Assembly: GCA_001789205.1 (NCBI GenBank)
Contig: MFYT01000042.1
Span: 1 to 63,012 of the forward strand
Reading direction: 5' to 3'
Source of the DNA: Candidatus Raymondbacteria bacterium RIFOXYA2_FULL_49_16
Lineage (GTDB): Bacteria > Fibrobacterota > OXYB2-FULL-49-7 > XYB2-FULL-49-35
DNA length: 63,012 nt
Shown here: positions 1 through 63,012 of the stretch, in pieces
Layout: each line of letters starts with the position of its first letter
Position numbering within the stretch: the stretch's first letter is position 1
Program-made: the position numbers and the translations under genes
Notes under the pieces: model-generated
The model's input: the letters and a program-made list of their open reading frames with translations, nothing else
The model's database searches: none
What the model was told of the DNA's origin: nothing

Positions 1-36
1 TGAGGGGCGTAAGGTGTCTCTCATGATAAATACATT

Positions 37-783
37 TTATTGTAAGGAGATACTATGACGCCTACTCGACAAGGAACCGCTTCGATGGATGGCACCCTGG
101 TTTTGGATGCAGCCCACATAGTTTTTTATCGACGCGGTTATACCGGCTTCGGAGTGGTCGCGTAACGCCGGGATGTTCACCAGGTAATCGGCTTCCATGA
201 TGTCTTTGTGTATACCCAATTGTGAGTCCAGATATAAATGGTTTGAAGGTGTAAAATCAGCCGCGCATGACAGACGCACTCCTTTTTTTTCGATTCTTTC
301 CTTGTAGAAATAGGTGTTTTCCTTCAGCATGGCGTCGTTGTTATCGTACACGGTGATGTTTTCGCAGGGGAATGAGTTGCCCAGCATAGAATGCAGCCCA
401 TCAACAACCGCGGAAACGACTTCCACATGCGTGGCATAGTGCAGTCGCGGATTGGAAAGGTTCACTTTTATCGTGATACGGCTGTTTTGGGTTATTCCCG
501 GAAAAAATCGTTCAAAGGCTGTTGCGATATCATCTGTGCCGGTAATGTTCCTTATACCGGTAAAGACCATGGCTTTTACAGTTTCAGCATCCACAACCCC
601 TTTTCTAATGTCAGGCGCAGAGGTAGCGGTTGGTGCTGTGACCGTCACAATTCGTGCTTTGAGTCCTTTGGCAATGGCGCCCGGATTCTCCTGGGCGTGC
701 AGGTGCTGGACTGGGTAAAGAAGGCCGGTGACGGCCGCGGATGTCATGAATCGTCTGCGTGTTAATTCCATGGGGATCACCAT
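37..783 (-). CDS. Tat-exported DUF362 protein, probably cut short
   Basis: The N-terminus carries a twin-arginine signal (TRRRFMTSAA) followed by a hydrophobic stretch, so the protein is predicted to be exported folded. The rest resembles DUF362 proteins: IKVNLS, then EADYLVNIPALRDH and a SIKNYVGCIQNQGAIH segment. An alternative start lies at 771 and puts the Tat motif closer to the N-terminus. The start overlaps the end of the pseudopilin gene upstream, which makes this the last gene of the secretion operon. Family members usually continue well past this point. The reading frame is closed by TAA at 37-39, yet the codons beyond it read NVFIMRDTLRP, close to the (L)PxIRDKxRL stretch expected there. 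A nonsense mutation is therefore possible. The metal cofactor and substrate are unknown. Confidence 0.6.
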   Translation of the reverse strand: MVIPMELTRRRFMTSAAVTGLLYPVQHLHAQENPGAIAKGLKARIVTVTAPTATSAPDIRKGVVDAETVKAMVFTGIRNITGTDDIATAFERFFPGITQNSRITIKVNLSNPRLHYATHVEVVSAVVDGLHSMLGNSFPCENITVYDNNDAMLKENTYFYKERIEKKGVRLSCAADFTPSNHLYLDSQLGIHKDIMEADYLVNIPALRDHSEAGITASIKNYVGCIQNQGAIHRSGSLSSRRHSISLQ

Positions 784-1214
784 TTTGCCACAGCGCGCAA
801 TTTTTGCGTGCCGCCGCGTTCCTTGTCCTGGTTTATAGTAACGTATTCGTCCTTGAGGTTATTGCCCAGTCCGTCCTTCAGGTTTATTTTCACCGTGGCC
901 TTGGCTAAAAATCCCGCCGAATCCCCTTCAATCGAATAAATGAAGTATTTTGAATCAGGGGCCGCGAAATTAAGTTCTTCGAATGTTGGAGCGTAGCTTT
1001 CGGTCTCAATGTAGTACGCTTCCTCCAGGGAGTGGATATGTGTAAGAATTGTCTTGAATTCAACGACCTTTGCCTGCGTGGTGGTGCCGAGAAACCGAGG
1101 GATGGCCAGCATGGTCAGAATGCCGATGATGGCGATGGCCACCACTAATTCGGTGAGGGTAAAACCTGATTGGTCGCCAAGCAGGGACCTGCAGGGGTGT
1201 TTCTTTTTTTTCAT
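777..1214 (-). CDS. gspG: Major pseudopilin, GspG/PilA-like
   Basis: This is the main subunit of the pseudopilus or pilus assembled in the inner membrane. A basic leader ends at a prepilin peptidase site, SG|FTLTELVVAIAIIGIL, with Phe at +1 and Glu at +5, followed by a hydrophobic helix of about 20 residues. The 145-aa length suits GspG or a short type IV pilin. The C-terminal part (about 40-145) is polar and ends in charged strands. An AAAGGA ribosome site sits just before ATG 1214. It is the only pseudopilin here with a full canonical N-terminus and comes late in the operon. No prepilin peptidase gene is present in the window. Confidence 0.85.
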   Translation of the reverse strand: MKKKKHPCRSLLGDQSGFTLTELVVAIAIIGILTMLAIPRFLGTTTQAKVVEFKTILTHIHSLEEAYYIETESYAPTFEELNFAAPDSKYFIYSIEGDSAGFLAKATVKINLKDGLGNNLKDEYVTINQDKERGGTQKLRAVAKW

Positions 1215-1224
1215 GCTCTGTCCT

Positions 1225-1785
1225 TTAAAGGTGAATGGATTTTCGCAGCAAACGTTTTTGAGAAAGTATATGCACAGGCTTTTTACCTATTGTCAGGAAC
1301 AGGCTGCATCTGATAAAGTCGATTGCAGCGGTTTCATCCGCCTCAAGGCGTCCATTGTGGTTTTTATCCAGATCAGCCATTTCGACGACGCCGTCTTTAT
1401 CAAAATCCCGCGTGGAATCACTCCCGAAAAAATAAAAGCCAACAGAATCCACCTGTACGCATGTATCAAAGATCAGCTTGTTGTTTAACGTCAGCTCCGG
1501 TCTCGTAGTAAGATGCCGCTTCTGAAATTGGTCCGATGTATAGACCATGCGGCCGGTTTCAGCGGTATCGATACTATACAAATGGGAGAACTCGTGTTCG
1601 AGCCTGTGCAGGCCGGTTTCAAGGCTGGTGACCGCTGCCGTGTTCTTTGACCAGCGTGCGCTCGATTTATAAATGAACGAATAGTTAAGATATATAACCT
1701 CCGCGGCCAGTGTGACCAGAAAAAGTGACACGATTATCTCGGTCAGGGCATACCCTTTGTCATTTTTTCGTATATTATTCAACAT
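1225..1785 (-). CDS. Minor pseudopilin (GspJ-like) with two EF-hand-type loops
   Basis: The prepilin signature NDKG|YALTEIIVSLFLV has Glu at +5, so this is a pseudopilin. At 186 aa and adjacent to gspF it fits a GspJ-like minor subunit. Two consecutive loops match EF-hand calcium sites: residues 127-138 (DFDKDGVVEMAD) and 140-151 (DKNHNGRLEADE), each with acidic or Asn ligands at 1, 3, 5 and 12 and Gly at 6. Calcium binding is known in other pseudopilins (GspG, GspK) but through different folds; that it occurs here is inferred. The gene overlaps the end of gspF by 11 bases. Confidence 0.7.
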   Translation of the reverse strand: MLNNIRKNDKGYALTEIIVSLFLVTLAAEVIYLNYSFIYKSSARWSKNTAAVTSLETGLHRLEHEFSHLYSIDTAETGRMVYTSDQFQKRHLTTRPELTLNNKLIFDTCVQVDSVGFYFFGSDSTRDFDKDGVVEMADLDKNHNGRLEADETAAIDFIRCSLFLTIGKKPVHILSQKRLLRKSIHL

Positions 1786-2965
1786 GGGTCATTATCTCAA
1801 AAAGCGGCAGGTATAACCCTACCAGGACAAGACTGACAAACACTCCCATGACAACGATGAGCAAAGGTTCGAGAATGGTCAGCAGGGAGGTCGATGCTGT
1901 TTCAACATCGTTTTCGTAATATTCAGCCGCTTTTTGGAGCATATCCTTCAAGCTCCCGGTCTTTTCCCCGATAGCGGCCATTTGCACGGAAAGGGAGGGA
2001 AAGACCGATTCAACTGCCAATGCGCCACCAAAGGACTTTCCGGATTCAATTGCAGCTACGATCCTGCCAACAGCCTTTTCAATAATGCGGTTACCCAATG
2101 CGTGTTGGGTAATCCTGAGGGCATCCACAAGCGGAACTCCTCCGGCAAGTAATGTGGCTGTTGTCCTGTCCAGACGGGCTATGGTGCTTTTCAGAGAGAG
2201 TGCTCCGAGTACCGGCACCTTTATTTTTATCGAATCCCAGAAGCGCCTGGCCGCATCTTGCCGGATAATGAGCGAAGACAACACAACTGCCAGACCAGCG
2301 CATATGCCAAGAGCGCCCCAATGGTCTTTTATAAGCGCACTGAGGGTGATAATGACGGTTGTCAGAAAAGGCAGGTCTTTTCCCATTTCCAGGTACATGG
2401 ATTGGAAGGTGGGCACCACAAACACGAGAAGTGTTATTAAAACGCAGAGCGCAACGCAACTGACGACGGCCGGATAGAGCATTGCTCCTATTATTTTTCT
2501 GCGGATCGCCTCTGATTTTTCGAGGTAGTCGGCCAATTTTGAGAGTATTTCGGGAAGGTTGCCAGATGATTCACCCGCGCGTACCATGGCGCAAAACAGG
2601 GCGCTGAAGGTTCGGGGGTGCTGGGAGAGGGCGCTATGCAGGGCAAGACCCCGTTTAATGTCGTTTGCCACGGAAGCCAGAATAACCTTAAAACGGGAGT
2701 GTGCGGTTTGGTTCTGCAATGCGTCCATGCAGGCGTCCAGAGGGAGTCTTGACGAAACAAGAATTGAAAGCTGGCGGGCAAAGGAGGAGATGTCGCGTTT
2801 GGGGATACTAAGATGGAATGAAGAGGCCAGGCGCCTGCCTATCCGGATGTTTTTAAGCTGGCGCATTTTTAGCGCTGCAATGGCATGGTCAGCATTGGTC
2901 GCGCTGAGCACGCCGCATTCTTCTTTTCCAGCCGCGGTAACTGCGGTATAGTTGAATTCATCCAT
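1775..2965 (-). CDS. gspF: Type II secretion/pilus inner-membrane platform protein GspF/PilC
   Basis: This 396-aa protein has two T2SSF domains. The first begins near residue 70 (SFARQLSILVSSRLPLDACM) and the second near 270 (RTTATLLAGGVPLVDALRIT). Each is followed by membrane helices, and the C-terminal helix reads LEPLLIVVMGVFVSLVLVGL. GspF anchors the assembly ATPase and the pseudopilins in the inner membrane. I chose ATG 2965 because it follows the upstream stop (2976-2978) by 10 bases and gives the usual start MDEFNYTAV. A longer frame reaching 3034 would overlap the previous gene heavily. Confidence 0.9.
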   Translation of the reverse strand: MDEFNYTAVTAAGKEECGVLSATNADHAIAALKMRQLKNIRIGRRLASSFHLSIPKRDISSFARQLSILVSSRLPLDACMDALQNQTAHSRFKVILASVANDIKRGLALHSALSQHPRTFSALFCAMVRAGESSGNLPEILSKLADYLEKSEAIRRKIIGAMLYPAVVSCVALCVLITLLVFVVPTFQSMYLEMGKDLPFLTTVIITLSALIKDHWGALGICAGLAVVLSSLIIRQDAARRFWDSIKIKVPVLGALSLKSTIARLDRTTATLLAGGVPLVDALRITQHALGNRIIEKAVGRIVAAIESGKSFGGALAVESVFPSLSVQMAAIGEKTGSLKDMLQKAAEYYENDVETASTSLLTILEPLLIVVMGVFVSLVLVGLYLPLFEIMTHVE

Positions 2966-2975
2966 TATAGTTTTG

Positions 2976-3317
2976 CTATCCTGGAAAAACGAGCGTGGAA
3001 ATGTCAAAAATAATTTTTCCGCTCTTTTCGACAAAGATGGTTATTTTTTTCAGTTCTTCACCAGACACTGTTCTTTTTATAGCCAAAGGGCCGTCTCTAA
3101 ACAAAATAACACTTTCCTGGTTTTTCAGGCCATTCTTTCCATGAATGGATTCCTCCAAGAATCCCACCGCTATTTCAACGGCCCTTACCCTGTCGCTGAA
3201 GATGGGGGTCGCGGTCAATTTTCCAACATAGGCGGTAAGGGGAAGCCCGATTGCAGAGAAAATGGCCAGAGCAACGAGTATTTCAGTCATGCTGAAGCCG
3301 GCGTTGTCAGTTTTCAT
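2976..3317 (-). CDS. Minor pseudopilin, GspI/PilV-like
   Basis: A 113-aa protein with the prepilin motif DNAG|FSMTEILVALAIFSAIGL and Glu at +5. The short length and the position next to a GspK/PilX-like protein suit GspI or PilV. These subunits form the tip complex that primes pseudopilus growth. The first 11 bases overlap the end of the preceding gene, consistent with translational coupling. Assignment to GspI rather than GspH is tentative, since the C-terminal part has no motif I recognise. Confidence 0.65.
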   Translation of the reverse strand: MKTDNAGFSMTEILVALAIFSAIGLPLTAYVGKLTATPIFSDRVRAVEIAVGFLEESIHGKNGLKNQESVILFRDGPLAIKRTVSGEELKKITIFVEKSGKIIFDISTLVFPG

Positions 3318-4662
3318 GGAGACTCACTGTTTTTAAGAGGGGCGTTCCTGAAAATATGACGGGAAGGGCAAAGGTGCTGGAAAAAGAGACCCGGTCCACC
3401 ACCGTATTGAAGAGCCAGTTATAAAACGACGTTTCGCCTTCCTTGCGGTAGAACCCTTTTGTTGTGCAATGACCGGTTATTGTGCCTCTGAATTCCATTA
3501 TTCCGTTGTTATATACGACACCTGAGCATACAGATTTTGGGGAAATGTAAAAGGTGACTTGATCTTCATTGTCAGGGACGCCGGGATAGGTTGCCACAAA
3601 GACCCCTTCACAAGGTTCTGTTGATGTTATTGAAATGCCGCCTTGGTACAATCCGTCGGTCTTTCGCATGAGCGCGTAGATAAAGGCGGGGTTGTGGGTG
3701 TGGGCCGCGTCCGACACTATCACCATGCCTTCGGAGAGCAGTTGCGCGGAAACCTGGGCATGATTGGCAATGGTAATGCCGTTACGAGCGTAGAAAATAG
3801 CGTTGTCCACACGCGATTCGCCGTCGAGGACTATGCTTCCGCCGCAGAACGCGGAAAGCCAGTTTGTTCTGGCTGTGCCGCTGATGTGCAGTGAGCGTTC
3901 GATGTAGAGGCGCACTGGTGAGGAACATACAGCGTCATTGTTGATAAAGACATCTCCCTCAACAAAAATGGATTTGTTCGCAAAGTTCCTCAGAAAAGCG
4001 GTGGAGGCTGTTTTGCCAAGATCGAGTGAATGGTGCAGGATGGTATCACATTTCCTGAAATCCCGCAGCTGGTCACGGACGTTCCCGATGTACCGGATAA
4101 CGAGCGAGTCGTTGAGCGTATCAGGTTCTTCGCGCTGGATCACGGCACCGTTAATGAGAGGTCCGCCTGTAAACCGATAGGAAGTTTTAGCCGCGGCCTC
4201 AATAGTGTTTTGAACAAGGCACACGTCCCCGGCAATCCTGTTATTGGCCCCAATGACAAGTTTCGTGTTTTTTTTATTGAGCGTGATGGCTGGATCAAAC
4301 GCAACCGGCATACACTCGCCAAGAAGGGCCATGACAGTGTCTCGCGCCTTTGCCCAGAACCCAATGGAAGTGATTCTGATATATCCGCCATAATTCTCAA
4401 CCGAAGCAATAAAACCCGCTTTGGTGTCGAGTGTGTCCTGATAGTTTTTACAGCGCCATAGGGCGGTTTTTTCGCCTGATAGAAAGTACCGGCATTTTTC
4501 AACACCGGCTTCGGCCGCATAACGCGCTTCAATTTTGTTTGAATGGGATATATGGGAAGCTGACTTGACACGGGAATAAACGAGAAATCCGTTGAATATA
4601 GTGATGAGAACCACAATCATGCATAAAACAAAAATAAGAACAAAGCCTTTTTGGTTACGCAT
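3307..4662 (-). CDS. PilX/GspK-like minor pseudopilin with large exported domain
   Basis: The N-terminus MRNQKG|FVLIFVLCMIVVLITIF is a prepilin-like signal without Glu at +5, as is usual in GspK and PilX. It is followed by EARYAAEAGVEKC, the conserved segment after the helix in PilX-type proteins. The remaining roughly 400 residues are rich in short beta-prone repeats, including a bactofilin-like or right-handed helix stretch (ITIANHAQVSAQLLSEG). At 451 aa it is long for the family. ATG 4662 lies 5 bases after the upstream stop and puts the signal at the N-terminus. It is probably a tip subunit carrying an adhesive or cargo-sensing domain, but that is inference. Confidence 0.65.
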   Translation of the reverse strand: MRNQKGFVLIFVLCMIVVLITIFNGFLVYSRVKSASHISHSNKIEARYAAEAGVEKCRYFLSGEKTALWRCKNYQDTLDTKAGFIASVENYGGYIRITSIGFWAKARDTVMALLGECMPVAFDPAITLNKKNTKLVIGANNRIAGDVCLVQNTIEAAAKTSYRFTGGPLINGAVIQREEPDTLNDSLVIRYIGNVRDQLRDFRKCDTILHHSLDLGKTASTAFLRNFANKSIFVEGDVFINNDAVCSSPVRLYIERSLHISGTARTNWLSAFCGGSIVLDGESRVDNAIFYARNGITIANHAQVSAQLLSEGMVIVSDAAHTHNPAFIYALMRKTDGLYQGGISITSTEPCEGVFVATYPGVPDNEDQVTFYISPKSVCSGVVYNNGIMEFRGTITGHCTTKGFYRKEGETSFYNWLFNTVVDRVSFSSTFALPVIFSGTPLLKTVSLHEN

Positions 4663-4667
4663 GGCAA

Positions 4668-5132
4668 TCACTGGAGTATGTAGGTGCGGCCTTGGCATTC
4701 AATGGTCACGCTGTTTGTGGTTATTTTGATAATACGGAAGTTTCCCGCAACATCGCCTTTTTTCGCGTTGATTGTTTCGTTTTTAACCGTGTCCCTGAGA
4801 ATGGCGAGTGAGTTATTACTCTCCCACATGATACCGTCGAGAACAAATGGCTGTGTTTGGGGCGCTGGCCGGGCAGTTCGCTCAGCCGACCGCGGGGCGT
4901 CCCCGGGGACCAGACCGGAGAAGGGGTCCCTGGCGTTTCCGACATATGTGTATCCCGCCGCGGCAAGGATCCGCGTGAAGCCGGTATCCGGTGTGTTTTC
5001 CGATGCAATGAACATTTCTTGTGCTTTATCCGTAATAGGCTCAACGGCGCTTCTTTTTATCAGGACAACGTTATATACCCAGATGGCGATGGTAATGCCG
5101 GATATGCAGACAAGAAGAACGCGTTTTATCAT
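4668..5132 (-). CDS. PilP/GspC-like inner-membrane protein
   Basis: A 154-aa protein with one N-terminal membrane helix (VLLVCISGITIAIWVYNVVL), a Pro/Ala-rich linker and a small C-terminal beta domain. An ARDPFSG motif precedes the linker, as in PilP-type lipoproteins and GspC. The C-terminal pattern FVLDGIMW...AILRDTVKNETINAKKGDVAGNFRI...TNSVTIECQGRTYIL resembles the homology region of PilP/GspC that links the inner-membrane complex to the secretin. It lacks a lipobox, which favours GspC-type membrane anchoring. The position after the PilO-like gene supports the call. Confidence 0.6.
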   Translation of the reverse strand: MIKRVLLVCISGITIAIWVYNVVLIKRSAVEPITDKAQEMFIASENTPDTGFTRILAAAGYTYVGNARDPFSGLVPGDAPRSAERTARPAPQTQPFVLDGIMWESNNSLAILRDTVKNETINAKKGDVAGNFRIIKITTNSVTIECQGRTYILQ

Positions 5133-5136
5133 AGTA

Positions 5137-5682
5137 TTATTTTAACACGTAAAAAGATATGTTCATCTTGGTTTTTAATGACGGATTTCCCGGACGAAGA
5201 GGCGTACAATGTATCTCCGAAAACTTGACGACATGGCCGCTTTTTTCAAGTGCATTTACAAATAGGGCCGTTTCGTGGTACGTGTTGTTCACAGTGACCG
5301 TAAAGGGGATTTCACTATAGGTCGGGATTACCGCAGGCTTTTCCGGTTTAATGCTCTGAAGACGTACGCCATTCCTGAGTGCGATGGTGTTGAGGGAGTT
5401 AAAAAGAAGGGACGGCTTCTCGTCACCATCGGTTGCGGTCTGGATGTCCGAGAAAATCGACATATAGTCTTTATGCCGGGAGATAATCGCGGTCCGGTGC
5501 ATTAACAGTTGGTTGATAGCGGCCGACTGTTGGGAGAGATGGACGCGTACGGCGACCGTTTTGTACATCGCAGATGCCAAGGGGACCACAACAAACAGCA
5601 CGAGAACGCATAAAAGAGCGCCGGAAATGGCAACCTGGATCAATTCTTTATTTCGTCGCAGCGCGGTACTATGTTTGTTCAT
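5137..5682 (-). CDS. PilO/GspM-like assembly protein
   Basis: This 181-aa protein has a short cytoplasmic N-terminus, a membrane helix (VAISGALLCVLVLFVVVPLASA), a helical spacer and a ferredoxin-like C-terminal half ending in NISFYVLK. This is the usual PilO/GspM organisation. Such proteins dimerise with PilN/GspL in the periplasm and form the alignment complex. The start codon overlaps the end of the PilM/N-like gene in an ATGA arrangement, so the two are likely made in equal amounts. Confidence 0.65.
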   Translation of the reverse strand: MNKHSTALRRNKELIQVAISGALLCVLVLFVVVPLASAMYKTVAVRVHLSQQSAAINQLLMHRTAIISRHKDYMSIFSDIQTATDGDEKPSLLFNSLNTIALRNGVRLQSIKPEKPAVIPTYSEIPFTVTVNNTYHETALFVNALEKSGHVVKFSEIHCTPLRPGNPSLKTKMNISFYVLK

Positions 5683-7082
5683 TTAATTTCTATTTCCATG
5701 GCAAAATGAATCAAACGTCCAGGCGCGATAGCGCGAGACTTTGAATCCCTGTCGCTTCTGTGTTCGGCGTAGAGCAATGAAACCTTACCAAAAAGAGGTT
5801 CTTTTTCGAGATTTGAGTAAAAAAGAGAGATCCCCGCATTGTCGGCGCCGGTAGCGGAAAGAGAAATCTGTTTCCGTTTTTCATTGTCAATGATGTGTAA
5901 TTCATTGAAGCGGATGGAATGCGGGCACGCGGTTGCAAGAATCTCAAAAATCCTGCTTTTGGCAACTGACATGTAGGTTATGGATGAAAGTTTCATCACT
6001 TTTTCCCTGATGGCTTTGTTTTCCCGATGCATTTTCTGGAGCTTCTCAACGGCGATATTTTGAGTGTCCACCGTATCTTTCAGCCCTGTGATGGCATGGC
6101 GAAGGGATATTGTCACGCCGGCCAGCACGAGACAGACAAGGACGATTGCAGTGAAACCATATCTCACTATACCCTGATAGAGGGTATGCAGGCGCCTTTT
6201 TTCAGCTATCTCCCTTGGTATGACTGACGCGTGGTTGATGTTTTTCTTGAAATGCGCGGAATTGAAAACGAGTGCCCAGGGAAAAATAAATTCATCATAG
6301 CAAGGCACACGCGGAGTACGCAAGGCCCATCCCATTTTCGCGTAGTATTCGGCCAATGTTTCCCGCGAATCGCCAAGTATGCTCATTGTTCGTATTTTCT
6401 CTCCCTTGCATTTATTTTCCCAGAAACTTGAAATGAAGGTGTCTATAATCTGTGCGAAACGGGCTGGGTCAGCACTAAAATCCTGGCTGCCCGCTGGAAG
6501 TGTGGCCCCTTCCGCAAGAGTGCCGTCAGGAGCGTATATAAACGCGTTTGTTTCAGTATTGCCTACAAAAAGGAGAGCCCCGGGACTTGGGTGGGATGCG
6601 CTTGCTTGGATAGCAATACCTAACTCATATGGTCCGCATCCGATTCTTTCGACAAAAAGATCAGCTTCGCCGGTGGTTCGACTAAGTTTTTCCTCTGTTT
6701 GCCGTTTCATGGCGTTGATCAAAACACTATGGTCCGAGAGCGGCATGCTATCCTGAATAATGGTATCGGCCGGAATACACTCGGGCAGAATGGAGGGGAG
6801 GGGCAGAGCTCCGGCTTCAGAGAGCATATTGGTTTTGTGAATGATCCTGGATATCGTTTCATGTTCGCCGGGAGAGGTCGCTATGCTGTCAGGCGCCAGA
6901 GCGTTTCGGCCGATAAAATCAATTAACGATTCATTCTTTTCGCTTTTTATTTTCCGGACCACACGAATTTCAGGGAAAGTCTGGATTGTTGCATAGTAAT
7001 ATACGCCCTCTTTATGGTACAGGGCCGATCTGTATTGCGGTATGGCGAGGAATCGTCGTAGGAATGCAAACACTGGGAACAC
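5679..7082 (-). CDS. GspL/PilM-PilN-like assembly protein
   Basis: A 467-aa protein in two parts. Residues 1-300 look like a degenerate actin-like PilM/GspL cytoplasmic domain. A membrane helix at about 308-330 (YGFTAIVLVCLVLAGVTISL) is followed by a coiled coil and a PilN-like periplasmic ferredoxin fold. A natural PilM-PilN fusion is the GspL architecture. It would couple the ATPase GspE to the periplasmic complex. The start is a GTG that directly abuts the secretin stop. Sequence similarity in the cytoplasmic half is weak, so I rely on layout and gene order. Confidence 0.65.
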   Translation of the reverse strand: MFPVFAFLRRFLAIPQYRSALYHKEGVYYYATIQTFPEIRVVRKIKSEKNESLIDFIGRNALAPDSIATSPGEHETISRIIHKTNMLSEAGALPLPSILPECIPADTIIQDSMPLSDHSVLINAMKRQTEEKLSRTTGEADLFVERIGCGPYELGIAIQASASHPSPGALLFVGNTETNAFIYAPDGTLAEGATLPAGSQDFSADPARFAQIIDTFISSFWENKCKGEKIRTMSILGDSRETLAEYYAKMGWALRTPRVPCYDEFIFPWALVFNSAHFKKNINHASVIPREIAEKRRLHTLYQGIVRYGFTAIVLVCLVLAGVTISLRHAITGLKDTVDTQNIAVEKLQKMHRENKAIREKVMKLSSITYMSVAKSRIFEILATACPHSIRFNELHIIDNEKRKQISLSATGADNAGISLFYSNLEKEPLFGKVSLLYAEHRSDRDSKSRAIAPGRLIHFAMEIEIK

Positions 7083-9017
7083 CTATTTAGCCAGCTGCCA
7101 TTCTTTAATGATTTCTTCGTGTTTTACGTTGGCATCGCTCCCGAAATAAATATGCGGGGTAAGGAAGATCATCATTTTTGTCTTGACCTCTCTTTTTGTC
7201 TTGTGGCTGAAGAAAAAGCGTAAAACAGGGATTCTACCCAATATGGGAACACGTTCAATGACTTCCTGTTGATTGGTAGAGATGAGTCCCCCAAGAATAT
7301 ATGTTTCGCCGTTCTTAAGCCTTACCGTTGCCGTGATTTCACGGGTGTTGATGGGGGGCGGGATTTTTCCCGGCATGGGGCTTACCCCGGGTATCTGAAA
7401 AATCGGTTTTATTTCCACAGTGACTTGATCGTTGGAGGTTACCCATGGTGTTACTGACAAAGAAATATTTGCCTCATAGCTTTCCAGGCGTTCTGTGGTT
7501 TGGTGCCGCAGTGTGTTGTCGCCAGACTCTATCTCGCTTGTCAGGAGAATGTATTCACGGGTGCCGATTTTAATGAGGGCAGTATGGCCGTTCAGTGTGG
7601 CGACCTGGGGAGTGGATTGAACGTTCGCGAGGCCCTGGCTTTCGAGAAGGTTGATTTGGGCGCGGAAATCGGATGGAAGTTTGACGATCTGTTTTAAACC
7701 AAGAAAATCAGACGCTTTAGACAAATAGCCGTTTACGTCTTCTCCCCGGGCCTGCAACGCTATTTTCGGACTGATCTGTCTTTTGAAAATCGATGAGTCC
7801 CCGGATGCTTGCAGGAACGCCTTGACTCCCGTTTCATCCATTCGAGAGATGGAGAAGTCCACCACAAGCGCTTCAATGAGGATTTGCGGCACTGGTTTGT
7901 CTATAAGGGCGATATACTCCCTGCACGCACGGATTATATCGTACGACCCAATGACCATGATCCCGTTCTGTTCCTTTATGACCTTGAGTACGGCCTGTTC
8001 GATAACCGATTTCGGCAGCAGCTCCAGAATCTGATCGGCTTTCAGATTAGAGAGCTTGATAAGTTCGTAGTTTGTAATTTTTTTCTGGCTTTCATCTCCA
8101 ATGAAATAGACCTCCCCGTCTTTCCAGAGAGTGTATTTCGTGTTGCTCAATAGAAATTCTATTGCCTTGTCTATGTTGAGTGTGTCGATATTTGCGGTAA
8201 CGCTGCCTTCGATGGTGCCGAAAAAGAAGATGTTCATATTTGCTTGAAGGGCTATTTCCTCAAGCAGTTGCTTTAGCGAAGCATTGTTCGCTTCAAATCC
8301 AATCTGCCGTTTGTCTATTATTCTGACAACGCTGTTTTGGCCGCGGCCCACCGCTTTGCTTCCCAGCTGGCTTTCGCTTTCTTTTTTCATGACATAGAAA
8401 ATGCCGCCCGACTCTTTGATGTCAAATCCGTTGCTGCCCATCAGGATCTTGAACCCTTCTTTCTTTTCCAAATTCGTCAGAAAACCTGTTATTCCTCCGG
8501 AAAGGCCTTTCTCGGCTACCACGTTAATGTTTGTCAGTTGCGTATATTTTCGTGTTACCGAATCGAGGGGCACGTTGGTAAGTTCAAAGGATATTCTATC
8601 GTTTCGCAAAACCATTTTTACCGGGGCCGCTGGCAGTTCCTCGGGCTTGGGTATTTCTTTGAATATTTCGATGATATTGTTCCTGACCCTGAATGAAAAG
8701 CCATACCGTGTAACGATGAATTTTATTGCATCTTTCAATTTAATGTTCGTCAAATGGATCGGTATGACTCCGTTGACCTCAGGTGAAAGCCAGATATTAA
8801 GCCCATATTTTTCGCCAAAACCTCTTAATACGTCGCGTATGTCAGCGTTTTTAAGATTTAGCGATGAAATTTTTATGGAATCAGGAACCGGAAGGTCTTG
8901 TTTCTCTGTCATGGACTGGGATGTTCCTGCGGCAGCAGGGGTTTCTACAGTCTGATCGTAGGATATAACCCAAGCCGTTCCTATTAAAAGAAGGATTAAT
9001 AGTTTTGTACGTATCAT
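7083..9017 (-). CDS. gspD: Secretin, outer-membrane channel GspD/PilQ-like
   Basis: The protein has a signal peptide (LLILLLIGTAWVIS), several N-domains including ISSLNLKNADIRDVLRGFGEKYG (a secretin/TonB short N-terminal domain) and N1-type repeats (TADQILELLPKSVIEQA-like at about 330). The C-terminal secretin barrel carries VRLKNGETYILGGLI, VPILGRIPVLRFFF and KTKMMIFLTPHI. About 644 aa is typical. It forms the outer-membrane gate. I chose ATG 9017 because GGAGG lies 8 bases upstream (9026-9030); a TTG directly after the gspE stop is in frame but lacks its own ribosome site. Confidence 0.92.
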   Translation of the reverse strand: MIRTKLLILLLIGTAWVISYDQTVETPAAAGTSQSMTEKQDLPVPDSIKISSLNLKNADIRDVLRGFGEKYGLNIWLSPEVNGVIPIHLTNIKLKDAIKFIVTRYGFSFRVRNNIIEIFKEIPKPEELPAAPVKMVLRNDRISFELTNVPLDSVTRKYTQLTNINVVAEKGLSGGITGFLTNLEKKEGFKILMGSNGFDIKESGGIFYVMKKESESQLGSKAVGRGQNSVVRIIDKRQIGFEANNASLKQLLEEIALQANMNIFFFGTIEGSVTANIDTLNIDKAIEFLLSNTKYTLWKDGEVYFIGDESQKKITNYELIKLSNLKADQILELLPKSVIEQAVLKVIKEQNGIMVIGSYDIIRACREYIALIDKPVPQILIEALVVDFSISRMDETGVKAFLQASGDSSIFKRQISPKIALQARGEDVNGYLSKASDFLGLKQIVKLPSDFRAQINLLESQGLANVQSTPQVATLNGHTALIKIGTREYILLTSEIESGDNTLRHQTTERLESYEANISLSVTPWVTSNDQVTVEIKPIFQIPGVSPMPGKIPPPINTREITATVRLKNGETYILGGLISTNQQEVIERVPILGRIPVLRFFFSHKTKREVKTKMMIFLTPHIYFGSDANVKHEEIIKEWQLAK

Positions 9018-9032
9018 GATACATGCCTCCAA

Positions 9033-10487
9033 TCAGACATCTGAGGTTTCGCGAAGAACTTCTTCATAGGTCGTCATTCCACTTGTAACTTTATCCGCAC
9101 CGTCTTCCCGGAGCGTCTTCAGGCCTTCAAGCTTTGCCGCGTGCGCTATACCGGCGGCATTTTTGTTCTCAAGGATCATCTGCTGGATTGTGTCAGAAAC
9201 ATACAACAACTCGAACAGGCCAATTCTTCCTTTGTATCCGGTCATATTGCATTCAGGACATCCTTTACCAACGTAACTGGCTTGAATGGCCATATTACCG
9301 TTATGTGGAGCAGTGGTTTTTTCTTTGCAATGGGTACAGATTTTTCGAACAAGTCGTTGTGCAATAATGAGAGTGAGGGAAGATGATAGAAGGAATTTTT
9401 CTATACCCAGATCCTGGAGTCGTGTAATAGCGCTTGCGGAATCGTTCGTATGGAGCGTTGATAAGACCAGGTGGCCTGTTAGAGATGCCCGCACAGCAAT
9501 GTCTGCTGTCTCTTTATCGCGGATTTCACCAATCATAATGACATTCGGGTCCTGTCTGAGCAGTGAACGGAGACAGGAGGCAAAGGTAAGCCCTATGTCA
9601 GGTTTTATATGGGTTTGATTAATGCCAGGAAGGTCGTATTCAATAGGATCTTCAACCGTTGAAATGTTCAATGTTTCCGATTTGATATGGTTTAACGCTG
9701 CGTACAATGTGGTTGTTTTTCCAGACCCAGTAGGCCCGGTCAGCAGGATTAGCCCATGGGGCCGGGCTATGCATTTTTTCATTATAGTAAGGTTTTTGTC
9801 TCCCATGCCCAGAAACGACAAATCCAACAGAACGCGTGATCTATCAAGAATTCTGAGTACGATTTTTTCACCATAGTGGGTTGGAAGCGACGATACGCGG
9901 ATGTCGATGTCTTTTTCATTATGAAGAATTCTGAAACGTCCATCCTGGGGTTTACGCCGCTCGGCAATGTCGAGGGCTGCCATAACTTTGATCCGGCTGA
10001 TGATTTCCGGTCTTTTTGCTTCGGGGAGAGTATCGAATTCTTTAAGAAGTCCGTCGTAACGCATCCGGATCAATAGACCGGTTTCAAATGGCTCGAAATG
10101 GATGTCAGACGCCCCGGAGTCGATAGCTTCCCCGATAATTTTATTGATCAGATCAATGACAGGGGAATGGGGGGGGGCGGCGCTTGAGGATTGACCATTA
10201 TGTGGACCTTTTTTTCCGCTTAGGGCCTGTGCATGGCAATCCGAATCGTCAAGTAAAATTCGGGACAAAGCCAATCGAAGCTCTGGTTCTGGAGTGGATA
10301 CCGGTACAATTTTCTTTCCCGACACGAAGCTTAGCAGTTCAAACAAATGAATGTCAGCAACATCGGCAACACCGATCGAAATACTGGTCTCAGATTCCTC
10401 AAGCGGGATGAATTGGTATTGATTATATAAGGCATTTTGAAACCCAGCATATGTTGAGTTAGTTTTTTTACGTGCGGTATTGGTCAT
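9033..10487 (-). CDS. gspE: Type II secretion/type IV pilus assembly ATPase GspE/PilB
   Basis: This 484-aa cytoplasmic ATPase powers pseudopilin assembly. It shows Walker A GPTGSGKTTTLY, the Asp box (TVEDPIEYDLPGINQ), Walker B with the following Glu (DPNVIMIGEIRD) and the His box STLHTNDS. A zinc-binding pair CTHC...CPEC near residue 395-425 is typical of GspE/PilB. The N-terminal domain is shorter than in PilB. It is the first gene of the minus-strand operon that runs to position 37. No strong ribosome site precedes ATG 10487. Confidence 0.93.
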   Translation of the reverse strand: MTNTARKKTNSTYAGFQNALYNQYQFIPLEESETSISIGVADVADIHLFELLSFVSGKKIVPVSTPEPELRLALSRILLDDSDCHAQALSGKKGPHNGQSSSAAPPHSPVIDLINKIIGEAIDSGASDIHFEPFETGLLIRMRYDGLLKEFDTLPEAKRPEIISRIKVMAALDIAERRKPQDGRFRILHNEKDIDIRVSSLPTHYGEKIVLRILDRSRVLLDLSFLGMGDKNLTIMKKCIARPHGLILLTGPTGSGKTTTLYAALNHIKSETLNISTVEDPIEYDLPGINQTHIKPDIGLTFASCLRSLLRQDPNVIMIGEIRDKETADIAVRASLTGHLVLSTLHTNDSASAITRLQDLGIEKFLLSSSLTLIIAQRLVRKICTHCKEKTTAPHNGNMAIQASYVGKGCPECNMTGYKGRIGLFELLYVSDTIQQMILENKNAAGIAHAAKLEGLKTLREDGADKVTSGMTTYEEVLRETSDV

Positions 10488-10831
10488 ATTCTAAAATACT
10501 GATAAATAAAGAGATACCACGATAGTGCTGGACTTCGTACTGGAACCCCTTTATATAAAAATATAGTATTAACCCGGTCCTCTTTGCCATGATATTGCGG
10601 AGAAAGTTGACGCGCTCGTACTCACCCGTGCTATGGAATTAATTCATCCGCCTTCCGGGATTGGTCTGCTTGAGCCCTTAGTGTGGCCGTAGGAATACGG
10701 ATGCGTTTAAAATAGTGGAGGGGAGGACGTGTTTGTGCCCAGAGCGTGTTTTATGGCATACCCTTGCCTCTTACCTTAGATATTATTTGATCCATTATAG
10801 AGTACGGTTCGGGAAAATAATAATAGGGGCC
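10488..10831. other. Intergenic region between divergent transcription units
   Basis: About 340 bases separate gspE (minus) from the lipoprotein promoter (plus). It must hold the promoter of the secretion operon, but I see no convincing -35/-10 pair facing gspE. There is no credible coding frame, tRNA or long repeat. Confidence 0.5.
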
Positions 10832-10861
10832 TTGTAAAGCAAAAAGAGTAAAGAGTATATT
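10832..10861 (+). promoter_or_regulatory. Candidate sigma-70 promoter of the lipoprotein gene
   Basis: TTGTAA at 10832-10837 and TATATT at 10856-10861 are separated by 18 bases. A GGAGGT ribosome site at 10875-10880 sits 8 bases before ATG 10889. The match is by eye and uses E. coli consensus boxes. Confidence 0.4.
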
Positions 10862-10888
10862 CCTGTAATACCACGGAGGTGTATTCTA

Positions 10889-11488
10889 ATGAAAGATGTT
10901 CTTATAGTGTTTTGCCTGGTTTTTATTTGCGGATGCGCTCCATCAATAAAGAGGTCTGGCTATGTCCTTCCTTTGACCCCGCCGCCTTCACACTGCAAGG
11001 TTGAAATTGTCAGAAATTCGCAAGACCTGCGTGAAGAAGATAAGCTGGGTACCATGATTGTCTATGACAATGGCCTCGCTGTCCAATGTTCTGAGAACAT
11101 CATTACTGAAATTATCAGGGACGAAGCGTGCAGGCTGGGTGCGAAGGTTGTCAATTTATATAACATAAAGGAGCCATCAGTATTTGGCAGCACCTGTTTT
11201 CAAACATATGCTGATTTTTATTCCTCGGGAACAGGCGAGGAGTATATCCCCAACGAGCAGGCTGCCCTGCAAAGCGAACAGAGAAGAGAGGAGCGAGGGC
11301 AGAGGAAGGCAATGTTGGAAGCGGCAATGGATAGCATTAAAAACAATGGGAACGAAATCTATATTGGATTGGATATTGGAGTGGTTCTTTCCGGTGGACA
11401 ATTAGATCTGGCCAAGGCAGGGCTTACGCCCACTCCGGAGGGAATGTCGCGATTCGGAGGCTCCGTGGGGTTTGCGCATTGGGGATAG
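10889..11488 (+). CDS. Predicted lipoprotein of unknown function
   Basis: A 199-aa protein with a lipoprotein signal (VLIVFCLVFICGC, lipobox ICGC). Residues 30-120 contain a cysteine-bearing globular segment with the pattern IITEIIRDEACRLGAKVVNLYNIKEP, like the small metal-reactive or YbjQ-type lipoproteins that remodel a gene-specific alpha/beta fold. A charged helix follows (about 125-150). The end, YIGLDIGVVLSGGQLDL...RFGGSVGFAHWG, looks like the first strands of an outer-membrane barrel that stops early, so the gene may be truncated at its 3' side. The strong ribosome site and candidate promoter suggest it is expressed alone. Confidence 0.6.
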   Translation: MKDVLIVFCLVFICGCAPSIKRSGYVLPLTPPPSHCKVEIVRNSQDLREEDKLGTMIVYDNGLAVQCSENIITEIIRDEACRLGAKVVNLYNIKEPSVFGSTCFQTYADFYSSGTGEEYIPNEQAALQSEQRREERGQRKAMLEAAMDSIKNNGNEIYIGLDIGVVLSGGQLDLAKAGLTPTPEGMSRFGGSVGFAHWG

Positions 11489-11838
11489 AAAACAAGAATC
11501 CCAAAATGGAAGGCGCGACTCGCGCCCTCAGTGCGCAGGAGATTGTTTTTCCTCTCTGGTTTGGGTTTAAAATATAATTTGGCGGGTTCCATATCGGAAA
11601 TATGCACTACTTCAAATTCATTTTGGCCCAAACATATAGGTAGCAACTAATACTGGGCTATCAGATATATGCGATGGGCGAAGTATACGGTGCACTGTGG
11701 ATATCAGATCGACAAGAACTGCAGACTATGACACAATGGAATGAGTTATGTGCCCTTTTATCCGAAGACCCCGCGCAATACGAAGGAGAATAATAAAAAC
11801 ATTGCATTCATGTTGTTTTTGATATTATATATGATATC
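11489..11838. other. Intergenic stretch with a possible 39-aa ORF
   Basis: This 350-base stretch begins with a perfect 6-bp GC hairpin (GGCGCG-ACT-CGCGCC, 11510-11524) that lacks a T-run, so I do not call it a terminator. A small frame at 11674-11793 (MGEVYGALWISDRQELQTMT...) ends just before the toxin gene. I do not recognise it and it has no clear ribosome site. Confidence 0.25.
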
Positions 11839-12264
11839 ATGAATAAAGGATTTGACATCGTAATCGACACGAATGTTTTGGTCTCCGCTATTCGATCTTC
11901 ACAGGGCGCATCGTTCAAGCTGTTGTCTTTGATAGGTAAAAACCACTATCAACATCATATTTCAGTTCCTCTTGTTTTTGAATATGAAGAAATTCTACAT
12001 CGACAAGGTAAGTTATTAGGACTGGATGCTGAAATAATTGATGACATTCTTAACTATAACATTGCCACCGCGATTTCGCATGAATTGTACTTCCTTTGGA
12101 GACCATGCCTCAACGATCCGAAAGACGAGATGGTTCTTGAATTAGCCATTACTGCCAACTGTGAATACATCATAACTTACAATCTCAAACACTTCAACAG
12201 AGTAAAAGGATTCAAAGTTAGAGCGATTACACCAAAAGAGTTTTTAACCTTGATAGGAGGCTAA
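11839..12264 (+). CDS. PIN-domain toxin of a type II toxin-antitoxin pair
   Basis: A 141-aa PIN-domain RNase of the COG1569 type. It has the N-terminal acidic motif VIDTNVLVSAI, a Glu in the middle (VFEYEEIL), a later acidic pair (NDPKDEMVLELAI) and ITYNLKHF near the C-terminus. These residues would bind the metal in the active site. It is likely an mRNA- or tRNA-cleaving toxin. The antitoxin gene starts one base after its stop, and the toxin-first order is less common than antitoxin-first. Confidence 0.85.
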   Translation: MNKGFDIVIDTNVLVSAIRSSQGASFKLLSLIGKNHYQHHISVPLVFEYEEILHRQGKLLGLDAEIIDDILNYNIATAISHELYFLWRPCLNDPKDEMVLELAITANCEYIITYNLKHFNRVKGFKVRAITPKEFLTLIGG

Positions 12265-12265
12265 T

Positions 12266-12502
12266 ATGAGCGCAATTTCACTTCGCCTGCCAAATTCATT
12301 ACATAAGCACATGAAAGAGGTAGCCAAACACGACGGTGTTTCTGTAAATCAATTTATTTCCGTGGCAATTTCTGAAAAGGTTTCTGCGCTCTTTGCCCAG
12401 GATTATCTTGAACAACGGGCGAAACATGCTTCAAGGGCAAGATTTGAAAAGGCCCTATCCAGGATCCCGCATTCAGAACCAGACGCCTTCGACAAACTCT
12501 AA
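12266..12502 (+). CDS. Ribbon-helix-helix antitoxin
   Basis: A 78-aa protein with an N-terminal ribbon-helix-helix: AISLRLPNSLHKHMKEVAKHDGVSVNQFISVAISEKV. The beta strand would bind DNA and the acidic C-terminal tail would cover the PIN toxin. A GGAGG ribosome site lies inside the toxin's last codons. By analogy with related pairs, the complex probably represses its own promoter. Confidence 0.85.
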   Translation: MSAISLRLPNSLHKHMKEVAKHDGVSVNQFISVAISEKVSALFAQDYLEQRAKHASRARFEKALSRIPHSEPDAFDKL

Positions 12503-12535
12503 AGACAGCGCGGGTAAAGACGGGCAGGAAACGGC

Positions 12536-12620
12536 ACATAACAAGCCCCATGCCATCATGCCGCATAGGGCACGACGCAAACCATCCGGTTTGCTGCGCA
12601 CATGCGGCGGAACGTTGAGG
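12536..12620 (+). other. Possible integron attC-like site
   Basis: The stretch begins with ACATAAC (12536-12542) and ends with GTTGAGG (12614-12620), close to RYYYAAC and GTTRRRY but not exact in either. Between them lie nested inverted repeats: CCGCAT/ATGCGG (12561-12566 and 12602-12607) and GCAAACC/GGTTTGC around an ATCC loop (12577-12594). The 85-base length and position, directly after a toxin-antitoxin pair and 8 bases before the next start codon, fit a gene cassette boundary. There is no integrase in the window. It could instead be an ordinary hairpin. Confidence 0.3.
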
Positions 12621-12628
12621 TGTTGCAC

Positions 12629-12865
12629 ATGATCGAAATACGTCGAATTTGTATTAACTGTGGTTCTAGCCCTGGGCTACTTAAAGAATATATGGAAACT
12701 GCAAAACAACTCGGAAAATATTTCGCAAATCAGAATATTGAAATCGTATATGGTGGAGCAGATGTGGGACTTATGGGAGCAGTTGCCAATTCCGCATTGG
12801 AAAATAACGGGAAAGTAATAAATAGCAAAATAGCAAAAGTTGAAAAATGGATAGACAAGAAATAA
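12629..12865 (+). pseudogene. Truncated LOG-family gene
   Basis: The 78 codons start like a LOG-family Rossmann protein (cytokinin riboside 5'-monophosphate phosphoribohydrolase type): ICINCGSSPGLLKEYM, then IVYGGADVGLMGAVANSALENNGKVI. The conserved PGGxGTxxE active-site region that should follow is missing. After KVI the sequence changes to a Lys-rich tail and stops, so about two thirds of the gene is absent. ATG 12629 starts just after the attC-like site. A functional short protein is unlikely. Confidence 0.6.
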
Positions 12866-14902
<2,037 letters not shown>

Positions 14903-14942
14903 AATAACCTGCTTTCAAGCTTATTTTTATTCATTTTATCCT

Positions 14943-14971
14943 TTAATCTCTCATTGTGCAAATGTTATACT
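14943..14971 (+). promoter_or_regulatory. Candidate sigma-70 promoter of the exported-protein operon
   Basis: TTAATC (14943-14948) and TATACT (14966-14971) are 17 bases apart. The predicted start of transcription near 14978 lies just upstream of ATG 14995. This favours that start over an in-frame ATG at 14962, which overlaps the -10 box. Confidence 0.45.
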
Positions 14972-14994
14972 ATACGATTCTTTTTATTAAAAAA

Positions 14995-16218
14995 ATGCGT
15001 ATAGCAATACTTTTATTCTGTATCATTACTCTATCCTTTGCGGAATACCACGATCCTGGCGACCCTGGGATATCTGCTGCGCAAAAAACATGCGCCACAA
15101 CATATGGCCGTCTGGCAGAATGTGCCAAAAACGCATGGGAAAACAAGGAAGAGCTGCGGATATTGACCCGTTTGCCTGCCACGGTTGCAAAACAGCCCAA
15201 ACTTCCCCAATTGCCTGGTACCACCTGGGCCGATACGGTAAAAACCATCCAGGACTGTGTTCATGCCATAAGCCTATATCTTGACAGTGCATTGTTCTAT
15301 GCAACTGAATTGCAGGCACGGAGATTAAACTCGGTACTCCGCGATACCATAGCGCGCGCAACAACCCGCATCAATGATCTACGAACACAAAAGAGCGCAG
15401 ATTCCGCAGAAATTGCAGAGAACATTACACAGGCGGAAAAGCTGCGTGCCGATAGAGAGCGCCATATGGCCTGGATCAGCTCAAGAATACAGACGCTAAA
15501 GACCATGCGAACAGTGTTTAAGACAAAAAGTTTTATCGTTGTGAAAAACCTGGCTGAAACTACTCCTGGAGACCAGGGTGAATCAGAAACCATTCGATAC
15601 GATACTCTGAAATTCTCCATTTCGACTAATACATTCACTCTGCAATGGCAGGATACTCTTGTATATCCTGCAACAACAGGGGCCTCGGACCGGGTAGAAT
15701 ATACCATTGGCGGCCTTCAATTTCCCTGGTTCGATGTGGTTGTTCAACTAATGGATCTTTTCCACGCTTGCAGCCGCCATCCTGCCACTGTTTCAACAGG
15801 TCCAACAACCCGGTATATAACATACACAAAAGACCAGAGAGCATATGTGCTCAATGGTGACAACACGTCCAATGTACAGGTTGGTAAAATATTTAATCTC
15901 TTTTCCCTCTCTCTTATGGATGCAATAGGCGCAAACCTGTTCACTGATCATAAAATTGTGTATGAGACATCTCAAAGAGAGGGAAGCAGCATCAGGTTTG
16001 AGGATAAAAAATTGTCATTTATTTTTGCCGCAGAGACGCAGGAGACGCCAAACAAGGTTGTTTTTGAAGGAGACCAGACATTTAGCGTTGATATAGCCTT
16101 TGGCGCTGCAGGAGCAACGAGATATATAAAACGCCTGGCTAAAGTTGATCCAGCAACCAACACAATAGCTTTTTCATGGGAATTTGCAGACAATGGTGTT
16201 GCATTTATTGCGCGTTAG
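14995..16218 (+). CDS. Exported protein of unknown function with coiled coil
   Basis: I do not recognise this 407-aa protein. It has a signal peptide (MRIAILLFCIITLSFA), a helical segment with coiled-coil character (about residues 85-170, rich in Arg, Glu, Ala) and a beta-rich C-terminal half. It is the first of four overlapping plus-strand genes ending at 32044, all with signal peptides. It may be a chaperone or surface partner of the giant protein, but only the operon suggests this. ATG 14995 was chosen because it starts the signal peptide and follows a candidate promoter. Confidence 0.65.
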   Translation: MRIAILLFCIITLSFAEYHDPGDPGISAAQKTCATTYGRLAECAKNAWENKEELRILTRLPATVAKQPKLPQLPGTTWADTVKTIQDCVHAISLYLDSALFYATELQARRLNSVLRDTIARATTRINDLRTQKSADSAEIAENITQAEKLRADRERHMAWISSRIQTLKTMRTVFKTKSFIVVKNLAETTPGDQGESETIRYDTLKFSISTNTFTLQWQDTLVYPATTGASDRVEYTIGGLQFPWFDVVVQLMDLFHACSRHPATVSTGPTTRYITYTKDQRAYVLNGDNTSNVQVGKIFNLFSLSLMDAIGANLFTDHKIVYETSQREGSSIRFEDKKLSFIFAAETQETPNKVVFEGDQTFSVDIAFGAAGATRYIKRLAKVDPATNTIAFSWEFADNGVAFIAR

Positions 16219-16861
16219 TATTTTTATCCTTTGTATCTCAGGTATTTTAGATGCTGAATGGCAGAGTTATCGTTGCGTCATCACCACTGAGGTGCGTGCC
16301 TCGGGATTGATTGTCAACTCGGTGAGCGACATGGTTTGCCAAAGGAAAAATGGCAGCATCTGGCAAAGAATACACGCGGTAAAACCAGAGGACAAGGAGT
16401 ACGTCGCTGTTATACGGGAAACAGAGCGCGAAACCTATTTTCCTCTGACTGAAACTCTGGTCAAAGCAGCACCAGCCGAAAACGACAATAGCGGTTTTCT
16501 TACCCAGGTGCAGTCCCTGTTAAGCAGACAGGAGATCGAACCCAACAAACCCCTGTCAATCGACCTCAAAAACATACCTGAGGCTGCCGGACTGCCCTGC
16601 AGGTTTGTCACTTTTATACGATCTGAAAATGGGGGAAAGCGCGAGGACCGCTTTTCGTTTGCTGATTCAACCCGGATACCTGTGGGAACCCTTGTTGTAT
16701 CATATACGGAAATATCATCATTGGACCAGAAGTTTCTTATGCCAACGAAACTCACCTACTCTACAATGGATAAAAGCCTGAATATTGTCTCAACATACAG
16801 TGCGTACCGCATAAACGAACCAGTTCCTGAGGAGACTTTTTATCTTGGCCATGATAAATAA
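16193..16861 (+). CDS. Exported protein of unknown function
   Basis: A 222-aa protein with a signal peptide (LLRVSIFILCISGILDA). The mature part is beta-rich, like the LolA/LolB or outer-membrane lipoprotein-sorting fold: YRCVITTEVRASG near the start and KLTYSTMDKSLNIVSTYSAYRINEPVPEETF at the end. Such proteins often carry lipids or assist surface delivery. That similarity is by impression only. The gene overlaps its upstream neighbour by 26 bases and its downstream neighbour by 11, so it is clearly part of the operon. Confidence 0.6.
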   Translation: MVLHLLRVSIFILCISGILDAEWQSYRCVITTEVRASGLIVNSVSDMVCQRKNGSIWQRIHAVKPEDKEYVAVIRETERETYFPLTETLVKAAPAENDNSGFLTQVQSLLSRQEIEPNKPLSIDLKNIPEAAGLPCRFVTFIRSENGGKREDRFSFADSTRIPVGTLVVSYTEISSLDQKFLMPTKLTYSTMDKSLNIVSTYSAYRINEPVPEETFYLGHDK

Positions 16862-19800
16862 GCTCGCTGCTATTGCGCTTCTGTTAGCCTTTGCATGTTA
16901 TTCCGAGGTTCCCATACAGTCGGCTCAGCGCTATCTGTATGTGCTGGTCCATGGCGAAGACGGCAAGAAATCCCGAGAAAGCTACAGCGTTTTTACCACA
17001 GGAGACTACCCTGGAGGACTCAAGGCCTATATAGAAAACACCTACAATGTCTCGGGCTTTGTCTATGCCTACCAGATATCAGACCCTTCAGGACCACTGG
17101 TTAAATGGATGCGCGAATTCGGCGATATGAACAATCCTGACTGCTGGCTCAACCGGGCGCGCAAAGACCATAAGCGGTTTTTAACCGCCACACAGGGAAT
17201 AACAGACGAAGCACAGCTGGAAGCGCTGACACCAAAAATGTTCATTGTGGGCGGACACTCATTTGGCGGTATTGCAGTACGCAGCTATCTGACTTCACAA
17301 TACTATACGGGTAATATCAAACTTTTTTTCACTATTAATTCACCGCACCAGGGAACTGATTACCCGAAAATACTGGAAGTGCTCGAGACCAGAACTGCGG
17401 TAGGCCGGCTTACTGACGCGGGTATCGCCGCCCTGAACAGCGTTGAAGGCACAAAAAAGCTGGTGGATGCGGGAAATGTTGTCTACGATGTCGGCATGGC
17501 GTGTAATTCCATTGCAGAGCTTGTTAACGAATTGAAATCAGCTAAAAAACGTATTCTCAAAGCCAGATCAAATATTGACGCAAAGATTGATGATTTACGG
17601 AGAAAAGTGCCGTTTGATGATGCTGCTGATCTCATGAGGACTTTTAAGGAAATGCAGGATGTAATCAAAAGCGCCCAAAGAAACGTCACTGAAAAGTCAT
17701 TTAGCTTTGACCCTGCAAGCCTGGGAAAAATACGCACAGCATGCGATGGATTGCTGAACCCAAGCCTGCCAAGCGCCTCTTTTTCCTGCTATTGCAAGGT
17801 TATTGACGGGTTTAAGGTATCGGGATTTGGTAATATGCAGAAGGCTTTTAGTGCTACGCCTAACAGTGAAATGGCAGCCAAGCTTTTTTCCCCGGAAGAG
17901 TTTAAGGCTGCTTTTTCGCCCGATGTTTCCCTGCTTCAGCCAGGTGAAATATCTGTGTACGCGAATGCTTATATGAGCGCATATATCCTGATATCAAATC
18001 CTTCAGTGGTTCTATCCGGCAATACCCCTCTGTTCAGAACAGCGGACAGGATTCTGGGCCTCAGAGACAAGATCGCAAGCCTTTCGTTGCCAATGGCCAG
18101 CCTCAAAGACATTAAAGTAACAGGGATAGACCCGGAATTTTTCGATGATTTCACCAATAACGGGCTGGTCAAATCGTATGAGGCTTTTATAAACCTCAAA
18201 CAAACCGTCAGCGAACTTGAAAACATGAATATAAACGCCGGTACGGTGATTCCCGCATGCATGGATTTATATAATGCAATCAACGGGTTTCTTGATACGT
18301 TGGCGTGCGCAAATGATGTTGATTTTTATACGAAAATACAGGATCTTCGAAACATAAGTATTGATCTGTCTTCCATGAGGCAGGCGGCATCTCAGTTTTT
18401 AGCTCAGGTGAATGAACTGAAATCATACGCAAACCTTTATGAGGATGTGCAGGCCATTGCCCGGCAATCAAACCTGACTGTACAAGTGACAATGCCCGGG
18501 GTAGAGGCTTCTATGCCTGGCGATCCGGTCTTCAGCCTGAATGCGGCCATACAATTCCCAACGTTTATAGCTAAATACGCGGGAAAAGCAGAGGCACAGG
18601 CTTATTTGAGAAAGAAGCAGGAATTTATATCTTCGTATCTGAAACTTCTGGAAATACCTTCTCTACCTGCGCCAACAATAGAATTACCCAGGGTTTCACT
18701 TGACGCTTCATGCGCCATCACTATCCCTGACTACTGTGATGCCCTGGAAAAGGTTTTTGCCATTGAGGAATGTATTGCCGGTTCAATTGAGTCTGCCAAA
18801 GATATTGTGGACATGTACTATGATATCAAAGAACTGAAAGAGACGATTGTTGAACTGGCGGCCCAATTGAAGCAGAAAGAGACTGACGAAAGCGCTGAGA
18901 CTGCTTCTGAAGAAGAGGGTACTATTCTTGACGAGCTTGGGCCAGCCGATGCATTGAGCGCCATTCTCATGACCATGTCAGTCTTAAAAACGCTGGGGCC
19001 TGCTGAAAACTCCGCTACATCGTCAGCGCCGTTTTCTGTTATTGCCAAAAAAGTGCTCAAGAAATTCCTCGACAATTTGTGGGCTGAGGTTCAAAATGGC
19101 GCAATTCTTGAAGTGGCTTTTGCTGAAGCAGCGACCAATGCAACCAGCGTGCTGCCCGCTGATGCGACCATGACAACCATGTCCAATGAGGGTGTAACCA
19201 TGGACAGCCTTAGGAATGTGCTGCCGGGAGGTGAATATGCTGATCAGCTGTTTCACGATACCAAATATCGGGTGGTCTATACCTCAGGAGTACTGACTCC
19301 CAATGCAAGCGGCACCAAATGGCTCGATTTGGCGTGCGGCGGAGGCGGCAGCGGCTCGTTTATTAGAGGTAAAATAGCTGAAAAGACAGAAACACTAATA
19401 GATGATATGAAGAACAGGTTGGTTGATCGAATCAAGAGTAAGATAAACGAGAAGTTTAACGATTTGAGTGAAGATGTACGCAAAAAGCTTGAGGATGGCC
19501 TGACCCCCACAGGAGATTTTGCCAAGGCTGTTGAAACAGCAAAAATGAACGGCGTGTACGACCAATACAAGGAAACCATTATCGCTACAGCAGATGAAGT
19601 ATTGGATGAATTCAACGACACGGTCCAGGATGTTGTTGACGAGGTGGCTGATAAAGTGGGTGACGCTGTTACAGATGCGTTGGAAAACATGGGTGATAAG
19701 CTCGCACAGATGGAAGAGGTCAAAAAAGCCACGGCCTTTCTCGACAAAATAAACATTGGCCTTATTCTAAGTCTTTATCAAACCGTGACAACTCTTCGGG

Positions 19801-20279
19801 GCCAGGGACTTGGGCCAGGTCCGGCGTTTTTCTCTCTGTATTACTCACCGCTTTTAAAACTGGGTCTGTATGAAAACGGTGATTTTGTGGTAACACGGGA
19901 GAGCGGCAAGGCGAACGACGTATTGTTATACAATAAAGCTGATGATGTAAAACGGTTCGAATACGAGGTCAGCGACCCTCTTGGCCCTTTTGTGGCCATT
20001 GCAGCGCTTGGAGTCTCTCTCGATATCGCACGCCTTTTAGCAGTGGATCCTGGGACAAAAGAGGGCATACGCCTGGCCAAACTTATTTCCATAACAGTGC
20101 TCAGTCTTGCGGCTGCTGTGGCAAAACAGGACGAACTTACCCAATATTTTGCCAAAGGCCATTCAGAAGCAGTCTCGGGTATTGCGGTACGTTCAATGGG
20201 AGACCAGCTTTTCTTCGATAAGCCGTATGTTTCCATCAAAATGCCAGTGCTTTGCGACACCTGTGAGACAGCCAAATGA
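16851..20279 (+). CDS. Large exported lipase-like alpha/beta hydrolase
   Basis: A 1142-aa protein with a signal peptide (KLAAIALLLAFACYS). Residues 25-190 form a lipase/PGAP1-like alpha/beta hydrolase: LYVLVHGEDG (oxyanion strand), FIVGGHSFGGIAVRSYL with the nucleophile in GHSFGG, and INSPHQGTDYP. The remaining 900 residues are mostly helical with coiled-coil stretches (for example 860-960) and lack motifs I know. The catalytic His near the C-terminus (FAKGHSEAVSG) could complete the triad, but that is a guess. The stop overlaps the start of the next gene as ATGA, so it is translationally coupled to the giant protein and may process or attach it. Confidence 0.7.
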   Translation: MINKLAAIALLLAFACYSEVPIQSAQRYLYVLVHGEDGKKSRESYSVFTTGDYPGGLKAYIENTYNVSGFVYAYQISDPSGPLVKWMREFGDMNNPDCWLNRARKDHKRFLTATQGITDEAQLEALTPKMFIVGGHSFGGIAVRSYLTSQYYTGNIKLFFTINSPHQGTDYPKILEVLETRTAVGRLTDAGIAALNSVEGTKKLVDAGNVVYDVGMACNSIAELVNELKSAKKRILKARSNIDAKIDDLRRKVPFDDAADLMRTFKEMQDVIKSAQRNVTEKSFSFDPASLGKIRTACDGLLNPSLPSASFSCYCKVIDGFKVSGFGNMQKAFSATPNSEMAAKLFSPEEFKAAFSPDVSLLQPGEISVYANAYMSAYILISNPSVVLSGNTPLFRTADRILGLRDKIASLSLPMASLKDIKVTGIDPEFFDDFTNNGLVKSYEAFINLKQTVSELENMNINAGTVIPACMDLYNAINGFLDTLACANDVDFYTKIQDLRNISIDLSSMRQAASQFLAQVNELKSYANLYEDVQAIARQSNLTVQVTMPGVEASMPGDPVFSLNAAIQFPTFIAKYAGKAEAQAYLRKKQEFISSYLKLLEIPSLPAPTIELPRVSLDASCAITIPDYCDALEKVFAIEECIAGSIESAKDIVDMYYDIKELKETIVELAAQLKQKETDESAETASEEEGTILDELGPADALSAILMTMSVLKTLGPAENSATSSAPFSVIAKKVLKKFLDNLWAEVQNGAILEVAFAEAATNATSVLPADATMTTMSNEGVTMDSLRNVLPGGEYADQLFHDTKYRVVYTSGVLTPNASGTKWLDLACGGGGSGSFIRGKIAEKTETLIDDMKNRLVDRIKSKINEKFNDLSEDVRKKLEDGLTPTGDFAKAVETAKMNGVYDQYKETIIATADEVLDEFNDTVQDVVDEVADKVGDAVTDALENMGDKLAQMEEVKKATAFLDKINIGLILSLYQTVTTLRGQGLGPGPAFFSLYYSPLLKLGLYENGDFVVTRESGKANDVLLYNKADDVKRFEYEVSDPLGPFVAIAALGVSLDIARLLAVDPGTKEGIRLAKLISITVLSLAAAVAKQDELTQYFAKGHSEAVSGIAVRSMGDQLFFDKPYVSIKMPVLCDTCETAK

Positions 20280-23200
20280 GAACTTTATTGGCTGCGCTCG
20301 TATTATCAGGTCTTTTTGCGGCATTGTATGCTGATGAGGCGCTCATCTTTACCACTGAAACATCCAGGATTTCTCAACAGGTACTTTTAATGGATAGGAT
20401 ACCCCAGAGTCTGGAAGGGGTTTTGGAGGATTTCATGCCTTTGCAGGCAGAAGCCAGCTATTCCATTAATTTTTGCACTCCAATACCCATTACTGGAATC
20501 GATGTTTTGGGAAATTTTAAAATCCAGCAAGAGGGTAATGAAAAGGCTGGTTTTTCACCCTGGTTCATTGAAGGTGTAAACACTTTTACTGTAACGTGCA
20601 AAAACAAGGTGGGCCTTATTAACCGGCAAACTTCGGTATTTCAGGTATTTTCAACCGGTCCGCGGGTTGAAGTTGTGTGGCCGCCGGTGAACAGCATTGT
20701 TTGCGAACGCAATCCAGGCATAAATGCTGTTGCGCGTGTCATATACGAAGGCGGGCTTACAGAAATAGGCAGGAGTAATTTTAAATTGACAATCAACGGC
20801 GATACCATTGACCTTGGACCCGGGAGCTTTGCCCTTACTCCTGAGGAGAATGAAAAATACGCTGTTGCATTTTCATACAGGCCAGACTGGGAAAAACTCC
20901 CCATTCTTGAAAACGACACTGGCCGTTTTAATCTGAAACTGGACGTTTCTTCGTTCTCTGTTGACGCAGGATCAAAAACCAAGGAATATGCCTCGTGCTG
21001 GAGTTTTATCATTGATACAGTTGATCCGGTCATCTCCCTTCGCGGCGATTCTGTGGTATCGGCCCTGGTCGATAGCTTATATCTGCTGCAAATGGAGCTT
21101 TCTGACAATGTTGCACATGTATTGAGAAATGTGGCCATAGCAGCATATGAGAAAAAGGGCAATGCTTGGAAAAAGATATCAAAGACAGGTGAGCATCTTG
21201 ATATGCTTGCTTGCGGATTTCATACGCGCACATACCCTTTTATTCAAACTGGTTTTTGGTTCTGGAAAAGCCCTGTTGAGGGAGTTTTCAAATTCGAGGT
21301 TTCTGCAAATGACGAAGCCATTCTGAGACCTGGCGCAGATTCGCGTGATCTCAATACAGCGATTGATTCACTGGTTTTCAGGATCGATAATACGCAGCCA
21401 GTGATAACAAATATCAGCGTTACGCCACGTACATACACCAGCCATTATGATTCTCTTGACGGGAAATTATCATTTACATACGCCTTGAACGAGGATGCGC
21501 GGGTTGTTCACAGAATATTGATGAAGAAAAAGGTCAACAAGGAAGATGTTTCAATCGAACTTTTCAGGAAAGCAGAAGAAAAAAAAGCGTCCAATCAGTG
21601 TAGCTTTGTTCTTGATTTTGCCGCGTACACTGGATTGCTTCCCGATGGTCGTTATGTTTTAGAATTAATCGCCACAGACCGGGCTGAAAATGTTTCCGAT
21701 ACTACGACAGGCCCCTCGTTTATTATAGACCGGACCCCGCCTGTTATAAAAGATTATATCGTGCCTGTTTTAGTCGTAGACGGTAAGCCTGTTTCTGTTC
21801 CGCAAGGGTCGCCTGCGCTGGCCGCAGGGGGCAGGGCATTGTCCCTTTCATTTACAGCCTTTGATCTCTTTGCGGGCGATACTTTTACTGTTTTACCAAC
21901 GCACATGCATGTAATTATACGCAATCCTGACAAGAGTGAAATCCCGACATCTCTCAAGGTTGTTGCACGCGACAGTACGCATTTTGCTGTTGAAAATATC
22001 GCGGGCGGACTTTTTGCAAAAGGCGATGGGGTTTATTATCTCAAAACCATAGTTACAGACAAAGGCCAGTATCCAAATTCGTCGTGGGCCCAGGAGCCTG
22101 TGGTGCGGGGATGTGTTCCTCCGGAAATCCAACGTCCTTCAAATTTTGCTGAGGTGGCAGGTACTGTCACTCTTTTTGGCACTGCAAAAGACCCTGATTG
22201 GGTGGATAATATAAGGTTTTCCCATTATGAAATAGAATACCAGAAGGTTGAGCTTGATGCAGCAGGCAGGCCTGTGTATACAGATGCTCCATGGGAAACA
22301 GATGGCATGTGCGTGCCTACGTCGTACCGTACAGGAAAATTTAGAGCGCTCAATGTATCTGAGACACCTGTTTCAGAAGGATCGGTCCTTGGATATTGGA
22401 ACACCACAGCAAGCAGTACAACAAGACAGGGATATTACCTGGTACGGCTTTTGGTTTTTGACAGGTTTTATCATCCTGAGATAACTGGTGATCCTCTCGC
22501 ACTGAAAGAAAACGCAGGCCATTGGGCTGCTGATACGGTCCTCTACTATGTATACAACGATGCTTCGCTCCAACTTTCCGGCAATCCTGTTATTTCCCTC
22601 AAACAACCGCGGGAAAAAAGCATAGACATGCGCGAGGGTAGAAAATGCGATATATCATATGATTTCTCGGACAATAGCGATAAACTGTACGATATTACCC
22701 TTGAGCTTCGTGACAGCAAGGGCCGCGTGACAGCTGATACTGTGTTCAAAGATATTTCCGGTGATAATACTGCTGAAGGCGCTCCAACAAATTTTAACAG
22801 GCTGGGATATTTTATCTATCGAACCAACGATACCTGGCATATACGATGGAACAATGCTGGCACAAACCGTGTGTTTAAAGGCATGGTAAGCCTTAAAGGT
22901 GCAATGGCCCTGGAAAAAGAGAGTTCAGCCATACAGTTTTCAAGAAGCGCTTCGAGCGATTCTGGTATTTCAATTATCTCGTGGGAATCGGCAGCCAGCG
23001 ATGAAATTGTGTTTTCATCCAGCGCTTCACATGCTGCTTTTACGATTTCAACAGAGCCAGCTATTTCACAGGACTGGGTTTTTACAGGCAAGAGTCTAAA
23101 ACCCGTAAAAACGTCTCTTTTCAGTCTGAGTGGCGGGGCAGGCAAAGGCTTATTTACCTGGAATGGGAAAAACAAATATGGGTTTTTCCCAGCGCCTGAT

Positions 23201-26200
23201 ACTTTTACCATAGCTGTCATGGCAACGGGCAAGAACGGCTTTGGCTTTGCCGAAGACACAAAAAAGGTTTTTTTTAATTTTCCCTTTGGTATTTCAATTG
23301 CAGGCCTTTCAGACACGCTCTTTGAGGTGGACATATCGACTTCTTTCAGGGAAGTGACTGTTTCTTTTCGGCCTGTATCAGAGTGCCGTGTTTCGTGCAG
23401 GGTTATTGATGCGGAAGGCATGATATATACGCTTTTTTGTGATTCATCGTATCTTGGGCGGGGGAGTGCTGCTGAACCCTATGCGGTTAACTGGAATTTT
23501 AATGCAAATAACAATGAACTGGTGCGAGACGGCCTTTATAGGTTTGTGCTTGAGGCTGTGCAGGGGGGAGTATCTGTTTCAGACACCAGTGATACGTTCA
23601 GGCTCAGAAGAATCCAGGTAAAAACAGACCCAACAATTGCCATGCTTGATGTTGTGGGCGATACTTCGATCCAATACGATGGCGCTAGTGCTGCGCCTGT
23701 GGTAAATGGCAAGAGCGATTATAGATGGATGGCAAAAGGAGAGGGAAAGTCATACGCCGATATCCCTTTTACCTTTGATACCAGACTTGCGGGACAACAG
23801 GCAGTGCAGCCCCATGGTTTTGAGCGTTTTACCATAAAAGCGCGCAGGGGTTTTAAGAAACTCAATTATCAGGTTCGCATGTATCTGGAGTGCGGATGGT
23901 TTCAGCGTGAAACCTGGTATAAAGATAGAAATCCTAAAACAGCTGGAGCGTTTCATTCGTATGGTGAAACATATGCAACTACCCAGCATACGGATAAACT
24001 GCATTTTACAGACACCAAAGATAGCCGGACCCATGGTTTTACCTTTTCGGCATTCAGCAAACGGGTGAGCATGGGTAGAGACAAGACGTTTTATCATGGT
24101 GAAGGATTGCCAAGACTTTGGGTCTATTTTTTACCTGAGAATTTTAATGGTCGTGAAAACGTTGAAACGTGGAATGAATATGCCTGGGAAGTGGTGAATA
24201 TAAATTGCGATAATGCTTTGCGAGGAGGGGATTTCAAATCAAGTCCTTTACATACAGTTTATAAAAATAAATTCGATGATAGTTTTATTGATTCGCTGAC
24301 CTATAGCAAAATAGACGTTAATCAGCGAGAAGATTATACAGCTATTACAGGGTCGGATTATAGCCAGTTTTATGTGCGTATTGTTTCAACAATGCGCAGG
24401 CACCCAAGCTGGTGGAGCCACTTTTTTGACCTTGTTTATAACATAGAATTTGGGACAAATCCTGATATCTGGGACCCGGATTTTACCCGGCATGGTTTCA
24501 ATTCCCTGGTCAACCGGTATGCAACGTGGGACAGCGACAATTCGATTTTTTACAGCACTGGCGATGGCGTAATAGCCAAAGACGGGTTTGACAATGATTT
24601 CAAAGAGGGTGCTGACAACAAACTCTATTCCATTGCATCGGGCAATAACAATATAAGCGAAGACCAGATCAAATGGATCAGCGACATTCATGCCCAGGCC
24701 TTTGATTTTTCATTCCTAAAAAATAATAGGCAGCCCTATTTTCCCTTTTATTTCTCAGGACTTGAAGGTGACTCCAATGCTTCGGTAGTAAATCCCTTCT
24801 GGGAATTTAAACTCTGTGGCAATCCGGACAATGGAAAATATGGCTCTTTTGCATGGGCCTATTGTGATTCAGGAGGTGAGAAAAAAGGGGATTATAGAGA
24901 AATCAAAGCCACTGACGTTACTTCATATGTAGATCGATCAGTGCTTACAAAGGACAATACATTTGCCTCGGTCAAAAAATTCCGTGTTGAGGGCGACAAT
25001 GGCAAGCGCTGCCTCATGGTTTGGTGCCGCGACCCTGCAGCCACAACCGCGACCGAGACCATCCAATGGCCGCTCACTCCTTTGGCGCTTGAAGCAATAA
25101 ATAACAGCAATGAGAAGCTGCTGCACATGCAGCCAGCTGGATTTGGATATGACCAGACATTTATTCCTCCTTTTGGCGCTGGTGTACGCTATGGCATACA
25201 TGATGGCCTGGACCGCAACAGCGATGGCGACATTGATCCGGTATATATGAATCCTGGTCCAGAATCCCTGGCAACCATCATTTCACACCTGAACGCATTA
25301 GACCAAAATGCCACGGTTCGAAAAACTGGTGTAATCAAGCTCGATGATTTCAACAGGTTCCAATACGAATATGTTGTTGATCAAAATCCCAAATTATATG
25401 GTAACAATGTGTCGCCCTATGGAACGATTGAATCGTACAATGCGGGAAATATACCCTTGGCGTATCGTGAAGAGCGCGAAAGCGATCAAAGTCCCATAAA
25501 GATAATCTTTACCCCAAAGGATTTTGGCCCAAACTGGAGCACATCGTACGATCCTCAATTGGCACGGTCAAACGAGGATTTCAATGATTCTCTGGATAAC
25601 AACAAGAACCTGGAAATTGACGAAAGCGCGACCGGGTATATAATTAGCGATCCAGTGGCGTTTAACAAAAACGGGTTTGCCACTGCCAATACAGTCTCTT
25701 TTTCATCAGGGTATCCCAAGGATTTGCGAAGCGATTCAACGCAGTCGTTCTTTTATACGCCTGGCGCAGGGTTTTCAGACAATGCTAAAATCGCCATTGA
25801 TGCGTGGGACGTTTCCCTGCGCTATATGAATGGCGAACCGAACAAAGACCTGATTGTCTCTTCCATAAGTTCAAAACAAGGCACTGGATCTGAAAACGAC
25901 GCACTTGACTGTTTCACGGTCAGGCTCAAAGACAATGTCTTTGTTCCAAGAAAAATAGTGGCAGTCAATGGCATTGCCAAGGGTGGTTCGTACACGCTTA
26001 TGGCACGCGATAAAAACGGCTGGAAAAAACTATTGCCCGTGGTTGGCGATTCTGCGTTTAATACTCGGGCCAATAAAAAGCGTACCCTGGGCTATTGGGA
26101 CGTATCAAGTCTCAATGGCTGCAATACCCTGGTATTGCAGGTCAAAAAAGGGGGCAGTATCTACCAGGCGCAGCAGACTTTGTTGGTGGGCCAATTGGTG

Positions 26201-29200
26201 GACAGTGCTGACGCATCCCTCTATTCCACCCATTCGCGTGCCAGGCTCGATATTCCTGGTGCAGAGGTTGCTTCGTGGCAGCAGCCTGCTGTTGTTTCCA
26301 TGACCGCCCGTACCCTTGAAGACCTTACTTTACTGCATATGCCAAATTTGACGCCAGTTGGGCCAATTATGGAGATTCAGCCTTCACCTATTGAATTCAA
26401 AAAGCAACGGCCAAAGCTCACGGTTAATTTTACCTACAACGAAGCAAAGATAAACGGGTGGCTCGATAAGAATTTCAACCTCTATACCTTAAATGGCAGG
26501 GGAGAGATGGATATTGTCGAGAACAGTGTGACAACCTATTATGCTACTAACGATACGGGGGAACGCACAGACCAGTTGCCTGGTCAATTGGCTTTTAAGA
26601 CCTGGGGTGAACGAACTGACGGCAAAGCCATGATGCAGATTGCCGCAGAGGTGGATCACTGGTCAGCATATGCGGTTGTACCACGCAAAGGCAGGGTTAT
26701 CTATGTAAAGTCTGACGCACCTCTGGGCGGCAATGGCAGGAGTTGGAAAACAGCCCTAAGATCATTTTACGAGGCAGACTCAGAGGCTTTTTCAGGCGAT
26801 ACTATAAAAATAGCAGCTGGTACCTATCCTGGTGCTGTTCAAATTAAAAAGAATCTGACCATATTGGGTGGATTCAATCCAAACAATGGTTCGTGGATAC
26901 CCTGGAAGCAGCGCACCATCTTTGCGGGTGACTTTTCCATTAAATCGTCGTGCAGTATTCTGGGAGTGGTACTTTCGAGCACTTGTGCGGTTGAATCAGC
27001 GTGCGTGGCCTTTGAGCGTGTACTTTTCACCGGATCAGTGGACCTGAAAGCCAGCACTGCTGAATATGTGCATTGCACGTTTGCTGATAAATTGAATCCG
27101 GATACTGCTTCAACACACGCTGCTTTTAATACGCTTTTTTTATCAGTCCAGCCTGAGCGTATATCCGTTTTTGACCACTGCGCTGCAAAGACATGGAAGG
27201 CCTCGGGGATTGTCGTTTCTGGTGATCCTTTAATAGCACCTGATTATTCTCTTACGCGCGTGTCGCCGCTTATTGACGCGTGTGCGCGGCCGGAAACAGG
27301 GGAGTGGTATGGAAGAGCGCCTGATATTGGATTCTATGAATTCTGGGGAGATACTTTATTTGTGTCAGCCACGCGTGGTAATGACGCCAATAAGGTGAAC
27401 AGCATTAAAAGTCCAGTTAAAACCCTGGGAAAAGGTGTTGCTCTGGCACAACAGCATGATTGTATCCTTGTAACAGCTGGAATATACACCGGAGATATTA
27501 CACTGAAAAAAACGTTTAATATATTCGGCGGTTGTTCAGATGATTTCTCGCTTAGAGATGCTGATAAACTTATCTCAAAGTTCGATGGAACTCTTACGGC
27601 CCAAGACGGGGGACTGATTTCAGGACTGCATGTACGCGCTCCGGGCAAGACGGGTATTACCATGGGCGCTGGCAATTGTGTATTGGATAGCATGCGCATA
27701 ACAGGGTGTGAAAAGGGCATTGAAGCCAACGCAGAAGCCGTATACACTGTGGTGCACACACTTTTTAATGGTAATGCGATTGGTATTGCCATACCAGGCA
27801 CTTGTTCTTTGCAGGTGAATGGCATTACATGCGCGTATAATGGCATGGGGCTCTATGTTCCGGGAAAAGCGCGACTTTGTATTCGCAACACGCTTTTTTA
27901 CAGGTCGCGCATGGACCTTGCTCAAACAGGAAAGGCGTTGATCACATATTCTCACAACGTGACCTATGGATCGGCCGCAACTATACCCTGCGATATTCCA
28001 GAGAATATAACGACCAATCCACGCCTGGTAGACCCTGAGCATGAGAACTTTTACCTTGAATCTGCTTCGCCCTGCCTCCGGCGTGGTGAGAATAGCGGGA
28101 TCATAGGTGCCTTTGGCAGGGAACGCGGATTGGGTTTTAAAACTGCATATGCATTTGCTTTAAATGAAGCTCCGGCCTTTGGTGGCGATTTTCGAGAATG
28201 GACCCTCCTTCCTGGCAAAACCCTGACCAATCGTGATAGAAAAATTGGCTCATCACGGCCCGGGTTTTCCTGCATCGTAAAAGCTGGTTATTTTGGACAA
28301 GATCTTTTTCTTCTGTTCAGTGTTACGGGAGCTGCGCGGAAAAATGATTCGCTCTGCTTTTTTCTGGCCAATCCAATGGATACGTCACAACGCCTCAGTT
28401 TTATTGAAGCGTGCAAAGGCGTTCAGTGCAAGGTAGGAACAGTTAGCAATACGACGTGGTATGGGTGCCGAATTCCTCTTACGCGCCTTGGGAAAACCGG
28501 ATTAAAGGATCGGGAGACGCTTTTGTATGACTTTATGTACATTGAGCACGCTCCAGAGGGTCGCGTGGTCTATTCTTTCAATGGGCCAACATCAATTATA
28601 CGCAAGCAGCGCCAGATGGGATATCTCGAGGCGCGTGATTTGCTAACGCCAAAAATCAGAATCCAGGGTGTGCGACGATATGCTAACGAGATAGTCCGGC
28701 CAGTAGTTTTGTTCGATCATGCGCTTGCCTCTGACAGCTGCGTGGCAATAGTCAATGGCCAACCATTGGTGCAAGGTCAGCAATTCTGGGAGGAAAAAGA
28801 CTATAGGCTTGAGGCAAAAATAATACGGGATTCGATTATTGCAGATACTATTATCAGGTTTACCATTGATATTACCCCGCCAAAAATAAAAGTTCACGAT
28901 CTGCCGCCTGACCAGTCAATTTTGTGGACATATGCGGGTGATTATATCCCCTATACGTATGCAAAGAGCATTGTTCCGGCAGTCATTGCCATTGATGCGC
29001 GTTTGAAGCGTGTAAGCGCGACATTAAACGGCAGGCACTTTCCTGTTTCCGGAAAACAGATTACGCGTGAGGGTTTATATGTGCTCTTGGCATCAGCAAC
29101 GGATTCAGCCGGCAACCAGACTGATTATGAACAGGTATTCAAGATGATCCATCCTGAAGCCGGATTGGCGATTTTCGTTACCTCTCATGCTGATCAGAAT

Positions 29201-32044
29201 GCCACAAACCAGGCCTCCACCATAGTGAAGGGATGGGTAAATTCAAGCTCAGTCTCTGTTCTTGTGAACGATGATACGGTAAAGAACACGACCGTATATT
29301 TCGACAGTACTGCATTCAGCCATACCCTGGCTCTTGAACCAGGCGATAATCAGATTACCATCAAGGCGTTTTCAAAGATCCAGAATAAACCAGCGTTCAA
29401 GGCCTTTCATGTTTCGCGAGACACGATAAGGCCAATAGTTACCGTTGTTCTGCCTGCAAATGGTGATAAATACGAGAGCAATCTCGATATCTGGGATATA
29501 CCTGTTTCAGGAAGCATTGTATCAGGTGATCCCATAACAAGCTGTGTCATCACCAGCCAGCTTATGTCAGCTGGCGCGACTGTTGATGCGCAGAACAATT
29601 TCTCAGGACTTATTGGCGTGCGTGGCGAAGATGCAGCATATCATATACGTGTGGTGGCGCAGGATGTGCATGGAAACCGCGATACTGTCCTGGTTTCCAT
29701 TGTCATTGGTCATGCACCTGATATTATCCACCAAACTCCTCAGGATTTTGCCACAATCAACACGGTTTCAGCAAGACTGCAGGGAAAAATATATGATGAA
29801 AACATGCGGGCGCTGTATATTCAGTATGAACCTGCGCTATTTTCTTATCTAAACGACACAGCAGTCTATGATGATACCGTAACCCTGCCAATCCAAGGGT
29901 CGAACAGGGTCGTTATTTCAGCCGTCGATTCGCTTGGGTTTGTTGATTCTCTGGTACTCACCCTATATCGCGATAACACAGCGCCAAGCATCTCCATTAC
30001 ATCGCCGGTAGCAGGGTCGCATACAGGCGAAGCCCAGGTCACAATTACAGGGAATGTTGATGATCCAACAGCAATTGTTTTTGCCAATTCAGACACCTGT
30101 TTGCTTCCCCATGGTACTACGTTCTCAATTTTTAATTACGCGCTGCAGCCTGGGCCAAATCTGATAATTGTTCAGGCAAATGATACTGCTGGTAATAGCG
30201 CTGTTCCAGACAGCGTGCTTATCTATCGTGACGATACGAGCGTTGTATATGTGGATAATACATGGAATGGCGTTGAGACAGGCAGTTCTACCCAGCCCTT
30301 TAACACGCTTTTCGAAGGTGTCACTGCTTCCTGGACAAATGGGACTCTGGTACTGCGAAACGGGCCATACAACGAGGCAGTTACGTTCAAAGATGGTATG
30401 AGAGTGTATGGTGAAAATGGTCTGATTGTACTGAATGCGGATACCGGGGTGTATACTCTTGGGAACAACGCGTCTTTCAGCAATTGCTCTTTTACAGGTT
30501 CTGGTGCAAATATTGTTTCAGGGTCAGGTTCAGGTGAGTTTGCCGCAGCCAACTGCGTGGTCAACACACAGGCAAACAGGGGATTCAACCTTGCCGGATA
30601 CAGAAGAGTGTCGTTCAGCAATACCAGGTTTAATAAAGACCTTTCCGGGCACTATGGCGTTTCAGCGTCCAATTGCGACACGCTTGTTGTCACGGATTGC
30701 CGCTTTGACACTTGCGGTCAGGCAGGGCTTTCACTTTCGGCAATTGCCTTAGTTTTGGTGCGTAACGCACTTTTTACCGGGCTTGCTCATTCAGGGGTCA
30801 TCCTGACCGATTGTCAGGCAGACATCCAGTTTTCGACCTTTGCCTTCAATTTATCGGGTGTGTCTGTTTCACGCGGCCAGCTGCTTCTGAAAAACAGTAT
30901 CCAAGCCTTTAACCAGGGATATGCGATAAACCAGTCAAACGCACCGGCCATATCTGCTATATATAATTGTTTGTTCAGCAATGGCCTGGGAAATTCGCAG
31001 CAGGCTGGAGGCATTGATTTAGCCACAACAGTACAAACAAACCCAATGTTTTCAAGCTTTGCTTCATATGAACTGGATTCGCTGTCTCAGGCAAAGAATG
31101 CAGGAGAAAATGGTTCGGAAATGGGATATCATGGCCATTTGGTCCTTGGCCGCAGACAGGTGCTATCGATTGTTTCGCCTCCGGCCAATGCTTATGTTAA
31201 GGGATGCGTCAGTATCATGGCAAATGCGAATGCCTTGAAACCAGGGTATAGTGCGCCTGAACTTTGCATTAATGGGAAGTGCGAGAAGGTGCTACGCGTT
31301 TCTGACGAAACCAATGATAATGTCTGGGCGCGGGTATGTACTGACCAATACCCGGCCGGACAGGCAGTCATTAAACTTGGCGCTATTTCCCGGGCCATTA
31401 CTATTGGATTGCCGCCACTTGTGCGCGAAGAAAAACCAATGCCAAAAACCCAGACCTGTCTTGCAGACACGTCTGGCAATCTGATTATCATTATTGATCG
31501 CGCTAATAACAGAGTTGTCTGCACAGGCAGATATTCAGATACGCTCTATTCATTTGGCGGATTTGGCAAGGACATGTATAAATTTGACGCGCCCACTGGA
31601 GTTAAAATAAAAGACAGCGTGTTTACAGTTTATGATGCGGGTAATAACCGGGCCATGACCTATACGATGTATCCTGTTGTTGCAGGTAAAAGCGCGCAGC
31701 AAACCACAGAAAGCGCTGCAACGCGGTTAACACTGCAGAATGTTCATTTTATTCCATCGCCTTTTAAAATCCACAAGGAAAAGGGATATATCAGGTACAA
31801 TCTGAACAAAAATGCATCTGTGACCATCATTGCATTTGACCGGCTTGGCCGCAGGATTAGGGATTGGGACATTTCATCCGGCATGCAAGGCGGCAGGGTA
31901 GGGGTGAATGAGATCAGATGGGATGGTAAGGATCAACTTGGCGCGTATGTTGCCTCGGGAGTATATGTTTTCAGAGTTGTCGCAGATAGTGATGGCGACA
32001 GGGTTGAGGCCAGGGTCAGGATGGCTGTGATTGGGGCGAAATAG
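20276..32044 (+). CDS. Giant (3922-aa) exported Ig/beta-helix surface protein
   Basis: The protein begins with a signal peptide (LLAALVLSGLFAALYA). It contains many Ig-like or FnIII-like modules recognisable by repeated IDRTPPVI, IDNTQPVI, DITPPKIKV and DNTAPSISI boundaries. Three DUF1565/right-handed beta-helix segments start near residues 2140 (VIYVKSDAPLGGNGRSWKTA), 2360 (FVSATRGNDANK) and 3322 (VVYVDNTWNGVETGSSTQP). The last 100 residues are a FlgD-type Ig fold (IPSPFKI...GRRIRDWDIS...EIRWDGKDQLGAYVASGVYVFRV), common at the C-terminus of secreted FCB proteins. It is probably a cell-surface adhesin or polymer-binding fibre, secreted by an unidentified route. It is translationally coupled to the lipase-like gene. 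Confidence 0.85.
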   Translation: MRTLLAALVLSGLFAALYADEALIFTTETSRISQQVLLMDRIPQSLEGVLEDFMPLQAEASYSINFCTPIPITGIDVLGNFKIQQEGNEKAGFSPWFIEGVNTFTVTCKNKVGLINRQTSVFQVFSTGPRVEVVWPPVNSIVCERNPGINAVARVIYEGGLTEIGRSNFKLTINGDTIDLGPGSFALTPEENEKYAVAFSYRPDWEKLPILENDTGRFNLKLDVSSFSVDAGSKTKEYASCWSFIIDTVDPVISLRGDSVVSALVDSLYLLQMELSDNVAHVLRNVAIAAYEKKGNAWKKISKTGEHLDMLACGFHTRTYPFIQTGFWFWKSPVEGVFKFEVSANDEAILRPGADSRDLNTAIDSLVFRIDNTQPVITNISVTPRTYTSHYDSLDGKLSFTYALNEDARVVHRILMKKKVNKEDVSIELFRKAEEKKASNQCSFVLDFAAYTGLLPDGRYVLELIATDRAENVSDTTTGPSFIIDRTPPVIKDYIVPVLVVDGKPVSVPQGSPALAAGGRALSLSFTAFDLFAGDTFTVLPTHMHVIIRNPDKSEIPTSLKVVARDSTHFAVENIAGGLFAKGDGVYYLKTIVTDKGQYPNSSWAQEPVVRGCVPPEIQRPSNFAEVAGTVTLFGTAKDPDWVDNIRFSHYEIEYQKVELDAAGRPVYTDAPWETDGMCVPTSYRTGKFRALNVSETPVSEGSVLGYWNTTASSTTRQGYYLVRLLVFDRFYHPEITGDPLALKENAGHWAADTVLYYVYNDASLQLSGNPVISLKQPREKSIDMREGRKCDISYDFSDNSDKLYDITLELRDSKGRVTADTVFKDISGDNTAEGAPTNFNRLGYFIYRTNDTWHIRWNNAGTNRVFKGMVSLKGAMALEKESSAIQFSRSASSDSGISIISWESAASDEIVFSSSASHAAFTISTEPAISQDWVFTGKSLKPVKTSLFSLSGGAGKGLFTWNGKNKYGFFPAPDTFTIAVMATGKNGFGFAEDTKKVFFNFPFGISIAGLSDTLFEVDISTSFREVTVSFRPVSECRVSCRVIDAEGMIYTLFCDSSYLGRGSAAEPYAVNWNFNANNNELVRDGLYRFVLEAVQGGVSVSDTSDTFRLRRIQVKTDPTIAMLDVVGDTSIQYDGASAAPVVNGKSDYRWMAKGEGKSYADIPFTFDTRLAGQQAVQPHGFERFTIKARRGFKKLNYQVRMYLECGWFQRETWYKDRNPKTAGAFHSYGETYATTQHTDKLHFTDTKDSRTHGFTFSAFSKRVSMGRDKTFYHGEGLPRLWVYFLPENFNGRENVETWNEYAWEVVNINCDNALRGGDFKSSPLHTVYKNKFDDSFIDSLTYSKIDVNQREDYTAITGSDYSQFYVRIVSTMRRHPSWWSHFFDLVYNIEFGTNPDIWDPDFTRHGFNSLVNRYATWDSDNSIFYSTGDGVIAKDGFDNDFKEGADNKLYSIASGNNNISEDQIKWISDIHAQAFDFSFLKNNRQPYFPFYFSGLEGDSNASVVNPFWEFKLCGNPDNGKYGSFAWAYCDSGGEKKGDYREIKATDVTSYVDRSVLTKDNTFASVKKFRVEGDNGKRCLMVWCRDPAATTATETIQWPLTPLALEAINNSNEKLLHMQPAGFGYDQTFIPPFGAGVRYGIHDGLDRNSDGDIDPVYMNPGPESLATIISHLNALDQNATVRKTGVIKLDDFNRFQYEYVVDQNPKLYGNNVSPYGTIESYNAGNIPLAYREERESDQSPIKIIFTPKDFGPNWSTSYDPQLARSNEDFNDSLDNNKNLEIDESATGYIISDPVAFNKNGFATANTVSFSSGYPKDLRSDSTQSFFYTPGAGFSDNAKIAIDAWDVSLRYMNGEPNKDLIVSSISSKQGTGSENDALDCFTVRLKDNVFVPRKIVAVNGIAKGGSYTLMARDKNGWKKLLPVVGDSAFNTRANKKRTLGYWDVSSLNGCNTLVLQVKKGGSIYQAQQTLLVGQLVDSADASLYSTHSRARLDIPGAEVASWQQPAVVSMTARTLEDLTLLHMPNLTPVGPIMEIQPSPIEFKKQRPKLTVNFTYNEAKINGWLDKNFNLYTLNGRGEMDIVENSVTTYYATNDTGERTDQLPGQLAFKTWGERTDGKAMMQIAAEVDHWSAYAVVPRKGRVIYVKSDAPLGGNGRSWKTALRSFYEADSEAFSGDTIKIAAGTYPGAVQIKKNLTILGGFNPNNGSWIPWKQRTIFAGDFSIKSSCSILGVVLSSTCAVESACVAFERVLFTGSVDLKASTAEYVHCTFADKLNPDTASTHAAFNTLFLSVQPERISVFDHCAAKTWKASGIVVSGDPLIAPDYSLTRVSPLIDACARPETGEWYGRAPDIGFYEFWGDTLFVSATRGNDANKVNSIKSPVKTLGKGVALAQQHDCILVTAGIYTGDITLKKTFNIFGGCSDDFSLRDADKLISKFDGTLTAQDGGLISGLHVRAPGKTGITMGAGNCVLDSMRITGCEKGIEANAEAVYTVVHTLFNGNAIGIAIPGTCSLQVNGITCAYNGMGLYVPGKARLCIRNTLFYRSRMDLAQTGKALITYSHNVTYGSAATIPCDIPENITTNPRLVDPEHENFYLESASPCLRRGENSGIIGAFGRERGLGFKTAYAFALNEAPAFGGDFREWTLLPGKTLTNRDRKIGSSRPGFSCIVKAGYFGQDLFLLFSVTGAARKNDSLCFFLANPMDTSQRLSFIEACKGVQCKVGTVSNTTWYGCRIPLTRLGKTGLKDRETLLYDFMYIEHAPEGRVVYSFNGPTSIIRKQRQMGYLEARDLLTPKIRIQGVRRYANEIVRPVVLFDHALASDSCVAIVNGQPLVQGQQFWEEKDYRLEAKIIRDSIIADTIIRFTIDITPPKIKVHDLPPDQSILWTYAGDYIPYTYAKSIVPAVIAIDARLKRVSATLNGRHFPVSGKQITREGLYVLLASATDSAGNQTDYEQVFKMIHPEAGLAIFVTSHADQNATNQASTIVKGWVNSSSVSVLVNDDTVKNTTVYFDSTAFSHTLALEPGDNQITIKAFSKIQNKPAFKAFHVSRDTIRPIVTVVLPANGDKYESNLDIWDIPVSGSIVSGDPITSCVITSQLMSAGATVDAQNNFSGLIGVRGEDAAYHIRVVAQDVHGNRDTVLVSIVIGHAPDIIHQTPQDFATINTVSARLQGKIYDENMRALYIQYEPALFSYLNDTAVYDDTVTLPIQGSNRVVISAVDSLGFVDSLVLTLYRDNTAPSISITSPVAGSHTGEAQVTITGNVDDPTAIVFANSDTCLLPHGTTFSIFNYALQPGPNLIIVQANDTAGNSAVPDSVLIYRDDTSVVYVDNTWNGVETGSSTQPFNTLFEGVTASWTNGTLVLRNGPYNEAVTFKDGMRVYGENGLIVLNADTGVYTLGNNASFSNCSFTGSGANIVSGSGSGEFAAANCVVNTQANRGFNLAGYRRVSFSNTRFNKDLSGHYGVSASNCDTLVVTDCRFDTCGQAGLSLSAIALVLVRNALFTGLAHSGVILTDCQADIQFSTFAFNLSGVSVSRGQLLLKNSIQAFNQGYAINQSNAPAISAIYNCLFSNGLGNSQQAGGIDLATTVQTNPMFSSFASYELDSLSQAKNAGENGSEMGYHGHLVLGRRQVLSIVSPPANAYVKGCVSIMANANALKPGYSAPELCINGKCEKVLRVSDETNDNVWARVCTDQYPAGQAVIKLGAISRAITIGLPPLVREEKPMPKTQTCLADTSGNLIIIIDRANNRVVCTGRYSDTLYSFGGFGKDMYKFDAPTGVKIKDSVFTVYDAGNNRAMTYTMYPVVAGKSAQQTTESAATRLTLQNVHFIPSPFKIHKEKGYIRYNLNKNASVTIIAFDRLGRRIRDWDISSGMQGGRVGVNEIRWDGKDQLGAYVASGVYVFRVVADSDGDRVEARVRMAVIGAK

Positions 32045-32202
32045 GGGACAGTGAGTCGAAATCGAGGCGGGTCTTTCTAGTGTTCGCAGTGCCCTAATCA
32101 GTTTGTTGGCGACTTTGCACCTTGGTTGCCAACAGATACAGCAGCAGGGACTTCAGTTTTGCCTTTGGTAACAAGAATATTTAGATTATGAAATACGTCA
32201 AA
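32045..32202. other. Short intergenic gap after the giant gene
   Basis: Convergent genes end on either side. I see no hairpin followed by a T-run and no coding frame. Confidence 0.4.
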
Positions 32203-32851
32203 CTACATTAGGGAAGACAAGAATGGCTCCAATTGCACAACCTTTACGCCATCTTCCTTGCGATCCTGGCGCAATGTTTTAACAACCTGAAACGCGGGCA
32301 ATCCATATTTATTGTTGAAATAACGAAGGTTTTTATCAATGGCGGTTTCGGATGACTTGGCTTCGATGATTCTTTCCGGATTACCGTCTTTGGCAATGCA
32401 AAAATCAACCTCTTTACCTTCCCGGGTACGAATATAGTGCAGGGCAGCGTCTTTTCCGAGCAAATCTTGTGTCTCGATAACATGCTTGAACAGACTGACA
32501 GCCACAAAATTCTCAAGCCTGGCGCCGTCATCGCCAAGGACCATTCCATTGTCGTAGAAATACATTTTTGGCTCTTTTAAGAGCGAGCGGGCTATGTTCC
32601 GTGAAAAGGGGGTTACCCTGAATACGATGAAGAGTGATTCAAGGATTTCAATATACCGCATCAGGCAACCAGAAATTGGATTCAATGATTTTTCTGTCTT
32701 CGTAATTATCGTAATTGAAATATCGCGGGTTTTTGTACGACCGCATGATCTCTTTTGCCAGCCATGTTTTTCCCACTTGTCTGGGGCCAACAATAAAGAC
32801 CATCTTTTTCTTAAGGTCTTCCAGTATATAATTTTTATATTTTCTGTTCAT
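32203..32851 (-). pseudogene. Broken AAA ATPase with DUF4143 domain
   Basis: The first 67 codons (from 32851) encode the AAA_14 start with Walker A VFIVGPRQVGKTWLAKEI. The following segment, in another frame from about 32660, encodes the C-terminal DUF4143 end: RNIARSLLKEPKMYFYDNGMVLG...RLENFVAVSLFKHV...HYIRTREGKEVDFCIA...IIEAKSS. Intact proteins of this family are near 390 aa. Here the middle third, including Walker B, is missing and the frame changes at the join, so the gene is a deletion remnant. Confidence 0.8.
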
Positions 32852-32945
32852 TTATGTGATAATACATAAATAAACTTATAAATAGTCAAGGCATTATATA
32901 AACATGCTTATAAAAAGTCCAATACTTAACAGAGAATAATCAATA

Positions 32946-34940
32946 TTATTTTTGAGACAAAAACATATGTATGCCCAGTTTTCTAGCATGTTTAAAACAG
33001 AGATTTTTTTGCCAAGGCTCCATTCTCGCGTTCCAGGGATGTACGATCCGCAGCTGTTTTTTCGCGAGCAGTGTGTATACATCGGGCAGGTCGAATTGAT
33101 TGAGAACACCCCGGACCATGTGCGAAAAAGGCCATTGGACAATGGAGGTTTGGGTCCACTCGTGGTATGAAAGCGGGGCATGAAAAAGGCTGACTCTGGT
33201 CGCATGATCAGCAAGGGCTGCGGCAAACGCGGCCACCAGGGCCCCGATTCCATTGCCCATAAGATGGATACGGCAATAGCCTGTGCTGTGGAGAAGGCGA
33301 AGACATACCAGGACATCATGCACCTTGCGGCCCAGATATGGCTGGTCCAGCATTAAGCCGAGACTCGCATAGAAGTAATCGCAGCCATAGGGAGAAAAGA
33401 AAGGGGAGAAATCGCAGGAAAGGGGAAGCGATTCGCCAATGCCGCGCGGGTCAAAGGCAAAGACCCGTTCCCTGTCAGGCTGGATGGGGAAAATATTTTC
33501 CTTTAAATCCTTTTCAATGGATATATGCGGAATCAGCAGCTTTGCTTCGCAGCCAGCTGGCAAACAATGGATTTCCTCTGGGTCCAACACCTTTAAAACG
33601 CATTGAATTCCCGGCTCTGTTTCCACGGCATACCGGCCCATATGCAGGCCAAGGTCTTTTAGCCGCAGATTTTTGAGCAGGCGGTAATTGGGAACGGTCT
33701 TTAATAAAGGACCAATGCGTAACAGAGACGCGATTTGGCCCGCTAACCTGGCATGACCGCATGGTTTCCGGTTGTTCCTTAGTTCTGACGCTTTTTCCCG
33801 GATAAAGTCCAGAACGCGCTTGGACTTGCGCTCTGCCAGGCGCCCGCTTTTTAAGGAACGGAGATTTCGCTCCTTTTCCAGACGAATGGAAGGTTCCTTG
33901 GCGTTGCCGCTGATATGGGCATGGGTGTTGAAAAAGCGGTACATGGCTTCGCGGTTTTCAATGAAATAGCCGTGGCCTCGGGGCCCAATGAACAGCTGTA
34001 TGTTTTCCTTTTTTCCCAGCAGGGCGTAGATCTTCTGGATTTCCTTGAATGTTTCCACTGTGCCGCGCGGGTCAAAAAAGTCGTTCTGTTGCGACAAAAG
34101 GATCACGGGCCTGGGCGCGCGCGCGATAAAGAAGTCCGCCATGTCCAATCCATGCCTGAACAGCGCTGGGGGAATTTGCTCGCTGTCCTGCGGTTCCTCG
34201 TTTTCCACGTTACGCAAGTACGTGGTAACAAAGCATCCGGGGGCGGCCATGGTAAAACGGCTGTCCAGGGCGTTGAGGAACGTTGTCATGGTACCGCCGC
34301 CGGAATTACCCGTGACCCCTACGCGTGTTTGGTCAGCCTCGGGCCTGCTTAAAAGGTAATCGAGCCCCCGTATTCCGTCCCAGGCGCGCCAGGTACCAAG
34401 AAAATCATTGACTAGATGGAGCTGTTTTCCCATCATATTGTGCTGCGGGCAGCAAAGCCCTGGTTTCATGGGGTCATTGTTCTCCAGGACGAATTGGTCC
34501 CGTTCGCCTTGGCTAAGCGGGTCCAGTACCAGCACCACATACCCTTTTTTAACCAATCCCTGGGCAAACGATTGGTATGCTGGTTCGGCCTTTCCTGCTT
34601 CGGAGTGGCCGCAAACCCCGAGAACAGCGGGATGTTTTCCAGGGGCCTTGGGCAGATACAGGTTTGCGGTAACCAGCAGGCCCGGTCTGCTCTGGTAGAT
34701 GATTTTTTCGATCCGGTATTCTTTTCGGTTGATTTCCCCGCGGGTTTCCGCGCAGAGCGGTGTTCGGACAGGCATGGGACCGAATATGTTGAGGATTTTT
34801 CTCCGGACCGAATAGCACAGGGCAAGAGCCTGCTGTCGCGTTTCAATACCCGACCTTTGTACCGTGCGTTGGGCGGCATTTTTCCGCGCAATATCCACGT
34901 AGTATTCCTGGAGCATATGGCCATATGAACTTATTGGCAT
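32946..34940 (-). CDS. Acetyl xylan esterase-like alpha/beta hydrolase, double domain
   Basis: A 664-aa protein with two hydrolase-like halves. The first (about 60-340) is a complete AXE1/Abhydrolase_7-like unit: LYLPKAPGKHPAVLGVCGHSEAG, VLVLDPLSQGERDQ, the nucleophile motif VGVTGNSGGGTMT, and ARAPRPVILLSQQNDFFDPRGT with Asp and a later GPRGHGYF His. The second (about 430-650) is degenerate: FAFDPRGIGESLP and IHLMGNGIGALVAAF, where Gly-Asn-Gly replaces the nucleophile motif. No signal peptide is evident. It may deacetylate plant or microbial polysaccharide. ATG 34940 follows AAAGGA. Confidence 0.75.
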   Translation of the reverse strand: MPISSYGHMLQEYYVDIARKNAAQRTVQRSGIETRQQALALCYSVRRKILNIFGPMPVRTPLCAETRGEINRKEYRIEKIIYQSRPGLLVTANLYLPKAPGKHPAVLGVCGHSEAGKAEPAYQSFAQGLVKKGYVVLVLDPLSQGERDQFVLENNDPMKPGLCCPQHNMMGKQLHLVNDFLGTWRAWDGIRGLDYLLSRPEADQTRVGVTGNSGGGTMTTFLNALDSRFTMAAPGCFVTTYLRNVENEEPQDSEQIPPALFRHGLDMADFFIARAPRPVILLSQQNDFFDPRGTVETFKEIQKIYALLGKKENIQLFIGPRGHGYFIENREAMYRFFNTHAHISGNAKEPSIRLEKERNLRSLKSGRLAERKSKRVLDFIREKASELRNNRKPCGHARLAGQIASLLRIGPLLKTVPNYRLLKNLRLKDLGLHMGRYAVETEPGIQCVLKVLDPEEIHCLPAGCEAKLLIPHISIEKDLKENIFPIQPDRERVFAFDPRGIGESLPLSCDFSPFFSPYGCDYFYASLGLMLDQPYLGRKVHDVLVCLRLLHSTGYCRIHLMGNGIGALVAAFAAALADHATRVSLFHAPLSYHEWTQTSIVQWPFSHMVRGVLNQFDLPDVYTLLAKKQLRIVHPWNARMEPWQKNLCFKHARKLGIHMFLSQK

Positions 34941-35094
34941 ATTTTTCCTTTGCAAAAATATTAAAATATGCGCAAACGATCGAACATATCAAGAAAAATG
35001 GCGTGAAGGATTGGCTTGGGGCGTCGGTTGAATGGGACATGCATAATTTGCGGACTTTCCTATGCCGTGATTTACATCTAAATCATTGCGCTGC

Positions 35095-35129
35095 ACCCCC
35101 CATTTTTGATTATGTTTCTTTTAGGGGGT
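35095..35129 (+). promoter_or_regulatory. Hairpin that could cover the ribosome site of the HAMP-like gene
   Basis: ACCCCC at 35095-35100 pairs perfectly with GGGGGT at 35124-35129, 23 bases later. The second arm contains the likely ribosome site, 4 bases before ATG 35134. Pairing would hide it. Whether it folds in the cell is not shown. Confidence 0.3.
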
Positions 35130-35133
35130 TATT

Positions 35134-35595
35134 ATGTACAAAAACCGGCGCAGACCCATCAGGAACTTGATTTTTCACCCTGATATTCAGATTCCGTTTA
35201 TTAGGGGTGTCCTTTTTCTGGTCGCTATTGTCACGGCTGGCGCGACCATTGCAGCGGCGTTTATTGGTGTTTCGTTCACGGCCCTTGTTGCCATTGAAAC
35301 AGCCGTTGTGGCGCTTGCTTTCCTCTTTGCCCTCCGGTTGTCGCACCGTGTGGCGGTTCCCCTGTACCGTATAGAGCGCTGGTCCCAGGCGATACAGGAA
35401 AAGAATTTCAATGTACACGTTGCCTTGCGCGAGCAATGGTTGCACAAAGACCTCATGGATTCCCTTAATCTTACGGGTGAGGAGCTGCGGCGTCTTATGA
35501 AACAGATTGAGGACATTGTTAACGATGATACAATACCGTCCCAGGAAGCCATCGTTCGCGTGCGTGAGAAGTTGAAGGAGTACAAGTATGAATAG
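35134..35595 (+). CDS. Two-helix membrane protein with HAMP-like segment
   Basis: A 153-aa protein with two membrane helices (FIRGVLFLVAIVTAGATIAAAFIG and FTALVAIETAVVALAFLFAL), then a HAMP-like amphipathic part: RLSHRVAVPLYRIERWSQAIQEKNFNVHVALRE. The C-terminal tail is a predicted coiled coil (ELRRLMKQIEDIVND...VRVREKLKEYK). There is no kinase, cyclase or methyl-accepting domain, so it is a stand-alone signal-relay module. It overlaps the beta-helix gene by 8 bases, which suggests joint expression. Confidence 0.65.
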   Translation: MYKNRRRPIRNLIFHPDIQIPFIRGVLFLVAIVTAGATIAAAFIGVSFTALVAIETAVVALAFLFALRLSHRVAVPLYRIERWSQAIQEKNFNVHVALREQWLHKDLMDSLNLTGEELRRLMKQIEDIVNDDTIPSQEAIVRVREKLKEYKYE

Positions 35596-37144
35596 CGCCC
35601 CCATGGACAAGTTCCTTGGTTTCATACTGCGGCTCTCTATGATATTGGGAACAGCCTCTTTTGCAGGGGCCCAGTGGCCGCCTGATTCGTGCGGGTGCGC
35701 GCAATGGCACTATGAACATGTCGAAGCCTACGGACCATGCGCGAGCAACATCATTGTCCAGGTGACCCGCTATGGCGACGCGCACAGCATCAACTTCATG
35801 CAGTTTCTTAACTTGCTGAATAAAAATGACAGCACAACGTATGTTATTGCCGCGGACACTGCGCCGTACATTCTGGGGTGCAGGAATATAACCATTGGCG
35901 GCAGACGATGTGTCATGGTCAGGGGCGCGACCGGCAGGCGTGAGGACGTTGTACTGGCAGGCCTCGATCCCCGTCTTTCACCGGATTTCTGGAAGAGCGC
36001 CGAATACGATGGCCCAAGCCCGTGCGGTATCGGTTCCTTCATCCAGACGCAGGATGTCGACCACTTTGTCATTGCGGACCTTTCTATCGTCAATTCACCC
36101 GGGAAAATGGTCAAGATCGACGGCGCTGCGGGATATTTTGGCAAAAACATCATATTGCACAATGTTGAATTACGCGATTGCGGCAGCCAGATGGTGAAAG
36201 GCGCGGCAACAACAGGCGCCATTAGCAGCAGGAATTGCATTGTCGAGTGTTCGTACCTGCACTATTCAGACGCCTTGTTTTCGGAAAGCAGCTACGAAAC
36301 TCAGGGTATAGACATCCACGAAGGGAAACATTGGACCATCAGGTACAATTTTTTCAGGAATTTCAGGCAAGGCAACTGGGGAAACAGCAACAATTCCGAC
36401 GCTATCCTCATGTGGGACTATACCGATTCCGTGCTTGTCGAGGGAAACCTGATAGTCAACTGTAATATGGGAGTCCGGCTCGCGTCTCCCGGATCGGGCG
36501 GGGATTATATGTGGGCGCACAACAATGTGATCGTGGCCTCTGACCCTGATCCACGCTTCTCGTATCGTGATTGCATCGAGGTTGGGAGCAGCGCCAGCCA
36601 TGGCTGGGTCTGTCATAATACCATGTGGAACCCTGAAGGAAATTCCCTGGTTTCCTGTTATAATCAGCTTCCAGTCATGAACAACTTGTATTACAATGGC
36701 GTTTTTTCCCATGGATGCAATGCCCGCAACAATACACAGGTGCAGGACGCTTCAGCATTCAGCGATGTGGATGCATTCGATTTCCATCCAAAGAGTGATT
36801 TTTCCGTTCCGCGCGTATCAGAAGTTCCCGAAGACCTGGAAGGCCGCGTGCGTCAGATACAAACAGCGGCAGGCGCCTATGAGTTTTCTCCGGACGCGAT
36901 TGAGCAGGCGGTGAACATTGCTGGATCTGGCATCTTAGTTTCCCCCAATCCCTTCAACGCTACCATCAGAATAGAAGGAGCGGGACCGGCGGAAATAGAG
37001 ATATTTGATGCGCACGGAACACTGGTGAAACGGATGCGCGCACCAAGCGTCTGGGACGCGAATAACGCGCCCGCTGGCATATATATTGTCCGGTGTTTTG
37101 CCAACGGCGCACAGTATTCAAAGCGGATCGCGCTTGTCAGATAA
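35588..37144 (+). CDS. Exported beta-helix protein with type IX-like sorting domain
   Basis: A 518-aa protein with a signal peptide (FILRLSMILGTASFAGA). Residues 85-420 form a right-handed parallel beta-helix like that of pectate lyases: ITIGGRRCVMVRGATG, DVDHFVIADLSIVNS, VLVEGNLIVNCNMGVRLASPG, WAHNNVIVASDP. The last 70 residues match a Por-secretion C-terminal domain (ILVSPNPFNATIRIEG...ITIFDAHGTLV-type strand, GIYIVRCFANG...RIALVR). This suggests type IX secretion or an equivalent, typical of FCB bacteria. It is probably a secreted polysaccharide lyase or binding protein; no catalytic residues are clear. Confidence 0.75.
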   Translation: MNSAPMDKFLGFILRLSMILGTASFAGAQWPPDSCGCAQWHYEHVEAYGPCASNIIVQVTRYGDAHSINFMQFLNLLNKNDSTTYVIAADTAPYILGCRNITIGGRRCVMVRGATGRREDVVLAGLDPRLSPDFWKSAEYDGPSPCGIGSFIQTQDVDHFVIADLSIVNSPGKMVKIDGAAGYFGKNIILHNVELRDCGSQMVKGAATTGAISSRNCIVECSYLHYSDALFSESSYETQGIDIHEGKHWTIRYNFFRNFRQGNWGNSNNSDAILMWDYTDSVLVEGNLIVNCNMGVRLASPGSGGDYMWAHNNVIVASDPDPRFSYRDCIEVGSSASHGWVCHNTMWNPEGNSLVSCYNQLPVMNNLYYNGVFSHGCNARNNTQVQDASAFSDVDAFDFHPKSDFSVPRVSEVPEDLEGRVRQIQTAAGAYEFSPDAIEQAVNIAGSGILVSPNPFNATIRIEGAGPAEIEIFDAHGTLVKRMRAPSVWDANNAPAGIYIVRCFANGAQYSKRIALVR

Positions 37145-38398
37145 TTGCCAGCGAGCAGGGTTGTAATATCCGTGGCGCATGGCGGGAAAGTTCCTCCGTA
37201 TCAAGGCGATCAGTTTCCGTATTCCCAACATATCCCTGGCAGGGAGCCGGTCAAAACCCATCTGTCTCGCATAGAGCAGCGGATCGTAATTATGGTTGCG
37301 CCACTGAATCATATCCGGTTGGTATTTTTTACAGAAAGCAAGAAACGCCTTCACCTCTTTGCCTGAATCGGTGAATCCCGGGGAAACCAGGTAGTTGATT
37401 GACACGAATTTGCCCTTGTTTTTCGCCATGCGGATTGATTTGAGCACATCGCTGAAACAGTAGTTTTTGGGCCTGAAATACTTCTCATAGACCGCTTTTT
37501 GCACGCTGTTCATACTCACTCTGATGCTGTCGAGTCCTACGTCCAACAATCGCTCCAGGTCGCGCGGTTTTCCCGCATTGGTATTCATATTCAAAATGCC
37601 TGAGCGGGTTTTTTGCCGGATAATTCGTATAGCCTGTTCTATGACGTGTGCGCTCATGAGCGGTTCGCCTTCGCACCCTTGTCCAAAACTGGCCACACTG
37701 CCTGGAACGCGCTGAATATGGAAGAGCGCGGTCTCAGCAAGTTCGCGGGGCGTTGGCGTAAAGGTGATGCGCGACTGAGGCGCAGGACAGCATCCCGCGG
37801 GTTGGAGCGAAATGCAACCGCGGCAACGGGCATTGCAGAAGGGGGACGAGGGAAGAGGGCATTCATATTTTCCAAGGAAGAAATTCTGCGCTCCTGCGCA
37901 GCCGTATTCACGCGCGCACAAGGCAAGCTGCGTGATGATCCGGTTGCTGCCATGGGTTTTCAAGACAGAGCGCACGCGTTGTTCCACAAGCCGCGCATCA
38001 ATATGGCCCGCATGGTGCCTGAAAGTTTTTTCCACGCGTATCGCGGCTATATGAAACGCGCTTTTATACCAACACACAGCAGTATAGGAATAGAGCGGCA
38101 GACGGGGCGGGTTGCGGGTTTCACGGTACGCGGTATTATAGGCGCCGGTCCAGCCTGGTGCGATAAAAACGCCAACAGGCGTATATTGAGAAAGGGCTTC
38201 AACGCGGTTGTCAGCTCTATTCAGGCCAAGGGGTATGCGTTTGGGCAGGGACATGAGCGTACTGCCAAGGGGCAATGGGACCAGCTCTTCGGGCCGCAGG
38301 GAAAAAAGGGCTGTTCCTTTCATTCCCAGGGCCTGGTAGCCAGCCAGATCAAAGGCCCGGCCCGCGCTGTCAGCGACAACAAGTGATGGTTTCAGCAT
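37118..38398 (-). CDS. Radical SAM protein
   Basis: A 426-aa protein whose central part carries CNARCRGC (a CxxxCxxC cluster motif), followed by GQGCEGEPLMS, NMNTNAGKPRDLERLLDVGLDSIRVSMNSV and INYLVSPGFTDS, all typical of a radical SAM barrel. An additional Cys-rich stretch (CAREYGCAG, CPLPSSPFC) precedes it. The N-terminal 160 residues are unassigned. A target peptide or co-substrate gene is not evident next to it. The last 27 bases overlap, tail to tail, with the beta-helix gene. Confidence 0.8.
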   Translation of the reverse strand: MLKPSLVVADSAGRAFDLAGYQALGMKGTALFSLRPEELVPLPLGSTLMSLPKRIPLGLNRADNRVEALSQYTPVGVFIAPGWTGAYNTAYRETRNPPRLPLYSYTAVCWYKSAFHIAAIRVEKTFRHHAGHIDARLVEQRVRSVLKTHGSNRIITQLALCAREYGCAGAQNFFLGKYECPLPSSPFCNARCRGCISLQPAGCCPAPQSRITFTPTPRELAETALFHIQRVPGSVASFGQGCEGEPLMSAHVIEQAIRIIRQKTRSGILNMNTNAGKPRDLERLLDVGLDSIRVSMNSVQKAVYEKYFRPKNYCFSDVLKSIRMAKNKGKFVSINYLVSPGFTDSGKEVKAFLAFCKKYQPDMIQWRNHNYDPLLYARQMGFDRLPARDMLGIRKLIALIRRNFPAMRHGYYNPARWQLSDKRDPL

Positions 38399-38488
38399 AG
38401 CGACAATGGCTAAAATATATCCTGTACGCGGAAGAACATGGAAAGATATATTTTATCGGATCATTTTACGGGGGACGTTGGACCAACC

Positions 38489-39337
38489 ATGCGCATACTG
38501 AAACTTTTTTTTCTATTCTGCCTGTTTGTGTACTCTCTCAGCTGCGCTTTCAAGCCAAAATGCGATCCTTTTTCAGATTCAGACACAATTGTCGCTGATT
38601 TTTTCCATGATAATGAGATTACCCGGTACAAGGCCTTTTACCGGAACAATTTGCTGTACCGCGTGCAGGCATCGCGCAAGGCCGACCAAATCCTCTTAGA
38701 GAAATATTTTAGCGGCTTGGTTGAGGACAGTGTGATCAACTATGACAATGACGGCATGTTGATGAGCAGGGTCAACTGCACGTTTTCGGACCGCCGCAAG
38801 GAACGGCTGGGCAAATACTTCAATACACGGGAATATATTCAGTCCCAATACATTGGCGACACCACGGATATTGCGAAAAAAACCATTACCGTCTACCGGT
38901 ATGGCGGTAAATACCTTGAGGCGGCCTATCGGAATGAGGACATGATAAAGCTCGAAATGTGGGGATACGACGGTCACAAGACCTTCACTACCAAACGTCA
39001 GATGGATTCTGTTTCCCGGTATTATTCGCCGGTAGGCCTTGATGTTGATCTGTCGGGCAGGCCACCGTCGGAAATCATGTCTTATATCAAATCTTACAGT
39101 GTAATAAGGGATTTTTACAGCAAGTGTCTTTCGTATTACAAGGACACAAAAGGGGAGGTGGTGGTGCAGTTCACCATTCAGCGCGATGGGTCTGTATCAG
39201 AGGCGCTACTGCTCAAAAATTCGCTTCCGTGCAAAAATCTGGCCATTGAACTGATTAATATTTTCAAGAACATGCAATTTTCCGCGGATGCCCGCAAATA
39301 CGGACCAGTCACGGTCACCTATCCTTTTACCCTCTGA
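38489..39337 (+). CDS. Lipoprotein with TonB/AgmX-like C-terminal domain
   Basis: A 282-aa protein with a lipoprotein signal (LKLFFLFCLFVYSLSC). The middle region includes a MORN-like toxin-repeat flavour (FYRNNLLYRVQASRK...INYDNDGMLMSRVNC). The last 80 residues, SVIRDFYSKCLSYY-KDTKGEVVVQFTIQRDGSVSEALLL...FKNMQFSA, match the TonB/AgmX-PglI C-terminal fold used in gliding and transport proteins. ATG 38489 gives the signal at the N-terminus; an upstream in-frame ATG at 38438 adds 17 residues. Its end lies within the end of the convergent GT2 gene. Confidence 0.7.
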   Translation: MRILKLFFLFCLFVYSLSCAFKPKCDPFSDSDTIVADFFHDNEITRYKAFYRNNLLYRVQASRKADQILLEKYFSGLVEDSVINYDNDGMLMSRVNCTFSDRRKERLGKYFNTREYIQSQYIGDTTDIAKKTITVYRYGGKYLEAAYRNEDMIKLEMWGYDGHKTFTTKRQMDSVSRYYSPVGLDVDLSGRPPSEIMSYIKSYSVIRDFYSKCLSYYKDTKGEVVVQFTIQRDGSVSEALLLKNSLPCKNLAIELINIFKNMQFSADARKYGPVTVTYPFTL

Positions 39338-40791
39338 GCAGCGGGCTTGACTGGTCCAAACCCGGCGCGGGTCATGGCGCCCCATCCCTTTTTTTTCGAG
39401 AGAAAACTGAACAATGCCTTGAATCTGATGAGAAAATGGATCTGCCGCCATCCAAGGTTTTCGAGAAAGGCGTAGACAATCAGAATCAGGATGTCGCGCA
39501 AACGACCGTATTTTTTGAACAGGGCTTCCTCGATAATAAGACTGCATATTGACATCAGATGGCCGAACAGGAAGGTGGCCACGAGAAACAGGACCACGAA
39601 ATGGGTCTCGAGCATTCCCATGGCAAAACTCAAGGTCATGGTCGCATAGCCGGTCATTTCCACGAGCGGACTGAGCATTTCAAAGGCTACGATAAAGGGG
39701 ATGCTGAACATGCCGATTGTACCATAGCGCGGATTGCCGATCATGGCGCGGTGTTTCCAAAGCGTTTCCATGAGGCCCCGCTGCCAGCGGTCGCGCTGCC
39801 GCGCAAGGACGCGGAGTGACGATGGGGCTTCTGTCCAACAGACCGGATGGGGCAGAAAATAGATGCGCTCCACCTTTTTGCGTTCGCGCATGACCCGGTG
39901 GAGCCGGACAATGAGTTCCATGTCTTCGCCCACGGTATTGGTCATGTATCCGCCCGCGCTTATCACCAGGTCTTTTTTAAAAATGCCAAAGGCGCCCGAG
40001 ACAATCAGCACCGAATTCATGGCGTTCCAGGCAAACCTGCCAATGAGAAAGATGCGCAGGTATTCCACGATCTGGAAGAGTACGACCGGCATTTTTGGAA
40101 GCGCCACCTTTTCCACTTTGCCCCGGTTGACTGTGCAGCCGTTTACGATACGGATGATACCGCTGGTCACCGCCACGTCGCCTTTCCACCGTACAAAGGG
40201 ATAAACGCCTTTCAATAGGGCGTCGGCTTCGAGCAGGGAGTCAGCGTCAATGCCGCAGAAGAGTTCGTTGCGTGACACATTGATTCCCGTGTTAAGCGAG
40301 TCAGCTTTTCCGCCGTTTTCCTTGTCCACCACGCGCAAACGCGGATGGGCGGGCGACATGTATATGTTCCGCACGGGTTTTGTCGGGATCACCGGCGTAT
40401 AGGCACAGTCAATGCGTCTAAGCTGGAATTTATCGATGAGCAGGTTGAGTGTGTTGTCCTTTGAACCGTCGTTGACCACGATAATTTCAAAACGGGGGTA
40501 GTGGAGCTTGAGTAGGGCGTTCACCGCCTCAATAATAGTGGCCTCCTCGTTGTAGGCGGGTGAAATCACGGAAATCGATGGTGTTTCATCTGACTGCATG
40601 AGGTATGCTTCGTCGACCAAGGACTGCGTCCTCTTGAACCGTATCAGTTCAAACAGGGAGACCATGAGAATGACCAGATAGAGGCCATTGACCGCGATGA
40701 GATAGAACACTACAAAAGAATTGTAGCGCGTTATTGCCTGGGCAACAAGATCAAACAGGTTCTGAATAGGCGCCTTCTTTCCTGAGATCAT
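39319..40791 (-). CDS. Membrane GT2 polysaccharide synthase (PgaC/BcsA-like)
   Basis: A 490-aa processive family 2 glycosyltransferase. It shows an N-terminal membrane helix, ISVISPAYNEEATIIEAVNAL, the nucleotide-binding VVNDGSKDNT, the DxD-type GIDADSLLE, the acceptor motif GEDMELIVRLH and QRDRWQRG (QxxRW). Three or four membrane helices follow. It would polymerise a beta-linked exopolysaccharide at the inner membrane and push it to the periplasm. Its first 41 bases overlap the deacetylase gene, so the two are co-translated. The sugar cannot be told from sequence. Confidence 0.88.
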   Translation of the reverse strand: MISGKKAPIQNLFDLVAQAITRYNSFVVFYLIAVNGLYLVILMVSLFELIRFKRTQSLVDEAYLMQSDETPSISVISPAYNEEATIIEAVNALLKLHYPRFEIIVVNDGSKDNTLNLLIDKFQLRRIDCAYTPVIPTKPVRNIYMSPAHPRLRVVDKENGGKADSLNTGINVSRNELFCGIDADSLLEADALLKGVYPFVRWKGDVAVTSGIIRIVNGCTVNRGKVEKVALPKMPVVLFQIVEYLRIFLIGRFAWNAMNSVLIVSGAFGIFKKDLVISAGGYMTNTVGEDMELIVRLHRVMRERKKVERIYFLPHPVCWTEAPSSLRVLARQRDRWQRGLMETLWKHRAMIGNPRYGTIGMFSIPFIVAFEMLSPLVEMTGYATMTLSFAMGMLETHFVVLFLVATFLFGHLMSICSLIIEEALFKKYGRLRDILILIVYAFLENLGWRQIHFLIRFKALFSFLSKKKGWGAMTRAGFGPVKPAAQRVKG

Positions 40792-43696
40792 CCAGGTGTT
40801 TGGTATGCTTCATTCGGGTCATTGCCGAAAAAAGGACTTTGGCCTGTTTTCGCTGTTCTGGAGTCCCATGCAGGCTCTGTCGCAGGGCTTCTTCAATGTA
40901 ATTATTTTCCTCGAGTACCTCCAGGGCGCCCAGCCCGTGAGGACCGTTGAGCAATTCCATGCATTGGCTTTTGTGCGCATCATCCAGGCTGTAGATGGTG
41001 TGCATGGCCTCGCGCGCGAGCAAAGGGGAGAAAGTATCAAGCGCAATCACGACATGTTCCACGGCATTAGCGCTGCCTATCCGGGCAATAGCCCTAAGCG
41101 CGGCCTGTTGGACCATTGCATCAGGATCCGTGAGCAGGCCGTAGAGATGGGGAAGCGCTGATTCGTCGCTGATTTTTCCAAGGGCTTCGAGTGCGGCAAT
41201 CCGAAGCGTGCGCGAGGTTTCATTAAGCAGTGCGACAAGAGCGGGGACTGCATTGATGTCGCGGAGATTTCCAAGGGCTTCGGCAATTGCGGCGGTCACG
41301 GTATCCGTCAGGCCGCCTCTTTCGAGCGTTTCGAGCAGGGAACGCGAGGCTTGGTCCTTCAGCGGCAGAAGGTACTGGATTATCATGCCTGCTGTCCACG
41401 AGTCGCTCATTTTTATCAGATCTATAAGCAGCGGCAGCGCTGTGGTCGATTGGATGCGACCGAGCGTATACGCGGCTGCGAGGCGCACCTCCTCCTGCCT
41501 GTCCGAGAGCAGCGGCAGCAGGTTTTCCTCGAATTCGCTGGTTATAAAGAAACCGAGTGTCCGGGCGGACTGCGCGCGCACCCACCATTTGGGGCTTTTC
41601 AGCCTGCGCAGGTCAGCGAGATAGTACCCTAACAGGCCGTAAATCATGATTATCTCATCGGCCAGGGAACCCTTGATATAATCGAGCATCTCGACCAGTA
41701 CCGCGCGGGTAAGATTGTGGCTGCCCAGGGCCTTAAGCGCCTTGGCTTTTCGCACCGGCAGGTCCTCTGAAGCCAGAATGCCCAGAACTTTGTCCGCATG
41801 CTCCTGCGGATCTTTCCAGCGCACCCAGTTTCGGATAACCAGACGCTGCACCACGATGAAGCCGCATAGGACGCAGATAATGCAGCAGAACGCGGCCGCA
41901 ATGGCAAACGCCAGTTTTTTTTGAAATTCATAAAATTTTTTGTCTATTGCCAGGCCAAAGAGTATCTGATCGTCTCCCTGTGCGCGTATCCGGTATTGCA
42001 GTCTCTTGCGTTTGCTGTCCGTGATAATGAACTTCCTGATACCGGGGTCCTGATGCAGCGCAATCGTGAAATTCCCGGGGATGTCTTCAATGGCCGCGCT
42101 TAGACGCAGGTATAATGTCCGTTTTGCATAGCGTGCGTCCGCAATCGAGATTTCATACCGCTGCTGGAAAAACCGTGCGTAGGCGTCCACGTCGCATATC
42201 CAGATCCCCTTGCCGCGTTCCGCGCGGATAATATCATCGAGCGCCCGCAGTTTGTATCCAATGATGTTGGGATGGATGAGGAGTGAGGTGATTGCGCCGT
42301 TTTCCGCGTTGCAGTCAATAACTTGATTCCATATGCCAATGACCGAGTCCCGGTTGTTGTTTCTCAGAAAGCCCATGGATTCGTCAAGCGTCACCGGCAC
42401 CTCAAGCACACTGCTTATCGGCGCGTCGGGAGAGCGGCGCGCCAAGGCGCGAAAGGGAAAGTTACACATGATGTCGTTTGCTGAAAAGGAACTATTGACC
42501 GAATACCCCGCGGCTTCAAGAACGGTCACCAGTGAATCGGGGTAGGCAAGGTAGCCTGAACGGAAGCTCTGGACATGGGCGCCAGCGTCCGCGAGCAGCC
42601 ATTTACTCACCTGGACCTCCCCGAACAGCGTTTTGCGGTCCCACGGCCGGTATTGGCTCCGTTCTTCCAGCGGAACGCCGGTTTCGAACTGGTAGAATGA
42701 TTTAAAATGGGAAACCGAATGCGACCCTATGGAAAATCCGAGGGAACATAGTGTTGAGACGTGAGCGCTGTTTTCCGAGGTGAAATACGCTGTGTCTGTC
42801 TTGTCGGAGAAGAATTTAGCGGTTATAAAGAAGGTGCTTGTTACCCCATATTTTTTCTCGAGCCGGGCAAAAGCGACGGCGTTGGCGAACGATTCCCGGG
42901 CGTCAACGTCGTGTGATAGCAATAGCGCGGTTCGGAACCCATCGGGGACTGCTGGCACAGAGAGCGCGGGTGATACGCTGGTTTCGTAGAGGGTTTTGAT
43001 GAACAGCATGAACATGTCGGTGGTGTATTCAAATCCGTTTATCCACGAGGCCTGTGCTTCATTGTCCTTGCCAATATGCGGTCTCAGGATGGTTTCGTCC
43101 CATCCTGCGCCCAGGTAATACACGGTTCCCAGGCCATAGTCGTTTCTGATAAAGGCCGGTGTATTGTCGTCAAACCGTGCCAAGGTCACGGCACGGGAGG
43201 CATGCGCGGCAAAGGTAAAGAAGGTTTCAGGATAGAGGCTTGCATTGCCCAGTCGCAGCAGCCGTTCTTCCGGAAGGTTGGCATACCGCAGTATCGGGTC
43301 GCTTGTCGGAGGCTTTAGGGTAATGGAAAAACGTGTTGACGAACGGACAAGAGAATCGATACCAGCGCAGAAATACAGCGAACGGCCTATGTCACCGGCA
43401 AGGAACAGACGTCCGCCGCTTTCAACCCACGCGTATATCCGGGCGATCTCTTTTTTCTGCAAGGTTGGTTCGTACAAGGGGCCTGCGGCCACAATGACCC
43501 GGTGTTTTGTCAGGCTGTTAAAGCTGGATGATTGGACATGGGGGATGCCGAAGCAGTTGAGGGTCATGGAAACAGCGGTGACATGCGTGGATGCGGTGTC
43601 AGGCGCCCAGACGCCCACACTCAATTCTTCGAAGGAAAGTCCTGCGCATATGTTCCATGCAAGGAATACGACGCAAACGAGTTTGTCAGCGGTCAT
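40751..43696 (-). CDS. Polysaccharide deacetylase fused to cytoplasmic HEAT repeats
   Basis: A 981-aa protein. After a signal peptide, residues 20-210 look like a glutamine-amidotransferase-like/ThuA-type fold. Residues 245-500 form a NodB-like deacetylase with LLLSHDVDARESF (metal Asp), FSIGSHSVSHF (HxxxH zinc motif) and FRSGYLAYPDSLV. A membrane helix lies at about 590-612 (AFAIAAAFCCIICVLCGFIVV). The last 350 residues are HEAT repeats (VRLAAAYTLGRIQSTTALPLLIDLI, LRIAALEALGKISDESALPHL), predicted in the cytoplasm. PgaB/IcaB deacetylases usually lack this. It may couple deacetylation to the cytoplasmic side of the synthase. Confidence 0.8.
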   Translation of the reverse strand: MTADKLVCVVFLAWNICAGLSFEELSVGVWAPDTASTHVTAVSMTLNCFGIPHVQSSSFNSLTKHRVIVAAGPLYEPTLQKKEIARIYAWVESGGRLFLAGDIGRSLYFCAGIDSLVRSSTRFSITLKPPTSDPILRYANLPEERLLRLGNASLYPETFFTFAAHASRAVTLARFDDNTPAFIRNDYGLGTVYYLGAGWDETILRPHIGKDNEAQASWINGFEYTTDMFMLFIKTLYETSVSPALSVPAVPDGFRTALLLSHDVDARESFANAVAFARLEKKYGVTSTFFITAKFFSDKTDTAYFTSENSAHVSTLCSLGFSIGSHSVSHFKSFYQFETGVPLEERSQYRPWDRKTLFGEVQVSKWLLADAGAHVQSFRSGYLAYPDSLVTVLEAAGYSVNSSFSANDIMCNFPFRALARRSPDAPISSVLEVPVTLDESMGFLRNNNRDSVIGIWNQVIDCNAENGAITSLLIHPNIIGYKLRALDDIIRAERGKGIWICDVDAYARFFQQRYEISIADARYAKRTLYLRLSAAIEDIPGNFTIALHQDPGIRKFIITDSKRKRLQYRIRAQGDDQILFGLAIDKKFYEFQKKLAFAIAAAFCCIICVLCGFIVVQRLVIRNWVRWKDPQEHADKVLGILASEDLPVRKAKALKALGSHNLTRAVLVEMLDYIKGSLADEIIMIYGLLGYYLADLRRLKSPKWWVRAQSARTLGFFITSEFEENLLPLLSDRQEEVRLAAAYTLGRIQSTTALPLLIDLIKMSDSWTAGMIIQYLLPLKDQASRSLLETLERGGLTDTVTAAIAEALGNLRDINAVPALVALLNETSRTLRIAALEALGKISDESALPHLYGLLTDPDAMVQQAALRAIARIGSANAVEHVVIALDTFSPLLAREAMHTIYSLDDAHKSQCMELLNGPHGLGALEVLEENNYIEEALRQSLHGTPEQRKQAKVLFSAMTRMKHTKHLDDLRKEGAYSEPV

Positions 43697-45041
43697 GCGC
43701 TGCCGAGAAAAAGGGTTGTTTCATTTCCGGACCATAGAGCATGTTGATCAGAATAATGTGCCACGCTGTTGAGGCAACGCTTTTCCATGTGGTGAATTGA
43801 TAGGGCAGGGGCGTGTCCGCGGCACTGTAGGGCAGGCCGCCTAAGGTGTCAGTGTCGAACACGCGGGACCAGTTTTCCAGTTCCCGGCAAACAGCCGCGC
43901 GGTTGCCCGCAGCTAACTGGGCCATGAATACGCCATACGATCCTTCGAGCCAGATAAACGGCAGTGTTTCCCATTTTTGGGTTGGTTTGTCCGGAAAAAA
44001 ATGGGTGTTTATTTCAGGTTTCTCATAGACCAGGATGCCGGCATAGGGCCGGTATCCGTTCAGCCCGTGGTATGAATTGGCATACAGCCTTTTAGCTGTT
44101 TCCAGGCATGTTTTTGCTTTTTGTTTTTCACCAATGGATTGGAAAAAAAGCGAGGCCCAACTTGCGCAGTCAAGCGCTAGAACAGAGTCAATATTTCCTG
44201 GGCCTTTGATTCCTCTGAAAAATTGCCCGTGTTCGGAAGAATAGAGCGTTGCCATGCATGCTTGGGAAATGGTCTCTGCAGTACGCTTGTACGTTATATC
44301 TCCGGTCAACGCGGCCAGATGGGAGAGAAAAAGATGGGCATCGATATTGTGTTCCGCGCTGGCCCAGGTAACAGGCCCGGGTTTCCAGACCTCGGTGACC
44401 TCACTGCTTTCTGAAACAGCAAGATTGATCTCTCCTTCACCGCCGCGCACCAGCCCATACAGTGGATCCGTACTGTTGGAAACCAGTGTGTTTTGAATAT
44501 AGACGGCTATGTTCTTGGCTGCTGTTATGCATTGCGCATAGGCGCGGTCTTCAGGTTTCAGAGAGGGATGGTTTTCCAGGAAGAAACAATACGCGTAGCC
44601 GGTCCATGCCAGTGCGCCGGTCCGCACCAGCGTACTCTCCTGGTCTTTCTCGCTGGGCCAGTCTGTGTTGGTACTGTAGTTAAACCAGAAACTGCCATTG
44701 TCGCGGATAAGACGGGAGAGGGAGAGCAGCAGCTGCTGTGCCTTGTCCCATTCAGCCGCAGTGCAAAAGGCTATGGCAGCCATGGCATCGTCATAGATAA
44801 ATGACTTGCTGTAGATGTACGGATAGGCTGACTCGGTCTGCGGGACTTCATAGCTTAATAATAGATGCCTTCGGGCCGGCAGAGGCGCGTCAACAATCTT
44901 GTTCGGAACCATGCGGTCAGAAAGCCAGCGTAGGTGATGAGGCAATGAATGGTACACCTTTGGGTGTGTACAGCCAGCCCCCAGTATGAAACCGCACAGT
45001 GTTGAGCAGACCAGACGCAGGGCCATCCTCTTACATTCCAT
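43686..45041 (-). CDS. Lipoprotein with (alpha/alpha)6-like glycosidase fold
   Basis: A 451-aa lipoprotein (lipobox LGAGC) whose remainder looks like a six-hairpin glycosidase: YIYSKSFIYDDAMAAIAF, GSFWFNYSTNTDWPS, TGALAWTGYAYCFFL, ASAEHNIDAHLFLSHLA and LPFIWLEGSYGVFMAQLA. This layout recurs in enzymes that trim or process exopolysaccharide during export. Catalytic residues are not certain. The gene starts inside the end of the outer-membrane protein gene and overlaps the deacetylase start by 11 bases, placing it firmly in the operon. Confidence 0.65.
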   Translation of the reverse strand: MECKRMALRLVCSTLCGFILGAGCTHPKVYHSLPHHLRWLSDRMVPNKIVDAPLPARRHLLLSYEVPQTESAYPYIYSKSFIYDDAMAAIAFCTAAEWDKAQQLLLSLSRLIRDNGSFWFNYSTNTDWPSEKDQESTLVRTGALAWTGYAYCFFLENHPSLKPEDRAYAQCITAAKNIAVYIQNTLVSNSTDPLYGLVRGGEGEINLAVSESSEVTEVWKPGPVTWASAEHNIDAHLFLSHLAALTGDITYKRTAETISQACMATLYSSEHGQFFRGIKGPGNIDSVLALDCASWASLFFQSIGEKQKAKTCLETAKRLYANSYHGLNGYRPYAGILVYEKPEINTHFFPDKPTQKWETLPFIWLEGSYGVFMAQLAAGNRAAVCRELENWSRVFDTDTLGGLPYSAADTPLPYQFTTWKSVASTAWHIILINMLYGPEMKQPFFSAAHDR

Positions 45042-46833
45042 AGGTGAATCCTACGTAGTACACATAATAACTGTCCGTGTTTGCCTGGATGGTGATTTCA
45101 CACTGAATGGAGTATCCTTTTGGAAAAGCAAACGCCGGGATTGCGCTCAGACCGAATCCGGCAAAATTCTTGTCTTCCGCGGCAAGCGATATCCGGTTGA
45201 AACTGGCGCGCGCTTCAAGTGGCACGGAAAAACGCCTGCGGAAACGCGGGCCGTCCCATGCCAGGCCGCCTTCAACGCAGGCCCAGTAATTATAGCTGAA
45301 ATACCGGTCGCTTAATTCATTAAACCCCCTAAACGCTAATTTACCAATGATCTGCAGGCCTGTTTCGGGAATCGGGCCCGCTAGTTCTATCCGGTACGCT
45401 TGGATCACATTGTTGTCTTCGAGGATATTGCATTCCACTGTGGGACTCAGGGAAAAGGACTTTGGTAGGAACGCGGGGTATGAGAATGACAATCCCAGAT
45501 CGCGTTCCACGCCCACGGCCGAAGCGCTCCTGACAACCATTGGTTTGAGGGTGAAGGCAAAGTAGAGAGGGCCGCGGCCTGCTTCAACATGTCCAAAAAA
45601 CCCCGCCCCATGGAAGAGGGACGTCTCCGGTAGCTTGGGTGAAGTTACCGACCGGTTGCGATAGAGCGAGGGGGCGTAGAAACACGACAGTTCCACGTTT
45701 TCACGGTAACGGTATATTCCTTCAACCATGGCTTGGTGCACCTCGAGGTCGTACAGGTTCGCGGTCTGGATTTCGGAGAAGCGGCTCGATGTTTCATTTT
45801 TTATCTGATAACGGCCGCCCAGGCTCCACGCCATTGACAGGTTTTTCCTGAACAGAAGGCTGGCACCGTTGTTCGCTATACCGCTTATGGACGAACCAGC
45901 GGTCACTCCCAGTTCCTGGTAGCGGAAGAGGAGCGCTTCAACCCTTGTTCGCAGGAAGGAATCGATAAAAGCGCTTTTTGTACTCAACACCCGGTCAGTC
46001 GGATAGGATGAGGCCAGGGCTTCGAAGGCGTTTTTCGCGGACAGATTTTTCCCCTCAATCCAGTCGAGCTCGGCCAGTTCGAGTCGCGCGTTTCTTATGA
46101 CGTCAGGATCTCCTTCGAGCCGGCTGATTGCCATGAAATGGTTGCGCGCAAGCCCGTAGAGATAGCGCCATTTGTAGATGAATGCAATGGCCTCATGGCC
46201 ATAGATGCTTTGCGGGTTTTTTTCCAGGACGCTTTTCAGAATATCGATGGCCTCGTCGTATCGCTGTTGCCAGCTGAGCAGGCGTGCGAGGATAATCCGG
46301 GCGTCCTCGTGACCGGGATTGCTTTCAAGAAATTCCCTGAGGCATTTCTCAGCTTCGTCATACTGTCTGTTCCATCCCAGGGTTGCGGCCAGACCCAGTG
46401 CGGCAGCTTCATCCCCGGGCTTTTCGCGCAATGCTTCGCGGTACAATGCAATGGCCTCTTTGAACTGATCTGACCAGCCAAGCAACTGGGCAAACCCCAA
46501 CCGGCCTCCGTAGTTGCCCGGGTTTTTCAGAAGGAAATTCCGATAGAGGCTAAGGCCAAGGCCTTTTCTATCTGTGCGAACGAATGTTTCATTTATCCTT
46601 TTGTAGGTATTGGTGCTGGCAGCCATAAGAAAGAGCTTGTAGGCCTCGTGTGATATGCCAGTATCGGGGGTGGCGCTGAGGAATTCCTCGAGACTACGGC
46701 AGTCTTCCTGAAGGTTCGCCTTGTTTTCCTGCTCAACATCGGGAAAATAGGGTGTGACCGGCGGGGTGATCAGCAGGGAATCCTGGGCGCGAATCACAAA
46801 ATACGCGCATACGACAATCAGCAGTAGTTTCAT
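45031..46833 (-). CDS. TPR outer-membrane barrel protein (PgaA/YaiO-like)
   Basis: A 600-aa protein with a signal peptide, TPR repeats at about 85-290 (LGLSLYRNFLLKNPGNYGG, EAIALYREALREKPGDEA, EAEKCLREFLESNPGHED, EAIDILKSVLEKNPQSI) and a C-terminal barrel of alternating strands ending in YYVYYVGFTYGM, with terminal aromatic positions. This is the architecture of PgaA and YaiO, the export porins of exopolysaccharide systems. It follows the response regulator by 15 bases. In E. coli a comparable barrel (yaiO) also sits near a glycosyltransferase and a deacetylase. Confidence 0.75.
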   Translation of the reverse strand: MKLLLIVVCAYFVIRAQDSLLITPPVTPYFPDVEQENKANLQEDCRSLEEFLSATPDTGISHEAYKLFLMAASTNTYKRINETFVRTDRKGLGLSLYRNFLLKNPGNYGGRLGFAQLLGWSDQFKEAIALYREALREKPGDEAAALGLAATLGWNRQYDEAEKCLREFLESNPGHEDARIILARLLSWQQRYDEAIDILKSVLEKNPQSIYGHEAIAFIYKWRYLYGLARNHFMAISRLEGDPDVIRNARLELAELDWIEGKNLSAKNAFEALASSYPTDRVLSTKSAFIDSFLRTRVEALLFRYQELGVTAGSSISGIANNGASLLFRKNLSMAWSLGGRYQIKNETSSRFSEIQTANLYDLEVHQAMVEGIYRYRENVELSCFYAPSLYRNRSVTSPKLPETSLFHGAGFFGHVEAGRGPLYFAFTLKPMVVRSASAVGVERDLGLSFSYPAFLPKSFSLSPTVECNILEDNNVIQAYRIELAGPIPETGLQIIGKLAFRGFNELSDRYFSYNYWACVEGGLAWDGPRFRRRFSVPLEARASFNRISLAAEDKNFAGFGLSAIPAFAFPKGYSIQCEITIQANTDSYYVYYVGFTYGM

Positions 46834-46848
46834 GCTATGGCCTTTCCT

Positions 46849-47217
46849 TTAGGTAGAGAGCCATTTTTTCATGCGCGCGTGGAGCTCGGCAAAGCTGAAG
46901 GGTTTGGTCAGGTAATCGTTTGCGCCTATTTCAAGCCCTTTGACGATGTCCTCTTCGGTAGAGACTGTGGTCAGGAAAATGAAAGGCAGCCTGGCAAGGG
47001 AAGGGGAGGAGCGGATCTTTTCAAGCAGTTCGAACCCGCCCATGCCTGGAAGCAGCGCTTCGCTTATCACGAAATGAAAGGTCTCTTTTCCCAGCGCTTC
47101 CCAGGCGTCCTGGCCATTGACACAGGCGGTTGTTTCAAACCCTTTGCCTTGGAATTTCGCGCACAGGAGTTTGGTAATACGCGGGTTTTCTTCAACGATC
47201 ATCAGCTTGGGACGCAT
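46849..47217 (-). CDS. Single-domain response-regulator receiver with Glu at the phosphosite
   Basis: A 122-aa receiver domain and nothing else. The fold is complete: LMIVEENPRI, FHFVISEALLPGMGGFELL, IFLTT and TKPFSF with Lys105. But the acidic pair is Glu9-Glu10 instead of Asp-Asp, and the phosphoacceptor position is Glu53 (VISE) instead of Asp. Such a protein is unlikely to accept phosphate. Asp-to-Glu changes sometimes mimic the phosphorylated state. It sits between the hybrid kinase and the polysaccharide export gene, so it may act as a fixed-output or binding adaptor. Confidence 0.85.
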   Translation of the reverse strand: MRPKLMIVEENPRITKLLCAKFQGKGFETTACVNGQDAWEALGKETFHFVISEALLPGMGGFELLEKIRSSPSLARLPFIFLTTVSTEEDIVKGLEIGANDYLTKPFSFAELHARMKKWLST

Positions 47218-47233
47218 AAGGGTAAAATAAAAT

Positions 47234-49405
47234 TTATTGAGACTTTTTCATAACTATATACGTATTCAGCATTGCAGCAAGGCCATCAAAGGTGAAAGGC
47301 TTATAAATACTTGCAGTAAAACCATAGTCCGTTGGATTTGCCATGACAGTGTCTTTCGCATAACCGCTTGCTACAAAAACAGGTACTTTCATGTCTAGTT
47401 TCCGTATTTCAGCAATAGCTTTTACACCCCCCATGCCGCCTGGAATGGTAAGGTCAAAAATCATCCCAACAAGATTTCTGTTCTTAATAAAGTAGTCAAT
47501 GGCATCTCTGCCGTTTTCTTTGCAAACAACAGTGTATCCAAAGTCTGTAAGCATTTCACTGATAACCTCACGCACGTCCTCCTCGTCATCCATGACTAAA
47601 ACCGTGCCACTTCCTTTATGCTCTGTTTTTGGTTTCTCAGGAACCGATAAAGCGGATTCCACAAAGGCGGGAAGATAAACATGGAATGTGCTGCCTATGC
47701 CAGGTTCGGACTCTACATCAATGCAACCGCCATGACGGTTAATAATGGAAAAACAGGTGGCAAGGCCAAGCCCGTGTCCCTTTGTTTTGGTTGTAAAGAA
47801 GGGGTCGAAAATCTTGGGGAGCACATTCGGTGAAATACCAATTCCGTCATCTTTTATCGATAGTTTTACATAATTACCCTTTGGCAGGGTCATATGCTCC
47901 TTATCTCCCAGCACAACATTTTTTGCGGCTATTTCAATGGTTCCACCCATGGGCATGGCTTGCTGGGCATTGATGACAATATTATCAATTACCTGACCGA
48001 TTTGGTTCTGGTCATAATTGGATGACCAGAGTGTTTGTGGTATCTCAAAACAGCATGACACATTCGCTCCTGAAAGCGCAAATTGAGCAGTTTTCTGCAC
48101 AAAAGGAAACAGCGGGCCGATTTCTTGCCTGGGGGCGCCGCCTTTGGCAAAGGTCAGCAATTGCGCTGTTAGACCACGCGCCCGGTCCATTGCCGCGAGT
48201 GATTTTTTCAGATGCGTAGTGATGTTATCGTCCTTAGACTTCAATACCGCTAGTTCAATATAGCCAAAAATCATAGCCAGGATATTATTGAAATCGTGGG
48301 CAATGCCACCGGCGAGAACGCCGAGGGATTCGAGTTTCTGCGTTTGTTGAAGACGGTGCTCATATTTCAGGTTCTCTTCCTCAGCCTGCTTACGCTCAGT
48401 GATGTCTTCCGCCATGCCTTGGAAGCCAGCTAACTCTCCGAAGACATCAACAACGGGTTGTGCGGTGACGATCAGAGTTCGCACCCGGCCGTCTTTCGTC
48501 AGGCAGGTATGTTCCAGGCGCCGGAAGGGACGTTTGTGCGCAGCGTATTCGCCGAACAAAGCGCGCACCCGTGCAACCTCCTCGGCCGAAACCATCACAT
48601 CAAAGGGTGTTTTGCCGATCAGCTCCTGCGGTTCGTAGCCAAGGATGTCCCGGACCCGGTCGCTGAGGAACGTGAAACCCCAGTGTGCATTGATCTCAAA
48701 GACATACTCTTCCGCAGCATCTATCACATTGCGGAAGCGCACCTCGCTTTGCCGCAAATTCTCATCCGCTTGCTTGCGCCGTAAGGACACTGTTGCCAGG
48801 GAAATAAAGTTCTCTAATATGTTCTTCAACGGGTCGGGTTGGCCCTTGCGCATAGCGAGCAGGGATGCACCGTAAAGTTTCCCGTCGATGAGATAGGCCA
48901 TTCCAATGAAACGATCCACATTAAGCAGTATTTCAATGGCCGCACCCACCGGACGAGAGACGACCCCAAAACTCGCCTCATGCAGGGTTTTTCTGAATCC
49001 GAATGGATTTGTGGTCGTCTCTCGGTATATCTCATCGCTTATGACCGAATGGATTTCCTTTATCTGTTTCCCGAGCAGACCAACGACTTTTTCCAGCAGT
49101 CCAGGCTCCATTTCAATATGCTGGACGGTTGTTGTTCGATTTACAGCGTTGTATTTGAGGAATACTGCCACTGCGGCACCGGTAATTTCTTTAGCCTGCT
49201 TGGCAATGAACGCTTCGAGATTGTCTTCCAATGATAATTTGGACAATTCTAAGGAAAAATGATTGAGTTTTGACAAAGCTTCGTTTTGCTGCGCCAACGA
49301 ATCCTCTGCCGTCTTAAGAGTACGGTGAAGATTGTCTTGGTCTTTTTCTGATGTGTTCAGTTTATTCATCTTTTTTTGTATTGCCATGAAAATTTTGGCC
49401 GACAT
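47234..49405 (-). CDS. Hybrid sensor histidine kinase (GAF-PAS-HisKA-HATPase-REC)
   Basis: A 723-aa soluble kinase. A GAF-like region lies at about 50-210, a PAS domain at 220-340 (FRNVIDAAEEYVFEINAHWGF, MAEDITERKQAEEE) and HisKA with GGIAHDFNNI (His370). The ATPase domain carries IDNIVINAQQAMP (N box), IKDDGIGI and TKTKGHGLGLATC. A C-terminal receiver (600-720) has VLVMDDEED, Asp in MIFDLTIPGG and IYKPF. No membrane helix is present, so it senses a cytoplasmic signal. It is the first gene of the exopolysaccharide operon. ATG 49405 lacks a good ribosome site; ATG 49387 is an alternative. Confidence 0.88.
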   Translation of the reverse strand: MSAKIFMAIQKKMNKLNTSEKDQDNLHRTLKTAEDSLAQQNEALSKLNHFSLELSKLSLEDNLEAFIAKQAKEITGAAVAVFLKYNAVNRTTTVQHIEMEPGLLEKVVGLLGKQIKEIHSVISDEIYRETTTNPFGFRKTLHEASFGVVSRPVGAAIEILLNVDRFIGMAYLIDGKLYGASLLAMRKGQPDPLKNILENFISLATVSLRRKQADENLRQSEVRFRNVIDAAEEYVFEINAHWGFTFLSDRVRDILGYEPQELIGKTPFDVMVSAEEVARVRALFGEYAAHKRPFRRLEHTCLTKDGRVRTLIVTAQPVVDVFGELAGFQGMAEDITERKQAEEENLKYEHRLQQTQKLESLGVLAGGIAHDFNNILAMIFGYIELAVLKSKDDNITTHLKKSLAAMDRARGLTAQLLTFAKGGAPRQEIGPLFPFVQKTAQFALSGANVSCCFEIPQTLWSSNYDQNQIGQVIDNIVINAQQAMPMGGTIEIAAKNVVLGDKEHMTLPKGNYVKLSIKDDGIGISPNVLPKIFDPFFTTKTKGHGLGLATCFSIINRHGGCIDVESEPGIGSTFHVYLPAFVESALSVPEKPKTEHKGSGTVLVMDDEEDVREVISEMLTDFGYTVVCKENGRDAIDYFIKNRNLVGMIFDLTIPGGMGGVKAIAEIRKLDMKVPVFVASGYAKDTVMANPTDYGFTASIYKPFTFDGLAAMLNTYIVMKKSQ

Positions 49406-49432
49406 CGTTGCTTTTCAAAATCATCTTCATTC

Positions 49433-49462
49433 AGTATTCTCAAGAATTTAATTCATTGTCAA
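49433..49462 (-). promoter_or_regulatory. Candidate sigma-70 promoter of the kinase/exopolysaccharide operon
   Basis: On the minus strand TTGACA (49462-49457) and AATACT (49438-49433) are 18 bases apart, giving a predicted start about 20 bases before ATG 49405. The -35 is a perfect match to consensus. Confidence 0.5.
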
Positions 49463-49914
49463 TTACTACCTCAATTAATTAATACAAACCAACCCCGTCT
49501 GCAGTTTGGTGTTGTGATTGTTTTCATAACTGACTAATCGTTCGGAACCAAGCATTTGATGAATCCATCAACAGCTTTGTCCTGGAAAAAAATTGAATAT
49601 TGATAGCGGCAATTTGATTTTTCGGTTCGCATAATCTTTCACTGATGATTGCAGGACGCACTCCCGCCTCGCGTCGCCAAACCGGTCTTGGTATGAAAAT
49701 GTGCAGCACGCCGTGATTGGCCTGATTTACCCATCATATCTTGGTTATTGCCAATGGTTACCCTTATTTTGATTTGAAGAGAACCATGTGGCAGGACGAT
49801 AGGGTATTGATTCTTGAACCCGGTCAGATGCAAAATATTGACAAAGAAAATTGAAGCATTTTATTGCATGAGATATGGAAAATAAATATTTTACCTGAAA
49901 AGGAATCTTTCGTT
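49463..49914. other. Intergenic region with a half copy of the GC-rich repeat
   Basis: No coding frame is credible here. At 49663-49672 the arm CCCGCCTCGC of the palindromic repeat found at 52961 appears, followed by GTCGCC. The preceding TTTTCGGTTCG...TAATCT also resembles bases just upstream of the 52899 copy (TTTTCGGGTTCG...TAATCT), so an older, decayed copy of one mobile repeat is possible. A TTGACA at 49838 could belong to a promoter of the next gene, but its -10 box is poor. Confidence 0.35.
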
Positions 49915-50529
49915 GTGATCAAACGTGTATCCACCTTTCCCGTTGCTTTGAGCCTGGCTTTTATTCTGGTTGGAGGATTGCTGTTTCCGGGGTCGGGCCA
50001 GCTGGAGCTTAACAACGCGAATGTGCTCGAGAGTATCCGCGTTTCAGGCCCGTTGGCTCCGGACTGCCAACCGTGCACGACAAAGGTTATTTTTACATTC
50101 AAGACAGCATCTATATCGTTTCAACACGTCAAGGGGTTTGGGCATGTGAACATCGATTTCCCCGATGCCATTGCCGCAGGAAAAATAATTCCTATTTCTT
50201 ATGTTTCACCTGTGAAGGATATTCTTGTTTCCATGAGAAAAGAGAGCCCCCAGCCCATGGTTATCAAGGAACACGACGTGACCAGCGTTGACGTGCAGAT
50301 TGACGGGACAATACCTGTCGACTACACGGTCTTCCGGACCCTGAACCAGGTGGCCCTGGTACTTTCCTGGGGTGGCGACGGGACTGCATCGCGAGAAGAC
50401 CGGAAGCTGCGATCGTCCATTATTACCTATGCGATTGTCGGCGTTGTTACCATAGGCGTTATTGTTGTTGTAGCCCTTCTTTTGAACCGTTCAAAGGACA
50501 ATACTGGCGACGATATTCATATCAAATAG
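49915..50529 (+). CDS. Membrane-anchored exported protein of unknown function
   Basis: A 204-aa protein with an N-terminal signal or anchor (VALSLAFILVGGLLFPGSG), a beta-rich central domain (LNNANVLESIRVSG, VIFTFKTASISFQHVKGFGHVNIDFPDA) that resembles AMIN-type domains, and a C-terminal membrane helix (SIITYAIVGVVTIGVIVVVALLL) before a short charged tail. I do not recognise the family. GTG 49915 follows AAAGGA by 10 bases; no ATG is available. Confidence 0.6.
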   Translation: MIKRVSTFPVALSLAFILVGGLLFPGSGQLELNNANVLESIRVSGPLAPDCQPCTTKVIFTFKTASISFQHVKGFGHVNIDFPDAIAAGKIIPISYVSPVKDILVSMRKESPQPMVIKEHDVTSVDVQIDGTIPVDYTVFRTLNQVALVLSWGGDGTASREDRKLRSSIITYAIVGVVTIGVIVVVALLLNRSKDNTGDDIHIK

Positions 50530-50611
50530 CAGGTAATCTTTCACAGGTAATCTCTCAATAGTCAAGCGTTTGCTTTTTCCTGGGTTCGAGGTTATATTTA
50601 GTATATATACT

Positions 50612-51009
50612 ATGAATTACCGCAGTATACTATCCGTGCTTTCGGTTGTACAGCTGTTGCCCTTGTCCACTTTGGCTCCATTGAGAACGATTTTGCTACC
50701 CTTACCATGAGCGAGATAGAGAAGTCCTATTCGATAACCGAAGCGGTTTCGCCTTCTGATCCTGATACGCTGCGTCCCATGTATCCCACGACCCTTTCGC
50801 TGGGCTACGATTATCTTTCAGAGCGCTGCGGACCAAGCACGGGGCGAGATCTGTGCATGCCTGCGTGGAACTGTTTAAACGCCAAGGGCAGGCTTGTGGC
50901 TCCTGGCGGATATGTCGGCGCGCAGGACATCAGGACCGGCGCCATTGTAACTGCGGCGGTCAAAAAGATCCTGGTTACTAGCGGTCCCACTCGTAAATCA
51001 AGCTACTGA
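50612..51009 (+). pseudogene. Small exported-protein gene with probable frameshift
   Basis: ATG 50612 begins a signal peptide (MNYRSILSVLSVVQLLPLSTLA), but this frame closes at 50708-50710. From about 50670 a different frame stays open to 51009 and reads VHFGSIENDFATLTMSEIEKSYS, then LSLGYDYLSERCGPSTGRD. A one-base shift near 50660-50670 would join the two into one exported protein. Unshifted, the second frame could only start at an internal ATG (50707), giving a 100-aa protein without a signal. Confidence 0.45.
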
Positions 51010-51382
51010 AACCAGTTGTTCTGTTTGTAATACCCTTAGACAGTTTTGTCCAAAAACCCTCCTCACCGCAACCCAAGAACATTTTTTGTTTGATATAGAT
51101 ATTTAATAACGCGATGATAATAAAAGAGACATGGTTTGACGCTAGTATTGCAATAACATGAGTGGAAAGCAAATCAGAAGGCCGCTTATGACAAACACAA
51201 CAGAAAATCAATTGATAGTTTTATTTTTTACCCTTCCTGGAGTATGGCCTGGCAATGGGTCTTCAGAAATAGTGCTATTCTGTATTAGTATTGCATAAAA
51301 TGTATGTCGTTATATGGGGAAATGAGATTGCATCAAGGCTGAAAGGATTTACAAGGCCGGATAAGGCCGCCGGGGAGCAGGA
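51010..51382. other. AT-rich intergenic stretch
   Basis: I see no gene family here. A 36-codon frame at 51188 (MTNTTENQLIVLFFTLPGVW...) has no ribosome site. No strong hairpin or repeat was found. Confidence 0.35.
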
Positions 51383-52654
51383 TTAAAAGACGTGCCCGAT
51401 GTGGATGGTCCAAAAGGCATCACCTTCCTGGGAAAACGCGCCGATAATCGATTGCTTGGTGGTCCCATCATAGTCCAGGTTGTCATCGATTTGAATGGCC
51501 TTGAAGAAGGTGCTATATTCAAAACCCACCAAAAACCTGTTATAATACAACCGGATGCCCAGGGGAAAACCGAAGCGCAAATAGATGGTCATCAGGCTTT
51601 TATTGTTCACGGCTTTTCCGGAAATGCCGTCGAAGTCGAATTGCCCGCTGATTCCAAGATAGGGTTCCAGGGCCAGGTACGGGAGCTTGAAAAAGTATCC
51701 CAAAGCCAGCTTGTCGATAATGCCGAACCGTTTCATCGTAAAAGCACCATCCTGCAGCTGCACGGATACGGCAACCGGGGCAGCGCTGTCCATCAGGGTG
51801 GCCAGCGAGGAAGCGCTCGAGTTCATGTCGAAACTGCCCCCCAACTCATTGGCGAACATGATGCCGCTGCTGCCCGTGTCGCCTGCATAAAGCCGCATCG
51901 GCGCTATGTCAAATTCGAAATGATTTCCCGAATTCCATTTCAGCCCCGTGAATTCAATGTCGAAGCTGTCTTTTTCCTGCCAGTGAAAGGATCGAAGGTC
52001 CAGGCTGCTCATGCCCCACGCTACTGAGAAGGTTCTCCGGGAGGGCGCTTTGTTTAGGGGTACCGCCCTGGGTTGCCTTCGCTCAACCGCCCGGGATTCG
52101 CCGAAGGGTACCGGTGCCCTCGCTGTCCGTTTTGCCGGTTCCTGATAGGCCGGCCACACAGGTTCGGCCTGCGCGGCTTTTTTGGGAGGAGGCGCATGGT
52201 CCGGTTCCAGTCCGGCGAGTTTCCGCGCGGCGTCATGAAGACCCTGCCGCAGGACATCGGAAACATCACCATCGACTTCCTGGTCCACGGGGTTGACAAT
52301 ATTGCCCTTTGTGACGTCAATCAGGCGCAGGCTGACAAGAAAAATGGAGCCGACCTTGCCGATACTCCCGGCAACCATATATTTGACGCCCAGAAGCTGT
52401 CCGACCTCAACCGCGCACTCCTGGGAAGTGCATCCCGTTTGCTGGAACCCCTGCTCCTTGAGGATTTCATCCATCTGCCCGCGTTCGATCACGGTAAAAT
52501 GGCCGGTATTGATAAGCTCCCCGCGAAGCTTGTTGGTCAGCGTCTTGGCCTCGGATGCAGTGACGGCGTCCGCTTCCAAATCAAGTACGGCGATATTTTC
52601 CTGGGAATAGATAACTGACGCAATCAGGAGGATGAAAAACACTTTGACTATCAT
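51383..52654 (-). CDS. CsgG/LpoB-like exported protein with C-terminal beta domain
   Basis: A 423-aa protein. A signal peptide (VKVFFILLIASVIYS) leads into a CsgG-like domain at about 20-150: ENIAVLDLEADAVTASEAKTL, FTVIERGQMDEILKEQGFQQTGCTS, AVEVGQLLGVKYMVAGSIG and FLVSLRLIDVTKGNI. A Pro/Arg-rich linker (about 150-210) is followed by alternating strands (FHWQEKDSFDIEFTGLKW, LAEPYLGISGQFDF-like, YLRFGFPLGIRLYYNRFLVGFEYSTF) ending in TIHIGHVF, an outer-membrane barrel style end. ATG 52654 gives the signal peptide. Its role is unknown; CsgG-type domains form or regulate outer-membrane assemblies. Confidence 0.7.
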   Translation of the reverse strand: MIVKVFFILLIASVIYSQENIAVLDLEADAVTASEAKTLTNKLRGELINTGHFTVIERGQMDEILKEQGFQQTGCTSQECAVEVGQLLGVKYMVAGSIGKVGSIFLVSLRLIDVTKGNIVNPVDQEVDGDVSDVLRQGLHDAARKLAGLEPDHAPPPKKAAQAEPVWPAYQEPAKRTARAPVPFGESRAVERRQPRAVPLNKAPSRRTFSVAWGMSSLDLRSFHWQEKDSFDIEFTGLKWNSGNHFEFDIAPMRLYAGDTGSSGIMFANELGGSFDMNSSASSLATLMDSAAPVAVSVQLQDGAFTMKRFGIIDKLALGYFFKLPYLALEPYLGISGQFDFDGISGKAVNNKSLMTIYLRFGFPLGIRLYYNRFLVGFEYSTFFKAIQIDDNLDYDGTTKQSIIGAFSQEGDAFWTIHIGHVF

Positions 52655-52898
52655 ACGCAATTAATATAACCTTGACGGCCTTTTCAGATCGAGGAAAATT
52701 ATCAATCTCCCGGACCTGGAGAAAATACTGGCTGGTCTCCCGGGGGAGTTCCGAAAGGGGCGCGTTCTCGCCCTTTGATCCGAAGAGGAAACGGAGCGGT
52801 TATTGCTTGATTCAACTGATTGATAATTGATAAGCATTTTAATTTTCGGGTTCGTGTAATCTCGTAGTCCTTCATGCATGGCAAATTCCCGCCTATTC
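52655..52898. other. Gap without genes ahead of the palindromic repeats
   Basis: No coding frame or promoter stands out. The last 50 bases (TTTTCGGGTTCGTGTAATCT) resemble the sequence preceding the repeat arm near 49640. Confidence 0.35.
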
Positions 52899-52935
52899 GG
52901 CCCGCTTCGCTCTCGCGATGCGAGGCGAGCGAGGC
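52899..52935. repeat. GC-rich palindromic repeat, copy A
   Basis: A 37-base element starting GGCCCGCTTCGC and ending GCGAGGCGAGCGAGGC. It is nearly identical at both ends to the element at 62571-62608. The two ends are imperfect inverted repeats of each other, so single strands could fold. Confidence 0.6.
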
Positions 52936-53748
52936 AAGTTGTTCCGGCATTCGATATTGTCCCCGCCTCGCCTTGCGGCGACGCGAGGCGGGCCCCCGGA
53001 TTTGGTCTTCCGAGCCGAAAAAATATCGATTTCACGCTGCTTTCAGAAAAAATACCCCTTCACATCTGTGCAATCAAGTAAAAACGAAAAAGCTCCGCCC
53101 TGGCTAATCTACGTTGCCAAGCAGAGCATTACCGTGCCGGCAGGCCTGAGGCTCGTCATAGAGCCTGGTGTGATCATCAAATTCGATGAGATGACCTCGC
53201 TGACGGTCGAGGGGAGCATTGAAGCCAAGGGCAAAACAGGTGAAGAAGTGATTTTCACAACCCTTAAAAACGATGAAAGGGGCGGGGATATCAATGGCGA
53301 CGGGTATGCCACAGGCCCGGCTGCCATGGATTGGGAAGGGATTGAGATAAGAACCATGTCAGCGGAACAGATTTTTGAAAATGTGGTGATAGAATATGCA
53401 AATTGCGGCTTGAAAAGTGCGAAAAATAGGTATTTAAATATTGAAAATGCGGTCTTCCAGAACAATGGAGCGGAGAACTTCAGATACAATGACCAGAAAA
53501 TGGAAGTCCAAGAGGGAATTCCCTACAATTTCAGGGAAATAATTGAGACAGCCACACTCACCAGCCAGAATGACACGGTAAAGCTCGAAAAAGCCAGTAA
53601 AAAGATGTATTGGATGCTCGGCGGGCTGGGTGTGGGGCTTGCCGCGGCAGGGATAATCTACCTTGAGAGGGATAAAGCAGGGACAACAGACAATAAGACC
53701 ACAACAAAAACACCTATACAGGACCCATCAGGTCCACCAGCGGAGTAA
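52918..53748 (+). CDS. Beta-helix-like membrane protein with repeat-derived or missing N-terminus
   Basis: The recognisable part runs from about 53100: YVAKQSITVPAGLRLVIEPGVIIKF, LTVEGSIEAKG, VIFTTLKND and DWEGIEIRTMSAEQIFENVVIEYANCGL. This is typical of the right-handed beta-helix proteins that start with a 'value-at-rest' strand pair. A membrane helix near the C-terminus (MYWMLGGLGVGLAAAGIIYLE) is followed by a Thr/Pro-rich tail. The first 50 codons lie in the GC-rich repeats and have no signal peptide, so the gene was probably cut at its 5' end by repeat insertion. A GTG at 53068 is a possible shorter start. Confidence 0.55.
   Translation: MRGERGKLFRHSILSPPRLAATRGGPPDLVFRAEKISISRCFQKKYPFTSVQSSKNEKAPPWLIYVAKQSITVPAGLRLVIEPGVIIKFDEMTSLTVEGSIEAKGKTGEEVIFTTLKNDERGGDINGDGYATGPAAMDWEGIEIRTMSAEQIFENVVIEYANCGLKSAKNRYLNIENAVFQNNGAENFRYNDQKMEVQEGIPYNFREIIETATLTSQNDTVKLEKASKKMYWMLGGLGVGLAAAGIIYLERDKAGTTDNKTTTKTPIQDPSGPPAE
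52961..52996. repeat. GC-rich palindromic repeat, copy C
   Basis: A perfect 10-bp inverted repeat, CCCGCCTCGC (52962-52971) and GCGAGGCGGG (52983-52992), around an 11-base loop. It shares the GCGAGGCG core with copies at 52899 and 62571. It lies inside the apparent 5' part of the beta-helix gene. Confidence 0.6.
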
Positions 53749-53751
53749 ACC

Positions 53752-54196
53752 ATGATGAAACTGATTGGAATGATTGCCATAGCGGCCGCTTTGAGCAGCG
53801 GGAGTATTACGCAGCAGACCTATTTAACGGACGGCAAGGGACATTTAGCGGATAGAACAAGGGGACAGTTGATAAACCTCACCTGGAATGAAAAAAAGAT
53901 GGAAAACGGCCTTAAGATGTTCTACGGAAAGGCCGAGTGGACGGCGGAAGCGGGGGCAGAAGGGCAGAACGCAGAGGTACCCGTGGCCGTCTATTGGCTT
54001 AAGAAAGAAACACAATCCCTGGTACCCCCTGGGCACGTATAACACCGAAAAGGACGGCCAGTTCTGGATAATTGTCCCTGACGATGCCAGGGAATACAGG
54101 ATCGGGGCGCATCCGGAAAAGGCGAGAAATATACCGGACAAGGCAAAGGACCTGATAGAAAAGAGCAAGGAGAAGAAGGGAGAGGTCAAAGAATGA
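53752..54196 (+). pseudogene. Small exported-protein gene with frameshift in a C5 run
   Basis: The first frame encodes a signal peptide (LIGMIAIAAALSSGSI) and a beta-rich domain up to VYWLKKETQSLVPPGHV, ending at 54040-54042. A second frame continues LGTYNTEKDGQFWIIVPDDAREYRIGAHPEKA and a Lys-rich tail to 54196. The frames meet at CCCCC (54025-54029). Removing one C gives a single 147-residue product that reads smoothly (SLVPLGTYNTEKDGQFW). This may be a sequencing error, a mutation or a slippage-controlled gene. Confidence 0.6.
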
Positions 54197-54381
54197 AGAT
54201 GTACAAATGCCAGCTGAAAGGGGTCCTTGATTCAGACGGGTGTTTTACCTGCTTCAACCAGGGCTTGAATGGGGAACCCATGAAAATGCAGGTTGGAAGC
54301 CGGGTGCACTGCAAGGAACAGAATATCATAGATTCGTTTGAGGTCACGATGGAGCCAGAAACGGTAGCGGCGGTAAAGTAA
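54193..54381 (+). CDS. Small Cys-containing protein of unknown function
   Basis: A 62-aa protein with Cys at positions 6, 17, 20 and 40 (CQLKG, GCFTCFNQ, VHCKEQN). It resembles short single-domain beta proteins and has no signal peptide. ATG 54193 overlaps the previous stop (ATGA), showing the frame at the end of the broken gene is the coding one. I do not recognise it. Confidence 0.5.
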   Translation: MKMYKCQLKGVLDSDGCFTCFNQGLNGEPMKMQVGSRVHCKEQNIIDSFEVTMEPETVAAVK

Positions 54382-54416
54382 TGGAAAAGGAGAGGGGTAA
54401 CGGTCGTAAGAAAAGC

Positions 54417-54446
54417 TTGATAGCAAGCTAAAAACAATGATATACT
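54417..54446 (+). promoter_or_regulatory. Candidate sigma-70 promoter of the DGR target gene
   Basis: TTGATA (54417-54422) and TATACT (54441-54446) are 18 bases apart. The short inverted repeat AGCTT/AAGCT overlaps the -35 region (54414-54429) and might be an operator. A leader of about 78 bases precedes ATG 54531, whose ribosome site (GGAA) is weak. Confidence 0.5.
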
Positions 54447-54530
54447 GTAGGAGAGAACTTCCTGTATTAAGGACTTACAGAAACTAAAATGCTGATTGTT
54501 CGTGTTGTGTTAAATTAACGGAACGATACT

Positions 54531-57500
54531 ATGGCCTTGTTTGGCGGAAATAAATATCAGGAAGACAACGAAAAACTCCGCCAGGAGGTTGTCCGCCAGA
54601 AGCTGGAAATTGACGACCTCCAGCGCCGCCTCAAATCCGGTCCCAAACTCGCCCCCGCATACCAGTCCATAGCAGGCCTTGAGCAAAAGGTCTTTTCTCT
54701 TGATAATAATAACCGCATCACCTATGTGAACACAGCCCTTGCCAATGTTCTGGGCCAGGACAAGAACCGGCTCATGGACCGTCCACTGGTCGAGATTGAT
54801 ACCTTTGCCTGGGGACCTGGTTTTGTCGCTGTTCTTGTTGACCTGTGCAGAGCAAAGAACGAGAAGGTTGCCAGAGAGCGCAGTTATTATGACCGTGACC
54901 TTGGCAAGGATGTTCATATTAAGATAACGGTTACGCCTGTTGACGCGACTCTCCAGATAGTTATAGAAGACATTACCGAGCACAAAGAACTGGAAAAGCA
55001 TTTTGAGAGGTATGTTTCCCCCAAGGTGCTTGAGGCCATGAAGAGGCAGAGCACTGATTACATGATGCCCCGCAGATACGAGCTTTCGGTTGTTTTCGCT
55101 GACCTTCGAGGTTTTACCTCTATGAGCGAGAAGATGCCGCCTGAAATTGTACGCGATACCCTCAACGACTACCTGAAGGCAATGGTTGCTGTAGTGAATA
55201 TGAATGACGCCATGGTGGACAAGATAATAGGGGACGAGGTCATGGCCCTTGTTGGCGCTCCCATGGCATACGCTGACCATGCGATCCGGGCAATTAAGAT
55301 GGCAGTGGATATGCAAGAGACGCATGCCCTTCTCCAGCGGCGATACAAGGCAGAGGGCAAGGTCATGCCCGGCATAGGCATTGGCATAAACAGCGGGGAC
55401 ATGCTTGTTGGCAATATTGGCAGTGACAGAAAGACGGATTATACTGCCGTGGGCCATGCGGTGAACCTTGGGAGCAGGCTGTGCAGCATGGCAAAAGAGG
55501 GAGAAACGCTTATTTCCGGCCGCACAAAGGGACTTCTTCTCCAGCATGGAGGATATGAGCAGTATTTCACGTTTGAAGAGCGTGAGACTGTCGAAGTAAA
55601 AGGCATAAGCGCTCCTGTGACAGTATATGCTGTGAGCGCCGCAAAGAAGCTCGATTTTGTTCTTGATGCAATGGAATCCCAGGCCAACGCAAAGGCGATT
55701 GCCGCAGAACGAAAGATATTTGGCAAATACGACCTGTTAGAAGAATTGGGCCGCGGTGGCATGGGTGTTGTGTACAAGGCCCTGCACCGCGACCTTGGAA
55801 GGATTGTGACGCTTAAAGTTCTCAAGACAGACCTTTTGACCATAGGGAAACAGCAGAAGGAGATGTTTAAACGCGAGGTGGAGACAGCGTCCAACCTGAA
55901 ACATCCGCATATTATAGGCATACACGAATATGGCCTCGTTGATGGCAAACCCTATTTTACCATGGATTATGTTGAAGGCTGCACATTGGCTGATGTTTTA
56001 TCGTACACAGCCGGGCCCGATACCAAGGGCAGCACAGTCGGCGAGATTGTGAAGAGCGTTATTGCAGATCGCAAGGAATCTTCCAAAGACCATGCACAGG
56101 CACAGAAAACCGAAGAACAGCCTGCTGCGCGCAAACAGCGTCCCTTGCCCATAAACCAGGCGCTTGCACTGATCGTGAAGCTTGGCCGGGCAATTAACCA
56201 CGCCCACGAGCGGGGTGTTCTGCACAGAGACATAAAGCCCTCCAATGTTCTTGTGGGCAAAGATGGCGAACCTGTTCTTATAGACTTTGGCCTTGCCAAG
56301 CAGGTAGAGGGTATGGACCTTACAATGACAGGCCAGATACTTGGCACGCCATTGTACATGAGTCCTGAACAGGCAGAGGGCAGGAGGGGCGAGATAAGCG
56401 AGCGGAGCGATATCTATTCTCTTGGCGCATTGATGTACGAGCTTGTGACCGGCAGGCCACCTTTTACAGATGCACAGAACATTGCAGAGGTTTTGCGCAA
56501 GGTATCGCGCGATGACCCGCCCAAGGCCAGAAGGATAAACCCCCGTGTTCCTCGTGAGGTTGAGATAATTTGCGAAAAGGCCATGAGCAAGGAGCCTACA
56601 AAGCGTTATGTTACCGCAGGCGCCTTTGCAGATGATATTGACAGATATCTGACAGGCGAGCCCATCCAGGCCAGACCACCCAGTCCTATATACATTGCCC
56701 GAAAAAAAATAGCCAAGCACAGGGTTGTTGCAGGCGCAATCGCGGCTGTATCCATTGCTGCGGTTGTTGTCTTTGCAGTATGGTGGCGTTCCACTGCCGA
56801 TGTGCGTGAACAGAAATGGAAGGCAATGCAGTCAGCTATAGCGTTGTATGAGGAAAAGGAGAAGGCAAAGGGCAAATGGATACTGGAATATGAGGATAAT
56901 TTCAACAGGGCGGAGTTAGGGGAGAAGTGGAAAACAAGGGTCATTGGTACAGGGAATATAGGATTAAAAGACAGCGCACTGGTCTTTAATGGCAGGAACG
57001 TGCAGGCTTATTACGCAAAACCCGTATATGGGAACGTGCGCATTGAGTTTGATGTCATGGTGCGCGATTCCGGGGAATTTGAGGCCATTCTGTGCGCTGA
57101 TTCGCTCTTGCGCGGCGGCGGCAAGTATTACGGGCTTAACTGGTTCAGGAACAGCGTGAACATAAACCGGGGTTGGATGCTTGGCGCTGCCGGTGTGCTG
57201 TTTGATAAAAATCAGACTGGCGAGGACACGCTCTATAAAAACAGGTGGTACCATATAATTGCCAAGAAAGTGGATGATTCGCTCTCATTTGAGCAAAACG
57301 GCAGACTATTGGGAGGTGTACGCATTACATTGCCCTTTGGACAGAGAACCAATGTTTTTTGCGGGTTTATCATGCCCAGCAGCGAATTCGAACGCCGTAC
57401 CGCCATATTCGATAATGTGAAGATATACAGGCAGCAGCTCGCTGAAAAGGTGGATGTAACGCAGATAGGGGAAGCCTATTATACAAAGGGCCAGTACGAA

Positions 57501-58844
57501 GACGCGCTTGCCTTCTTTGACAATGTACTTTCCACTTACGAATCGCCGGGCATTCGCGGCATTGCCCTGCGCCGGGCATGCAACCTGGCGAGAGAAGAAA
57601 GGTTTTATACTGCGTGCAGCAAGTACTTTGCAGGTTTTGGCTGCGGCGAATACGACAGCATCATGGGCTTGTCGGAAAGGACTGTTTTAAAGAATATGTT
57701 ACATGCGGTCATTCTTGATTCCGCAGCTGGTTTTGTGGCTGTAAAAGGTTGGGAGGCCGCAATAACACAGGCTGTTTCTGCAGGTGACAGCGTTATGACC
57801 GGGTTTTTCAAGGAGCTCCTTTTTCTGCACAGGCCTGATGCGTTAAAAAACTTTGAATTCATGGTTCGCAATGATGGTGTTTTACAAGGTTTTATGGATG
57901 ACCGGGAGATGCGGGAACTTGCTATTGGAATGGTGATACGCATGAACGCGATCGGGGACCGGGACAAGACTCTGAAGATGGCAGAGGCCGCTCTCAGGGC
58001 AGGGTGCGCTCAAGAACTTGTGCGTCAAACATCCGCTGCGGAGAAATACACGGGCGAAACGAAAAAAGGCATGCGCAAAATACCCGGAGGCACGTTCATT
58101 GACTATGCAGGCAGGGCAGTATATGTTTCAGGGTTCTTGGCGGACACGACTGAGGTTACGCAGGCGGATTATGTGGCAATGACTGGAGGCAATCCATCGA
58201 ATTTCAAAGGTGACCCGAAGAGGCCAGTTGAGACAGTGACTTGGTTTGACGCTGTTTTATATTGCAATGCGCGGAGCAGGCGGGATGGATTGGACACGGT
58301 GTACAGTTACATTTCAAAAACAGTTACCGGAGATGGTTGCAGAAACCTTTCCGGTCTTGTTATAGATACCTCAAAACACGGTTACAGACTCCCCACAGAA
58401 GCGGAATGGGAATACGCGTACAGGGCCGGGACAACAGCAGACTGGTATTGGGGCGGCAGGTATGATGGCATGGCCTTGAATTTTGGAGCAGACAGCGTGC
58501 TGGCAGACAAACATGCAGTTTACTATGGGAACTCAATGGGTTTTGGTGCTGCAAATCCGAGTTATGGCACACATGAGGTTGCGACAAAGCTGCCGAATGC
58601 ATTTGGGCTGTACGACATTGCCGGTAACGTGTCTGAATGGTGCAATGATTGGTACGAAGTTGAGGGTGTCGCCGTTGGTGCATTGATAAACCCGATTGGG
58701 CCTGGGAAAGGTACACAGCGGGCGTTGCGCGGCGGCTCGTGGGGCAACTTCGAGAGCAACCTCCGCGCTGCGAACCGGGGCGGCAACGATCCTGACAATC
58801 GGGACGACGACGACGGTTTCCGGGTAGTGTTGCGCTCGCGGTAA
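54531..58844 (+). CDS. DGR target: PAS-cyclase-kinase-TM-LamG-TPR-FGE receptor
   Basis: A 1437-aa membrane protein. A coiled coil (9-36) and PAS domain (45-150) lead to a class III cyclase (about 178-370) with metal Asp191 and Asp235, ATP-type Lys231 and Asp303, Asn312 and Arg316, all present. A Ser/Thr kinase (400-710) has GRGGMG, Lys429, HRD 565-567, DFG 585-587 and SPE 611-613, with a 50-residue insert near 490-540. One membrane helix (731-751) puts the rest outside: a LamG/DUF1080-like domain (782-955), TPR (about 975) and an FGE/C-type-lectin domain (1180-1437: [37 protein letters not shown]...GFRVVLR). The FGE catalytic Cys are absent, so it binds rather than oxidises. Its last 33 codons hold the variable repeat. 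Confidence 0.92.
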   Translation: MALFGGNKYQEDNEKLRQEVVRQKLEIDDLQRRLKSGPKLAPAYQSIAGLEQKVFSLDNNNRITYVNTALANVLGQDKNRLMDRPLVEIDTFAWGPGFVAVLVDLCRAKNEKVARERSYYDRDLGKDVHIKITVTPVDATLQIVIEDITEHKELEKHFERYVSPKVLEAMKRQSTDYMMPRRYELSVVFADLRGFTSMSEKMPPEIVRDTLNDYLKAMVAVVNMNDAMVDKIIGDEVMALVGAPMAYADHAIRAIKMAVDMQETHALLQRRYKAEGKVMPGIGIGINSGDMLVGNIGSDRKTDYTAVGHAVNLGSRLCSMAKEGETLISGRTKGLLLQHGGYEQYFTFEERETVEVKGISAPVTVYAVSAAKKLDFVLDAMESQANAKAIAAERKIFGKYDLLEELGRGGMGVVYKALHRDLGRIVTLKVLKTDLLTIGKQQKEMFKREVETASNLKHPHIIGIHEYGLVDGKPYFTMDYVEGCTLADVLSYTAGPDTKGSTVGEIVKSVIADRKESSKDHAQAQKTEEQPAARKQRPLPINQALALIVKLGRAINHAHERGVLHRDIKPSNVLVGKDGEPVLIDFGLAKQVEGMDLTMTGQILGTPLYMSPEQAEGRRGEISERSDIYSLGALMYELVTGRPPFTDAQNIAEVLRKVSRDDPPKARRINPRVPREVEIICEKAMSKEPTKRYVTAGAFADDIDRYLTGEPIQARPPSPIYIARKKIAKHRVVAGAIAAVSIAAVVVFAVWWRSTADVREQKWKAMQSAIALYEEKEKAKGKWILEYEDNFNRAELGEKWKTRVIGTGNIGLKDSALVFNGRNVQAYYAKPVYGNVRIEFDVMVRDSGEFEAILCADSLLRGGGKYYGLNWFRNSVNINRGWMLGAAGVLFDKNQTGEDTLYKNRWYHIIAKKVDDSLSFEQNGRLLGGVRITLPFGQRTNVFCGFIMPSSEFERRTAIFDNVKIYRQQLAEKVDVTQIGEAYYTKGQYEDALAFFDNVLSTYESPGIRGIALRRACNLAREERFYTACSKYFAGFGCGEYDSIMGLSERTVLKNMLHAVILDSAAGFVAVKGWEAAITQAVSAGDSVMTGFFKELLFLHRPDALKNFEFMVRNDGVLQGFMDDREMRELAIGMVIRMNAIGDRDKTLKMAEAALRAGCAQELVRQTSAAEKYTGETKKGMRKIPGGTFIDYAGRAVYVSGFLADTTEVTQADYVAMTGGNPSNFKGDPKRPVETVTWFDAVLYCNARSRRDGLDTVYSYISKTVTGDGCRNLSGLVIDTSKHGYRLPTEAEWEYAYRAGTTADWYWGGRYDGMALNFGADSVLADKHAVYYGNSMGFGAANPSYGTHEVATKLPNAFGLYDIAGNVSEWCNDWYEVEGVAVGALINPIGPGKGTQRALRGGSWGNFESNLRAANRGGNDPDNRDDDDGFRVVLRSR
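58719..58799 (+). repeat. DGR variable repeat (VR)
   Basis: 81 bases aligning without gaps to the template at 60334-60414. Differences are nine substitutions at template adenines (seven A-to-G, two A-to-T) and three C-to-T in the last 10 bases. They change target residues 1405 (N to G), 1407 (N to F), 1409 (N to S), 1417 (D to G), 1418 (N to G) and 1420 (N to D). All lie on the ligand-facing loop of the C-type-lectin fold. A following GAC run (1425-1428) suggests the true VR once extended to the gene end. Confidence 0.92.
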
Positions 58845-58885
58845 TACATGATTACACTTTGCGCTTTTAAACTTTTACCCTGGGA

Positions 58886-58911
58886 CCCCGCGACGCGGTA
58901 GCGGCGCGGGG
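58886..58911 (+). promoter_or_regulatory. DGR target-site hairpin after the VR
   Basis: CCCCGCG (58886-58892) pairs with CGCGGGG (58905-58911). Inside, after one A-G mismatch, CGC pairs with GCG around the loop GGTA. GGTA fits the GRNA tetraloop reported for hairpins downstream of the VR in the Bordetella phage DGR, where the hairpin aids target recognition. It lies 41 bases after the target stop. No T-run follows, so it is not a typical terminator. Confidence 0.65.
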
Positions 58912-58917
58912 AATTGC

Positions 58918-59259
58918 ATGGGCGACAGTGAAAATGTGATAGAAAAATGCAGGTCGCTTCTTGGAATTCTCGAAATGTATGTGTCCAAGATGCCAAGAGA
59001 ACATAAGTTCACCATGGGCGACCGCATAATGCACAGAGGCATCATGATCCTCGAAGAGACGGTTGAAGCGTATTATGCCCAAAGACAGGGGAAAAAGGAG
59101 CGTGTGCTGCGGATAAACACACACCTCGAGGTACTGCGTCAATTACTGCGACTTTTGTTTGAGCGGGATTTTCATAATCTTCAGAAACACGAACATTTCA
59201 TCCGCGAGATGGACGGGCTTGGCCGGCTACTCGGTGGGTGGGCCAAAAGTCTTGCATGA
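58918..59259 (+). CDS. avd: DGR accessory variability determinant (Avd), four-helix bundle
   Basis: A 113-aa basic helical protein. It matches the Avd/23S-like four-helix family by the pattern FTMGDRIMHRGIMILEETVEAYY, LRINTHLEVLRQLLRLLFER and the C-terminal EMDGLGRLLGGWAKS. Avd forms a basic pentameric barrel that binds the reverse transcriptase and template RNA and is needed for mutagenic retrohoming. It sits directly between the target and reverse transcriptase genes. The stop overlaps the next start (ATGA), so both are co-translated. ATG 58918 is preceded by GGGG in the hairpin's second arm. Confidence 0.9.
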   Translation: MGDSENVIEKCRSLLGILEMYVSKMPREHKFTMGDRIMHRGIMILEETVEAYYAQRQGKKERVLRINTHLEVLRQLLRLLFERDFHNLQKHEHFIREMDGLGRLLGGWAKSLA

Positions 59260-60521
59260 TCGGAAATACAATACCTTCGTTTGAAACGGTCGCATCAGTA
59301 GAAAACCTGTATTGCGCCTATAAAAAGGCATGCAAGGGCAAAACAGGGCGTGACGATGTTGGTGAATTCCGCATGAAATGGGAAACGCATCTCACAAAGC
59401 TATCTGATTCTCTACTGTCGGGCGAATACCAGCCGGGACGGTACACCATGTTCATTGTCCATGAAAAGAAGACACGAAAGATAATGGCCACACCCTTCAT
59501 AGACAGGATCGTGCACCATGCTATTTGCAATGTGATGACCCCTGTTCTTGAACGCTCAATGGTTCCCAACACCTGCGCCAACAGGGTAGGCAGGGGAACG
59601 GGCGAAGGGCTGCGCCTGTACGCCAGATTTGCAAAACGGTATAGGTATGTCCTCAAATGCGATATACGGCATTTTTTCCCTTCTATAGACCGGAAAATCC
59701 TGCTGGATTCGCTCAAGCGGAAAATACAGGACGCGCGGCTGCTTGAACTTGTCCGCACGGTGCTGTTTGTAGCACCCGCCATTTCGGACAATGCACCTTA
59801 TTTTCCCGGAGACACGCTTTTTACGCCACACGAACGGGAACGCGGCCTGCCCATAGGCAACATGACCAGCCAGACATGGGCCAACTGGTACTTGGACCCA
59901 CTCGATCATTTTATAATGGACTTCAAGGGTTTTGGCGCGTATATGCGCTATGTTGATGACTTTGCCGTGTTCGCCGACGACAAGGTGGCGCTGGCATGCC
60001 TTAAAAATGAAATACAAGAGTTCCTGTGCAGGCTTCGTCTCATCATACATCCGGACAAGTCACGCGTGTACAGGACTGCGGACGGCGTGCCTTTTCTTGG
60101 TTTCCGGCACTGGTCAACGCACAGGGTCTTGTGCAAGCCGGGCCTGCGCAGGTTCAAGCGCAGGGTGAGGCAAAAGGCAAGGATTGCCGCAGCATCGGGT
60201 GACATGCGGGCTTTGCGGTCATCAATCGCGGGATGGTCTGGTTTTGCGCGTCTGGGAGACACATACAGGCTGCGCATGCGATTGCGTGAAGAGATACGGG
60301 GAATTCTGGATAAGGGGCAGGGCGGAGCGCTGACGGGCGTTGCGCGGCGGCTCGTGGAACAACAACGAGAACAACCTCCGCGCTGCGAACCGGGACAACA
60401 ACAACCCCGACAACTGAGGGAACACAAAGGGATTATGAAACGCTTATGGGAACAAACCCTTCTTATAATTGGAATGTATATCTTCAGTATCTTCACTACG
60501 ACTCTTTACTTTATCCTGTAG
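59256..60521 (+). CDS. DGR reverse transcriptase
   Basis: A reverse transcriptase of the DGR clade. It has [29 protein letters not shown] (first catalytic Asp), [10 protein letters not shown] (197-206; the SQ motif separates DGR enzymes from group II introns), YVDD at 232-235 ([10 protein letters not shown]) and LGFRHW. It would copy template RNA into cDNA with errors opposite adenines. ATG 59256 overlaps the avd stop; a GTG at 59238 is an alternative. The frame runs on through the template repeat in a different phase and ends in the fused FGE fragment, so the last roughly 60 residues (from about [10 protein letters not shown]) are not native protein. Confidence 0.93.
60334..60414 (+). repeat. 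DGR template repeat (TR), apparently truncated
   Basis: The 5' 24 bases (CGGGCGTTGCGCGGCGGCTCGTGG) match the VR exactly and contain no adenine. The next 57 bases hold 23 adenines, mostly in AAC codons, the usual DGR substrate that avoids stop codons. Homology stops at 60409-60414, where the sequence enters an FGE gene fragment in another frame. The VR continues for 42 more coding bases, which should have counterparts here. The missing end would include the 3' homology needed to start copying. Confidence 0.88.
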
Positions 60522-61099
60522 AAAGAATTACTTGGTTTGACGCAGTTCTATATTGCAATGCAAGAAGCAAAAGAGATGGATTAGATACGGTATATTCATA
60601 TACGGCGGTTTCCGGAATTCCTGGCGATGGGTGTGATGATTTAGTCGGCCTCTTTATGGACACTTCAAAATATGGCTATCGTTTGCCTACAGAAGCTGAA
60701 TGGGAATATGCATGTAGGGCGGGTAGTACTACCGATTATTATTGGGGCCAGAATTATCCACCTGTGACAAGTGCAGACTCAGCTCGTATTGACAGCTATG
60801 CGGTTTATGGAGATTTTGTATTTCCCGTCGCCACAAGAATGGCAAATTCTTGGGGCCTTTATGATATGAGCGGTAATGTGTTCGAGCTTTGTTATGATTG
60901 GTATGGTACATATTCGGATAGTGAAGTATACGACCCAACTGGGCCAATATATGGTTTATATCGTGAATTTCGTGGAGGTAGTGGTGGATTTAGAGGTGCT
61001 TTTGATACCGATTATTTACGTTCATCGTATCGATATGGCAACTTATATCCGAGTTCACGCAGTGCTACAACAGGTTTTCGGACGGTTATGCGAAAATAA
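60409..61099 (+). pseudogene. 5'-truncated FGE-domain gene fused to the template repeat
   Basis: From ACAACTGAG the frame reads [19 protein letters not shown], an FGE domain joined in mid-domain, then [57 protein letters not shown] and RGGSGGF...GFRTVMRK. The first third and any start are missing; the earliest usable ATG is 60446. It is clearly more AT-rich, with T- or A-ending codons, than the target and reverse transcriptase genes, so it has a different origin. It is not a VR: its last 40 codons do not derive from AAC codons. Confidence 0.8.
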
Positions 61100-61168
61100 T
61101 GATCGGGGGTACTGGTTTACATATTATTTCGACAGCCTCAGGTTTGAGCCCCGCATATTTTCGCATAA
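61086..61168. repeat. 13-bp inverted repeat spanning the end of the FGE fragment
   Basis: TTATGCGAAAATA (61086-61098) and its exact reverse complement (61156-61168) flank 57 bases, with a second pair CGGGG/CCCCG inside. The first arm includes the end of the FGE frame. It might be a terminator, a recombination scar or an element end; nothing decides between these. Confidence 0.5.
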
Positions 61169-61304
61169 ATTTCCACAGTAGCGGGATTCATGGCTAGAGC
61201 TATCATGAAGGGTGATGGAACACATTCCAAACGGTGCTGTACTATAAACTGAGCGTTAAGGTAGTTCTTTTCATCGGAAACAAAGAAGTTTTATATTTAG
61301 CACA

Positions 61305-62465
61305 ATGCAAAAAAACATTATTGACACGCAGGAATACCGGCAATTCATCGCTGCACTGAAAGACCGCGTTACCGCATCCCGAATTTCAGCGGCCAAGGCC
61401 ATCAACCGTGACATCATATTTCTCTACTGGGACATTGGAAAAGGCATTGTCGAGAAGCAGGAGAAACTCAAGTGGGGAAATGCCGTAGTCGAAATGGTTG
61501 CCCGGGATCTTCGAGAATCATTTCCGCAAACCCACGGTTTTTCATCCCAGAACGTCTGGCGGATGCGGCAATTTTATCTTGAGCACACTGCCCCCGAATT
61601 CCTGAAAATAGCCACAATGGAACTGAAATCTTCGCGAATTACGCCGACTAAGACAATTCTCTCACAAGCTGTGAGAGAATTGGACCCCTCCGGCGCCAAA
61701 AAGGAGATTCTCTCACAGGCTGTGAGAGAATTCCTGACCCGTGTTCCCTGGGGTCACCATGCGAACCACCTTTCCAGGATAAAGGACCCCGTCGAACGCT
61801 TCTATTACATCCGTGCCACCGCCCAATTCGGCTGGAGCAGGAACGTTCTTCTTAATCAAATCAAGGCGGGGGCCTATGAACGTGCAGTTGCGGATAAAAA
61901 GACCCACAACTTTCCGGCAGTTCTGCCGGAATACCTCGCGGAACAGGCGGATGAAGCGCTGAAAAGCTCATATAACCTGGAATTTCTCGGGATCCAGAGG
62001 GAGGTCAAGGAGCGGGTGCTTGAGGACCATCTTATCGACCAGATCCAGCGATTTATCTTGGAATTGGGATACGGCTTCTGTTTCATCGGCCGGCAGTATC
62101 GGATGGTCCTTGAAGACAAGGAATATTTCATTGATCTTTTGTTCTATCACCGTTTTCTTAAATCCCTGGTTGCCATTGAATTGAAAGTCGGTCCCTTTGA
62201 GCCTGAGTACGCCGGGAAAATGGATTTTTATCTCAACCTGCTCAATGAAAAGGAGAGGGGGCCAGGGGATAATCCAGCCATCGGAATCATTCTTTGCGCT
62301 AAAAAGAACGATGTGGAAGTCGAATTCTCTCTCAAAACAAAGGGCAATCCCATCGGGGTCGCGTCATATAGCCTGCAGAACAGCCTGCCTGAGAAATTCA
62401 AAGGGAAGTTGCCGTCACCTAAACAGTTCTCCGAAGTCGTCCGTGCCGCGCTTCCTTCAAAATAG
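61305..62465 (+). CDS. YhcG-like PDDEXK nuclease (DUF1016)
   Basis: A 386-aa protein of the YhcG/DUF1016 family. The N-terminal domain has AINRDIIFLYWDIGKGIVEKQ and SSQNVWRMRQFYLEH. The C-terminal PDDEXK nuclease domain has EDKEYFIDLLFYHRFLKSLVAIELKVGPFEPEYAGKMDFYLNLL, with Asp and ExK ligands, and GIILCAKKNDVEVEF. These proteins occur with restriction systems and mobile islands; their target is not settled. Two in-frame palindromic repeats (61655-61731) enlarge the linker between the domains. The ribosome site is poor. Confidence 0.88.
   Translation: MQKNIIDTQEYRQFIAALKDRVTASRISAAKAINRDIIFLYWDIGKGIVEKQEKLKWGNAVVEMVARDLRESFPQTHGFSSQNVWRMRQFYLEHTAPEFLKIATMELKSSRITPTKTILSQAVRELDPSGAKKEILSQAVREFLTRVPWGHHANHLSRIKDPVERFYYIRATAQFGWSRNVLLNQIKAGAYERAVADKKTHNFPAVLPEYLAEQADEALKSSYNLEFLGIQREVKERVLEDHLIDQIQRFILELGYGFCFIGRQYRMVLEDKEYFIDLLFYHRFLKSLVAIELKVGPFEPEYAGKMDFYLNLLNEKERGPGDNPAIGIILCAKKNDVEVEFSLKTKGNPIGVASYSLQNSLPEKFKGKLPSPKQFSEVVRAALPSK
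61655..61731. repeat. Tandem palindromic repeats inside the nuclease gene
   Basis: Copy 1 (61655-61681) has perfect 11-bp arms AATTCTCTCAC/GTGAGAGAATT around AAGCT. Copy 2 (61707-61731) has 10-bp arms ATTCTCTCAC/GTGAGAGAAT around AGGCT. They are offset by 51 bases, or 17 codons, and both read ILSQAVRE in frame. Confidence 0.7.
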
Positions 62466-62517
62466 ACCTGTACCAATAACGGTCGTTTCTGAGACGCTAT
62501 AATTTTCTTGTAAAAAC

Positions 62518-62537
62518 AGGCTAAAAAAGCCTATTTT
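62518..62537 (+). terminator. Weak candidate terminator after the nuclease gene
   Basis: A 5-bp stem AGGCT/AGCCT with an A5 loop is followed by ATTTT. It is weak and AT-rich, but is the only hairpin with T residues between this gene and the recombinase. Confidence 0.25.
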
Positions 62538-62570
62538 AGTGTATCAAAACTCACCCGCCTAGACTCGCTA

Positions 62571-62608
62571 GGCCCGCTTCGCCTTCGCGTAAGCGAGGCG
62601 AGCGAGGC
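62571..62608. repeat. GC-rich palindromic repeat, copy B
   Basis: Near-identical to copy A at 52899-52935: both start GGCCCGCTTCGC and end GCGAGGCGAGCGAGGC, differing mainly in the centre. It lies 45 bases before the start of a serine recombinase gene. Confidence 0.6.
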
Positions 62609-62653
62609 TGGTCTCAAAATCAAAATCTCAAAACTAAAAGGAATTCATGAGTT

Positions 62654-63012
62654 ATGAGACACCAAAAAATAGGCACCCTGGTAGGTTATGCGCGGGTTTC
62701 CACCCAGGACCAGAACTTAAATCTCCAAAATGATGCATTGAAGGCGGCGGGGTGTAAAAAGATATACCGGGACAAGGCCAGCGGGGCTGCAGAGGACCGG
62801 AAAGGCCTCTCAGAGGCCATAGAATACATGCGGAAAGGGGATACCCTGGTTATTTGGAAGCTGGATCGGCTCGGCCGGTCCCTTCGCCATCTCATCGATG
62901 TTGTGAAAAGTTTAAACGACCGCGGCATAGGATTAAAGAGCCTGCAGGAGAACATCGATACCACTACAAGCGGCGGAAAACTTATTTTTCACATGTTCGG
63001 CAGTTTGGCGGA
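62654..63012 (+). CDS. Serine recombinase (resolvase/invertase), 3' end outside window
   Basis: The 119 visible codons are the catalytic domain of a resolvase/invertase: VGYARVSTQDQNL (nucleophile Ser in RVST), DKASGAAEDRKGLSEAIEYM, LVIWKLDRLGRSLRHLIDVV with the conserved Asp and Arg, and TSGGKLIFHMFGSLA. It would cut and rejoin short sites in transposon resolution or inversion. ATG 62654 is preceded by AAAGGA at 62637-62642. The helix-turn-helix end lies beyond the window, so the subfamily is open. Confidence 0.85.
   Translation, partial: MRHQKIGTLVGYARVSTQDQNLNLQNDALKAAGCKKIYRDKASGAAEDRKGLSEAIEYMRKGDTLVIWKLDRLGRSLRHLIDVVKSLNDRGIGLKSLQENIDTTTSGGKLIFHMFGSLA

Follow-up and report, generated by a model that had tools for sequence, protein, structure and literature searches.

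A diversity-generating retroelement of a Fibrobacterota genome whose template, aligned with those of its relatives, is truncated at the 3′ end

The mechanistic prototype of the diversity-generating retroelements (DGRs) is that of Bordetella phage BPP-1, in which the TR lies upstream of the reverse transcriptase (RT) gene and is followed by a spacer. This spacer recruits RT-Avd and primes cDNA synthesis (PMC12875486). The IMH sits at the 3′ end of the VR, and the loop of the hairpin/cruciform has the consensus GRNA (Guo et al., PMC3240598). Ser/Thr kinase-CLec proteins are frequent DGR targets in cyanobacteria (PMC7517822). A TR that overlaps the end of the RT gene is a known arrangement, represented by group 3 of DiGReF (PMC3521204). 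Degenerate loci have also been described: in Thiohalocapsa PB-PSB1 there are DGR loci in which the RT or the TR has been lost or replaced, and intact variants co-exist in the population (PMC10907252).

The stretch of DNA analyzed here, the window, is one whole contig of 63,012 nt from a draft genome of 5.43 Mb in 112 contigs. It carries a target gene with its VR, a GC-rich hairpin, avd, an RT gene and a TR, in that order and all on the plus strand (Table 1). The initial annotation had placed these parts in the same order and at the same positions, and all are present as placed. It had also called the set complete; here the DGR identity, the parts and their order stand, but the completeness does not. 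By all sequence criteria examined the locus is a genuine DGR: the mismatches between its repeats are adenine specific, it has an Avd protein, its RT belongs to DGRs by both motif and phylogeny, its target ends in a C-type-lectin fold (FGE) and a hairpin follows the VR. Missing are the last part of the TR, equivalent to IMH*, and the structured RNA region 3′ of the TR. The cassette thus resembles the BPP-1 DGR in its TR/VR pair, Avd, RT (33% identity) and GRNA-loop hairpin, and differs from it in gene order and in that the TR, IMH* and spacer of BPP-1 are intact.

Table 1. Positions of the DGR parts and the fusion junction in the window, and of comparable features in related copies
Feature	Coordinates	Strand	Evidence
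Target gene, 1437 aa	54531..58844	+	PF00069, PF00211, PF03781, PAS (Pfam); hydropathy; TvpA match
VR, portion with surviving template	58719..58799	+	ungapped TR match, mismatches at 9/23 A and 3/58 non-A
VR remainder, orphaned, template gone from the assembly	58800..58841	+	faces AAC codons and GG.TT.CG in TRs of relatives
Hairpin/cruciform after VR	58886..58911	+	stem 7+3 bp, loop GGTA, z -4.65
Avd accessory protein, 113 aa	58918..59259	+	PF22296, NF033474, phrog_3206
DGR reverse transcriptase core	59238..60333	+	PF00078, DGR-type SQ motif, YVDD, tree, 8ub7 match
TR, 5′ two thirds only; overlaps RT ORF in a different frame	60334..60414	+	alignments with VR and with TRs of relatives
Deletion/fusion junction (putative), ~5 bp microhomology	60410..60414	+	FGE codons TTE begin at 60410, TR identity ends at 60414
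5′-truncated FGE-sulfatase gene	60410..61099	+	PF03781 E 1e-30; alignment; GC
Pairs with VR longer than TR (VR vs TR)	L044 6437-6577 vs 8063-8185; L087 5785-5930 vs 8000-8140		
Copies with Gln-rich RT tail	window 59238-60521; L044 6954-8192; L045 309-1580, 6097-7335		

The target protein combines a PAS domain, a class III nucleotide cyclase, a Ser/Thr kinase, one TM helix and a C-terminal FGE/C-type-lectin domain. The TM helix is predicted at residues ~732-750, with a hydropathy peak of 2.77 at residue 732, and would put the kinase and the FGE domain on opposite sides of the membrane, as expected for a sensor, the function we infer for this protein. In sequence comparison, the best PDB match of the FGE C-terminus is TvpA (2y3c, E 5e-32), a solved DGR variable protein. 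The genome also encodes a paralogue of the target, a 994-aa frame on another contig (G000 contig C4, 60068-62779; L076, L096) that has an FGE match as well and is 58% identical to the target over the kinase part (residues 397-733). Genome-wide TR and VR searches gave no TR-like match at this paralogue.

Avd is recognized by PF22296 of Pfam (E 1.5e-14), by NF033474 of NCBIfam (76.1 bits, E 2.2e-21, just below the cut-off of 80) and, in a third library, by phrog_3206 ("Avd protein of DGR"); no second Avd copy was found in the genome. The GGTA loop of the hairpin after the VR fits the GRNA consensus. The RT has a DGR-type IGxxxSQ-class motif and YVDD; together with the Pfam and NCBIfam matches, this bears out the earlier reading that an Avd and an RT with these two motifs lie between the repeats. 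Its best PDB match is 8ub7, the BPP-1 RT (E 9e-45); a group II RT comes well behind (1.5e-24), as do all others. A tree of 38 RTs places the window RT with three RTs of the Fibrobacteres bacterium isolate bog_1184 (support 100/100); five cyanobacterial DGR RTs join this group next (95/97), and the group II intron and RT-Cas1 (one sequence) branches lie elsewhere. Grouping with group II introns, which the initial annotation had named as evidence against a DGR, is thus not what is seen in this tree, from which retron RTs were left out. A group II intron was rejected on the tree position and on the RT motif, which is not PQGGPLSP; the NCBIfam group II model scores 130.8 on this RT, against a cut-off of 300. 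The start of the RT ORF is uncertain, similarity to relatives beginning at about residue 11-13. At the other end, the core RT stops near 60320, and the ORF (59238-60521) continues through the TR and beyond the junction. Crossing the TR in the other frame would give the RT a Gln-rich tail (QQQ...), as in 4/4 copies seen (Table 1).

Searching contigs with the RT alone gave no match, and searching with an alignment of four RT sequences gave only the bog_1184 MAG (PLTF01 contigs). The matching genomes belong to one phylum, read as Fibrobacterota in part from TIGR02171 matches. The bog_1184 elements are like the window cassette in having an RT ~60% identical, an Avd, an FGE target, an RT ORF that runs through the TR and a GC-rich hairpin after the VR. 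They differ in having a complete TR of ~123 nt with a structured region after it, in FGE targets that are without kinase or cyclase, and in the IS4-type transposases that adjoin them. The DGRs of cyanobacterial plasmids (Nostoc, Fischerella, Anabaena, Microcystis and Acaryochloris) form the sister RT clade, with 40-42% identity, and likewise have Avd before the RT and FGE targets. Unlike that of the window, their TR begins ~20 nt past the RT stop and, in the four with a readable pair, has a full length of 123-129 nt. In two related DGRs, the VR exceeds the TR by in-frame stretches of 18 nt and 24 nt in the AAC-rich part (Table 1), so the length of the VR is variable too, perhaps through slippage in reverse transcription. 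The Acaryochloris marina plasmid pREC1 (L083 ~5689-5759) has a 71-nt TR-like sequence, 79% identical to window 60344-60414, that lies ~2 kb upstream of Avd, beyond an IS200/IS605 element, and the locus looks rearranged.

Within the window, the VR and the TR align without gaps over 81 nt. Nine of the 23 TR adenines differ in the VR, against three of the 58 other bases (Fisher one-sided P = 3.8e-4), and no VR adenine stands opposite a non-A TR base. These are exactly the counts first reported, as is the placing of the three non-A mismatches in the last 10 bases. The bias is sharper still over the first 69 nt, with mismatches at 8/18 adenines and 0/51 other bases (P = 5e-6). Each of the three non-A mismatches is a C in the TR and a T in the VR, at a synonymous third position (58790, 58793 and 58799). 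All three fall within 10 nt of the break, a clustering for which P is 0.0011 when all non-A sites are counted, 0.0015 when only synonymous transition sites are, and 0.005 for C-ending sites. Synonymous third positions differ at 3/4 sites in the last 12 nt and at 0/22 upstream (P 0.0015). A DNA search and a template-permissive pattern found no second TR or VR in the genome, and IMG/VR holds no exact match to the TR.

Compared with its relatives, the TR is truncated at its 3′ end. In DNA alignments its similarity to all three bog_1184 TRs stops exactly at 60414, as do its similarity to its own VR and the 71-nt match to the Acaryochloris plasmid. Where the TR-VR pair of a relative can be read (bog_1184, Nostoc, Anabaena, Fischerella, Microcystis and G030), the TR is 123-132 nt long and includes the "GFR" codon block GG.TT.CG, which the window TR is without. 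The automatic TR-VR finder overlooked pairs that contain gaps or whose members differ in length (G003 C84 and C46, Acaryochloris). The Prosthecochloris TR also has an ungapped part of 81 nt; there, after a 24-nt gap, the match picks up again through the GG.TT.CG block. On the other side of the break, the window from 60410 onward is the middle of an FGE gene, homologous to nine FGE domains of the same genome, the target among them. The alignment of these nine begins at residue 1-3 of the 60410 frame, ~39 residues at the start of the domain are absent, and the fragment has a GC content of 41%, against 53% in the RT core. The TR and FGE similarities overlap by ~5 bp (ACAAC), which would be the mark of a microhomology-mediated deletion. 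This FGE remnant was considered as a second VR and rejected, as the DNA searches with TR and VR gave no hit to it.

The VR still holds what the TR has lost. Past 58799 it reads CGG GAC GAC GAC GAC GGT TTC CGG, in which GAC GAC GAC GAC GGT TTC CGG faces AAC AAC AAC AAC GG. TT. CG in the TRs of relatives. A search of the assembly for a template of this part, with A allowed at every position, gave only the VR itself and control-level matches, and the missing TR half is on no contig of the assembled genome. Since the orphaned codons match the AAC templates of relatives and the assembly offers no template for them, it was a longer TR that last wrote the whole VR, and the truncation is later. A simple insertion of the FGE sequence into an intact TR was rejected, as neither the lost half of the TR nor the post-TR region occurs downstream or elsewhere.

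The region after the TR is gone as well. In bog_1184, ~120 nt after the TR are conserved between copies and structured, with 7 compensated base pairs (from three sequences only). Judged by its position and structure, this region would act like the spacer of BPP-1; the need for it is established in BPP-1 rather than in the clade of the window. No Rfam family matches the region in the relatives, and nothing of the bog_1184 type was found in the window or in the assembled genome. The z values of the sequence that stands in its place, +1.69 under DNA and +1.94 under RNA parameters, show a fold no better than that of shuffled sequences.

Some repeats were seen around the cassette. Two near-identical 26-bp palindromic repeats (ATTCTCTCACARGCTGTGAGAGAATT; window 61655-61732), in frame and each encoding ILSQAVRE, lie inside a DUF1016/YhcG gene (61305-62465; PDDEXK nuclease). 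The 16-mer GCGAGGCGAGCGAGGC occurs twice, at 52920-52935 and 62593-62608, 9.7 kb apart and flanking the cassette.

We hold with good confidence that a recent deletion in the TR has disabled or crippled what was an ordinary DGR. The cassette would be a chromosomal-type DGR of a Fibrobacterota genome whose mutagenic retrohoming once altered the ligand-binding face of the FGE/lectin domain at the C-terminus of a membrane-anchored kinase-cyclase sensor. Its template would have been a TR of ~120 nt that began immediately 3′ of the RT core and overlapped the RT gene. A deletion would then have fused the TR, about two thirds along, to the middle of a neighboring FGE gene, taking out the last part of the TR, equivalent to IMH*, along with the structured RNA after it and leaving RT, Avd, hairpin and VR in place. 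Past activity, its loss and the deletion as the cause are inferred. Deprived of the part to which BPP-1 owes RT-Avd recruitment and the start of cDNA synthesis, the cassette of this genome is most probably either inactive or severely impaired. The truncation is probably recent, because the frames of RT, Avd and the FGE remnant have stayed open and the 5′ non-A positions have not diverged. Among the degenerate loci of Thiohalocapsa PB-PSB1, mobile elements or MITE-like arrays replaced the lost parts, unlike the fusion to an FGE fragment that cuts the TR midway here; as intact variants co-exist there, the window locus may likewise be one variant of several.

Several observations count against inactivation. 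The open RT, Avd and remnant frames and the perfect match of the 51 non-A positions in the 5′ part could also mean continued activity. Indeed, with RT and Avd intact and these 51/51 positions of the first 69 nt identical between TR and VR, the 81-nt repeat might be the whole TR of a complete, active DGR and the sequence downstream its 3′ flank. We consider this improbable: the templates of all relatives with a readable pair extend beyond the GG.TT.CG block, the supposed flank codes for part of an FGE protein and has an unremarkable fold, the VR codons beyond 58799 have the pattern expected of AAC template codons, and three non-A mismatches sit at the break. Those mismatches are in turn hard to fit to the simple decay of a dead element, which should not cluster, whereas the C>T changes do (P 0.001-0.005). 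They reflect either a few homing events from a shortened TR ending near 58788, or chance or older history. Homing may accordingly be going on from the truncated TR, with the 3′ boundary of information transfer moved upstream to ~58788; the full homogenization of the 5′ 69 nt at non-A positions and the skew of synonymous third positions toward the last 12 nt would fit. We give this no better chance than a complete element, since the region downstream of the TR that BPP-1 needs for RT-Avd recruitment and cDNA start (PMC12875486) is gone, and three sites are few, so that chance or pre-deletion history could account for them. The remaining point is that the assembly is a draft in 112 contigs, and in a related MAG one VR is interrupted by a scaffold gap (Ns); the true locus could be intact and the FGE fragment wrongly joined to it. 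Such a chimera is, if anything, slightly less probable again, as the two sides of the junction have only ~5 bp in common, the FGE fragment is without a near-identical copy in the genome (the best paralogue is 57% identical in amino acids) and the missing TR half and post-TR region are on no contig.

A deletion in the TR of an ordinary DGR, the reading we prefer, would mean that a DGR can satisfy the standard checks (repeat pair, adenine bias, Avd and RT) though the end of the template from which copying starts is lost. The number of active DGRs may therefore be overestimated in surveys that include loci of this sort. If the locus is active despite the truncation, the view of what DGR homing requires would change: a shortened TR that still templates homing without IMH* and the post-TR RNA would be a DGR working with a minimal template. 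The locus also adds a member from the Fibrobacterota, acting on a putative kinase-cyclase sensor, to a clade of cellular DGRs that has otherwise been met in cyanobacteria.
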